Assembly (NCBI GenBank): GCA_017416285.1
Contig: JAFQCU010000031.1
Span: 1-35,941 of the forward strand
Length of the DNA stretch: 35,941 bases
Reading direction: 5' to 3'
Source: Clostridia bacterium
Lineage (GTDB): Bacteria > Bacillota > Clostridia > Oscillospirales > Acutalibacteraceae
Of this stretch, positions 1 to 35,941 are shown piece by piece (the stretch's first letter is position 1; the number at the start of each line of letters is the position of its first letter). The notes under the pieces were generated by a model. The model did not search any database and had not been told where the DNA came from. It worked only from the letters and a program-made list of their open reading frames with translations. The position numbers and the translations under genes were made by a program.

Positions 1-26
1 ATCGCAATTACTTTACATTTGCTCAC
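1..26 (-). CDS. Start of a minus-strand gene, cut by the window edge (possibly ParA/Soj-like)
   Basis: A GTG codon (24-26) lies 8 bases after a strong minus-strand AAAGGAGG, and the few codons visible read M-S-K-C-K-V-I-A-I before the window ends. ParA/Soj ATPases often begin with a short basic stretch and V-I-A-I just before their deviant Walker A loop, so that family is a guess. Nine residues cannot prove any assignment. The folded RNA region at 60-300 lies directly upstream on the same strand. Confidence 0.5.
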
Positions 27-59
27 CGGATGTTCCTCCTTTCTAAAAATTTGAAACTT

Positions 60-300
60 TCGTTCCACCAAAACTCAAAATATGCTTTTGAGCTTTGGTC
101 GTGCGTTTTACTTGTTCTCAACACCCCAAACGCAAAGGGAAGTCGTTAAACGCTCGGCTGCGAACCAAGTCCATAGGGGTTTCACCTTCCCGCCTTCATT
201 GTGGCCGGACCGCGAGTTACGGAAGTATCATTATTCCTTGTACCTGTCTTTGCCACCTCCAAGAGCAACCTGGATTCTTGTTGTATAAAACTCTTTCGCT
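60..300 (-). ncRNA. Structured noncoding RNA or long structured leader (raiA-like candidate)
   Basis: The region is visibly richer in G+C than its neighbours, and on the minus strand it folds into many helices. Examples are GTGGC with GCCAC across about 45 bases, GGGAAG with CTTCCC, CTTGG-TTCGCAG-CCGAG, and a 13-bp hairpin at 68-98 with one mismatch. No minus frame is convincingly coding, and the open plus frames look like shadows. It does not match the conserved blocks I know for RNase P RNA, tmRNA, 6S RNA or the large SRP RNA. Size, clostridial setting and blocks such as GGTGAAACCCCTATGGAC make me suspect the raiA (ARRPOF) class, but this is recollection and not a search. It ends about 35 bases before the ribosome binding site of the gene at the window start, so it may instead be that gene's 5' leader. 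Confidence 0.55.
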
Positions 301-480
301 CGCTTCGCCTGGAAGGTCTTGGCGGTTCTACAACCTCGGCTTAGGTCTCCCCGATACAAGTAACGTATCTAACGAATGTGTATTCAGTTGTTATTTGAAA
401 CGGGTGATTTTTACAGGTCTGAAAAATTACCCTCTCAATTCGTAGCCGGCGAAAAGGCCGAAAAAACAACCCCTCCAAGC
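301..480 (-). other. Structured 5' part upstream of the RNA core
   Basis: Read on the minus strand, this stretch holds a long imperfect hairpin. GGGTaATTTTT (432-422) pairs with AAAAATcACCC (412-402), extended by TTGA with TCAA and an outer GTTGTT with AACAAC. A small GATAC-GTATC hairpin and a GTTGTA/TACAAC pairing reaching into the downstream core follow. It could be the 5' domain of a larger RNA of about 400 bases. I see no clear minus-strand promoter with a TATAAT-type box. No coding frame is supported. Confidence 0.4.
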
Positions 481-510
481 CAAAAAAATTAAATTTGTAA
501 AAAATGCATA

Positions 511-552
511 AAAAAAGAGCATCTTCATTATTAGAAAATGCTCGTTTTTTTA
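511..552. terminator. Bidirectional intrinsic terminator
   Basis: GAGCAT-c-TTC (518-527) pairs with GAA-a-ATGCTC (535-544). Seven A lie on one side and GTTTTTTT on the other, so the element can terminate in either direction; on the minus strand the U run follows the stem directly. The stretch from 553 to 642 has no supported gene, only a short open tail ending at a TAA near 617 that has no start codon. Confidence 0.65.
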
Positions 553-642
553 TCTATTCAGTTGTTTTGTGCGCTTTGCTAAACGCTACACAGGCTGCTA
601 TAAAGGATATGAAATAATCATAGTCCACTGTAAACATTTTAT

Positions 643-671
643 CCCCTCGGAGCAATCCGAGGGGTATTTTA
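643..671 (+). terminator. Terminator-like hairpin before the PHP gene
   Basis: A perfect 9-bp stem, CCCCTCGGA with TCCGAGGGG around a GCAA loop, is followed by TATTTTATT. No plus-strand gene ends nearby, so it may mark the end of a lost gene. It separates the RNA region from the PHP gene. Confidence 0.6.
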
Positions 672-683
672 TTGAAAAATTCT

Positions 684-710
684 TGTTTTTTTATAATAGT
701 GTGATATAAT
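684..710 (+). promoter_or_regulatory. Probable promoter of the PHP gene (extended -10)
   Basis: TGaTATAAT at 702-710 is an extended -10 box 18 bases before the start codon. The upstream TTGTTT (684-689) is a poor -35 at 15 bp spacing, so the extended -10 probably carries the promoter. Confidence 0.5.
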
Positions 711-728
711 TATTTTGAGGTGATAATA

Positions 729-1400
729 ATGTACAAATACGAAACACATCTTCATACTTCTCCTGTTAGTGGTTGTGCAATCGCAAGTGCGGAGGAAACC
801 GTAAAGTGTTATAAAGAGTTAGGATATGACGGCATCTTTATTACAAACCATTTTCCTGATGTAGATAATAGTGAGAGAACCTATGAGGAAAAGGTGAATT
901 TTTATTTTTCGGATTATGAAAAAGCTTTAGAATTAAGTAAAACCGTTGGAATTAAGGTTTTTTGCGGTGTTGAAACTACTTACGGCGGCACCGATTTTTT
1001 GGTGTACGGACTTGATAAAGAATGGTTTCTTGCACATCCCGAAATTATGACTATGAGACAAAGCGATAAGCTAACACTTATGCGGGAAAGCGGTGCACTA
1101 ATAGTTCAGGCACATCCCTTCCGTGAAGCATGGTATATTGACCATATTCGCCTCTTCCCAAGACACGTTGACGGTGTTGAAATAATGAACGCCAACAGAC
1201 CCGATGATGAAAATGATTTGGCAAAAATCTATTGTGAACATTACGGGCTTATTAAATTTGCAGGTTCAGACAATCATTCAGCCGCAAAACAAAATAAACT
1301 GTTTGGCTTATGTTTTGAAGAACCCATTTGTAGTGTGGAAGATTTTATAGAAAAAGCCAAAAACCACAAAGCAGAAATTTTTACGTTAAAAACCAAATAA
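729..1400 (+). CDS. PHP-domain metal-dependent phosphoesterase
   Basis: The 223-residue product carries the metal-ligand pattern of the PHP family: H-L-H at residues 7-9, T-N-H at 39-41, a central V-E-T-T, Q-A-H-P near 130 and G-S-D-N-H near 180. PHP proteins are hydrolases binding two or three metal ions and acting on phosphate esters; histidinol phosphatase is one member, but the short sequence and lack of neighbouring histidine genes give no support for that substrate. The start is the ATG at 729, because GAGG (717-720) sits 8 bases upstream; the in-frame GTG at 720 overlaps that site. It appears to be a single-gene unit. The true substrate is unknown. Confidence 0.85.
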   Translation: MYKYETHLHTSPVSGCAIASAEETVKCYKELGYDGIFITNHFPDVDNSERTYEEKVNFYFSDYEKALELSKTVGIKVFCGVETTYGGTDFLVYGLDKEWFLAHPEIMTMRQSDKLTLMRESGALIVQAHPFREAWYIDHIRLFPRHVDGVEIMNANRPDDENDLAKIYCEHYGLIKFAGSDNHSAAKQNKLFGLCFEEPICSVEDFIEKAKNHKAEIFTLKTK

Positions 1401-1518
1401 TGCTTCTTTGCGTACTATAGATATAAGGAATATAAGTAATAAACCCACCCATTAGGAAAATCCAGCTTTTAAATAGGTGCAAAGAATTTTACTAACTCAA
1501 ATTTCATTAATGAATTCA

Positions 1519-1549
1519 TCCCTACCGAAGATACGGTAGGGATTTTTAT
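1519..1549 (+). terminator. Intrinsic terminator after the PHP gene
   Basis: TCCCTACCG (1519-1527) pairs perfectly with CGGTAGGGA (1534-1542) and is followed by TTTTTATT. It lies about 120 bases after the PHP stop codon. The stretch between (1401-1518) holds nothing I can identify. Confidence 0.75.
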
Positions 1550-1577
1550 TGCAATCAAAAAGGTAGAGTGTTATAAT
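1549..1577 (+). promoter_or_regulatory. Promoter of the unknown/HD hydrolase pair
   Basis: TTGCAA (1549-1554), 17 bp, then TATAAT (1572-1577), with a TG one base upstream of the -10. The -35 box overlaps the U tract of the preceding terminator, so the two units are packed edge to edge. Confidence 0.7.
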
Positions 1578-1599
1578 ATACATAAAGGAGATGTTTTAT

Positions 1600-1977
1600 A
1601 TGAAAAACAAAGTGGTTTTTGATAGTGTTGCTTGTCCAGAAGGAGCAATAATAAACCTTGCTTGTGGGCATATATCTCTTAATGAAATTGAGTTTATAAA
1701 TGAAAAAGTTATTGTGAACATTGAAGCCAAAACCGGAGAAATCGAATTATTTGATTTCAAATCAAATAAGCTTTTATCTACCAAGGTAAAAACTCCTTTA
1801 TCGGGCGATGAAAAATTTTCTGAAGTAAAATGTATCGTTGAAGGAGAGCAAATTAAATTAGGTTTTCCACAGTATACTTATAAAGATAATTATCCTCACT
1901 GTGATGGAGAGCATGACCGTTGGACAAAAAAAATTTCTGATTTTGATTTTTTATGCCATAATATACCCAAGAGGTGA
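1600..1977 (+). CDS. Unknown protein, 125 residues
   Basis: A soluble, acidic, beta-rich looking protein with no signal peptide or membrane segment. It has two cysteines near the N-terminus (V-A-C-P and L-A-C-G-H) and a C-terminal part with H-C-D-G-E-H-D-R-W, which could bind a metal; that is inference from composition. I do not recognise the family. The start is the ATG at 1600 because AAAGGAG ends at 1590; the in-frame ATG at 1591 touches that site and would be too close. It is followed after 5 bp by the HD hydrolase gene, whose ribosome binding site lies in its last codons, so the two are very likely co-transcribed and translationally linked. Confidence 0.75.
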   Translation: MKNKVVFDSVACPEGAIINLACGHISLNEIEFINEKVIVNIEAKTGEIELFDFKSNKLLSTKVKTPLSGDEKFSEVKCIVEGEQIKLGFPQYTYKDNYPHCDGEHDRWTKKISDFDFLCHNIPKR

Positions 1978-1982
1978 AAGAA

Positions 1983-2411
1983 ATGATTTATACCCCAAAA
2001 ACTAAAAAAGCATTAAAATTGTGCTTTGAAGCCCACAAAGAACAGCTTGACAAAAGCGGCATACCTTATGTTTTTCATCCCTTTCATTTAGCGGAACAAA
2101 TGAAAACTGAGGAAACAACAGTTGTTGCTTTGTTGCACGATTTGGTCGAGGACACCGAATATACAATAGAAGACCTGACCAATATGGGATTTGATAAAAC
2201 AATTACCGATGCCATTGCCTTGATGACACACGCTGATGACGTTGATTATATGGATTATGTCCGTATGATTAAAGAAAATCCCATTGCAAAAGCAGTTAAA
2301 TTAGCGGATTTGACTCATAATTCTGATTTATCACGGTTGGATACCATTGATGAAAAAGCGTTAAAACGCAGGGAAAAATATCTAAAAGCCATTGCTCTTT
2401 TAGAAAAATAA
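1983..2411 (+). CDS. Small HD-domain hydrolase, (p)ppGpp hydrolase (RelA/SpoT HD) type
   Basis: This 142-residue protein is a bare HD domain: F-H-P-F-H at 31-35, L-L-H-D-L-V-E-D-T at 50-58 and K-L-A-D-L-T-H-N near 105. Order and spacing match the hydrolase half of RelA/SpoT enzymes and stand-alone small hydrolases, which remove pyrophosphate from (p)ppGpp using manganese. No synthetase or TGS domain is present. The family also acts on other nucleotides, so ppGpp is likely but unproven. The start is the ATG at 1983, with GAGG (1971-1974) 8 bases upstream inside the end of the previous gene. It is the second gene of that pair. Confidence 0.8.
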   Translation: MIYTPKTKKALKLCFEAHKEQLDKSGIPYVFHPFHLAEQMKTEETTVVALLHDLVEDTEYTIEDLTNMGFDKTITDAIALMTHADDVDYMDYVRMIKENPIAKAVKLADLTHNSDLSRLDTIDEKALKRREKYLKAIALLEK

Positions 2412-2465
2412 ACCCCTCTTGCGTGCAAGCCAATGGGTATTGCTTTTCTGGTATTTTTGTGTTAT

Positions 2466-2577
2466 TATACTATAAACTTAATATTTTAAAAAACTGCTAC
2501 CGAGTAGTAGAATGTTAAAAACATTCGTTTGCATATCGTTAGGTCTTAGAAGATATGCATACGGGTGTTTATTTTTT
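2466..2577 (+). promoter_or_regulatory. Promoter and structured leader of the pnuC-like gene
   Basis: A TATACT box (2466-2471) has only a distant TTGCTT upstream. Three hairpins follow back to back: CTGCTAC-cga-GTAGTAG (2494-2510, one G-U pair), GAATGTT-aaa-AACATTC (2510-2526) and TGCATATC (2530-2537) with GATATGCA (2552-2559), extended by CGT/ACG, around a 14-base loop. The last ends 15 bases before the AGGAG. The density of helices suggests a cis-regulatory RNA. NAD-type (pnuC motif) riboswitches are known before such genes, but I cannot confirm a consensus; the TPP consensus is absent. Confidence 0.45.
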
Positions 2578-2590
2578 AGGAGCGTTTAAA

Positions 2591-3271
2591 TTGAAAAACT
2601 ATTTTTCGAAAATGGAAATTATTTTGTGGTGTTCTTCGGTAATACTGATAATTGGTTCGTTTTGTCTGTTTGATAAAGAGAATTACCTTACGTTATCGGC
2701 CTCGTTAATCGGTGTTACTTCGCTGATTTTTAACGCAAAGGGCAATCCGATTGGACAATTTTTAATGGTGCTGTTCAGTATACTTTATGGGATTATTTCA
2801 TTCAGTTTTCATTATTACGGCGAAATGATTACATACCTTGGTATGACAATGCCAATGGCTGTTTTTGCTTTAATATCTTGGCTTAAAAACCCATATAAAG
2901 GAAACCGAGCCGAAGTTAAGGTTAACACCATAAGCAAAACAGAAACACTATTAATGCTGATTTGCACCATACTGGTTACGGTTATATTTTACTTCATTTT
3001 AAGACACTTTAACACCGCTAATATTGTCCCAAGTACACTGTCAGTAACGACCAGCTTTATCGCCGTATACTTAACCTTTAGGCGCTGTCCCCTGTTTGCA
3101 TTGGCATATGCCGCAAACGACGTTATTCTGATAATATTGTGGATAATGGCAAGTGTATACGATATGCGTTATATTTCTGTTGTGGTGTGTTTTGTCGCAT
3201 TTTTAGCAAATGACATATATGGTTACATTAATTGGCAAAAAATGAAAATCAGACAAAATAATGGGGATTAA
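2591..3271 (+). CDS. pnuC: PnuC-family nicotinamide riboside/vitamin transporter
   Basis: A 226-residue polytopic membrane protein with about seven hydrophobic segments. Near the C-terminus it has the W-I-M-A-S and N-D-I-Y-G-Y-I-N-W pattern typical of PnuC. PnuC proteins let nicotinamide riboside diffuse in, to be trapped by phosphorylation for NAD synthesis; relatives PnuT and PnuX carry thiamine or riboflavin, so the substrate is not certain. I choose a TTG start at 2591, because AGGAG (2578-2582) lies 8 bases upstream and the protein then begins M-K-N-Y-F. The in-frame ATG at 2555 falls inside a leader hairpin and has no ribosome binding site. No kinase gene is adjacent. Confidence 0.85.
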   Translation: MKNYFSKMEIILWCSSVILIIGSFCLFDKENYLTLSASLIGVTSLIFNAKGNPIGQFLMVLFSILYGIISFSFHYYGEMITYLGMTMPMAVFALISWLKNPYKGNRAEVKVNTISKTETLLMLICTILVTVIFYFILRHFNTANIVPSTLSVTTSFIAVYLTFRRCPLFALAYAANDVILIILWIMASVYDMRYISVVVCFVAFLANDIYGYINWQKMKIRQNNGD

Positions 3272-3284
3272 GTTAATATTAATT

Positions 3285-3311
3285 AAACCGCCGATTGCTC
3301 GGCGGTTTTTG
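3285..3311. terminator. Terminator shared by two convergent genes
   Basis: AAACCGCCGA (3285-3294) pairs with TCGGCGGTTT (3299-3308) around TTGC, with a T run on the plus side and A residues before the stem that can serve the minus side. It sits between the stop codons of pnuC and the 69-residue gene. Confidence 0.85.
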
Positions 3312-3521
3312 TTATTCGGGTTCCTTTTCTTCAAGCACGTTTTGAAGCACGTGCCTGTAAAGGCCCTTAAACTGGTCGTGCGCTTTATTCAAATCGGCAT
3401 CTGAAATTTTGCCTTCTTTGTAAAGCTTGCAAAGCTTTTTTGCTTTTTTAACTTGTTTGGAAAACTCACGATTAATGTTCCCAATCGCCAAATTAGCGGT
3501 GGGGTCTGAATAATAACCCAT
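3312..3521 (-). CDS. Conserved small clostridial protein, 69 residues
   Basis: A hydrophilic, highly charged, helical protein starting M-G-Y-Y-S-D-P-T-A-N. From memory, this N-terminus recurs in small proteins of unknown function in many Clostridia. Residues 17-45 are rich in Lys and Arg and suit nucleic-acid or ribosome contact, which is inference. A strong AGGAGG lies 8 bases before the ATG. The gene has its own consensus promoter and a 120-base leader with an attenuator-like fold, unusually elaborate control for so small a protein. No signal peptide or membrane segment is seen. Confidence 0.8.
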   Translation of the reverse strand: MGYYSDPTANLAIGNINREFSKQVKKAKKLCKLYKEGKISDADLNKAHDQFKGLYRHVLQNVLEEKEPE

Positions 3522-3559
3522 AATTTTTTCCTCCTATATTCTTTTTTTATACAGGAAGG

Positions 3560-3642
3560 CAATAAAAAAAGCCTATCCTACAAATGGGCAGAATTATCCT
3601 GCTGATAATTCTATCCTTTGTAAAATAAGCGTTAAATTTTGT
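3560..3642 (-). promoter_or_regulatory. Attenuator or riboswitch-like leader of the 69-residue gene
   Basis: From the predicted start near 3642, the minus-strand RNA can form TACAAA-GG (3622-3615) pairing with CC-a-TTTGTA (3588-3579), enclosing a perfect hairpin GAATTATC-agcag-GATAATTC (3611-3591). The 3' side of that outer helix can instead fold as GCCcATTT-gta-GGATaGGC (3589-3571) followed by seven U, an intrinsic terminator. The two folds exclude each other, as in transcriptional riboswitches. I recognise no ligand class. Confidence 0.55.
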
Positions 3643-3648
3643 AAGGCT

Positions 3649-3677
3649 ATGATAACACATTATTTAAATTTTGTCAA
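3649..3677 (-). promoter_or_regulatory. Consensus sigma-A promoter for the 69-residue gene
   Basis: On the minus strand: TTGACA (3677-3672), 17 bp, TATCAT (3654-3649). The match is close to perfect. Transcription would start near 3642 and run into the attenuator-like leader. Confidence 0.8.
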
Positions 3678-3711
3678 TACCTAAAGACAGTATTGACTAA
3701 TATGATATAAT
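3673..3711 (+). promoter_or_regulatory. Inverted repeat between divergent promoters and -10 box of the EEP gene
   Basis: GTCAATAC (3673-3680) and GTATTGAC (3690-3697) form a perfect 8-bp inverted repeat with a 9-bp gap. One arm overlaps the -35 box of the minus-strand promoter. TGaTATAAT (3703-3711) follows as an extended -10 for the plus-strand EEP gene, with no good -35 at the right distance. The palindrome could be an operator acting on both genes, or simply two -35-like hexamers facing each other. Confidence 0.5.
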
Positions 3712-3732
3712 AGATTTGAAAGGTGGTATTTT

Positions 3733-4818
3733 ATGGATAAGAAGAATGTTTTTAAAAAAGTTATAAAAATTTCGCTTTGTGTAATTTTGTCTTTAGTTTT
3801 AATTGTTGTAGGATATTTGGGATATGTTATTTTTTCATATAACCGAATTGCAGACAACCAAACCGTAACACCGGTTAAAAACGGCTTAGACACTTCCCTT
3901 TCAGTTAACAAAGGCTACACCGCTGTTATACAAAATCTCGGCTTTGGTGCCTACACACAAGATTTCACCTTCTTTATGGATGGCGGCACACAGTCGTGGG
4001 CAGAAAGCAAAGAAAGTGTTAAAAGCTGTATAAACCAAGGTGCCGACACCGTTTCAGGCTTTAACCCCGATTTTATTCTGTTTCAAGAGGTGGATTTTGA
4101 TTCCACCCGCAGTTATCACATAAACCAGCGTGAAATACTGGAAAAAAGGTTTAACACCTATAGCAGTGCCTTTGCGGTTAATTACCACTCGGCATTTTTG
4201 GCATACCCGTTTACACAGCCGCACGGCGCTTCAAACAGCGGTATACTTACCCTAAGTAAATTCAACATTAGCGCCTCTAAAAGACGCAGCTTACCCATTT
4301 CGGAAAGCTTCAGCAAGTTTTTAGACCTTGATCGTTGCTACAGCGTGTCACGAATACCGGTTGAAAACGGAAAAGAGCTTGTGCTTTATAACGTTCACCT
4401 TTCGGCTTACGGCGGTAGCGATGAAATTAGAACAGCACAAATGACAATGCTTTTTAATGATATGAAAGCAGAATACGAAAAAGGAAATTACACCGTTTGC
4501 GGCGGCGACTTTAACCACGATTTCACAGGAGATTCCACCCAAAAATTAAACGGCGGTCAAAAGGTTGATTTTGGCTGGGCGCAACCCTTCCCCGAAGCGC
4601 TATTACCCGAATGTATTACAAGGTGTACCGATTATGAAAGTCTTGTGCCCACCTGCCGAAACTGTGATATTCCCTATAAAAAAGGTAATTTTACAATTAT
4701 TGTTGACGGCTTTTTAGTTAGCGAAAATGTCGAAACAGTAAAGGTTCAAAACATCGGTACCGAATTCATATATTCCGACCACAACCCCGTTGTTTTAGAA
4801 TTTAGTCTTAAACCATAA
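3733..4818 (+). CDS. Membrane-anchored endonuclease/exonuclease/phosphatase (EEP) family hydrolase
   Basis: The 361-residue product has one N-terminal membrane segment (about residues 11-34) with positive charges before it, so the rest is probably extracellular. The EEP fold signatures are all present: F-Q-E-V-D near 117-121, N-V-H-L-S-A-Y near 220, G-G-D-F-N-H-D near 257 and S-D-H-N-P-V near 350. This Mg-dependent family includes DNases, sphingomyelinases and lipid phosphatases; a surface-exposed member may act on extracellular nucleic acid or phospholipid, but no substrate can be read from the sequence. AAAGGTGG lies 8 bases before the ATG. It is transcribed alone, divergent from the 69-residue gene, and ends at a strong terminator. 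Confidence 0.85.
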   Translation: MDKKNVFKKVIKISLCVILSLVLIVVGYLGYVIFSYNRIADNQTVTPVKNGLDTSLSVNKGYTAVIQNLGFGAYTQDFTFFMDGGTQSWAESKESVKSCINQGADTVSGFNPDFILFQEVDFDSTRSYHINQREILEKRFNTYSSAFAVNYHSAFLAYPFTQPHGASNSGILTLSKFNISASKRRSLPISESFSKFLDLDRCYSVSRIPVENGKELVLYNVHLSAYGGSDEIRTAQMTMLFNDMKAEYEKGNYTVCGGDFNHDFTGDSTQKLNGGQKVDFGWAQPFPEALLPECITRCTDYESLVPTCRNCDIPYKKGNFTIIVDGFLVSENVETVKVQNIGTEFIYSDHNPVVLEFSLKP

Positions 4819-4850
4819 TATCGATTTTATTTGATTTTAACTGCAAAAAT

Positions 4851-4893
4851 AAACGACAAGATATTTCTTGAGGAAATATCTTGTCGTTTTGTT
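4851..4893. terminator. Strong bidirectional terminator
   Basis: A 17-bp perfect stem (4851-4867 with 4873-4889) around the loop TTGAG has A residues on its left and TTTT on its right. It ends both the EEP gene on the plus strand and the giant-protein operon on the minus strand. Confidence 0.9.
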
Positions 4894-4905
4894 TAAATAC
4901 GCAAA

Positions 4906-5028
4906 TTAAAGGCTCAGATCGTCTATATCACCAAATGAGTTATCGTTCTCACCGCCGTTGCTTGCTGCAATAACGTCCTTGGCTTCAAACTTGATTACTT
5001 CAATTTCGGGTTTGTTAAAATTATTCAT
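4906..5028 (-). CDS. 40-residue peptide, second copy (DVIAxSN family)
   Basis: The peptide is a paralogue of the one encoded at 5046-5168. Its first half contains K-P-E-I-E-V-I-K-F-E followed by D-V-I-A-A-S-N, and its second half is acidic and Gly/Asn-rich without cysteine. AGGAG lies 7 bases before the ATG. It is the last gene of the giant-protein operon, 17 bp after the first peptide. From memory, short proteins with a P-x-I-E-(V/I)-I-x-F-E-x-x-D-V-I-x-(T/A)-S core recur in gut Clostridia near large secreted proteins; no function is known to me. The conserved front and variable acidic tail look like a leader and payload, but no modification enzyme is nearby. Confidence 0.75.
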   Translation of the reverse strand: MNNFNKPEIEVIKFEAKDVIAASNGGENDNSFGDIDDLSL

Positions 5029-5045
5029 ATTTTTTCTCCTTTCGA

Positions 5046-5168
5046 TCAAGGTTTTACAACTTCATTATCAAATCCATCATCATCAAGATCGGGTTCGTTA
5101 CTTGTAGCAATTACATCACGACTTTCAAAAGCGATGATTTCAATAATAGGGGTTTCAAATTTTATCAT
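5046..5168 (-). CDS. 40-residue peptide, first copy (DVIAxSN family)
   Basis: The peptide reads M-I-K-F-E-T-P-I-I-E-I-I-A-F-E at the front, then S-R-D-V-I-A-T-S-N, then an acidic tail rich in Asp. About half its first 24 positions equal the second copy, and both are exactly 40 residues. The gene starts 23 bp after the stop codon of the 1949-residue secreted protein, with AGGAGAGAG upstream, so it is clearly expressed with it. It has no signal peptide, membrane segment or cysteine. Real coding status is supported by the paralogue, the ribosome binding site and conserved spacing. Confidence 0.75.
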   Translation of the reverse strand: MIKFETPIIEIIAFESRDVIATSNEPDLDDDGFDNEVVKP

Positions 5169-5191
5169 TGTCTTCTCTCTCTCCTAAATAA

Positions 5192-8100
5192 TTATTTACT
5201 CATAAGGGCTTTGGCAATATTAAACGACGCACGGCAGCCACCGTAAAAATGCGTGCCGGTGTAATTGTTATAATGGGTTCTTAACATACCGTTTGCATCA
5301 TAATAACGAAGATAAGCACGTGCTGCAATACATTCATCATATTGACGTTCAAGCTCTTCACCGGTGGCTTTAGTATAGGTTATAACCGCCGTATAAAGTC
5401 TGTATGCCTCGCCATCATAATGGTCGGTTACACCGCTACACTTCATATTCTTTACATAGTGGAATTCTTCATTTGTATCAACGCCGTTTACGTTATCACC
5501 CTTGTATTGCAAGGTGGCATCAATTGAAGTGCCCATATTATCAGTAACTTTTGCAGCCTTGGCAACAACAAAGCCATATTCAGCGGTTTTTCCACTAATA
5601 GCATTTATTTGCGCATAAAGCTCTTCACTTAAAACAGTAATAAATCTAAGGCCGCTTGCTGCATTACCATAATGCGACGCATAATTTGCTTCCTTATCAC
5701 GGATTTGAACACCAATAAGGTCAAAGCCTATGTAGGTATTGGTAGGTGTTTTCTTAGTGTCTGCTGCTTCTTTTTGTACTGTACCGGTTTCAATCCAATG
5801 AGCATAAACATGGGTAGTTGAATTATAAACATCATCCCAGCTTATTGGACGGTCGGTGCTGTCTTTATCAAGATACCAACCCTTAAATACATACTTATTA
5901 TGTGTGTCGTATTCAAAAACGGGGATATCGTAGAATGAAGGTATTGTACCATCAGCCGAAAGTGAGTAAAGACTGCTGCCTGCTTTAAGTGAACCCGCAG
6001 GATAGAAGGTGCGGAAAATATCGCCAAATTCAGCATCGGTATTGTTAGCGTGGAAAATCACCCTGTTAATATTAATAACAGCGCCAACTGTACCCATCTG
6101 TGTATGGTTATAATCTTCACCCTGAGCATATACACCCGAAAGTGTTGTATCAGCTTGTCCTTCGTCAACGGTAGGAACAGCACCACCCTCAACAACTATT
6201 TCAGCATTATATCCGCCACCGCTATAAGCAACGTCGGCAATGGTTTCGTTCATAGGAATCTTACTGCCATCTGCCATATTAAGCTGAATGACTTCAATTC
6301 TGTAAAGATAAGGGATTTGATTTTCGGTATCGTACCAGTGAGGCACAAGATAATTGCCTTTACCGTAACCGGTTTTATTGTCAATGCTAACAGTAAGAGT
6401 GGTTATTTCGTGTTGAGCAATATGGTGCCATTCCCAACCGGTATTAAGTAACGGATGGTCATGCCAAGATGTAACCTTAACCTCTACCGATTCGGGATAT
6501 GCATCCTCAGGAACACTGTCCGCCATATCAACATAAAACTCAAGGTTGAAGAGGTCGGGGTTATACTGTAAGGTGATACTTACAGTATGCAAGGTAGAAC
6601 CGTCAGGTTGCTCTGTCTTAACTATGCTCTTACCAACTACTAAATAATCATCTAATACAACGTTTACACCATAATCATATTCAGAAGAAAGTTGTGAATA
6701 ATATCGGGGTACTTCGAATACATCTTGTTGTACATTATCGCCGTGAGTATGCCATAAACCGTTGCGATATTCCTTTGCATAACCGGGCATATCAATATAC
6801 ACGTTGTCTTCATCAACTAAATTACGATCTACGTAAGTAAGCTGTGTATAAAGAGTCTTGTTATAGTTGTTTGCAAGACCGCCTTCATCATTTAATTGGT
6901 TATGATTAATTGTAATAATAAGGTCTACAACGTCCATAACCTGAATCCACTTAGCATAAAGAGTGGTATCTTCTGCTACCGAAGCATCAATATAATCAGC
7001 TGCGGGAATTGTGAATTTTTCATCCAAATACCAACCATCAAACTTAAAGCCGTCAAAGGTAGGTACAATACCTGCGATTGAGGTTTCAAAGCTCCAAGTA
7101 TGGGTTGTGGGATAATTGCCCGATAATGTACCGCCGTTTGTTTTATAAACGATATTATATGTCTTGGGTATAAGTGTTGCAGTTAATTCTTGATTTTGTA
7201 CCCCGTTAAGATAGAAGGCAGGTGCCTCATATTTTACGCTAAAGGGTAACTCATCAGAGAATACAACCTTTGAGCCGTTGTACATAGTGATATCCTGCAA
7301 TCTGATACCGTACATATAGTTTGTAACACCGTCTGCTCTGCGAATCCATACATAGTCAGAGCCGCTGCCCTTACCGTCAGCAAGAACAATAGTATTTCCC
7401 TTTAACATATTGTCAAAAATCATTTGAGTAATAACTTTCCACTCTGAAGGAATAGGACCTGCAAGATAATCGTCGTATGTTATAAGAACTTCAACATCAC
7501 TGGGTCTGAAGCTTTCGCCAATTTGTTCAGCATTAACCGAATAATTAAGCTCGAATTCTTCAGGAACAAAGTGATTGTGAACATTAACGGTTGCGGTATA
7601 GATGTCTTCTGTGCCGAAATCCGCAATAAAATCATCGTGATTATAGGAAGGATAATCTAAATAATTGTTTAAGCTTTCATCTTCGTTTTGGAAAGCGGGT
7701 GTATAGTTAGGAATAAGAACCTGTACACGATACTTATGACCGTCATCGGGAATTCCGCTAAACGCATATTCTGCAAAGCCAACTATACGACCGTTGAAAT
7801 AATACTTATCCTTTGTATAATCTAAAGTAAGTGTTTGTTCAGCTATTGTTTCGGTATAACCGTTTTTATCAATTTTTTGAAGCAAAACAACAACCGTTTG
7901 AACCCACTCATTTTTATCTATCTGATGAACGGTCTTTGAACCGTCACCGTTTGTTTGCTCATAGGTTGCACCAACGGTAATCATACCGTTAACTGTTAAA
8001 GGTTGCTTCCACTTTGCATAAAGTCTAATATCTTCTTTAAGATATTCGCCTTCCACCGCAAGAATAGTGCACGCTTCATCCCTATACCAACCGTCAAATA

Positions 8101-11041
8101 CATATCCGCCGTCTCTTACAGGTACGTAAGCATCAAAGCCGGGCACTTTATATTGATCTTCAACAGTTTGTTCGTCAAAACCGTTTACCTTGCCGCCTTG
8201 TGCATCAAAGATAACATCAAAACCTTCGGTGGTAATTAAAGCATTAAGAGTACCGTTTTGAACACCGTCAACAAAATAAGCACCATTTACATCGCCATAT
8301 TGCTGACCACCAACAGCACCAAGGGTTACAGTGTAAAGGTCGGTACTGTTTTGGGTGAGTCCTTCGAGTAAAGGTGTGTTTACTCTAACAATGCTTCCGT
8401 CAGGATAAACAAGAGCCGAAACCACAATACGATAACCGTAAGGACTAATGGTGTTATTAGGAAGTACTTCAAGTGCGTTAACGGTAAAGTGACCGTAACC
8501 TATACGAGTTGCACTATCAATACCAACACGTACACCGGGGCGTAAAACACCGTCTTGTTCACGTTGTTCAACAACAACCTTCCAGCAATTATCTTCAGTA
8601 GACCAGAACAAAATTTTTACAATTGCTGCTTCGGGAACTAAGCCTTGAGGAACGTCATCGTCAACCTTAACCTCAAACTCTAATTCACAGTATGACGGAT
8701 TATAATCGAGCTCAACATCTATAATTATATCGCCATTTTCATTTGTTCTAGTTTGAACAGATGTAACTACGTAATTATATTTTTCAGTTACAACAGTATA
8801 AATGTTGTTTTTTGAAAAACCGGTAAAGGTTGGCGTATTTGCCAAGTATACGGTTTTTAAAATAAAAGCATCACTAGCTGCATCTACAGGATAATATTTA
8901 TAATCATGCTTTGCGTGATTAGTGTTTGAAATGGCAATGCTGTTACCTGTTTCAAGATAAGGAGTATTAACATCGGGGGCAAATACAAGGTCTAACTTAA
9001 CATCATCTTTAGAATCAGTATGGTCAAAATCGCTTTCGGTATCTGTACCGTGGTTAATGGTAACGTTAATAAACACATCAGCAGCATCTTCCCACTGTGC
9101 GGTAAGGGTATAGGCTTTACCGATTGCATTGGTAAGAACGTCACCACTGTTATAAAAATTACCGTATTGGTCCTTCCAACCTGTAAAGATGTATCCATCT
9201 CTTGTAGGCGCTGCGCTATCAACCTTTACAGACGTATCAGAATAATGATATTCTAAAAGCTTATCAGGGCCGCCAACACCACCGTTTAAATCATAATTAA
9301 CCGTGTTAAAGAATATGTAACGTGTACGGTCAGCACCGTTAATTGTTAATTCCTGCGAAGAGGATAAAATGTAATCGGTACCGTCGTAATAATAAATATG
9401 ATAAACACCGTTTAAAAGCTTTGCAGTGTAAACACCCGTAGCGGTGCGTACAAGCTCGATATATTCACCATTTTCGGCCTTTACGTAGATAGCTACGTTC
9501 TGACCTGCAATAGTAGTAATATCTGTTCTTTCACCTGTTGCGGTAGCAGTAGAAGAATCGTAAGAACCGTTAAGAATTACTTCAACCGTACCGTTATATT
9601 TAGAAGGCGCAAGCATATAAATAGCGACAAAGGTCAAATCTTCATTAACCGATTTATACTTTTCCAAAATATCTTCTTGACTCAAGATGGTGCCATCGCC
9701 ACCCTCAAGCATCCAGCCTTGGAAGATATAGTTTTCTCTGTTGGTGCTACCGTCAAATCCAACAGCCTTATCCCCCGCTTTAATGGAAGTAACCTGGTCG
9801 TTAAATACTAAATCCTTAACACCGTCGGTATAGGTTAAAATATAATCGACTCTTTCCTTGCTATCCTCTTTGGATTGAAATGCTGCAAGATAATAAGTTC
9901 CGGTCTTCTTTTCATATTTAATACCGGTACCCGAAATAACAAAATCGGATTTATTAGCTGCTTCAAGATTAATTTGTTCAATAACCAAGTTATATTTATA
10001 ATTTCTGCCGTTTTCGGTGGTAATATATGAACCGCTCCATACGCCCGAACCGTTATCTTTCCACTTAATATCCTGATTAAAGTGCTTATTGTACGCAAGA
10101 AGCACGGCGGGAAGCTCTTCTCCCCACATGGGAATAGGGTTGCTTTTAAAGTCTTCTTGGTCGTTGGTATAACCGCCGAAAATCTTACCCTCATGGTCAT
10201 ACATTTCTATAACGTAAACCGGGGGTTTAACCGAAAGAATACCGTCGCAATGGTTATCGGGTTTTGAAGCCGAGCCTTGGTTTTTAAGGCAATAACCAAC
10301 AAAGGTATCGTAAAGACCGGTCGCATCGAATGCTTCTATACTTGCTTCGTCCATACACGCTTTGACAGCATCCCAGAAAGCGGTAGCATATTCAAGATTT
10401 TCTTTATATTCCTCTTCGCTGTTATTGCTGTCAGATTTTTGAGCAGGAACAAAATGATAAGAGTTAGAAACGTTTTGCTGGTACAAAACAACGTCAGAAT
10501 ATTCCGCACTTTGAAGCTTTGCAACGTTAACGTTTATAGTAACAAGCGGTGTATTGTCACCTGCGGGGCCGTAATCCTTTGCTTCGCCATAGCCGTAGAA
10601 GGTATCCGGAAAATGACCATCAGCGATATAATAAACGCCAAATTCCACCCATTTTTCACCTTGGGTATAATCCTTAAGTGTTAATACAACCGAGTCAGCC
10701 GACTTTGCTATTTGTTGGCTTGCGGTATATGTATCGCCGTCAACAGTTAAGGTTGCGTTTACGGTATAGTATTTTGTACTGCTTTGATTATATCTGCTTT
10801 TATCAAAGCTGAAATAACCGTCGTGCTTTGTAACCGTAACGTTTTGAGTACGGTTAAATAAAACGCCGTAAACGTGAGTAACACTAACCGAAAGATTAGA
10901 ATCGGTAACAACGTTACCGTTCTTATCAACCACAGTTATTGTCACGTCGTTTGCTGCCGCTGACAATACAAAGGCCCCCATGGGCAGCATGGTGAAAACC
11001 ATACATATTGTAAGCAACATAGCGATTAGTCTTCTTTTCAT
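5192..11041 (-). CDS. Giant secreted protein with InlB B-type repeats, 1949 residues
   Basis: A Sec signal peptide (M-K-R-R, hydrophobic core, cleavage probably after L-S-A-A-A near residue 29) leads to an extracellular protein. Five Listeria-Bacteroides repeats (G-W-x-x-D and L-x-A-x-W endings) lie near residues 430-500, 575-660, 940-1015, 1295-1370 and 1650-1740. The last four are spaced 363, 353 and 363 residues apart, so the protein is built from super-modules of about 360 residues; between the repeats are beta-rich segments with a recurring V-P-x-x-x-x-P-x-x-V-x-V-K pattern. A different C-terminal domain (about 1757-1949) carries G-L-R-F-I-T and a Y-N-N-Y-T-G-T-H-F-Y-G-G-C ending, seen in other clostridial secreted proteins. 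No LPXTG motif, SLH domain or C-terminal anchor is present. AAAGGTGG precedes the chosen ATG at 11041; an upstream in-frame start has no such site. Probable role: surface adhesion or structure. Confidence 0.85.
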   Translation of the reverse strand: MKRRLIAMLLTICMVFTMLPMGAFVLSAAANDVTITVVDKNGNVVTDSNLSVSVTHVYGVLFNRTQNVTVTKHDGYFSFDKSRYNQSSTKYYTVNATLTVDGDTYTASQQIAKSADSVVLTLKDYTQGEKWVEFGVYYIADGHFPDTFYGYGEAKDYGPAGDNTPLVTINVNVAKLQSAEYSDVVLYQQNVSNSYHFVPAQKSDSNNSEEEYKENLEYATAFWDAVKACMDEASIEAFDATGLYDTFVGYCLKNQGSASKPDNHCDGILSVKPPVYVIEMYDHEGKIFGGYTNDQEDFKSNPIPMWGEELPAVLLAYNKHFNQDIKWKDNGSGVWSGSYITTENGRNYKYNLVIEQINLEAANKSDFVISGTGIKYEKKTGTYYLAAFQSKEDSKERVDYILTYTDGVKDLVFNDQVTSIKAGDKAVGFDGSTNRENYIFQGWMLEGGDGTILSQEDILEKYKSVNEDLTFVAIYMLAPSKYNGTVEVILNGSYDSSTATATGERTDITTIAGQNVAIYVKAENGEYIELVRTATGVYTAKLLNGVYHIYYYDGTDYILSSSQELTINGADRTRYIFFNTVNYDLNGGVGGPDKLLEYHYSDTSVKVDSAAPTRDGYIFTGWKDQYGNFYNSGDVLTNAIGKAYTLTAQWEDAADVFINVTINHGTDTESDFDHTDSKDDVKLDLVFAPDVNTPYLETGNSIAISNTNHAKHDYKYYPVDAASDAFILKTVYLANTPTFTGFSKNNIYTVVTEKYNYVVTSVQTRTNENGDIIIDVELDYNPSYCELEFEVKVDDDVPQGLVPEAAIVKILFWSTEDNCWKVVVEQREQDGVLRPGVRVGIDSATRIGYGHFTVNALEVLPNNTISPYGYRIVVSALVYPDGSIVRVNTPLLEGLTQNSTDLYTVTLGAVGGQQYGDVNGAYFVDGVQNGTLNALITTEGFDVIFDAQGGKVNGFDEQTVEDQYKVPGFDAYVPVRDGGYVFDGWYRDEACTILAVEGEYLKEDIRLYAKWKQPLTVNGMITVGATYEQTNGDGSKTVHQIDKNEWVQTVVVLLQKIDKNGYTETIAEQTLTLDYTKDKYYFNGRIVGFAEYAFSGIPDDGHKYRVQVLIPNYTPAFQNEDESLNNYLDYPSYNHDDFIADFGTEDIYTATVNVHNHFVPEEFELNYSVNAEQIGESFRPSDVEVLITYDDYLAGPIPSEWKVITQMIFDNMLKGNTIVLADGKGSGSDYVWIRRADGVTNYMYGIRLQDITMYNGSKVVFSDELPFSVKYEAPAFYLNGVQNQELTATLIPKTYNIVYKTNGGTLSGNYPTTHTWSFETSIAGIVPTFDGFKFDGWYLDEKFTIPAADYIDASVAEDTTLYAKWIQVMDVVDLIITINHNQLNDEGGLANNYNKTLYTQLTYVDRNLVDEDNVYIDMPGYAKEYRNGLWHTHGDNVQQDVFEVPRYYSQLSSEYDYGVNVVLDDYLVVGKSIVKTEQPDGSTLHTVSITLQYNPDLFNLEFYVDMADSVPEDAYPESVEVKVTSWHDHPLLNTGWEWHHIAQHEITTLTVSIDNKTGYGKGNYLVPHWYDTENQIPYLYRIEVIQLNMADGSKIPMNETIADVAYSGGGYNAEIVVEGGAVPTVDEGQADTTLSGVYAQGEDYNHTQMGTVGAVININRVIFHANNTDAEFGDIFRTFYPAGSLKAGSSLYSLSADGTIPSFYDIPVFEYDTHNKYVFKGWYLDKDSTDRPISWDDVYNSTTHVYAHWIETGTVQKEAADTKKTPTNTYIGFDLIGVQIRDKEANYASHYGNAASGLRFITVLSEELYAQINAISGKTAEYGFVVAKAAKVTDNMGTSIDATLQYKGDNVNGVDTNEEFHYVKNMKCSGVTDHYDGEAYRLYTAVITYTKATGEELERQYDECIAARAYLRYYDANGMLRTHYNNYTGTHFYGGCRASFNIAKALMSK

Positions 11042-11100
11042 AGTATAACCACCTTTTGCTTTAGAAAAAATCGAAATTAACACTAATCTTTAATTTTTAC

Positions 11101-11129
11101 AGTATATCACGTAATCTGGTTTAGGTCAA
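11101..11129 (-). promoter_or_regulatory. Promoter of the giant-protein operon
   Basis: Minus strand TTGACC (11129-11124), 17 bp, TATACT (11106-11101), preceded by TG one base upstream of the -10. The leader to the start codon is about 53 bases without obvious structure. Confidence 0.8.
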
Positions 11130-11177
11130 TATATATTAGGCAAATTTAATCAAATTTCTTAGTAATATATAATTAAA

Positions 11178-11211
11178 TAATAAATGCCCGCGTTATAATA
11201 CTAACGCAGGC
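11178..11211 (-). terminator. Terminator of the nucleotidase/kinase gene
   Basis: Minus-strand GCCTGCGTT (11211-11203) pairs with AACGCGGGC (11194-11186), one G-U pair, followed by ATTTATTATTTA. It lies 7 bases after the stop codon. Confidence 0.7.
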
Positions 11212-11218
11212 GTTTATT

Positions 11219-12337
11219 TTAAACATCAATTTTTAAAATTTCACAAATTTGGTTTACCGCTTCATCATAGCTTTCAAATTCAACTACAAAGTCACAAATT
11301 TCGGCATTGTGCTTTTCAGATTCAATACCCATAAGGCGGTTAACCTTGTCTTCAACAGAAGAATTCTTACGCAAAATATTTGACATAAGTGCCTTTTTAT
11401 CACGCTTAATATAGATTGTAAGCACGTTTTTAAAATGTGTTCTAAGGGTCATTGCACTGCTGATATCCATTGTGGTTAACACGTGCTTGCCGCTTTCAAG
11501 AATAGCCTCTATATCACCTTTACGAGAGCCATATCCGTGACCCGCATACATTGTTGACTGGAACATTTCGCCACTTTCACACATTTGGCGGAAGGTTTCA
11601 ATATTAACGTAATTATACCACTCGTTCTTTTCAATAGCGGTGGGGTCGCTGGTAGTAAAGCTCATAAGCTTTTCAAACTTATCGGTCTTTTCCAGTACCT
11701 GACCTGCAATTTTTGATTTACCGCTACCGGAAGGGCCAACCAAAACCACAATGGTAGGCTTTTTAAGGTTTATAACCTTATCCTTAACACTATAACTGTC
11801 TGCAATAACTTCAACAAGATTTAAAAATTCATCATAGTTATTAACCGCCATTATGCCGGTTGCTTCTTGGTTCCAAGGGCGGCGCATAAGCACGGGATAG
11901 GTAGCACTTGAGTTTATGATATTGTGCATTGCATCATCAAAAAGAATATCCACGTGAATTTTATCTTTTTTGGCGCCCATATAAATATGGTCGGGTGAAA
12001 TTTCAGGAAATTCTTGCATAATACGCTGCGCACGTATACCCATAAATTCGGGCGGAACAGCTGTACAGATATAAACCTCGGTCATTTGAGTAAGGCGTTT
12101 TACAAATTCCTTTGCGCCGGGATAAACAGGCTGTGTGCGATAAAATTCAGGGTCGCTAAAGTATTCATAAACTGTGTCAACACGGGTGCCAAGCTTACCC
12201 CAAGTCACCTTTTCGTAAATGGTCATCGGCGGGTCAAATTTGTGTTTTTCATTTGCTAATCTAATTGCATAGGACGTACATTCCATTAAAACGTCATCTA
12301 TATCCAATGCGGTGGAAAGTCTGTGTTTTCTGTTCAT
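11219..12337 (-). CDS. Fusion of a HAD 5'-deoxyribonucleotidase-like domain with a guanylate kinase-like domain
   Basis: Residues 1 to about 185 resemble the NT5C-type HAD nucleotidases: D-I-D-D-V-L at 12-17 supplies the nucleophile and acid Asp, followed by I-C-T-A-V-P and L-F-D-D-A. Residues about 195-372 resemble guanylate kinase: Walker A G-P-S-G-S-G-K-S near 202-209, S-F-T-T-S-D, Y-N-Y-V-N, and a G-H-G-Y-G-S-R-K-G-D segment where guanylate kinase contacts GMP. One half would remove a phosphate from a nucleotide and the other would add one. The kinase half departs from housekeeping Gmk: the usual T-R-x-x-R GMP-binding motif is replaced, so its substrate may differ. GAGGG precedes the ATG. 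It is a single-gene unit on the minus strand with its own promoter and a terminator-like leader. Confidence 0.75.
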   Translation of the reverse strand: MNRKHRLSTALDIDDVLMECTSYAIRLANEKHKFDPPMTIYEKVTWGKLGTRVDTVYEYFSDPEFYRTQPVYPGAKEFVKRLTQMTEVYICTAVPPEFMGIRAQRIMQEFPEISPDHIYMGAKKDKIHVDILFDDAMHNIINSSATYPVLMRRPWNQEATGIMAVNNYDEFLNLVEVIADSYSVKDKVINLKKPTIVVLVGPSGSGKSKIAGQVLEKTDKFEKLMSFTTSDPTAIEKNEWYNYVNIETFRQMCESGEMFQSTMYAGHGYGSRKGDIEAILESGKHVLTTMDISSAMTLRTHFKNVLTIYIKRDKKALMSNILRKNSSVEDKVNRLMGIESEKHNAEICDFVVEFESYDEAVNQICEILKIDV

Positions 12338-12420
12338 TTCTTTCCCTCACTTTCTGTTAATATTTTAATATGTAAAAACATTTATTTACAACAATTATAT
12401 TGCCCCGTATAGTAAAAAAT

Positions 12421-12466
12421 AACAGCTGCCTATGTTTGATACAGAAACATAGAAAGCTGCTACTTT
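12421..12466 (-). promoter_or_regulatory. Terminator-like hairpin at the very 5' end of the transcript
   Basis: Minus-strand CAGCT-tt-CTATGTTT (12459-12445) pairs with AAACATAG-gc-AGCTG (12437-12424), then TTATTTTTT. The predicted RNA start is near 12466, so most transcripts could end after roughly 50 bases unless the hairpin is overridden. It is either an attenuator for the fusion gene or a tiny separate RNA. Confidence 0.5.
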
Positions 12467-12472
12467 TAATAT

Positions 12473-12501
12473 ATTATACAGTAAATTTTAGTAAAAATCA
12501 A
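12473..12501 (-). promoter_or_regulatory. Promoter upstream of the nucleotidase/kinase fusion
   Basis: Minus-strand TTGATT (12501-12496), 17 bp, TATAAT (12478-12473). Transcription would begin directly before the terminator-like hairpin at 12421-12466. Confidence 0.7.
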
Positions 12502-12534
12502 TATTTTTTTAAAAAATAGTTAGTATCAGCAGCG

Positions 12535-12563
12535 TTGACTTTTATATTGGCATTTAGTATACT
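12535..12563 (+). promoter_or_regulatory. Promoter of the DUF2752 gene
   Basis: TTGACT (12535-12540), 17 bp, TATACT (12558-12563), 28 bases before the start codon. Confidence 0.75.
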
Positions 12564-12591
12564 AATTTATAGATTTTTGAGGAGGTGGATT

Positions 12592-13005
12592 ATGAAAAGA
12601 TTAGATGCCGAACAATCAGCTCGGCTTAAAGGTGTTTTGAAAAATGCCTGCATTATATTAGCTATAGGCATTATTTATTATCTTTTTGTAAAAATAACCC
12701 ACCTTGGTATTCCTTGTGTTTTCAATCTTATTACAGGCCTTCATTGTCCGGGCTGTGGCATCAGCCGAATGTTTATAAGTCTTGCTTCACTTGATTTCAA
12801 GTCAGCCTTTGGCTACAACGCATATATTATGGTTTTAGGCCCTATTGCCGCAATTTTTGTTTTACGCCACTATTTGATTTATATTTTAAAAGGCAAGCAA
12901 AAAAAAGATACACTTGAAAACGTTTTACTGGTTATTGCCCTTATTTTAGCAATCACTTTTGGCATTTTAAGAAACATACCCGCATTTTCATTTTTAGCAC
13001 CCTGA
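12592..13005 (+). CDS. DUF2752-family membrane protein
   Basis: This 137-residue protein has three hydrophobic segments and the hallmark H-C-P-G-C-G-I-S-R around residues 50-58, just before the second segment. That C-P-G-C-G motif defines DUF2752 (PF10825), a family of unknown role common in gut bacteria; the paired cysteines could bind a metal or form a disulfide. The ATG at 12592 follows GAGGAGGTGG by 6 bases and sits 28 bases after a clear -10 box. An in-frame TTG at 12535 lies inside the -35 box and is excluded. It is a single-gene unit, with its stop codon inside the loop of the terminator. Confidence 0.8.
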   Translation: MKRLDAEQSARLKGVLKNACIILAIGIIYYLFVKITHLGIPCVFNLITGLHCPGCGISRMFISLASLDFKSAFGYNAYIMVLGPIAAIFVLRHYLIYILKGKQKKDTLENVLLVIALILAITFGILRNIPAFSFLAP

Positions 13006-13020
13006 TTGGGTGCTTTAATT
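12996..13020 (+). terminator. Terminator of the DUF2752 gene
   Basis: AGCACCC (12996-13002) pairs with GGGTGCT (13008-13014), then TTAATTTTT. The TGA stop codon falls in the loop. Confidence 0.75.
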
Positions 13021-13197
13021 TTTATATGGGTAATTATAAAACAAAAGCGCTAACAGTAATAAAACCACACCCGCAAGCATTATTATAAGCCCTACCATTT
13101 CGCCCGTAAAGGTCCAACCCAAAAATACAAGTGCCAAACCACCTAAGAAGCTTAAAAGTATTAAAATTATTCTTAGCTTTGAGTCCGATTTAAACAT
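13015..13197 (-). CDS. Small membrane protein of a sugar ABC operon (possibly DUF6903)
   Basis: A 60-residue protein with two hydrophobic helices separated by a short G-E-M turn. The ATG comes one base after the stop codon of the upstream permease gene, with AAAGGG inside the permease end, so it is translationally coupled. Short two-helix proteins follow carbohydrate ABC permeases in many Clostridia, and I suspect the DUF6903 family from position and shape, not from a motif. No role is established; it might help assemble the permeases. Confidence 0.65.
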   Translation of the reverse strand: MFKSDSKLRIILILLSFLGGLALVFLGWTFTGEMVGLIIMLAGVVLLLLALLFYNYPYKN

Positions 13198-13198
13198 A

Positions 13199-14068
13199 CT
13201 ACCCTTTCACTCCCCCAACCGTCATACCCTCGGTCAATTTTTTCTGCACTAAAATATATAAAATTAAGGTCGGCAGCATTACAAGTACAAGCCCCGCATA
13301 CATAATACCATACTGTGCCTTTGCCTGCTGTCCTTGCATTAAATTCATAAGTCCGACAGGCAAGGTACGGGGTCCACCCGCTTTTGATAACAGCGTCATT
13401 GAAATTATATATTCATTCCAAAAAGATAAAAAATTAAATAAAATTACCGTTATAATCGATGGTTTTGCAAGCGGAAACATAATCTTTACCATTGTTTCAA
13501 AATATCCCGCACCGTCGATATATGCCGCCTCTTCAAAATCGTGCGGTAGCCCCGCAAAGTACGAGGATAAAAGATATATTGTAAAAGGTAACGCTGTCGC
13601 CGCATAAACCAGTGCCAGCACAAACAAGTTATTAAGCAAAAAGCCGCTACCAAAAATTTCTTTTAATACGTTGTCGCCGTCACGCAGCATTAAAAAAATC
13701 GGCACTACAATGTAGTTTACGTTTATAAAAAGTCCCGCCATGAAAAACGCATTTAAAACACTATTGCCCCAAAACGCAAACCTCGACAAGCAGTAAGCCG
13801 CCGGCAAAGATATAACTAAAATTAGCGCTAATGCCAAAGCTGTAACTACAACTGACGACAGCATATATTCGCCCATTTTGGCGGTTTTAAAGGCTTCTGA
13901 AAAATTTTGAAAATACAGCCCAACAGGCAGCGACCAAGGGTTGCCGTAAAACTCAAAATTTTGCTTAAAGGACGCTAATATAACCCATGCAACGGGCACT
14001 AAAACCGTTATAGAAAGTATAATAAACGCCACGTAAATTAATGCTTTATAAAGGCTTAATTTTTTCAT
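13199..14068 (-). CDS. Carbohydrate ABC transporter permease, MalG type
   Basis: 289 residues with six hydrophobic segments. The conserved E-A-A-Y-I-D-G-A-G-Y-F cytoplasmic loop (EAA motif, which touches the ATPase) lies near residues 180-191, and the C-terminal M-T-V-G-G-V-K-G is typical of the MalG-like (CUT1) group. It forms the membrane channel with the MalF-type partner encoded 11 bp upstream. AAAGGGGG lies 8 bases before the ATG. No ATPase gene is present, so a shared MsiK-like ATPase encoded elsewhere probably energises it. The sugar cannot be read from the permease. Confidence 0.9.
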   Translation of the reverse strand: MKKLSLYKALIYVAFIILSITVLVPVAWVILASFKQNFEFYGNPWSLPVGLYFQNFSEAFKTAKMGEYMLSSVVVTALALALILVISLPAAYCLSRFAFWGNSVLNAFFMAGLFINVNYIVVPIFLMLRDGDNVLKEIFGSGFLLNNLFVLALVYAATALPFTIYLLSSYFAGLPHDFEEAAYIDGAGYFETMVKIMFPLAKPSIITVILFNFLSFWNEYIISMTLLSKAGGPRTLPVGLMNLMQGQQAKAQYGIMYAGLVLVMLPTLILYILVQKKLTEGMTVGGVKG

Positions 14069-14079
14069 AAAATCCCCCT

Positions 14080-14961
14080 TTAGAACTGCAAAACACGGCG
14101 TTTTGTCACACGATTAACCGCAAAGGAAAGCAGAAAAGAAAATATAAATATTAGCACTCCCGCAGCCATACTGTAGCCGTAAAGTCCGTCGTCCTTTTGA
14201 TTGTACATAAAGGAAAGTACAACCTCACTTGCGCCATTGGGCCCGCCGGAGGTCATTGCCTTTACAAACAAAAAAGCCATATTTATGGTGGAAATTATAA
14301 AGAAAGTAAGTGTCGTGCGAAGATTTGTCCAAATAAGGGGTAAGGTGATGTTAAAAAACTCACTAAAACGGCTTGCACCATCGAGTGATGCGCTTTCATA
14401 CATACTTTTAGGCACTGCTGACATTGACGCCATATACATTACCATATAATATCCTACAGCCTGCCATACAAGAGCTATAATAAGCGAATAAATCACCGTA
14501 TCCTCACCCTTCCAAAGCACAGTTATTTTCTTACCAAAAACCGATAAAAAGCTGTTTAAAAGTCCATTTTCGGCATCGTATATAGCAGAAAACACACCGG
14601 ATATAACCACAACCGATAAAATATTCGGTATGTAGAAAACCACACGAAAAAAATTGCCGCCAAATACACGGTCACGGGTAAGGAAAAACGCAAATAAAAG
14701 TGCCAATGACATTGTAAAAACCGTTACCGCAACAATCAAAAAAATGGTGTTTTGTGCCGCCCTTATAAACCTTTCGTCAAAAAGCAAAACCTTGAAATTT
14801 TCAAATGCCACGTAGCTTTCCTTATTGGAATATGCCCCTCGTTCAAAAAATGACATTCTGAACACCGAAAAGGTTGGGTAAAGCATAAATATAAAAAACA
14901 ATGCCGTAGCGGGAGCAACGCACAAAAGCACAAACAAATTTTTTCGTTTTACAGCGTTCAT
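14080..14961 (-). CDS. Carbohydrate ABC transporter permease, MalF type
   Basis: 293 residues with six hydrophobic segments. The EAA-loop motif E-S-A-S-L-D-G-A-S-R-F near residues 189-199 places it in the MalF-like CUT1 group. It lies between the binding-protein gene (51 bp upstream, separated by a strong hairpin) and the MalG-type gene. GAAGGAG lies before the ATG. It would pair with the MalG-type protein to form the translocation pore. Confidence 0.9.
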   Translation of the reverse strand: MNAVKRKNLFVLLCVAPATALFFIFMLYPTFSVFRMSFFERGAYSNKESYVAFENFKVLLFDERFIRAAQNTIFLIVAVTVFTMSLALLFAFFLTRDRVFGGNFFRVVFYIPNILSVVVISGVFSAIYDAENGLLNSFLSVFGKKITVLWKGEDTVIYSLIIALVWQAVGYYMVMYMASMSAVPKSMYESASLDGASRFSEFFNITLPLIWTNLRTTLTFFIISTINMAFLFVKAMTSGGPNGASEVVLSFMYNQKDDGLYGYSMAAGVLIFIFSFLLSFAVNRVTKRRVLQF

Positions 14962-14987
14962 CCTTTATACTCCTTCTTTAAAAATTG

Positions 14988-15005
14988 GGGCGGGATTCCC
15001 CGCCC
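14988..15005 (-). terminator. Intercistronic hairpin between binding-protein and permease genes
   Basis: Minus-strand GGGCGGG-gaat-CCCGCCC followed by CAATTTTT. A GC-rich hairpin placed just after a binding-protein gene commonly trims or stabilises the message, so that more binding protein than permease is made. Confidence 0.65.
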
Positions 15006-15011
15006 TTTAAT

Positions 15012-16334
15012 TTATTCTTTTATTAAATTTTCTCGCATAATTACATTTGCTTTTTTAATATCCTCTATCCATTTTTCTTTAGTAAGCTTACCGCTGACAA
15101 GCGAGTTTATAGGGTCGAAAAACACCTCATTTATGCTACCAAGACCCGCAACCGACTTATATGCCGCAAAGTTGCCCATCGCCGCTTTTGCGCCGTTATC
15201 ATAAATTGAATAAAACAACTTGTTTTCTTCATTAAGCTTATCCGAAACATTTAATACAGGCTGAATAGCATTACGGCTTGCAAAAATTTCACATGCTTTA
15301 TCTGAATACATATACGACACAAACTTTTTGGCATCCTTAATATTTTCAGCACCCTTGGGCACCCAAATTTGTTCTATCCAAGTGTAGGAGTATTGACTGC
15401 CGCCCGCCTTTACTGATGGAAGTGCCGTCATACCCCACTTAAAGCCCTCGGCAGCCTTAGCGTCTTGCATTTCACCCACAATCCAAGTGCCGTTAGGCAT
15501 AAATAACGCTTCGTTTTGCATTACTAAAAGCTGATTTTTAGTGAAGTCCTGATCGTTAGCCTGTGCGGGTGTTTTGGGATTAGTATAGGTCGCTAGTTTT
15601 GCTACGATATCAAGACAAAGCTTACCCTTGTCACTATCCCAAATATCTTTTTCATAATGTGTTGCTTTATCAAAGAAATCCGCACCGCCCACCGAATACA
15701 TAAGTGCGTAGAAAAACGCATCAAAATAACCGGTTGTGGGGTATGTGAAAAGATAAATTCCTTCTTTTTTGGCCTTGTCGCCTAAAGCCCACATTTCATC
15801 CCAGGTTTTGGGCACCTCCCAACCCTTTTGTTCAAATAATCCTTTATTATAAAAAAGTCCGCAAGGCGAATAAAACATCGGCATTAGATAGGTTTTACCG
15901 TCACCGTAAGGGTTAGTGGCAACACTATCAGTAAAGCCGCCGGCAAGCTTATCCTTAACCTTTTTGCTTTCACCGGGTATTGTCATTGAAAGCACGTCTG
16001 AAAGGTCGGTTAAGTTTTTATCCCTAATAAACTGCTCGGTAAGACCTGCTTCTCTGCCGGTTGCCAAAAGCACAACGTCGGGAAAATCGCCGCCCTGCAT
16101 TGAAGCTGAAATAACGTCCTCTAAATTCTTTTCAAGGGTTAATTCAACCTTTATTCCGGTTTCCTTTGTGAAAGCATCACAAACCTCTTTCCACATTCCG
16201 GCTTTTGTTGCCTCGTACCCCGATGATAACGCCGCAACACGAAGCGTCGCCGTTTTTTCTTCTTTGGCTTTGCAGCCTGCAAAAATACCCGACAGCATTA
16301 CTGTCATTAGTAAAAGTGCCAAAAACTTTTTCAT
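15012..16334 (-). CDS. Sugar-binding lipoprotein of an ABC transporter (family 1)
   Basis: 440 residues with a lipoprotein signal: M-K-K, a hydrophobic core and G-I-F-A-G-C, so Cys21 would be lipidated and the protein held outside the membrane. The body has the family 1 extracellular solute-binding pattern (P-K-T-W-D-E-M, N-G-T-W-I-V-G-E, A-x-x-F-V-S-Y). Some features recall NgcE-type N-acetylglucosamine/chitobiose binders, but this is weak. The ATG at 16334 follows AAGGAGG by 9 bases; an in-frame upstream start has no such site. It leads the operon with the two permeases and the small membrane protein, under a promoter with a palindrome at the RNA start. Confidence 0.85.
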   Translation of the reverse strand: MKKFLALLLMTVMLSGIFAGCKAKEEKTATLRVAALSSGYEATKAGMWKEVCDAFTKETGIKVELTLEKNLEDVISASMQGGDFPDVVLLATGREAGLTEQFIRDKNLTDLSDVLSMTIPGESKKVKDKLAGGFTDSVATNPYGDGKTYLMPMFYSPCGLFYNKGLFEQKGWEVPKTWDEMWALGDKAKKEGIYLFTYPTTGYFDAFFYALMYSVGGADFFDKATHYEKDIWDSDKGKLCLDIVAKLATYTNPKTPAQANDQDFTKNQLLVMQNEALFMPNGTWIVGEMQDAKAAEGFKWGMTALPSVKAGGSQYSYTWIEQIWVPKGAENIKDAKKFVSYMYSDKACEIFASRNAIQPVLNVSDKLNEENKLFYSIYDNGAKAAMGNFAAYKSVAGLGSINEVFFDPINSLVSGKLTKEKWIEDIKKANVIMRENLIKE

Positions 16335-16351
16335 TAAAAAATACCTCCTTA

Positions 16352-16394
16352 AACGCAATGCGTTGTATTATAAATATTTGGAAACTTGAGCCAA
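16352..16394 (-). promoter_or_regulatory. Promoter and palindromic operator candidate of the sugar ABC operon
   Basis: Minus-strand TTGGCT (16394-16389), 16 bp, TATAAT (16372-16367). Immediately downstream AACGCAATGCGTT (16352-16364 in plus orientation) is a perfect 6-1-6 palindrome covering the likely RNA start. That is where repressors of sugar operons bind; no regulator gene is adjacent. Confidence 0.6.
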
Positions 16395-16448
16395 AATATA
16401 CATAAATTGCAAAATTTTTCCGAAAAAACGCCTGCATTTTCAAATATA

Positions 16449-16477
16449 TTGCATTTTAAATTAAAAAATGGTATAAT
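16449..16477 (+). promoter_or_regulatory. Promoter of the cytidylate-kinase-like operon
   Basis: TTGCAT (16449-16454), 17 bp, TATAAT (16472-16477), 29 bases before the start codon. Confidence 0.75.
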
Positions 16478-16506
16478 CTTTTTAACAAATAATGTGGAGG
16501 TCTTTC

Positions 16507-17118
16507 ATGCCTAGAATTATTACTATAAGCCGTGAGTTTTCAAGCGGAGGCCGTGAGCTTGGCAAACGTCTTGCAGATGAATTGGGTATTCCCTGCTATG
16601 ACAGACAAATTATTGATATGGTTGCAGAAAAACAGGGCCTTGATAAGCATTACGTTGCCAATATGTCTGAACGAGACGTAAAGGTTTTTTATAATTCAAC
16701 CATTGGCCGTGGCTTTACAAGCTATAACTTTGGTATAAATCAATCTCTGCAAATTGCCAATGCAGAACATAATTTAATTCGTGAGCTTGCCGAACAGGGC
16801 GACTGTGTTATTATCGGCCGTGCAGCCGACGTGATTTTAAAGGAATACAATCCCCTTAATTTGTTCGTTTATGCGGATATGGACTCTAAAATTGCACGCT
16901 GCAAGGCAAGAAATCAAGAAAAAGAAAACCTTACCGACCGCAAAATTAAATTTATGTGTCGTGACATTGATAAATGCCGTGCAAACTATCGTGAAATGTT
17001 TACCGACACCAAGTGGGGTCACAGGGAAAGCTATCACCTTTGCATTAATACAAGCGGTAAGGAAATTAAAAAGCTTGTCCCTGCACTTGCATCTTATGTA
17101 AATAATTGGTTTGAATAA
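16507..17118 (+). CDS. Cytidylate kinase-like family protein
   Basis: 203 residues beginning M-P-R-I-I-T-I-S-R-E-F-S-S-G-G-R-E-L-G. In this family (PF13189, cytidylate kinase-like) the S-G-G-R-E-L-G segment takes the place of the usual phosphate loop. Also present are C-Y-D-R-Q-I-I near residue 35 and I-I-G-R-A-A-D near 104. These proteins are distinct from housekeeping Cmk; their true substrate is mostly unknown, and phosphate transfer is inferred from the fold. GGAGG lies a few bases before the chosen ATG; an in-frame ATG at 16492 precedes the site and is rejected. It heads a probable operon with a DtxR-type regulator (26 bp downstream) and a membrane protein. Confidence 0.85.
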   Translation: MPRIITISREFSSGGRELGKRLADELGIPCYDRQIIDMVAEKQGLDKHYVANMSERDVKVFYNSTIGRGFTSYNFGINQSLQIANAEHNLIRELAEQGDCVIIGRAADVILKEYNPLNLFVYADMDSKIARCKARNQEKENLTDRKIKFMCRDIDKCRANYREMFTDTKWGHRESYHLCINTSGKEIKKLVPALASYVNNWFE

Positions 17119-17143
17119 TTTTTAATGGAAATGAAGTGAATTT

Positions 17144-17509
17144 ATGGCGTTACAAGAATCGGGCGAAATGTATTTAGAAACAATCTACGTTTTATCGCAA
17201 AAAGGAAGTAGCGTGAGATCTATTGATATTTGTGAACACTTGGGCTATTCAAAACCAAGTGTAAGCCGTGCGGTAGGCCTGCTTAAAAAAGGCGGTTATA
17301 TTAACGTTTCACCCGAAGGCTTTATAACCTTAACTGATATCGGCATTGAGGTTTCACAAAAGCTTTTCGAACGCCATACACTGCTTTCAAATATGCTTAT
17401 AAGACTTGGGGTTGATGAATCAACCGCAACCGAGGATGCTTGCCGAATTGAACATGTAATAAGTGAAGAATCATTTAATGCCTTGAAAAAGTATTTTGAA
17501 AATCTATAA
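17144..17509 (+). CDS. DtxR/MntR-type metal-dependent transcription regulator
   Basis: 121 residues. An N-terminal winged helix-turn-helix (about 5-65, with R-S-I-D-I-C-E-H-L and S-K-P-S-V-S-R-A-V as the two helices) is followed by a helical dimer domain with E-R-H-T near residue 77 and E-D-A-C-R-I-E-H near 100-107. The Cys, Glu and His of that last segment match metal ligands of the DtxR family, so iron or manganese sensing is likely. It lacks a C-terminal SH3-like domain, as in MntR. It follows the kinase-like gene by 26 bp with GAAGTGA before the ATG. No metal transporter is adjacent. Confidence 0.85.
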   Translation: MALQESGEMYLETIYVLSQKGSSVRSIDICEHLGYSKPSVSRAVGLLKKGGYINVSPEGFITLTDIGIEVSQKLFERHTLLSNMLIRLGVDESTATEDACRIEHVISEESFNALKKYFENL

Positions 17510-17552
17510 TTCGTATAAATATCGAAATATGTAGCTTTAGAAGGTCATAAAA

Positions 17553-18239
17553 ATGTCAATATCGAATTATATTAACCAAAAAGCAAGAAATCTTACGGTC
17601 TTTGCCTTTGCTGTTGTTTCACTTATAATATTGCCTTTTGTAACCATTATTTCAACCGCCACATTAAAGGAGCACCACGGTGTAGTTTTAGGGGTTGGCT
17701 TAATGATAGCTGCAATACCGTTTCACTGCTTTGCTAAAAAGCATAACGCATTGTATTTAATAAGCTTTTTGCTCAATAGCGTAGCAAATGGGTTTTCACT
17801 TGCGGCACTTTATATTTCCAAAAATATAAATTTAAATTTCGACGATTTAATTGTAGCAATAATTCCATCAGTCATCATTTTGTTTTTAACCTATTTAACT
17901 TTAGAAAAATTTATAAACGCCAAAAAGCTGATAATAACCGTTTTTTCAATATTCAGCGGCGCTCTTACTATCACAATGATGATATTTTGGATAATTTGCG
18001 GCGATTTGTTTTTCAGCTTTAGTTTTTTTGGTTTGTTACTTTTACTGTTTTATATTTGCGTTTTCGGCATTACCGCCAACCAAAATAAACGTTCAGTTTT
18101 ACGTGATATTTCCTTCGGAAGCTTCGGTGCATTTATAATTCTGACAGTTGTCGTTATAACAATTTTATCTGAGGGGGAACTCTTTGACGGATTAGATCTC
18201 GACCTAGGCTTTGGCGAAAAAAAGAAAAAAGGGAAATAA
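17553..18239 (+). CDS. Unknown polytopic membrane protein
   Basis: 228 residues with about six or seven hydrophobic segments and a charged C-terminal tail of acidic then lysine-rich residues (D-L-D-L-G-F-G-E then K-K-K-K-K-G-K). I do not recognise the family. It lies 43 bp after the DtxR-type gene with a weak AAGG before the ATG, and a strong terminator follows, so it is probably the last gene of the operon. Regulation or transport linked to metals is possible from position only. Confidence 0.7.
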   Translation: MSISNYINQKARNLTVFAFAVVSLIILPFVTIISTATLKEHHGVVLGVGLMIAAIPFHCFAKKHNALYLISFLLNSVANGFSLAALYISKNINLNFDDLIVAIIPSVIILFLTYLTLEKFINAKKLIITVFSIFSGALTITMMIFWIICGDLFFSFSFFGLLLLLFYICVFGITANQNKRSVLRDISFGSFGAFIILTVVVITILSEGELFDGLDLDLGFGEKKKKGK

Positions 18240-18252
18240 TTGTAATATATGT

Positions 18253-18284
18253 AAAAACCGACCCAAACGGGTCGGTTTTTTATT
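18253..18284. terminator. Bidirectional terminator
   Basis: AAAAACCGACCC (18253-18264) pairs with GGGTCGGTTTTT (18269-18280) around AAAC. The A run and T run let it end both the plus-strand operon and the minus-strand lysis cassette, whose last stop codon lies at 18283. Confidence 0.9.
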
Positions 18285-18507
18285 ATTTAATTTCCGGCAA
18301 GCCTGCAAGCGAAGTAAAAGTTGAATAGATAAATGCCACTGCTGAAGCAGACAAAACCATTACCCAGTTAATTTCACTCATAAGCGCACCAACCGTTATT
18401 AAGGAAGCTGCAGTCTGAGCAAAGGTTTTAACCGCACGCACGCCTGCAGCCTTTAACCATTTGATTGCCTTATCCTGTTTTTTAAGCCACTCGATAAACT
18501 TTTTCAT
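18283..18507 (-). CDS. Phage r1t-type holin
   Basis: 74 residues: a charged N-terminal helix, then A-G-V-R-A-V-K-T-F-A-Q-T and two hydrophobic segments, ending S-L-A-G-L-P-E. That pattern matches the r1t-type phage holins (PF16945). Holins open holes in the cytoplasmic membrane so that an endolysin can reach the wall. Its ATG overlaps the stop codon of the endolysin gene (TAATG), so the two are co-translated. It is the last gene of the sigma/lysis operon. Related holin-like proteins, such as TcdE beside TcdR in Clostridioides difficile, release toxins. Confidence 0.8.
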   Translation of the reverse strand: MKKFIEWLKKQDKAIKWLKAAGVRAVKTFAQTAASLITVGALMSEINWVMVLSASAVAFIYSTFTSLAGLPEIK

Positions 18508-19244
18508 TATTTCACCCCCAATATCTTTTTCCAGCTTTCGGGCCCTACACAGCCGTCAGCTTTTAAACCAACTAATTTTTGCCATTTTATAACGGCGTTT
18601 TTCGTATCTTTACCGAACTTACCGTCGACCGTCACGCCAACTGCGTTTTGTACGATTTTGGTTAGGTTTTTATATTTATAGGTAACACGCTTTTTGCATA
18701 CCGCTTTTTTAGCAACTGCAATACACTCATTACCCCACTTTCCATCTGCACCGAATTTAGGAAATTTAAAGCCATCTGCAATAGCGGCTAACTGCCATTG
18801 CTTAACGGCATTTGGCTTTTCAGTTTCAAAAACCTTTGTGCCTTCAAGATAAGGTGCGGGGTCGACGTATTTACCTCCGATATTTATATCAAAATGCAAA
18901 TGTGCTCCCGTTACGTTGCCTGTAGCACCCATATAACCGAGAACCTGTCCTTTAAGCACCTTATCACCTGCCTTTACGGTACGGCTTCCCTTTTTCATAT
19001 GTAAATAACGGGTGTAATTACCATTGCCGTGGTCAATTTGTACGTATTCACCCGCAGTTAGCGAATACTTTGAAATTTTAACCACGCCATCGCTGAAAGC
19101 GATTATGTAATCAAGTGTTGCGCCTTCGCCAACTAAATCAATGCCGTTGTGCATTTGCTTTTTTCCCCAAATGGTACGCATACCAAATGGACTTGTCACC
19201 TTGTGTCCGCCCTTTTTAAGAACGGGATTTTTATATTTTGCCAT
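18507..19244 (-). CDS. M23-family endolysin with C-terminal peptidoglycan-binding domain
   Basis: 245 residues without a signal peptide, as expected of a holin-dependent endolysin. Residues about 14-130 form an M23/LytM zinc endopeptidase: S-P-F-G-M-R, H-N-G-I-D (His32, Asp36), R-Y-L-H-M and A-H-L-H-F-D near 115. Residues about 150-245 hold a binding part whose end (V-D-G-K-F-G-K-D-T-K-N-A-V-I-K-W-Q) is a PG_binding_1 repeat. It would cut peptide cross-links of peptidoglycan. The ATG at 19244 follows GAGGAGGAG by 8 bases; a longer in-frame reading lacks such a site. It overlaps the 64-residue gene by 14 bp upstream and the holin start downstream. Confidence 0.85.
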   Translation of the reverse strand: MAKYKNPVLKKGGHKVTSPFGMRTIWGKKQMHNGIDLVGEGATLDYIIAFSDGVVKISKYSLTAGEYVQIDHGNGNYTRYLHMKKGSRTVKAGDKVLKGQVLGYMGATGNVTGAHLHFDINIGGKYVDPAPYLEGTKVFETEKPNAVKQWQLAAIADGFKFPKFGADGKWGNECIAVAKKAVCKKRVTYKYKNLTKIVQNAVGVTVDGKFGKDTKNAVIKWQKLVGLKADGCVGPESWKKILGVK

Positions 19245-19425
19245 TTTTAAGCTCCTCCTCGTAATTCCATACACAATTCTTTTTATAATCGTAAACGTTT
19301 TGCTTTGTTTTTTTAGCAACTTCTACTGCATTTTCAAATATCAAAAAAGCCCCCGCCTGTGATTTTATATCCTCCCAGGTATTCCTAACTCTAAATAGCT
19401 TAATATCACTACAAGCATTCTTCAT
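19231..19425 (-). CDS. Stand-alone 64-residue module like the C-terminal repeat of clostridial amidases
   Basis: The stretch V-R-N-T-W-E-D-I-K-S-Q-A-G-A-F followed by N-A-V-E-V-A and V-Y-D-Y resembles the short module (V-R-x-S-W-x-D-A-K-S-Q-I-G-A-F, then N-A-x-x-x-A, then V-Y-D) found at the end of many clostridial and phage muramoyl-alanine amidases, where it is thought to bind the wall. Here it is separately encoded between the sigma factor and endolysin genes, overlapping both (17 and 14 bp). GGGAGGCG lies 7 bases before the ATG. It may be an endolysin accessory or targeting subunit. The resemblance is from memory of the motif. Confidence 0.6.
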   Translation of the reverse strand: MKNACSDIKLFRVRNTWEDIKSQAGAFLIFENAVEVAKKTKQNVYDYKKNCVWNYEEELKNGKI

Positions 19426-19945
19426 TTATAATCGCCTCCCTCAAAATCCCCAATATTCGATTTTTAGTTTTATTAACCGCTTGACGTGAAATATTAAGTC
19501 GCTCGGCAATTTCATTAATACTAAAGCCGTAAATGTAATGATAAAAAAATATAAGTCGCTGGGCATCGTTAAGCTTTTTGATAGCCTGTGACATACAAAT
19601 GTTTTTATCAAAACTGTCTGTTATTCCGTAACATTCCTCAAACAAATGATTTTCGAATTTATTCGACTTGACTTTAGCCATTGATAATGAAATATATTTG
19701 TTTTTAATTGAAACTGCTATATACCGATGAAGCTCATCCCCATCGTCGGTTGGAAATTTTGAAAGTTTTATTGAATACAAAAGCTCGATAAAAAACAGTG
19801 TCAGCTCGGATTGCGCATCTTCATATCCAAGCTTATTCCCCAGAAAAACAATCAAATGCTTAAATTCCTCGAACACCTGAAAAAACACCGACATATCTTG
19901 CTCTTTGATTTTTTCAATTAGCGGTTTTAAAAGGTAGTTTTGCAT
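19409..19945 (-). CDS. Alternative sigma factor, small (TcdR/UviA-like or phage-type)
   Basis: 178 residues. The C-terminal 50 form a sigma region 4 helix-turn-helix (L-N-D-A-Q-R-L-I-F, then I-N-E-I-A-E-R-L-N-I-S-R-Q-A-V-N), and residues about 25-90 are compatible with a degenerate region 2. Regions 1 and 3 are absent. Small sigma factors beside holin genes are known from TcdR-TcdE and UviA-UviB, and the size fits that group 5; a phage late-gene sigma is the alternative. The ATG at 19945 follows AAGGAGG by 9 bases; a longer reading adds residues without such a site. It leads the overlapping operon with the wall module, endolysin and holin. Confidence 0.7.
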   Translation of the reverse strand: MQNYLLKPLIEKIKEQDMSVFFQVFEEFKHLIVFLGNKLGYEDAQSELTLFFIELLYSIKLSKFPTDDGDELHRYIAVSIKNKYISLSMAKVKSNKFENHLFEECYGITDSFDKNICMSQAIKKLNDAQRLIFFYHYIYGFSINEIAERLNISRQAVNKTKNRILGILREAIINEECL

Positions 19946-19968
19946 TTTGCCGGACCTCCTTAAAATAC

Positions 19969-19996
19969 AGAAAGAAATCCGGCAAGCATTTGTAAA
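19969..19996 (-). promoter_or_regulatory. TcdR/UviA-type promoter candidate before the sigma gene
   Basis: Minus-strand TTTACA (19996-19991), 16 bp, CTTTCT (19974-19969). Group 5 sigma factors such as TcdR use TTTACA with a CTnTTT-like -10 at that spacing. No convincing sigma-A promoter was seen here, which fits autoregulation; the message would start just before the ribosome binding site. Confidence 0.4.
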
Positions 19997-20072
19997 CCCA
20001 AAAATAAAAAAACTGTAAAATTTTGCCAATTTCTTAAATGTAAAACTCATTTTAATGAAATGGCAATTTTTT

Positions 20073-20099
20073 TGTCGAAAAAAGGAGTAAAAAGTCGAA
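20073..20099. promoter_or_regulatory. Two Spo0A-box-like sites 20 bp apart
   Basis: TGTCGAA at 20073-20079 is a perfect match to the Spo0A (0A) box, within TTTGTCGAAAAA. AGTCGAA at 20093-20099 differs by one base. Both sit on the same face of the helix, and each is followed by GGAGTAAAA, making a tandem 20-bp repeat. They lie between the sigma gene and the LytTR gene. Confidence 0.5.
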
Positions 20100-20143
20100 T
20101 TTTGGGAGTAAAATGCGTAAAAATCACTTTTTTAAACTTGTAA

Positions 20144-20172
20144 TTGACATTTTTTGGATAACATTATATAAT
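20144..20172 (+). promoter_or_regulatory. Consensus promoter of the LytTR regulator gene
   Basis: TTGACA (20144-20149), 17 bp, TATAAT (20167-20172): a perfect sigma-A promoter. It lies 45 bp downstream of the second 0A-like box. The leader contains a perfect 9-bp hairpin, CAGTATTTC with GAAATACTG (20189-20211), ending shortly before the AAAGGA. Confidence 0.8.
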
Positions 20173-20240
20173 TAAAGGTATAAAAAAGCAGTATTTCTGA
20201 ACGAAATACTGAAAACAACATTTAAAAGGATATTTTTAAA

Positions 20241-20933
20241 ATGAAAATTGCTGTTTTTGATGAAAATTCCAACAATAGTTCTTATTTAAAACAATCAATT
20301 TATACTTTTTCCAATTTAAAAAATTTTGAACTTGTCATAGATGTTTTTTCTAATATAAACGATTTCTTAAAGTCCGAACCAAACTATATCCTGTACTTTA
20401 TAGCCTTTAAAACCAAGGCTGATATTTTATTAGCACAAAAGCTTTTACAAAAAAACACCGAAACACCTATAGTTGTTACTGCTGATGATACCAGCCTTGC
20501 GATAGAGGCGTTTAAAATTAATGCATACAATTTTTTACATACACCGTTTCGAATGACAGATTTATATGACGTTTTGGAAAATTTTTTCTCATCATATTTG
20601 AGTAATGCACTGCTTATAAACAATGGTTTAGAAAATGTTTATATTAATACCAGTGATATTTTATACCTTGAAGCAGACAATAAGCGTTGCCAAATTCACA
20701 CAAAAAATCAAACAATTTGTTGCAACAAAACTATGGCACGTGTATATAACGTTTTGCCACAGGATAGCTTTTTAAAAATAAACCGTGCCTTTATAGTTAA
20801 TGCGAATCATGTATCCCGTTTTAACAGCAGTCACGTTATTCTTACAAACGGTACTACAGTTTATCCCAGCCGACATTTTTATAAAGCCTTTAAAGAGGAT
20901 TTTCTTAAAACCACATCCCCTAAAATACCATAA
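20241..20933 (+). CDS. LytTR-family regulator with a degenerate receiver domain
   Basis: 230 residues. Residues 1 to about 115 look like a response-regulator receiver (M-K-I-A-V-F-D-E-N at the start, V-V-T-A-D-D in strand 4), but the strand-3 segment reads Y-I-L-Y-F-I-A-F-K with no phosphoacceptor Asp, and the usual K-P-F is T-P-F. Residues about 125-225 form a LytTR DNA-binding domain (I-L-Y-L-E-A-D-N-K-R, F-L-K-I-N-R-A-F-I-V-N, L-T-N-G-T-T). LytTR regulators control virulence, bacteriocin and competence genes. Loss of phosphorylation residues suggests control by amount or ligand. No sensor kinase is adjacent. It is divergent from the lysis cassette, its likely target. Confidence 0.85.
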   Translation: MKIAVFDENSNNSSYLKQSIYTFSNLKNFELVIDVFSNINDFLKSEPNYILYFIAFKTKADILLAQKLLQKNTETPIVVTADDTSLAIEAFKINAYNFLHTPFRMTDLYDVLENFFSSYLSNALLINNGLENVYINTSDILYLEADNKRCQIHTKNQTICCNKTMARVYNVLPQDSFLKINRAFIVNANHVSRFNSSHVILTNGTTVYPSRHFYKAFKEDFLKTTSPKIP

Positions 20934-20964
20934 AAGCCTTTCGCAATAAGCGAAAGGCTTTTAA
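20932..20964. terminator. Terminator between convergent LytTR and SEDS genes
   Basis: AAAAGCCTTTCGC (20932-20944) pairs with GCGAAAGGCTTTT (20950-20962) around AATAA. It overlaps the LytTR stop codon and serves both directions. Confidence 0.85.
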
Positions 20965-20967
20965 ACT

Positions 20968-22104
20968 TCATGCTTTTAAATGTATAGTTCGTGAGTTGCG
21001 ATTTACATAAACGTTATGAACAAGCGCCATACCCGAATAAAGACATATCAGTGAAGTACCGCCCGCACTGAAAAACGGCAAGGTTACGCCGATAACAGGT
21101 GTTATTGATGTACACATACCAATATTAATAACAACCTGTGCAAAAAGCATTGCAAATATACCAACACAAATATACTTGCCTTCATTTTTTGCCGAAAGCT
21201 TGGCAATTTGCAAGCATCTGATACATATTGCGCCAAGGATAATAATAACCACTAAACAGCCTAAAAAGCCCAATTCTTCACCAATAGTTACAAAAATGAA
21301 GTCATTGTGTCCTTCAGGCACACCGCTTTTACCGATTTGGGTCAGGTCACCGTTAAGATATCCCTGACCAAAAAAGCCGCCATTTGCCAAAGCTTGTCTG
21401 CCACGGTATTGCTGCCAGCCAACACCCTTTATATCGGCATCAATATCAAACATATTCTTAAGGCGCTCACGATGGGTGTCGTTCATAATAAAGAAATAAA
21501 TTATCGGCGAAGATACGACTAATGCCGAAAATGCGGTAACAAAATACTTCCACGACACACCCGCCGACCACAGCATTAAAACAAACATAACCGCAAATAC
21601 AAGCGCCGTACCGTCATCGCCTTGAAAATGAATAAGCACAACCGGAATAGCGCCGTGTATACAAAGCGGTATTAGTGTTTTGATTTTATTGATATCCTTA
21701 CCCGCCTTGGTAAGGTGCGCCGAAAAGCTTATAACAAAACAAATTTTTAAAAGCTCTGACGGCTGAAAGGTTGTAAAGCCCAAATTAAGCCATGCTTTAT
21801 CGTCTGTGCCCGCCGGCGCATAACCAATGAAAAAGGTAAGTAACACCGGTACAATGCCTAAAAACGCAAAAATCGGCCAAATTTTCATAAGTGAGGTGTA
21901 TTCAATCAAAGAACCGACTATAACAACGCCAAAGCCTGCAACAAGGCAAAAGGTATGTACTAAAAAGGGACGCAGACTTTCCATATAATGGGTCGCTGAA
22001 AAAACTGCAATGCAACCATATCCCGCCGCTATAAATAACAGCGACAGCAGCACTTTATCCGATTCACGTACAAAATCCGCAAATTTAGCAAATAAAAACC
22101 GCAA
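20968..22104 (-). CDS. rodA: SEDS-family peptidoglycan glycosyltransferase (RodA/FtsW/SpoVE)
   Basis: 378 residues with about ten membrane segments and SEDS signatures: F-Q-P-S-E-L-L-K near 117, the large extracytoplasmic loop, V-P-E-G-H-N-D-F-I-F near 265 and the C-terminal P-F-F-S-A-G-G-T-S-L. SEDS proteins polymerise lipid II with a partner class B penicillin-binding protein. The Y-L-N-G-D-L-T-Q loop looks more like RodA (elongation) than FtsW, but no mre or pbp gene is beside it to settle this. The start is a TTG at 22104 with AAAGGAGGG 7 bases upstream. It is transcribed alone from a clear promoter. Confidence 0.85.
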   Translation of the reverse strand: MRFLFAKFADFVRESDKVLLSLLFIAAGYGCIAVFSATHYMESLRPFLVHTFCLVAGFGVVIVGSLIEYTSLMKIWPIFAFLGIVPVLLTFFIGYAPAGTDDKAWLNLGFTTFQPSELLKICFVISFSAHLTKAGKDINKIKTLIPLCIHGAIPVVLIHFQGDDGTALVFAVMFVLMLWSAGVSWKYFVTAFSALVVSSPIIYFFIMNDTHRERLKNMFDIDADIKGVGWQQYRGRQALANGGFFGQGYLNGDLTQIGKSGVPEGHNDFIFVTIGEELGFLGCLVVIIILGAICIRCLQIAKLSAKNEGKYICVGIFAMLFAQVVINIGMCTSITPVIGVTLPFFSAGGTSLICLYSGMALVHNVYVNRNSRTIHLKA

Positions 22105-22134
22105 AGTCTATCCCTCCTTTAAGTTTCTTTACAT

Positions 22135-22163
22135 ATTATATTTTATTTTTGTTAAATATTCAA
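22135..22163 (-). promoter_or_regulatory. Promoter of the SEDS gene
   Basis: Minus-strand TTGAAT (22163-22158), 17 bp, TATAAT (22140-22135). Confidence 0.75.
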
Positions 22164-22170
22164 GTAACAC

Positions 22171-22199
22171 TTTCATAAATGGAAAAAATATGATATAAT
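22171..22199 (+). promoter_or_regulatory. Promoter of the tsaE operon
   Basis: TTTCAT (22171-22176), 17 bp, TATAAT (22194-22199), with a TG one base upstream (extended -10). It lies back to back with the SEDS promoter. Confidence 0.65.
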
Positions 22200-22230
22200 A
22201 ACTTCAAAATATACTCAAAAGGACATATAT

Positions 22231-22656
22231 ATGCAAAAATTCTTATCTAACAGCCCCGAAGAAACCGAAAAAATTGGTGAAGAATTTGGAAAACAAATAA
22301 ATGCGGGCTGCGTAATTGCCTATCGTGGTGGTCTTGGTATGGGAAAAACCTGTTTTACCCGTGGACTGGCAAGGGGTCTTGATTCTTCTGACACGGTCAC
22401 CTCCCCCACCTTTGCTTTGATAAATGAATACCCAAACGGCAGAATTCCGCTTTATCATTTCGATATGTACCGCATAAGCGGTTGGGAAGATCTTTATTCT
22501 ACCGGCTTTTTCGATTATATAGACCAAGGCGGTGTAATTGCCGCAGAATGGAGCGAGAATATCGAATCCGCCTTGCCGGATAGCACCGTCTATGTTACAA
22601 TAAACAAAATTGACGACAACACACGTGAAATTATAATTAGTAAAAAGGGTGAATAA
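22231..22656 (+). CDS. tsaE: tRNA N6-threonylcarbamoyladenosine ATPase TsaE
   Basis: 141 residues with the Walker A loop G-G-L-G-M-G-K-T near 33-40, then V-T-S-P-T-F-A-L-I-N-E-Y near 56-67 and Y-H-F-D-M-Y-R near 74-80, diagnostic for TsaE. TsaE hydrolyses ATP to reset the TsaD-TsaB complex that places the threonylcarbamoyl group on adenosine 37 of ANN-reading tRNAs. Length is typical. AAAGGA precedes the ATG. It opens the tsaE-tsaB-rpiB-upp operon; tsaD and tsaC are not in the window. Confidence 0.95.
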   Translation: MQKFLSNSPEETEKIGEEFGKQINAGCVIAYRGGLGMGKTCFTRGLARGLDSSDTVTSPTFALINEYPNGRIPLYHFDMYRISGWEDLYSTGFFDYIDQGGVIAAEWSENIESALPDSTVYVTINKIDDNTREIIISKKGE

Positions 22657-22657
22657 T

Positions 22658-23380
22658 TTGAAAATTTTAGCGGTTGAGTGTTCAGCAACTCCTGCAAGCG
22701 TTGCAATTCTCGATAACGATAAATTGTTGGCACAGGCTTTTACAAACGTTAAGCTTACACATTCGCAAACCCTTATGCCAATGATTGAAAATTTGCTCAA
22801 CTCCTCAAAAATCCAACTTAGCGATATTGATGGCTTTGCAATTTCTAACGGTCCGGGCTCATTCACGGGTATACGCATCGGCATTAGTGCCGTAAAGGGT
22901 CTTGCTGCCGCAAAGAAAGTACCTTGCGTTGGTGTTTCAACACTTTTAGCAATGGCATATAATTATTCGGATACCGATTGTATTGTATGCGCTGTAATGG
23001 ATGCCCGCTGTAATCAGTTTTATAATGCTATTTTTGACATTGAAAATAATAAAATCACCCGACTTTGCGATGACCGTGCCTTAATGTGTGACGAGCTTTT
23101 GGATGAGGTTAAAAAAATATCGCAAAATAGTGATAAGCGTGTTATAATTGTAGGTGATGGTGCCGATGCCTTCTACAAAGCCGCTTGTGACAATATAATA
23201 AACGTTAAAAAGGCACATCCTTCACGTGAATTTCAAAACGCCGTTGGCGTGGGCTATGCTTCACTTAACAATTTTGAAAATGGTGAAACACTTTCACCAA
23301 ATGAGATATTGCCGTTCTATTTGCGTTTGCCACAGGCTGAACGTGAGCTAAAGATGAAGAAGGAGAATGAAAAAATATGA
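22658..23380 (+). CDS. tsaB: tRNA threonylcarbamoyladenosine scaffold protein TsaB
   Basis: 240 residues with the ASKHA-fold start (I-L-A-V-E-C-S-A-T-P-A-S-V-A) and the TsaB hallmark S-N-G-P-G-S-F-T-G-I-R-I-G near 70-82. TsaB is the inactive partner of TsaD, and TsaE acts on the pair. I choose the TTG at 22658, giving M-K-I-L-A-V-E, because AAGGGTG ends 8 bases upstream; the in-frame GTG at 22649 lies inside that site. It starts just after the tsaE stop codon and overlaps rpiB by four bases (ATGA). Confidence 0.93.
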   Translation: MKILAVECSATPASVAILDNDKLLAQAFTNVKLTHSQTLMPMIENLLNSSKIQLSDIDGFAISNGPGSFTGIRIGISAVKGLAAAKKVPCVGVSTLLAMAYNYSDTDCIVCAVMDARCNQFYNAIFDIENNKITRLCDDRALMCDELLDEVKKISQNSDKRVIIVGDGADAFYKAACDNIINVKKAHPSREFQNAVGVGYASLNNFENGETLSPNEILPFYLRLPQAERELKMKKENEKI

Positions 23381-23817
23381 AAATTGCATTAGGCTGTGAC
23401 CACGGCGGTTTTGAACACAAAAACGCTATAAAAGATCACCTCAAGCAAAGCGGCTTTGAGGTTTTGGATTTCGGCATTTATGAAAATGTTTCGGTCGATT
23501 ACCCCGATATTGCTTCAAAGGTTTGCCAAAGCATTCAAAAAGGTGAATGTCAGCTTGGTATTTTGGTTTGCGGCACTGGTATTGGTATGTCGCTTGCGGC
23601 AAACAAGTTCAAGGGTATCCGTGCAGCAGCGTTAAGCGAGCATTTTTCAGCAAAATACACCCGACTTCATAATAATTCAAACGTGCTTTGCCTTGGTGGA
23701 AGAGTTATCGGTGTAGGCACCGCTTTAGAACTGGTGGATTTATTTGTCAACACCGAATTTGAGGGCGGTCGCCATCAAACCAGAATTGATAAAATTTCAG
23801 AAATTGAAAATAAATAA
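23377..23817 (+). CDS. rpiB: Ribose-5-phosphate isomerase B
   Basis: 146 residues with the RpiB signatures: C-D-H-G-G-F-E-H-K near the start, V-D-Y-P-D-I near 46, and the catalytic-loop [10 protein letters not shown] near 65-74, ending G-G-R-H-Q-T-R-I. It interconverts ribose 5-phosphate and ribulose 5-phosphate; LacAB/RpiB relatives act on other sugars, but the length and motifs fit RpiB. AAGGAG precedes the ATG, which overlaps the tsaB stop codon. The rpe gene at 30251-30895 supplies the matching epimerase. Confidence 0.92.
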
Positions 23818-23831
23818 GTGAGGAATTAAAA

Positions 23832-24464
23832 ATGAAAAACAACGTTTTCGTAATGGACCATCCCCTAATTCAGCACAAGCTTTCTATTTTGCGTGACAAG
23901 CGCACAGGCACAAAGCAGTTCCGTGAACTTATTAACGAAATCGCTATGCTTATGTGCTACGAATCCACCCGTGATTTACCACTTAAAGAGGTTAAAACCG
24001 AAACTCCGTTAGTAACCGCCACCACCAAAAAGCTCGCCGGCAGAAAAATGGCATTTGTTCCGATTCTTCGTGCGGGTCTTGGTATGGTTGATGGTTTATT
24101 AACCCTTATTCCCGCTGCAAAGGTTGGTCATATCGGTATGTACCGTGACCCTGAAACCCACAAACCGATTGATTATTATTGCAAATTACCGGCAGACCTT
24201 AACGAGCGTGACGTTTTTGTGCTTGACCCAATGCTCGCAACCGGTGGCAGTGCAATCGATGCAGTTTCACGCATTAAAGAATTCAACCCCAAGCGCATTA
24301 AATTCCTTTGCATAATTGCAGCACCCGAAGGCATTGAAGCCTTTACCACCGCACACCCCGACGTTCCTGTTTATTGTGCAGGTCTTGATGATTGCCTTAA
24401 CGACCATTGCTATATTCTTCCCGGTCTTGGCGACGCAGGCGACCGTATTTTCGGTACAAAATAA
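23832..24464 (+). CDS. upp: Uracil phosphoribosyltransferase
   Basis: 210 residues with the PRPP-binding segment [13 protein letters not shown] near 128-140, [10 protein letters not shown] near 76-85 and the C-terminal uracil-recognition end [12 protein letters not shown]. It salvages uracil to UMP using PRPP. Length is standard. GAGGAA lies before the ATG, 14 bp after rpiB, and a long terminator follows. The pairing with rpiB makes sense, since PRPP is made from ribose 5-phosphate. Confidence 0.96.
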
Positions 24465-24506
24465 TATAACAAAAAACCACCCTCATGGGTGGTTTTTTGT
24501 TATATT
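24463..24506. terminator. Long bidirectional terminator
   Basis: A 20-bp stem (24463-24482 with 24487-24506) around TCAT, containing ACCACCC with GGGTGGT between A and T runs. It ends the upp operon and the copper operon; the copZ stop codon is within its right arm. Confidence 0.9.
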
Positions 24507-24697
24507 ATTTCAGGTGTAAATCCCAAATCCTCGATTTCGGTCATAGCAGTTTTAAGGCAATGTTCGCAACCGTCAATAGTCACAATCTTTTCTTCTAAAC
24601 TAATTTCGTGCTTTATTGCAACCTCGTTTAACGCATTGTCAATTCTTGCAACACAATGACCGCAATGCATATCCTCTACTTTAATTTTAAATTCCAT
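24500..24697 (-). CDS. copZ: Copper chaperone CopZ-like HMA-domain protein
   Basis: 65 residues forming one heavy-metal-associated domain with D-M-H-C-G-H-C-V near residues 9-16. The M-x-C-x-x-C motif binds Cu(I) and hands it to CopA. An extra C-E-H-C near 45 is unusual for CopZ and might bind a second metal ion. GAGG precedes the ATG, 10 bp after csoR, so it is the third gene of the copper operon. Confidence 0.88.
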   Translation of the reverse strand: MEFKIKVEDMHCGHCVARIDNALNEVAIKHEISLEEKIVTIDGCEHCLKTAMTEIEDLGFTPEII

Positions 24698-24707
24698 ATT
24701 TATAACC

Positions 24708-25001
24708 TCATTTCAAAAGCTTTTGCAGTGTATCGCACAGCTCATCTACCGTGGCTTCTCTGCCATTTTTTATATCATCTACCACACAAGTGTGAATATG
24801 ATTTGCCAAAAGTTCTTTGTTAAAGGCATTAAGCGCCGCATTGATTGCACCTACCTGAATTAAAATATCAACACAATAAGCATCGTTTTCCAGCATATTC
24901 TTAACACCACGCACCTGCCCTTCGATGCGATTTAGACGATTTACCAACGCCTTTAATTCGTTGGCATCACGGTTTTTAGTTTTTTTACAGCATTCACTCA
25001 T
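24708..25001 (-). CDS. csoR: Copper-sensing repressor CsoR
   Basis: 97 residues, all helical. The Cu(I) ligands of CsoR are recognisable: Cys in Y-C-V-D-I-L near 43, then His and Cys in H-I-H-T-C near 68-72. L-V-N-R-L-N-R-I-E-G-Q-V-R-G is the typical N-terminal helix. Copper binding releases it from DNA and switches the operon on. Its start codon overlaps the copA stop (ATGA), and its probable operator lies inside the copA promoter (27217-27233), so it represses its own operon. An extra C-C near the N-terminus is noticeable. Confidence 0.92.
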   Translation of the reverse strand: MSECCKKTKNRDANELKALVNRLNRIEGQVRGVKNMLENDAYCVDILIQVGAINAALNAFNKELLANHIHTCVVDDIKNGREATVDELCDTLQKLLK

Positions 25002-27196
25002 AATTTTTTACCTCTAAGTCTTAAAGCGTTACCCACCACAAAAACCGAGCTGAACGACATCGCCAAACCACCAAGCATTGGGCTTAAAAGCGGACCGCCA
25101 AAGGCATATAAAAGCCCTGCAGCGATAGGAATACAAACCGTATTATAGCAAAACGCCCAAAATAGATTTTGCTTAATGTTTTTTATGGTTAAGCGGCTTA
25201 GATTAATTGCTTTATAAACGTCAGAAACACTTGAATTCATAAGCACAATATCGGCAGCTTCAATGGCAATATCACTGCCACTGCCAATAGCACAGCCGAC
25301 ATCTGCCTCGGTCAAAGCAACAGAATCGTTTATGCCATCACCCACCATCATAACCGCACCGTATTTTTGGCGTATTTCTTTTATAATTTCTGCCTTACCA
25401 TCAGGTAAAACCTCTGCATAGACTTCATCCACGCCTATTTTTTTACCCATATATTCCGCAGAAGGACGGTTATCGCCCGAAAGCACTACGGTTTTAATGC
25501 CGTGCTTTTTAAGTTTTAAAACCGTGTCCGCAGCATCAGGCTTTAAAACATCAGTCACAGCAAACAAGCCCGACGTCTTGCGGTTGACAGCGACAAAAAC
25601 AAGTGATTTGCCTTCACCTGCAAATTTTGCAAAATCATTTGCAAATTCATCGGTGCTTATACCGTTTTCAAAAAGAAATTCCTTTTTGCCAACCAAAACC
25701 TCTTTGTCGGCTATAACAGCGCAAACGCCCATACCGGCAACCGATTTAAACTCATCTGGTTTTTGGTATATACTATTATTTTTTTCAGCATATTCAATAA
25801 TTGCCTTTGCCAGCGGATGTGTTGATACCATTTCACAAGCGGCGGCAAGCGGTATAGCATTGATATCACCAATATAATCTGTAACCGTAGGTTTTCCGAT
25901 AGTTAAGGTGCCGGTTTTATCAAATACCACTGCTTTAACGTGATGGCAGACTTCAAGTACCTCGCCATTGCGGATTAAAATACCATTTGAAGCGCCAAGC
26001 CCTGTTCCCACCATTATTGCGGTAGGTGTTGCAAGCCCCAAAGCGCACGGGCAAGCAATAACCAATACACAGGTAAAGACCTTTAATACAAACGCTATAT
26101 CCTTACCAACAATTAACCAAATAACTGCAGAAATCACAGCAATCGCAATAACTATCGGCACAAAAACGCCTGCAACCCTGTCCGCCATTTTGGAAATCGG
26201 TGCTTTTTTAGATTGCGCTTCTTCAACGAATTTAATGATTTTGGCAAGGGTTGTATTTTCACCAATGTGTGTCACCTTAATATAAAGCGCACCGTCAATA
26301 TTAACACTTCCGCCATAAACCGCATCGCCCTGATTTTTTTCTATAGGCAGGCTTTCGCCTGTAAGCATTGCTTCGTTAACGCTGCTGCAGCCATCTAAAA
26401 CAACACCATCAAGCGGAATTTTAGCGCCCGATTTGATAAGCAGTATATCCCCCACCTTTATTTCAGACGTTGGGATTTCATACTCCTTTGAATCTTTAAA
26501 AAGCACAGCGGTATCGGGAGTAAGCTCCATAAGCTTTTCCAATGCCTTTGCGGTTTTTGCCTTGCTGCTTCGTTCAAAAAACTTGCCAAGCATAACAAGT
26601 GCAATCACCACTGCAGAGGATTCATAAAAAAGATTATGCACTGCGTGGGGATTGTGCGACAACGTAAAGGTCATAGCAATACTATAAATTAGTGATGCTC
26701 CCGAACCGATAGCCACCAGACTATCCATATTGGGGTGTCCTTTAAACAAAAGCGGTATTCCCTTTATGAAAAAGCTGCGCCCAAAATACAGAATCGGCAA
26801 ACAGCATAAAAGCTGCAGAAAAGCAAAATTATATGGGTTTTCGTTCATGTTAAAAATTTTCGGAAGCGGCAAATTTTCAAAAAGCATTTGCCCCATTGAA
26901 ACATACAGCAAAACAGCCGCAAACAAAAGCGACACAATTATTGGCAGCATGCTTTCCTTTTGTTTAGAAGCTTCTTTTTTAACGGTTTCTGCTGTAATGC
27001 CAAAGCCGGCTTTTTGGACCACTCGGAAAAAGTCCGCCGAAGAAACCAAATTTTCATCAAATATAACCGTCATTTTGCCGGTTATTAAATTAACGTCACA
27101 GCTTTGTACCCCGTTTAGCCTTGAAACGACACGCTGAACTGATGACGAGCAAGCCGCACAGGACATACCGCTAACGTTATATTGTTGAGTTTTCAT
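24998..27196 (-). CDS. copA: Copper-exporting P-type ATPase CopA
   Basis: 732 residues. One N-terminal HMA domain with G-M-S-C-A-A-C near 10-16, eight membrane segments, L-T-G-E-S-L-P (actuator), C-P-C-A-L-G (transmembrane metal site), D-K-T-G-T (phosphorylated Asp), S-T-H-P-L (nucleotide domain) and G-D-G-I-N-D. This set defines P1B-1 ATPases that pump Cu(I) out of the cell. One HMA domain rather than two is common in Firmicutes. I choose the ATG at 27196 since the protein then begins M-K-T-Q-Q-Y with GGTG upstream; a longer reading runs through the promoter. It is first in the copA-csoR-copZ operon. Confidence 0.95.
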   Translation of the reverse strand: MKTQQYNVSGMSCAACSSSVQRVVSRLNGVQSCDVNLITGKMTVIFDENLVSSADFFRVVQKAGFGITAETVKKEASKQKESMLPIIVSLLFAAVLLYVSMGQMLFENLPLPKIFNMNENPYNFAFLQLLCCLPILYFGRSFFIKGIPLLFKGHPNMDSLVAIGSGASLIYSIAMTFTLSHNPHAVHNLFYESSAVVIALVMLGKFFERSSKAKTAKALEKLMELTPDTAVLFKDSKEYEIPTSEIKVGDILLIKSGAKIPLDGVVLDGCSSVNEAMLTGESLPIEKNQGDAVYGGSVNIDGALYIKVTHIGENTTLAKIIKFVEEAQSKKAPISKMADRVAGVFVPIVIAIAVISAVIWLIVGKDIAFVLKVFTCVLVIACPCALGLATPTAIMVGTGLGASNGILIRNGEVLEVCHHVKAVVFDKTGTLTIGKPTVTDYIGDINAIPLAAACEMVSTHPLAKAIIEYAEKNNSIYQKPDEFKSVAGMGVCAVIADKEVLVGKKEFLFENGISTDEFANDFAKFAGEGKSLVFVAVNRKTSGLFAVTDVLKPDAADTVLKLKKHGIKTVVLSGDNRPSAEYMGKKIGVDEVYAEVLPDGKAEIIKEIRQKYGAVMMVGDGINDSVALTEADVGCAIGSGSDIAIEAADIVLMNSSVSDVYKAINLSRLTIKNIKQNLFWAFCYNTVCIPIAAGLLYAFGGPLLSPMLGGLAMSFSSVFVVGNALRLRGKKL

Positions 27197-27211
27197 ATTA
27201 TCACCATATCT

Positions 27212-27240
27212 ATTATATACCCCTGTGGGGTATTTTTCAA
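27212..27240 (-). promoter_or_regulatory. copA promoter with CsoR operator in the spacer
   Basis: Minus-strand TTGAAA (27240-27235), 17 bp, TATAAT (27217-27212). The spacer is nearly filled by the palindrome ATACCCC-TGT-GGGGTAT (27217-27233), which matches the GC-tract palindromes bound by CsoR. Bound repressor would block RNA polymerase directly. Confidence 0.85.
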
Positions 27241-27242
27241 GT

Positions 27243-27272
27243 AAAAAATATAGCCGTGTTGCCACGACTATA
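27243..27272 (-). terminator. Terminator of azlCD
   Basis: Minus-strand TATAGTCGTG (27272-27263) pairs with CACGGCTATA (27258-27249), one G-U pair, followed by six T. The azlD stop codon lies in the stem, and the hairpin sits directly before the copA promoter. Confidence 0.8.
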
Positions 27273-27579
27273 TAAATTTCATAATAAGTTCAATTACAAA
27301 AACCACCACACAAGAGGATACCGCAACACCAAAAAGACTTACACCAATATAGGAAAGCACAACACCCGTAATAAGCGCCGCCACACCCGACCAAATACTG
27401 CTTGTAGCATAAATGATTGCGGGAAATGTCATAACTGCTAACGTAACGTAAGGCACGTAGAATAAAAATGAACGCAGTATTTTATTTTTAATTTTCTTTC
27501 TTATTAATGTAAGCGGCAAAACACGTATGGCAAAAATTGTAAGCGCCATAATTAAAATATAAATATAAACGTTATTCAT
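27268..27579 (-). CDS. azlD: AzlD-family branched-chain amino acid export subunit
   Basis: 103 residues with three or four hydrophobic segments and the AzlD pattern near the start (A-I-R-V-L-P-L-T). AzlD pairs with AzlC to export branched-chain amino acids or analogues. The ATG at 27579 overlaps the azlC end by 8 bp and sits 9 bases after AGGAGG; the in-frame ATG at 27585 is only 3 bases after it and less likely. It is the second gene of the operon and ends in the terminator. Confidence 0.88.
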   Translation of the reverse strand: MNNVYIYILIMALTIFAIRVLPLTLIRKKIKNKILRSFLFYVPYVTLAVMTFPAIIYATSSIWSGVAALITGVVLSYIGVSLFGVAVSSCVVVFVIELIMKFI

Positions 27580-28288
27580 CAGCATCTTCCTCCTTTACAG
27601 GAAAAAGAATTGCGAGCGAAAGCGCAATTACAACAGTTAAAATTATAACCTGCATTCCGCTTGAAATGTTATTGGCAATAATTGGCAGATTATAAAACAA
27701 AAAGCTTAAAACAAACGAAGCAATAATACCACCCATTATAACCTTATTTTCCTTTGCGGGAGGAATTATAATTGCCAAAAACATACCGAAAATGCCAACG
27801 CCTAAAGCCGACATAACACTTGCGGGTAAAATATTACCTAAAATAGCGCCAAGTGCTGCACCGCTTGCCCACCCAGGTATTGCTACCGTCATTGCGCCAT
27901 AGCTGTAAAACGGATTGAGATAACCCGAAACCACCGAAGAAATACCAAAAATTTCATCAGTGATACCAAAAGCAATGGCCATACGGTGAAGGGTTGAGGT
28001 TTTGGGCGAAATTTTTTGGCTTAAGGCACAAGACATTAAAAGATAACGGGCGTTAACTATTAGCATTGTTAAAAACATTTCAAAATAACCGCCCATTGAA
28101 GCAATTACGTTTATACCCGCATAACCGCCGGCCGATGCAAGTGTTGTGCCGGTTGCTATAAAGGTTTGAAATGCGGTAAGACCTGCTTTTTCTGCAGCAA
28201 TACCCAAGGTTAAGGCAACTGCAAAATAACCGAGCGCTATCGGTATACCATCTTTAAGCCCCTTTTTATACCAAAATTTATTATCCAA
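27572..28288 (-). CDS. azlC: AzlC-family branched-chain amino acid permease
   Basis: 239 residues with about six or seven membrane segments. Features of AzlC are G-L-K-D-G-I-P-I-A-L-G-Y near the start, N-A-R-Y-L-L-M-S near 80 and F-G-I-T-D-E near 107. With AzlD it forms an exporter for branched-chain amino acids. I choose the TTG at 28288 (M-D-N-K-F-W), since AAGGTG ends about 6 bases upstream; the in-frame GTG at 28297 is part of that site. The promoter is close by and the leader is short. Confidence 0.9.
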   Translation of the reverse strand: MDNKFWYKKGLKDGIPIALGYFAVALTLGIAAEKAGLTAFQTFIATGTTLASAGGYAGINVIASMGGYFEMFLTMLIVNARYLLMSCALSQKISPKTSTLHRMAIAFGITDEIFGISSVVSGYLNPFYSYGAMTVAIPGWASGAALGAILGNILPASVMSALGVGIFGMFLAIIIPPAKENKVIMGGIIASFVLSFLFYNLPIIANNISSGMQVIILTVVIALSLAILFPVKEEDADE

Positions 28289-28305
28289 AACAATCACCTT
28301 GCATT

Positions 28306-28334
28306 ATTTTACATTTTTTACCCATTTAAGTCAA
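28306..28334 (-). promoter_or_regulatory. Promoter of azlCD
   Basis: Minus-strand TTGACT (28334-28329), 17 bp, TAAAAT (28311-28306). Transcription would start almost at the ribosome binding site, giving a leader of only about ten bases. Confidence 0.7.
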
Positions 28335-28353
28335 CCGAAATTAAAATATTTTA

Positions 28354-28380
28354 ACCTAATTAGCAACAAAACATATTATA
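28354..28380 (+). promoter_or_regulatory. Possible promoter of the Cys-rich gene (sigma-A or sporulation type)
   Basis: AC (28354-28355), 16 bp, CATATTATA (28372-28380) fits the loose sigma-K consensus (AC, then CATAnnnTA). The same stretch can be read as a weak sigma-A promoter, TTAACC-17-TATTAT. The sequence alone cannot decide. Confidence 0.3.
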
Positions 28381-28432
28381 TTATTGAAGTTAGCATTAAA
28401 ACTGACTTAATTTTTTTAGGAGGCCTTACTAT

Positions 28433-29251
28433 ATGGCAGATTTTAAAAACTTTGAAAACTGCAATGATGCCGTGTGCATTGATGCAGGTCGGGTTTACGA
28501 TTCTTGCTGTGACCGTGACTGTTTAGAGGATTTGCGGTGTTTCTTCCTGCCCGAAACCCAAACCCTAATTAACAATGCTTTAAGCGTACGGCTTCGCAGT
28601 GCCGAAGTACTTAACGTATTTATAGACGTTGAACCCGTTAACTTTAACAAGGGATATTATTCCTGCGACCTTACATTTTTCTTTCTTTTATCCTTCGACC
28701 TGTACACTTCACCAAGCACCTGTCCGCAGGTTATAAACGGCATTGCAACCTTTAACAAAAAAGTTATTTTATACGGCAGCTGCGGTGCGGTTAAAACCTT
28801 TTCAAACATTGTTGGCGACGAATGCAGAAATCACCGCACAAATACATTTTCTGGCAGTAATACGCCAAAATGCGTTGTAAGTGCAGTTGACCCTGTGCCG
28901 CTATCGGCCAGAATCGGAACCATTCGTGATTGTTATGAATCGGCTTGCTGTATTCCCGACTGCGTATGTGAAGCAATAGGCGGTCACGTTGTAACCGACA
29001 TTCCACGTGGTACCCCCACAATTTATGCAACAATCGGTTTATTTACGGTTGTTCAGCTTATACGTAACGTTCAAATGCTTGTTCCCGTTTACGATTTTTG
29101 TGTTCCGCAAAAATCCTGTGACCATTCAACAGCCGAGCCCTGTGACACCTTTAGCAAAATTCAATTCCCTATCGACGATTTCTTCCCTCCCCGCCCCGAC
29201 TGCATTGATAATCAGCCAAACTGCGGTTGCATGGGCTACACAGACGAATAA
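28433..29251 (+). CDS. Cysteine-rich conserved clostridial protein of unknown function
   Basis: 272 residues with 22 cysteines, several in pairs or short motifs (S-C-C-D-R-D-C near 24-30, A-C-C-I-P-D-C-V-C near 175-183, N-C-G-C near the end). There is no signal peptide or membrane segment. The front half looks beta-rich (V-F-I-D-V-E-P-V-N-F-N-K-G). From memory, similar proteins of the same length occur widely in spore-forming Clostridia without a known role; a cross-linked spore-coat protein or a metal binder would fit the composition. GGAGG lies 9 bases before the ATG. It is transcribed alone and followed by a terminator. Confidence 0.8.
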   Translation: MADFKNFENCNDAVCIDAGRVYDSCCDRDCLEDLRCFFLPETQTLINNALSVRLRSAEVLNVFIDVEPVNFNKGYYSCDLTFFFLLSFDLYTSPSTCPQVINGIATFNKKVILYGSCGAVKTFSNIVGDECRNHRTNTFSGSNTPKCVVSAVDPVPLSARIGTIRDCYESACCIPDCVCEAIGGHVVTDIPRGTPTIYATIGLFTVVQLIRNVQMLVPVYDFCVPQKSCDHSTAEPCDTFSKIQFPIDDFFPPRPDCIDNQPNCGCMGYTDE

Positions 29252-29257
29252 CATAAA

Positions 29258-29300
29258 AAAGGAGAGTCAAAATTTTGTGATTTCGACTCTCCTTTATTTT
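29258..29300. terminator. Terminator after the Cys-rich gene
   Basis: AAAGGAGAGTC (29258-29268) pairs with GACTCTCCTTT (29285-29295), then ATTTT; A residues precede the stem, so the minus-strand pseudogene may also end here. Confidence 0.75.
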
Positions 29301-29911
29301 AAAGGGATGATATATCTAATTGCGTGAACTGCTCCAAAAACGAGCGCAGTTGTTTGATATCCTCTGCTATACCGCCCAAAACACGACCTTCAAAGTTTAC
29401 AACGACCACAGGGTCGTGCACGCTTAAGCGCAATAAAAACCAACCGTTTTTCGTATTAACACGAAGTCCCTCACGATTGTCAGGTGCAAGGCGATATTCA
29501 TTTGTTTCATTGGCAAGAATTTCAAGCTTTTGGATTATATCCTCACCATATAATTTAAAATCATCACATAAAATATTGAATCTTACTTCTCTATCCTCTG
29601 CACGCATCACAATCGGCATCTAATGTGGTCATAAACATTGCCGGTGTTGAAGACAAACCGCAGTTCATAACCGTAAAGCCCGAGTTTATAAGGGCGGTCT
29701 GTGCCCTTTCCATAATTGCAGGCCCTGTTATACGTGAATCACGGCCGATAGACACCTTAATATTTTCTTTATTTGTTTTTGCCTTAAGCCATACGGCAAA
29801 GGCGGCGGTAATATCGTATACTGCACTGTCGGTAAGGTTTACTGTCTTGCCGCCCTTATCGGTTGCAATACCACGTATATCCGTACCACTTTTAAGCTTT
29901 TCATAATTCAT
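29299..29911 (-). pseudogene. Phosphoglucomutase/phosphomannomutase with its middle deleted
   Basis: Two reading frames carry the two ends of an alpha-D-phosphohexomutase. The first (29911 down to about 29605) gives about 102 residues of domain 1: L-K-S-G-T-D-I-R-G, I-G-R-D-S-R and F-M-T-T-L-D-A-D-C-D. The second (about 29605 to 29299, another frame) gives the C-terminal domain: L-A-P-D-N-R-E-G-L-R-V, N-G-W-F-L-L-R-L-S-V-H-D-P. Full-length enzymes have about 500 residues, so some 300 are missing, including the T-A-S-H catalytic serine loop, Mg site and sugar-binding domains. The junction also shifts the frame. AAAGGAG is still present before the ATG. It cannot be an active mutase; either a genuine deletion or an assembly error. 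Confidence 0.85.
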
Positions 29912-29940
29912 ACAAATTACTCCTTTGGGAGGCCCCACAG

Positions 29941-30264
29941 ATGACCCTGCCCACTTTACAAAAAAGAGTGAAAAAAGGTGAAGTGCTTTTCACCTTCAAT
30001 AATAGCGAAGCCTTAACTGAAGGCATAATTTTTCTTTACAGAAAAAAGCCGTTTATCAAAAGCTCGCTTTATAAAAATAACGTTAGTTATCAGCTTATAT
30101 TAACCGCAGATGATAATTGGCCGACTATTAAACAGCTTTCAGAATTTGCAAACTATAAAACCAAAAATTACATACGAATTGCGGTTATTAAAGAGCACCA
30201 CAAGCCCCTGATTTTAAATAATGCCGTTAAAATCTACGGCAAGGCGTTTTTTAAAGAGACTTAA
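29941..30264 (+). CDS. Small protein resembling the C-terminal part of adaptor MecA
   Basis: 107 residues. The segment K-S-S-L-Y-K-N-N-V-S-Y-Q-L-I-L, then L-S-E-F-A and I-K-E-H-H-K-P-L-I-L-N-N-A-V resembles the C-terminal domain of MecA-type ClpC adaptors (S-x-L-Y-K-x-x-x-x-Y-Y-L, L-S-E-F-G, E-H-G-K-x-I-x-x-x-N-A). MecA has over 200 residues; the N-terminal substrate-binding half is absent, so this would be a stand-alone ClpC-binding domain or a relic. GGAGG lies 8 bases before the ATG. Only 29 bp separate it from the divergent pseudogene start, leaving no room for a promoter between them. Its end overlaps rpe by 14 bp on the other strand. Confidence 0.55.
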   Translation: MTLPTLQKRVKKGEVLFTFNNSEALTEGIIFLYRKKPFIKSSLYKNNVSYQLILTADDNWPTIKQLSEFANYKTKNYIRIAVIKEHHKPLILNNAVKIYGKAFFKET

Positions 30265-30895
30265 GATATTTAACCCTTTCGGTCATTTCATCTGAAAAAA
30301 CATAACTTCCCGCAACCAAAACGGTAGCCCCTGCCTTTACGGCTAAAGGTGCGGTTTCACCGTTGATACCACCGTCAACCTCAAGCTCAACCTTTAAGCC
30401 TTGACGCTTTATTTCATCACTTAAAGCCGATAATTTATCGAGTGCTTCGGGCATAAACTTTTGACCGCCAAAGCCCGGCTCAACCGACATTACAAGCACC
30501 ATATCGCAAAGGGGTAATAAATCAAATATTTCCTCCGCTTTGGTACAGGGCTTAATTGTAAGGCATGACTTACAACCAAGACTTCTGATTTCCTTTAAAA
30601 GCTCGGCGTTGTCGCTTCCGGCTTCAAAATGAAAGCCGAGCCAGTCTGAAACAGGGGCGAATTCTTTAATATAACGATGTGGTCTGTCAATCATTAAATG
30701 AACATCCAAAGGTATATTAGAATGCGCCTTAATAGATTTTATAACAGGCACTCCAAACGAAATGTTAGGCACAAAAATACCATCCATAACATCGAGATGA
30801 AGCATATCACAGCCTGCTGCTTCCAGCTTTTTAATATCGTCAGCAAGGGTTAAAAAATCAGCAGTTAACACCGACGGAGAAATTTTAATAGCCAT
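30251..30895 (-). CDS. rpe: Ribulose-phosphate 3-epimerase
   Basis: 214 residues, a TIM barrel with the expected metal and catalytic residues: S-P-S-V-L at 6-10, H-L-D-V-M-D-G near 33-39, V-H-L-M-I near 65, M-S-V-E-P-G-F-G-G-Q near 136-145 and E-V-D-G-G-I near 172. It interconverts ribulose 5-phosphate and xylulose 5-phosphate in the pentose phosphate pathway. GGGTGA precedes the ATG. It is transcribed alone from its own promoter, and its end overlaps the convergent MecA-like gene. Confidence 0.95.
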   Translation of the reverse strand: MAIKISPSVLTADFLTLADDIKKLEAAGCDMLHLDVMDGIFVPNISFGVPVIKSIKAHSNIPLDVHLMIDRPHRYIKEFAPVSDWLGFHFEAGSDNAELLKEIRSLGCKSCLTIKPCTKAEEIFDLLPLCDMVLVMSVEPGFGGQKFMPEALDKLSALSDEIKRQGLKVELEVDGGINGETAPLAVKAGATVLVAGSYVFSDEMTERVKYLKSL

Positions 30896-30923
30896 AATAT
30901 CACCCTAAATTTAGTATATTATA

Positions 30924-30952
30924 ATTTTATAGTCAATTCTATTCTTTGTCAA
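30924..30952 (-). promoter_or_regulatory. Promoter of rpe
   Basis: Minus-strand TTGACA (30952-30947), 17 bp, TAAAAT (30929-30924). A second TTGACT lies inside the spacer. Confidence 0.65.
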
Positions 30953-30989
30953 TATGATTAATCTATAAAAATATTGAATATTTGACATA

Positions 30990-31019
30990 CACAAAAGAGG
31001 AACGGCTTACCGTTCCTCT
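30990..31019 (-). terminator. Terminator of the VanRS-type operon
   Basis: Minus-strand AGAGGAACGG (31019-31010) pairs with CCGTTCCTCT (31005-30996) around TAAG, then TTTGTG. The stop codon of the VTT gene is in the loop. Confidence 0.8.
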
Positions 31020-31693
31020 ATATTATTCTTCTTGCTTATTTTGTTGTAAACAATCCATCCGACAATGCTTATTAAAAGAGTTATACCAAATGCAACCGCC
31101 GCCAATAAATACTTTTCACCACCCAAAAAGCTACCGCCTATGGTAGAGGTAACAACCGAAGGTATTCGGGCGATTGCCACAATAAACAAAAAGCCTTTTA
31201 AATCAATTTTTGTAAGACCGACAAAATAGGTCAGCAAATCTTTAGGTGTGCCGGGTAAAAAGAAAAGAAAAAACGTGATAACCGCCAATTTCCTTTCATT
31301 TTGCAAGAACTTTAGCGACTTAATTTTTTCATAAGTGAAAAACACCTCTAAAAGCTTGACACCAAGAGTGCGAACCAGTAAAAAAACAATTAAACTGCCA
31401 ATAGTAATACCGATTATACACAGCAACGTGCCCCAAAAAGCGCCAAAGGCATACCCTGCCCCAATTTCAAGTGGTTCACCCGGTACGAAAGCAATTACAA
31501 CCTGAAAAACCGTCATACCGACAAATGCGACCATTCCCCACACGCCGCTTGTTTGTACCCAAGCACGAAATTTTTCAGGCTCGCCCACAAACCGCACAAG
31601 CGGTCTGCCGATAAACCAGCCCACAGCCGCACAAAACAGTATAAAAGCCACAATTACCGAAGCGCTAACTATTTTCTTTTGCTTGTCCGTCAT
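31007..31693 (-). CDS. VTT-domain (TVP38/TMEM64, DedA-like) membrane protein
   Basis: 228 residues with about six hydrophobic segments. The VTT (SNARE-associated) signature is seen in V-P-G-E-P-L-E-I-G-A-G-Y-A-F-G near 70-84 and F-F-L-F-F-L-P-G-T-P-K-D near 142-153. Members of this superfamily flip or move lipids; a role in envelope stress response is common for those encoded with sensor kinases. It starts 17 bp after the kinase gene and is the last gene of the operon, hence probably a target or helper of the two-component system. Confidence 0.85.
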   Translation of the reverse strand: MTDKQKKIVSASVIVAFILFCAAVGWFIGRPLVRFVGEPEKFRAWVQTSGVWGMVAFVGMTVFQVVIAFVPGEPLEIGAGYAFGAFWGTLLCIIGITIGSLIVFLLVRTLGVKLLEVFFTYEKIKSLKFLQNERKLAVITFFLFFLPGTPKDLLTYFVGLTKIDLKGFLFIVAIARIPSVVTSTIGGSFLGGEKYLLAAVAFGITLLISIVGWIVYNKISKKNNIEER

Positions 31694-31710
31694 ATTTTCA
31701 CTTCACTTTT

Positions 31711-33555
31711 TTAAACGTCAAACTTAAGAACAACCTTAAATAAATCGCCGTCGACCGTAATATCCATTTGCCCATTTTGAAGCTCGGTAAGACTTTTAGC
31801 TATTGAAAGTCCTAAACCGCTACCCTCAGTATTACGTGATGAGTCACCCCTTACAAAACGTTCCGTAAGCTCATTAGAATCTAAATTAAGCTCACATTTT
31901 GAAATGTTCTTAAATTCAATAAACGCTTTGCCACCACTTGTATATACCTCGATATAAGCACGGGTATCAGCCAAAGAGTATTTACAAATATTACTTAAAA
32001 GGTTTTCAAACACACGCCACAAAAGCCGTGCGTCTGCCTTTATAATAACATCTCTTTCAGTTTTTTTCAATACCGGACTTATGTGTGCTACCTTGAGCCT
32101 TTCATCGAATTCTCCGATCGCCTGTGTTAAAAGCACACCTACATTGCAGTCGGCAAAATCAACCGTCATATTACCTGTTGATGCTTTGGACGCTTCGACC
32201 AAATCCTCAACTAATTTTTTAAGCCGTTCGCTATGACGGTCTATAACCTCAATGTATTCCTTTGCGGTTTCGTTTTCAATTTCCTCCTTTTTAAGCAAAT
32301 CTACATAATTGATAATAGACGTAAGCGGTGTTTTAATATCGTGTGAAACATTTGTTATAAGCTCGGTTTTAAAGCGCTCACTTTTTACCTTTTCGTCAAC
32401 AGCCACTTGCATACCTTCACCAATGCTGTTAAGCTTATTTGCAAAATCCTTAAAATCAAGCACCATAAATTTAGTGTCAATCTTTCGGTCAAATTCACCT
32501 GCAACAATTTTTTCGCCACCAGATTTTATTCTTTGCAAGGTTATTGCAATATAAATTACTAATACCGATACCCAAAAGGTTAAAAAAACACTACCCATTA
32601 CTAACCATTCGGTTTGATATAAATTAAATATTAAATTAACGCCGCCCCAAAAGATTATAATAGCCAGAATTCCAAGTGTTTTTATAATAAGCGGTAGGCG
32701 TTTTAAATGAAAAAACACAAACTTGGCTGCGGCTATAAACCACTTAAATAAAACCGATGAAACTTTATAAACAAGCGTATTCTTCCAAAATGTAAAAGTT
32801 TTAATTCGTGTGGCAGAGGTAAGCAAAAGCGCAAGCGCAACAAAGTAAAGCACCGTACAGGCAACAAATAAGAAAATTACAATTTCGGGCCCTTCAAAAT
32901 ACTGAACTGTATCAAATATTATTAAAAATATACCCACAATTACCGCCGCTACCGCAAGGCAAATATCAAGCGGTATACGGTCTAAAAAGTTTAGCTGAAT
33001 ACTGCTGTAAGCAAATTTTCTGCCCGCCGCACAGCACAAAAAACAAATAAGAGCAATAAACGCCACAAGACCCGAAACAGCAAAAAATATAAATGCGTAT
33101 CGAAGGTCGTGTCCTGTTTTTATAAGTGAACGCACCGTTGCGAATTGGTCGTTGCAGGGCATTTCATCGTAAACCTGAACAATAAATTTATAACCGTTTT
33201 CGATAATAGTACTGCTTGTTAAAACGGTATTGTCATCATAATTTGTATATAATACATCGCCCGTTTCATCAATTACTGTATAAGCATAATTGACTTCCCA
33301 CGCCATATTCCCTACGTCTTCACGAAATGCCTGCACGTCGGCCGCTCTTTGAAATTGACCGCTTAGCTTATAACACTCTCTTACAGCCATTTCGGTTAAG
33401 ATTTCTTTTTCAACCAGATATGATGAACGAGTGTAAAAATCTAAATATCCCATCACCATAACCGCCGCCGAGGAGGCAACAATAACCAAAACCATTATGT
33501 AGGAAAGTATTATTGCCGCTATTTTTGCAGGCAAACTGCAAAGTAAACGCTTCAT
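31711..33555 (-). CDS. Sensor histidine kinase with a large multi-pass sensor region
   Basis: 614 residues. An N-terminal membrane segment, an extracytoplasmic part (about 40-145), then six or more membrane segments up to about 340, a HAMP-like linker, the H box N-V-S-H-D-I-K-T-P with His near 404, the N box F-E-N-L-L-S-N near 520 and the G box G-S-G-L-G-L-S-I-A near 580. The usual D-x-G-x-G box is replaced by F-K-N-I-S, as in a clostridial VanS-like subgroup. It autophosphorylates and passes phosphate to the regulator encoded 3 bp upstream. The double membrane module suggests it senses the state of the membrane or wall. Confidence 0.9.
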   Translation of the reverse strand: MKRLLCSLPAKIAAIILSYIMVLVIVASSAAVMVMGYLDFYTRSSYLVEKEILTEMAVRECYKLSGQFQRAADVQAFREDVGNMAWEVNYAYTVIDETGDVLYTNYDDNTVLTSSTIIENGYKFIVQVYDEMPCNDQFATVRSLIKTGHDLRYAFIFFAVSGLVAFIALICFLCCAAGRKFAYSSIQLNFLDRIPLDICLAVAAVIVGIFLIIFDTVQYFEGPEIVIFLFVACTVLYFVALALLLTSATRIKTFTFWKNTLVYKVSSVLFKWFIAAAKFVFFHLKRLPLIIKTLGILAIIIFWGGVNLIFNLYQTEWLVMGSVFLTFWVSVLVIYIAITLQRIKSGGEKIVAGEFDRKIDTKFMVLDFKDFANKLNSIGEGMQVAVDEKVKSERFKTELITNVSHDIKTPLTSIINYVDLLKKEEIENETAKEYIEVIDRHSERLKKLVEDLVEASKASTGNMTVDFADCNVGVLLTQAIGEFDERLKVAHISPVLKKTERDVIIKADARLLWRVFENLLSNICKYSLADTRAYIEVYTSGGKAFIEFKNISKCELNLDSNELTERFVRGDSSRNTEGSGLGLSIAKSLTELQNGQMDITVDGDLFKVVLKFDV

Positions 33556-33558
33556 AGT

Positions 33559-34245
33559 TTATCCCTCCATTTTATAACCATGCGCCCAAACCACCTTTAG
33601 GTAACGTGGCTCGGCAGGGTTAATTTCAATTTTTTCACGCAAATGTCTTATATGCACTGCTATTGTGCTTTCGTTACCGAAGCATTGTTCACACCAAACA
33701 CTTTCGTAAATTTCCTTGGGGCTTAAAACCTTGCCTCTATTCTTCATTAAAAGCTTTAAAATCTCGAATTCGGTCGGAGTAAGTGACACCCGTTCTCCAT
33801 CAACCAAAACCTCTTTAGCACGGTCATTAAGCTCTATATTACCAACCGTAAAGCAATAATCCTCGACCACTTTTCCGCCAAGGCGGGTATACCGCCTTAA
33901 ATGTGAACGTACTCTGGCAACCACCTCGACAGGGTTAAACGGCTTTGTCACGTAATCGTCTGCCCCGATATTAAGCCCCAAAATTTTGTCGCTGTCCTCA
34001 CTTTTAGCCGACAAAAAAATTATCGGCATATTATAATCTTCACGAAGCTTTGTGGTTGCAGTTATTCCGTCACACAACGGCATCATTATATCCATAAGCA
34101 CCAAATGTATGTCATTTTTGTCCACTATTTCTAAAGCCTCTTGTCCGTTATATGCTTTAAATATGTTATACCCTTCTACCTTTAAATAAATTTCCAAAGC
34201 GGAAACAATATCCTTTTCATCATCACAAATAAGTATGTTGTACAT
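33559..34245 (-). CDS. OmpR/VanR-type response regulator
   Basis: 228 residues. The receiver has D8-D9 in the acid pocket, phosphoacceptor D52 (L-M-D-I-M-M-P), T/S in F-L-S-A-K and Lys in T-K-P-F. A winged-helix DNA-binding domain follows (L-T-P-T-E-F-E-I-L-K-L-L and T-I-A-V-H-I-R-H-L-R-E-K-I). The ATG at 34245 is chosen because AAGGAGG ends 8 bases upstream; the ATG six bases earlier is too near. It heads the operon with the kinase and VTT protein and probably binds the tandem boxes in front of its own gene. Confidence 0.93.
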   Translation of the reverse strand: MYNILICDDEKDIVSALEIYLKVEGYNIFKAYNGQEALEIVDKNDIHLVLMDIMMPLCDGITATTKLREDYNMPIIFLSAKSEDSDKILGLNIGADDYVTKPFNPVEVVARVRSHLRRYTRLGGKVVEDYCFTVGNIELNDRAKEVLVDGERVSLTPTEFEILKLLMKNRGKVLSPKEIYESVWCEQCFGNESTIAVHIRHLREKIEINPAEPRYLKVVWAHGYKMEG

Positions 34246-34283
34246 ATCCATCTCCTCCTTGTCCCTATTCTACCATTAAAACA

Positions 34284-34324
34284 TTTAAGAAAAAAGCGGT
34301 AAATATATTAAGATTTTATTAAGA
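34284..34324. promoter_or_regulatory. Tandem response-regulator boxes between divergent genes
   Basis: ATTAAGA occurs at 34307-34313 and 34318-34324, exactly 11 bp apart, and TTTAAGA at 34284-34290 about two turns away. Direct repeats at 11-bp spacing are the usual sites of OmpR/PhoB-type regulators. They lie upstream of the regulator gene, whose TAGAAT -10 lacks a good -35, and touch the -35 of the recombinase promoter. Confidence 0.6.
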
Positions 34325-34353
34325 TTGCATTTTTTTATATAAAGTGCTATACT
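34325..34353 (+). promoter_or_regulatory. Promoter of the tyrosine recombinase gene
   Basis: TTGCAT (34325-34330), 17 bp, TATACT (34348-34353), with TG one base upstream of the -10. The -35 directly follows a response-regulator half-site. Confidence 0.75.
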
Positions 34354-34383
34354 TGAATTATACTAAATATTTCGAGGTATTGT

Positions 34384-35364
34384 ATGAAGCTTGAAATTTT
34401 GCAAACCTGCCCGCCCGTTATTCGTGACTTTTTAACCTATAACGAAACCATTAAAGGTAAATCCTCCCTTTCGGTTGAGGGCTATTTTTTAGATTTACAA
34501 AACTTTTTTCGTTATATTCTAACTGTGCGTGGTTTGGTCGATAAGGAAACCCCGTTTGAAAAGATAAGCATTTCAAAGGTCGATTTGCCACTTATAAAAA
34601 CCATAACCATATCAGATTTATATGCATATATGGTTTTTTGCAAAAACGAGCGTGGCAACAACACCGCTACCCGTGCAAGAAAAACCTCAACACTTCGCAT
34701 TTTCTTTAGGTATATGTGTGAACAAACCCACCAGCTTGAGCAAAACCCCGCTTTATTACTTGAATCCCCAAAGGTTAAGCAGTCGTTACCAAAGCATTTA
34801 ACCCTTGAGGATTCGTTAGAGCTTTTAAATTCAGTCGATGGCGCAAACCAAAAGCGTGATTATTGTATTTTAACTATATTTTTAAACTGTGGGCTACGTT
34901 TGGCAGAATTATGCTCGCTCAATATATCAGATATTAAGCCCGATGGCACAATGATTGTAACGGGTAAGGGCAACAAGGAACGTCTTATTTATTTAAATAA
35001 CGCTTGTATGACCGCTATTAACGATTATCTCGCTGTAAGACCAAGTGATGACATTGTTTATGAAGACCGCAATGCCCTGTTTATAAGCCGAAACCATCGC
35101 CGCATAAGCCCCAAAACTGTGCAACACTTGGTTAAAACCTTTTTAGAAAAGGCAGGGCTAGGCGACCAAGGCTATTCCACCCATAAGCTGCGCCACACCG
35201 CCGCCACACTTATGTATCAGCACGGTGAGGTTGATATCCGTGTGCTAAAGGATATTTTAGGGCACTCAAATTTGGGCACAACCCAAATTTACACCCACGT
35301 TTCCGACAGCCAAATTAAAGGTGCGGTTGACGCTAACCCATTAAGTAAGGTGCATAAAAAATAA
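34384..35364 (+). CDS. XerC/XerD-type tyrosine recombinase
   Basis: 326 residues. An N-terminal SAM-like DNA-binding domain (about 10-120) is followed by the catalytic domain with the full set of residues: Arg in C-G-L-R-L-A-E-L near 171, Lys in G-K-G-N-K-E-R near 197, H-K-L-R-H near 270, His in L-G-H-S-N-L-G near 293 and the nucleophile Tyr in Q-I-Y-T-H-V near 303. Length and layout fit chromosomal Xer recombinases that resolve dimers at dif. No phage or integron gene and no dif-like site is adjacent, so it is probably housekeeping. GAGG precedes the ATG. It is divergent from the VanR-type gene and may share its regulator. Confidence 0.88.
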   Translation: MKLEILQTCPPVIRDFLTYNETIKGKSSLSVEGYFLDLQNFFRYILTVRGLVDKETPFEKISISKVDLPLIKTITISDLYAYMVFCKNERGNNTATRARKTSTLRIFFRYMCEQTHQLEQNPALLLESPKVKQSLPKHLTLEDSLELLNSVDGANQKRDYCILTIFLNCGLRLAELCSLNISDIKPDGTMIVTGKGNKERLIYLNNACMTAINDYLAVRPSDDIVYEDRNALFISRNHRRISPKTVQHLVKTFLEKAGLGDQGYSTHKLRHTAATLMYQHGEVDIRVLKDILGHSNLGTTQIYTHVSDSQIKGAVDANPLSKVHKK

Positions 35365-35391
35365 ACCGCCAAATTGGCGGTTTATTTTTTA
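35358..35391 (+). terminator. Terminator of the recombinase gene
   Basis: AAATAAACCGCC (35359-35370) pairs with GGCGGTTTATTT (35376-35387) around AAATT, followed by TTT. It overlaps the stop codon. Confidence 0.85.
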
Positions 35392-35404
35392 GTTAAAAGA
35401 GAAA

Positions 35405-35493
35405 AGTGAATAGTGAAAAGTTTCGGTGTCGGCTTTGCCGACTGATATAAAACGTTTCGCCTTGCGAGACACCTTACTTTTTCACTCTTCACT
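35405..35493. repeat. Palindromic REP/MITE-like element
   Basis: An 89-base element with near-perfect inverted ends: AGTGAATAGTGAAAAGT (35405-35421) against ACTTTTTCACTCTTCACT (35476-35493). Inside, GGTGTC (35425-35430) pairs with GACACC (35468-35473), or GTCGGC-ttt-GCCGAC (35428-35442) and GTTTCGC-ctt-GCGAGAC (35454-35470) form two hairpins, giving a cloverleaf. No coding frame is present. It sits between two terminators, a typical spot for a small non-autonomous mobile repeat. No second copy is seen in the window. Confidence 0.6.
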
Positions 35494-35510
35494 ATTACTT
35501 ATTACCTAAA

Positions 35511-35538
35511 ACAAAAACCACCTCTCGAGGTGGTTTTT
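35511..35538. terminator. Terminator of the PEP carboxykinase gene
   Basis: AAAAACCACCT (35513-35523) pairs with AGGTGGTTTTT (35528-35538) around CTCG. A and T runs flank it, so it works on the minus strand and could also work on the plus strand. Confidence 0.85.
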
Positions 35539-35548
35539 AGTTTTATTA

Positions 35549-35941
35549 TTACATCTTAGCAAGATTTGCTTTGAGGTTTTCGAGCTGCTGACGGAGTTCA
35601 GCAGGAAGCTTGTCGCCAAACTTCTTGTAGTGTTCTTCAATTTCAGCTGCTTCTTTTTCCCAAACTGCCTTATCAACAGTTAAGATATCCTTAAGAGTTT
35701 CGATATCCATATCCAAATCGGTAAGGTCAATATCTTCAGGCTTGGGAATATAACCGATAGCAGTTTCGGTAGCGTCTGCCTTGCCTTCGCAACGGTCAAT
35801 AATCCAGTTGAGAACACGCATATTGTCGCCGAAGCCGGGCCATACGAAGTTGCCTTCGTCGTCGGTACGGAACCAGTTAACGTTGAAAATCTTAGGAGCC
35901 TTGTCGCCAAGCTTTTCGCCCATTTCAAGCCAATGCTTGAA
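35549..35941 (-). CDS. pckG: Phosphoenolpyruvate carboxykinase, GTP type (3' end only)
   Basis: The last 130 residues are visible and the reading frame continues past the window edge. The stretch K-I-F-N-V-N-W-F-R-T-D-D-E-G-N-F-V-W-P-G-F-G-D-N-M-R is characteristic of GTP-dependent PEP carboxykinase, where it forms part of the nucleotide-binding side. The enzyme interconverts oxaloacetate and PEP, and in gut anaerobes often runs in the CO2-fixing direction. Codon use is more selective than in neighbouring genes, in keeping with high expression. A terminator follows the stop codon. Confidence 0.93.
   Translation of the reverse strand, partial: FKHWLEMGEKLGDKAPKIFNVNWFRTDDEGNFVWPGFGDNMRVLNWIIDRCEGKADATETAIGYIPKPEDIDLTDLDMDIETLKDILTVDKAVWEKEAAEIEEHYKKFGDKLPAELRQQLENLKANLAKM

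Follow-up and report, generated by a model that had tools for sequence, protein, structure and literature searches.

Short peptides behind a giant clostridial surface-protein gene belong to a widespread family of probable precursors for a PqqD-dependent pathway

What might two short paralogous peptides do when they are encoded directly behind the gene for a giant surface protein? The question arises from a stretch of 35,941 nucleotides, here called the window, which spans positions 1 to 35,941 (forward strand) of contig JAFQCU010000031.1 in assembly GCA_017416285.1, from a Clostridia bacterium of the Acutalibacteraceae (Oscillospirales). An earlier note on this DNA had reported two 40-residue open reading frames with ribosome-binding sites that follow a 1949-residue gene at short spacing. 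This layout is confirmed: 23 bp separate the stop of the giant gene (5192) from peptide A, and 17 bp separate the stop of peptide A (5046) from peptide B (Table 1). The list of open reading frames begins peptide B at an upstream TTG, and the ATG at 5028 gives the 40 residues used here. Common to both peptides is the core P-x-I-E-[IV]-I-x-F-E-x-x-D-V-I-A-x-S-N. One further copy was found in their own genome, and all three come from a large, unnamed family of precursor-like peptides, for which identity as leader peptides is the best-supported reading. That this family travels with surface proteins and with a particular gene set, and that its tails recur on surface proteins, suggests an unrecognised tagging or signalling system.

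Table 1. Features of the peptide locus, in window coordinates
Feature	Positions	Strand	Description	Basis
Terminator-like hairpin after B	4851..4889	-	17 pairs and T tract; closes the giant-A-B unit	consensus match only
Peptide B	4906..5028	-	40 aa, MNNFNKPEIEVIKFEAKDVIAASNGGENDNSFGDIDDLSL; leader-like head to ...DVIAAS, acidic tail NGGENDNSFGDIDDLSL	ORF list and sequence
Shine-Dalgarno of peptide B	5036..5041	-	AAGGAG, 7 nt before ATG	
Peptide A	5046..5168	-	40 aa, MIKFETPIIEIIAFESRDVIATSNEPDLDDDGFDNEVVKP; leader-like head to ...DVIATS, acidic tail NEPDLDDDGFDNEVVKP	ORF list and sequence
Shine-Dalgarno of peptide A	5180..5185	-	AGGAGA, 11 nt before ATG	
Giant surface protein	5192..11041	-	1949 aa; signal-peptide-like N-terminus; Listeria-Bacteroides (Flg_new) repeats	N-terminus by eye
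CTD-1, C-terminal domain of the giant	5195..5707	-	common to other peptide-linked secreted proteins	
Promoter-like site	11101..11129	-	TTGACC-17-TATACT, second hexamer preceded by TG; 60 bp upstream of the giant gene	consensus match only

Directly upstream of the giant gene, a single minus-strand reading frame (11219-12337) combines NT5C 5'-nucleotidase and guanylate kinase domains. Upstream of the giant's operon, also on the minus strand, lies a sugar-type ABC importer (13199-16358) made up of two permeases and a solute-binding protein (15012-16358, SBP_bac_1).

The peptide family and its coding character

A profile built from 11 peptides, including the three copies of the window genome (G000), detected the family in 104 of 394 genomes of the order at E<=0.05, with up to 10 members per genome. 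The third copy of the window genome (G000:C37:26001-26111, 36 aa) was recovered with peptide A alone as query (E 0.0027); it is flanked by channel-like and HAD-like genes, named by eye, and has no secreted protein in front. Three other genomes of the window's genus gave no match to the family profile at E<=0.05. Divergent head-like reading frames do lie near PqqD genes in two profile-negative congeners of the window species (L336 3471-3575 and L338 7790-7903, both on the minus strand), and the profile-negative genomes G066 and G532 hold divergent head-like reading frames beside the gene set described below (E 1.4e-5 and 0.049, the second being weak). A pattern-based scan of named genomes added 80 loci, among them loci of Ruminococcus flavefaciens YL228, YAD2003, SAb67 and ND2009. 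Of the 100 loci fetched from the profile search 98 were used, after removal of L110 (stop inside) and L079 (without a start), and 79 of the 80 named loci were usable, L269 being without a start. Peptide set A2 leaves out L004, which matched in its tail only, L011, which falls within a large ORF, and the near-duplicate L013.

Comparison of 69 members picked for variety (set A3) with Pfam, NCBIfam and PHROGs returned scattered single matches only (best E 0.013). The family profile had no match in the PDB at E<=1, peptide B had none among plasmids, and in the open-access full-text literature no description of the family was found.

The earlier note had likened the conserved head and variable tail to a precursor peptide family, and the family alignment supports this well. 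Among 100 aligned peptides, the head positions are occupied by Y/F in 98, P in 89, E in 80, D in 97, T in 74 and S in 98, and a further head position is F in 73 and otherwise L, Y or I. Beyond the conserved Ser the sequence is variable, with a Trp aligned near the end in 55 of the 100. The tails have a median of 16 residues, and 143 of the 153 tails of at least 10 residues are net acidic.

Reading frames were compared in the closest paralogue pair from each of 17 genomes, a sample that does not include the window genome. In the heads, 113 of 237 differing codons (48%) are synonymous in frame, against 9% and 4% in the other two frames; in the tails the corresponding figures are 23% against 10% and 12%. 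The argument for coding rests on this comparison because the tail count of 20 synonymous to 7 non-synonymous codons covers only 7 of the 17 pairs, chosen for few tail changes, and all 17 pairs together give 27:92. The peptides are real, and the frame test applied to their family indicates that they are coding.

Surface-protein genes in front of the peptides

With genes called as the longest open reading frames, without a gene finder, a same-strand gene ends at most 60 bp upstream of the peptide in 62 of the 98 loci. These upstream genes have a median length of 880 aa; 44 encode a signal-like N-terminus by a home-made hydrophobicity rule, 9 are cut by the contig end and 9 are without one, as compared to 95 signal-like products among the 397 other genes that are complete in these loci. 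At the named loci such a gene is present in 59 of 79 (31 signal-like, 22 not, 6 cut; median 735 aa), and some of these loci have PqqD-like or HPr-kinase-like genes after the peptide. The earlier note had proposed to check whether the core motif recurs near secreted proteins in other genomes, and it does.

This tight coupling is what would be expected if the peptides were cytoplasmic chaperones or export aids for the secreted protein, as the earlier note had proposed. However, the upstream proteins carry unrelated domains, including LRR, InlB-like repeats, Big_2, cohesin, subtilase and GH16 (set A4 of 59 of the 63 upstream proteins, four large ones being left out for size), their peptides share a generic head, and some copies, the third one of the window genome among them, stand away from secreted genes. 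Such a role would also leave the PqqD, S26-like and ABC genes and the tails unexplained. The evidence therefore disfavors a chaperone or export aid that serves this giant specifically, and we regard the proposal as very improbable.

Single-linkage clustering of the C-termini of the 63 upstream proteins yields two shared kinds, with 24 members (the window giant included) and 16 members, respectively. Clustering was needed because a profile search seeded with the window's C-terminal domain alone gave only five proteins, and we use its figures since the count from profile models (33 of 63) is circular, these models having been built from the same proteins. Pfam and NCBIfam scans gave no name to CTD-1, nor, among the families listed, did they name a C-terminal domain common to the upstream proteins. 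Profiles of the C-terminal domains, themselves built from positive genomes, match in 25 of 30 peptide-positive genomes and 1 of 20 peptide-negative ones, the single negative match being weak. The converse association is loose: 60 CTD protein ends were read across five genomes, and a peptide follows only 9 of them.

A full-length homologue of the window giant (44.6% over 1969 aligned positions) is present in genome G159. Behind it lie a lipoprotein-like reading frame (this label throughout denotes a lipobox recognized by eye) and a secreted protein that ends in KPDLDDDGFYDDVIKP, to be compared with the tail of peptide A, EPDLDDDGFDNEVVKP. This secreted protein has the look of a dockerin by eye, yet no Pfam match. 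On the other side of the giant homologue, in divergent orientation, are a family peptide and HPrK-like, PqqD and S26-like genes.

Six near-identical C-termini of the type CTD-2 (L199-L204) were found in the window's own genome, on contigs C12, C32, C31, C13, C5 and C17, all of them at contig ends. A repeated surface-protein end thus seems to break the assembly of this genome, and so more surface genes are likely to be missing from it, perhaps along with peptides.

A probable gene set for processing and export

In the complete genome G207, whose cluster was read through, two surface-protein genes and a family peptide are followed by genes for an HPrK-like protein (243 aa), a PqqD protein (102 aa), an S24/S26-like peptidase (148 aa), an ABC exporter (588 aa) and an NTP_transf_5 nucleotidyltransferase (410 aa). 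The same order, with or without intervening genes, is found in G270 and in the seven named loci L215, L232, L237, L255, L259, L263 and L272. Overall, at least two of the HPrK, PqqD and S26 genes lie near the peptide on the same strand in 25 of 180 loci (9 of 100 and 16 of 80). At the other 155 loci, some of which are cut by contig ends, two core genes are not found nearby, and the maturation proteins would have to be supplied there in trans.

The set also follows the peptide across genomes. Standalone PqqD (PF05402) is present in 28 of 30 peptide-positive genomes, and NTP_transf_5, the HPrK-like protein and the S26-like protein in 27 of 30 each, against 8, 7, 6 and 7 of 20 peptide-negative genomes, respectively; this comparison is unmatched for phylogeny, for every negative comes from the window's own family and the positives come mostly from outside it, and it sets positives hand-picked among the profile matches against part of the matchless genomes (270 more are matchless). 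G066 and G532, which hold the divergent head-like reading frames noted above, are two of the negatives that have the set. One peptide-positive genome, G542 (91% complete), lacks all four members.

The members of the set differ in how firmly they can be named. The PqqD (PF05402), ABC and NTP_transf_5 proteins of the G207 cluster are Pfam matches. Among solved structures the PqqD profile is closest to TbiB1 (E 1.1e-7) and TfuB1, which we take to be lasso recognition proteins. The label HPrK-like derives from Hpr_kinase_C, which 3 of 10 members match with a best E of 8.5e-5, from HPr kinase 1ko7 at E 0.012 and from an invariant GxGKSTH motif. For the S26-like protein, Peptidase_S24 is matched in 4 of 10 members at best E 1.4e-4, the match shown being below the cut-off, and signal peptidases of the PDB are reached at sub-threshold E values of 0.046-0.21. 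Its alignment displays a GxSMxP motif and S33, H72 and D88, which are invariant in all 10 members. Ser-His-Asp is the triad of the SEC11-type signal peptidases, and these enzymes prefer small residues at positions -1 and -3.

The earlier note had remarked that no maturation enzyme is present. This holds for the window itself, but elsewhere in its genome are genes for a PqqD protein and an S24-like peptidase side by side (G000 C34:7650-8370), for another PqqD-like protein together with an ABC exporter (C31:4490-6407), for an HPrK-like protein (C32:666-1361) and for an NTP_transf_5 protein (C34:70004-70717), and, as noted above, 25 of the 180 loci carry two or more core genes close by. As the NTP_transf_5 gene lies behind or among polysaccharide-synthesis genes, it may serve another path, outside the set. 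A conserved leader, a variable core and an adjoining RRE protein, the combination that marks a RiPP precursor, occur together at part of the loci; for the window locus the RRE protein is encoded elsewhere in the genome.

Taken together, we consider it on balance probable that peptides A and B are precursors in a RiPP-like pathway that depends on PqqD. The leader bound by a PqqD protein encoded in trans would be the head, [YF]-x-x-P-E-[ILM]-E-[IV]-[IV]-x-F-E-x-x-D-[VI]-[IL]-T-x-S. The S24/S26-like peptidase, with its invariant Ser, His and Asp, would cut after the almost invariant Ser, and the ABC exporter would take the acidic tail out. In 98 of 100 peptides a Ser closes the head, and Thr stands at -3 from this site in 132 of 172; from these residues, the triad and the preference for small residues we infer that the peptide is cut after the Ser and that the tail is exported. 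Modification of the tail may fall to the HPrK-like and NTP_transf_5 proteins, the kinase-like and nucleotidyltransferase genes being the only modification-type genes seen in the set. Since only 7 of 174 distinct peptides have a C-terminal Ser, phosphorylation of such a residue, as in paeninodin, is not expected for most. The exported tail would act at the cell surface, with surface proteins that are co-transcribed with it or bear the same C-terminal tag. The pathway would be related to the phosphorylated or glycosylated lasso-peptide clusters, though with neither a lasso leader protease nor, in the cluster examined, a cyclase. In the open-access full-text literature no set of HPrK, PqqD, S24, ABC and nucleotidyltransferase genes was found described apart from lasso enzymes.

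In a Ruminococcus metagenome-assembled genome (L273 3073-3599), a family peptide is followed by a radical-SAM-like reading frame that is cut by the contig end and matches Radical_SAM at E 2.5e-5, below the cut-off; it could possibly encode a different maturase.

The tails on surface proteins, and comparison with known systems

The tails recur at the C-termini of some surface proteins, sometimes in a genome-specific manner, which raises the possibility that the tail is a surface-protein tag. For secreted neighbors of the peptides, 7 of 178 loci reach a score of at least 28 between C-terminus and tail, compared to a mean of 0.7 and a maximum of 2 in 20 shuffles; for other neighbors there is 1, against 0.35 in shuffles. 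The secreted or membrane protein encoded before HPrK in 28 genomes matches the peptides of its own genome with a mean score of 17.5, as against 13.2 +/- 0.9 when genomes are permuted (0 of 2000 permutations), a preference to which related genomes with ELPFVP ends contribute. For this protein the own genome ranks in the top 5% in 6 of the 28 cases and outside the top quarter in 14. In the window genome, the corresponding gene is a lipoprotein-like reading frame ending in FEDDL, and two of the three peptides end in EEDLF and DIDDLSL, a weak match.

On one reading, surface proteins carry the tail as a portable C-terminal tag, and the leader peptide delivers this tag, or a free decoy, in trans to proteins without it; the PqqD set would then serve surface-protein anchoring or assembly rather than a free natural product. 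In G314, where 20 of 21 CTD-1 matches were read and fused tails were recognised by eye, 7 of the 20 proteins carry a fused DND...PW[NE] tail, 5 are instead followed by a peptide ending in GDND..DPWA and 8 show neither, so that the tail is fused in some paralogues and split off in others. The sequence EGDNGTGWG ends both a G285 peptide and the secreted protein 190 bp downstream of it. ELP-type ends (ELPFVP and similar) recur in lipoproteins, a dockerin protein and peptides, two tail-bearing neighbors (L206 and L223) match Dockerin_1, and in G169 a lipoprotein ends in NDPAVEDPF and a peptide in NDPYVDDPFDD. The secreted protein of G159 that ends like peptide A is a further case; tail A occurs at no other place in its own genome or in three congeners. 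On the other hand, when the C-termini of CTD proteins of five genomes were compared with their own-genome tails, a preference was seen in G314 only and none in G169, G345, G285 and G000; the ends in G169 score higher with the tails of another genome, and even in G314 the G285 tails reach the same threshold for 7 proteins. The tail of G159's own peptide has no match to the tagged protein of that genome, no receptor, ligase or sortase was identified, and the loose coupling of CTD ends to peptides (see above) also speaks against a simple tag. We hold this reading as a tentative possibility.

Alternatively, the PqqD set might make the tail as a pheromone specific to the species or as an antimicrobial, with co-transcription merely coupling its dose to surface-protein expression. 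Dispersed multi-copy precursors with a conserved leader, a variable tail and an ABC exporter fit such a product, as does the finding that, at equal head identity (50-65%), the last 12 residues of the tails are more alike within genomes than between them (45% vs 22%; 23 vs 458 pairs). Yet the same tails on lipoproteins and giant proteins would be unexpected for a simple pheromone, and inspection of the clusters by eye revealed neither a receptor nor an immunity gene next to the peptides. We consider a pheromone or antimicrobial unlikely. Within genomes, the closest paralogue pairs have like tails (at most 4 amino acid changes in the last 10) in 7 of 17 genomes and unlike ones in 10, and the three tails of the window genome disagree.

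A broader proposal joins these elements into a new surface system, in which lineage- or genome-specific C-terminal tags borne by giants, lipoprotein stalks and dockerin proteins would also be made as leader peptides, and the RiPP-type set of PqqD, HPr-kinase-like protein, S26-like peptidase, ABC exporter and nucleotidyltransferase would cut, modify and export them, supplying the tag or a free competitor in trans. As a whole this proposal is speculative and rather unlikely, less so than a free pheromone or antimicrobial.

The precursor reading preferred here says what a widespread but uncurated class of tiny genes is, and possibly does the same for PqqD-type recognition proteins found without known RiPP enzymes. 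It also connects leader peptides of the RiPP type with surface proteins of Clostridia from gut and rumen. Should the tail be a tag, the question becomes how these bacteria place their large surface proteins, with a defined gene set at hand. As isolates of Ruminococcus flavefaciens carry the family, these ideas are testable in culture.

The same isolates invite comparison with the cellulosomal dockerin proteins of R. flavefaciens. The family resembles these in its presence in R. flavefaciens and in the Dockerin_1 matches of the tail-bearing proteins L206 and L223, which come from other genomes, and differs in that the peptide has neither a dockerin nor a signal peptide. No such peptide is named in the titles and abstract openings of the papers listed on this subject, eight of 63.

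The closest likeness is to the lasso-peptide clusters of Firmicutes, of the paeninodin and pseudomycoidin type, which, as presented in the portions of PMC7533575 and PMC8498205 drawn on here, combine a discrete PqqD protein (B1) with an HPr-kinase homologue, a nucleotidyltransferase and a transporter, as the present set does. Lasso precursors are short, and many of those in Table 3 of PMC7533575 have a Y/W-x-x-P-x-[ILV] leader motif, whose register is also visible in the heads described here, with weak similarity. Against 29 distinct precursors used from that table of 35, the head profile scored above the 99th percentile of shuffles in only 12, with a best score of 10.7 bits. The kinship of the family's PqqD profile to TbiB1 and TfuB1 among solved structures points the same way. 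The head, the PqqD protein, the HPrK-like protein and the nucleotidyltransferase thus suggested membership among the lasso peptides. We nonetheless do not file the family there, because the lasso leader protease (PF13471) is nearly missing and no cyclase was detected among the five cluster genes tested. PF13471 exceeds the cut-off in 1 of 50 genomes, with 4 more below it and none in the window genome, and the single match, in G207, is partial and lies 0.7 Mb away from the cluster. No asparagine-synthetase-like cyclase is matched by any of the five genes in that cluster, the other clusters being judged by gene order. Unlike lasso clusters, moreover, the present ones contain an S24/S26-like peptidase in place of the PF13471 protease, and the precursors are dispersed behind surface-protein genes. 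The combination of Gly at position 1 with Asp or Glu at positions 7-9 occurs in 35 of 153 tails, against 12.2 expected by shuffling, and so in a minority; both window tails begin with Asn.

The RRE-Finder account, in the part used here, offers a further point of reference: of almost 8,000 standalone lasso-type RRE proteins, only about 4,000 are accompanied by the lasso leader peptidase and cyclase (PMC7470986). The standalone PqqD-like RRE proteins described here resemble those that occur without lasso enzymes. The link to surface proteins sets them apart, as it finds no mention in that part of PMC7470986, and the terms "HPr" and "nucleotidyltransferase" have no occurrence in its main text. 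The gene set that accompanies the peptides may fall among the thousands of lasso-type RRE proteins without lasso enzymes reported there (PMC7470986).
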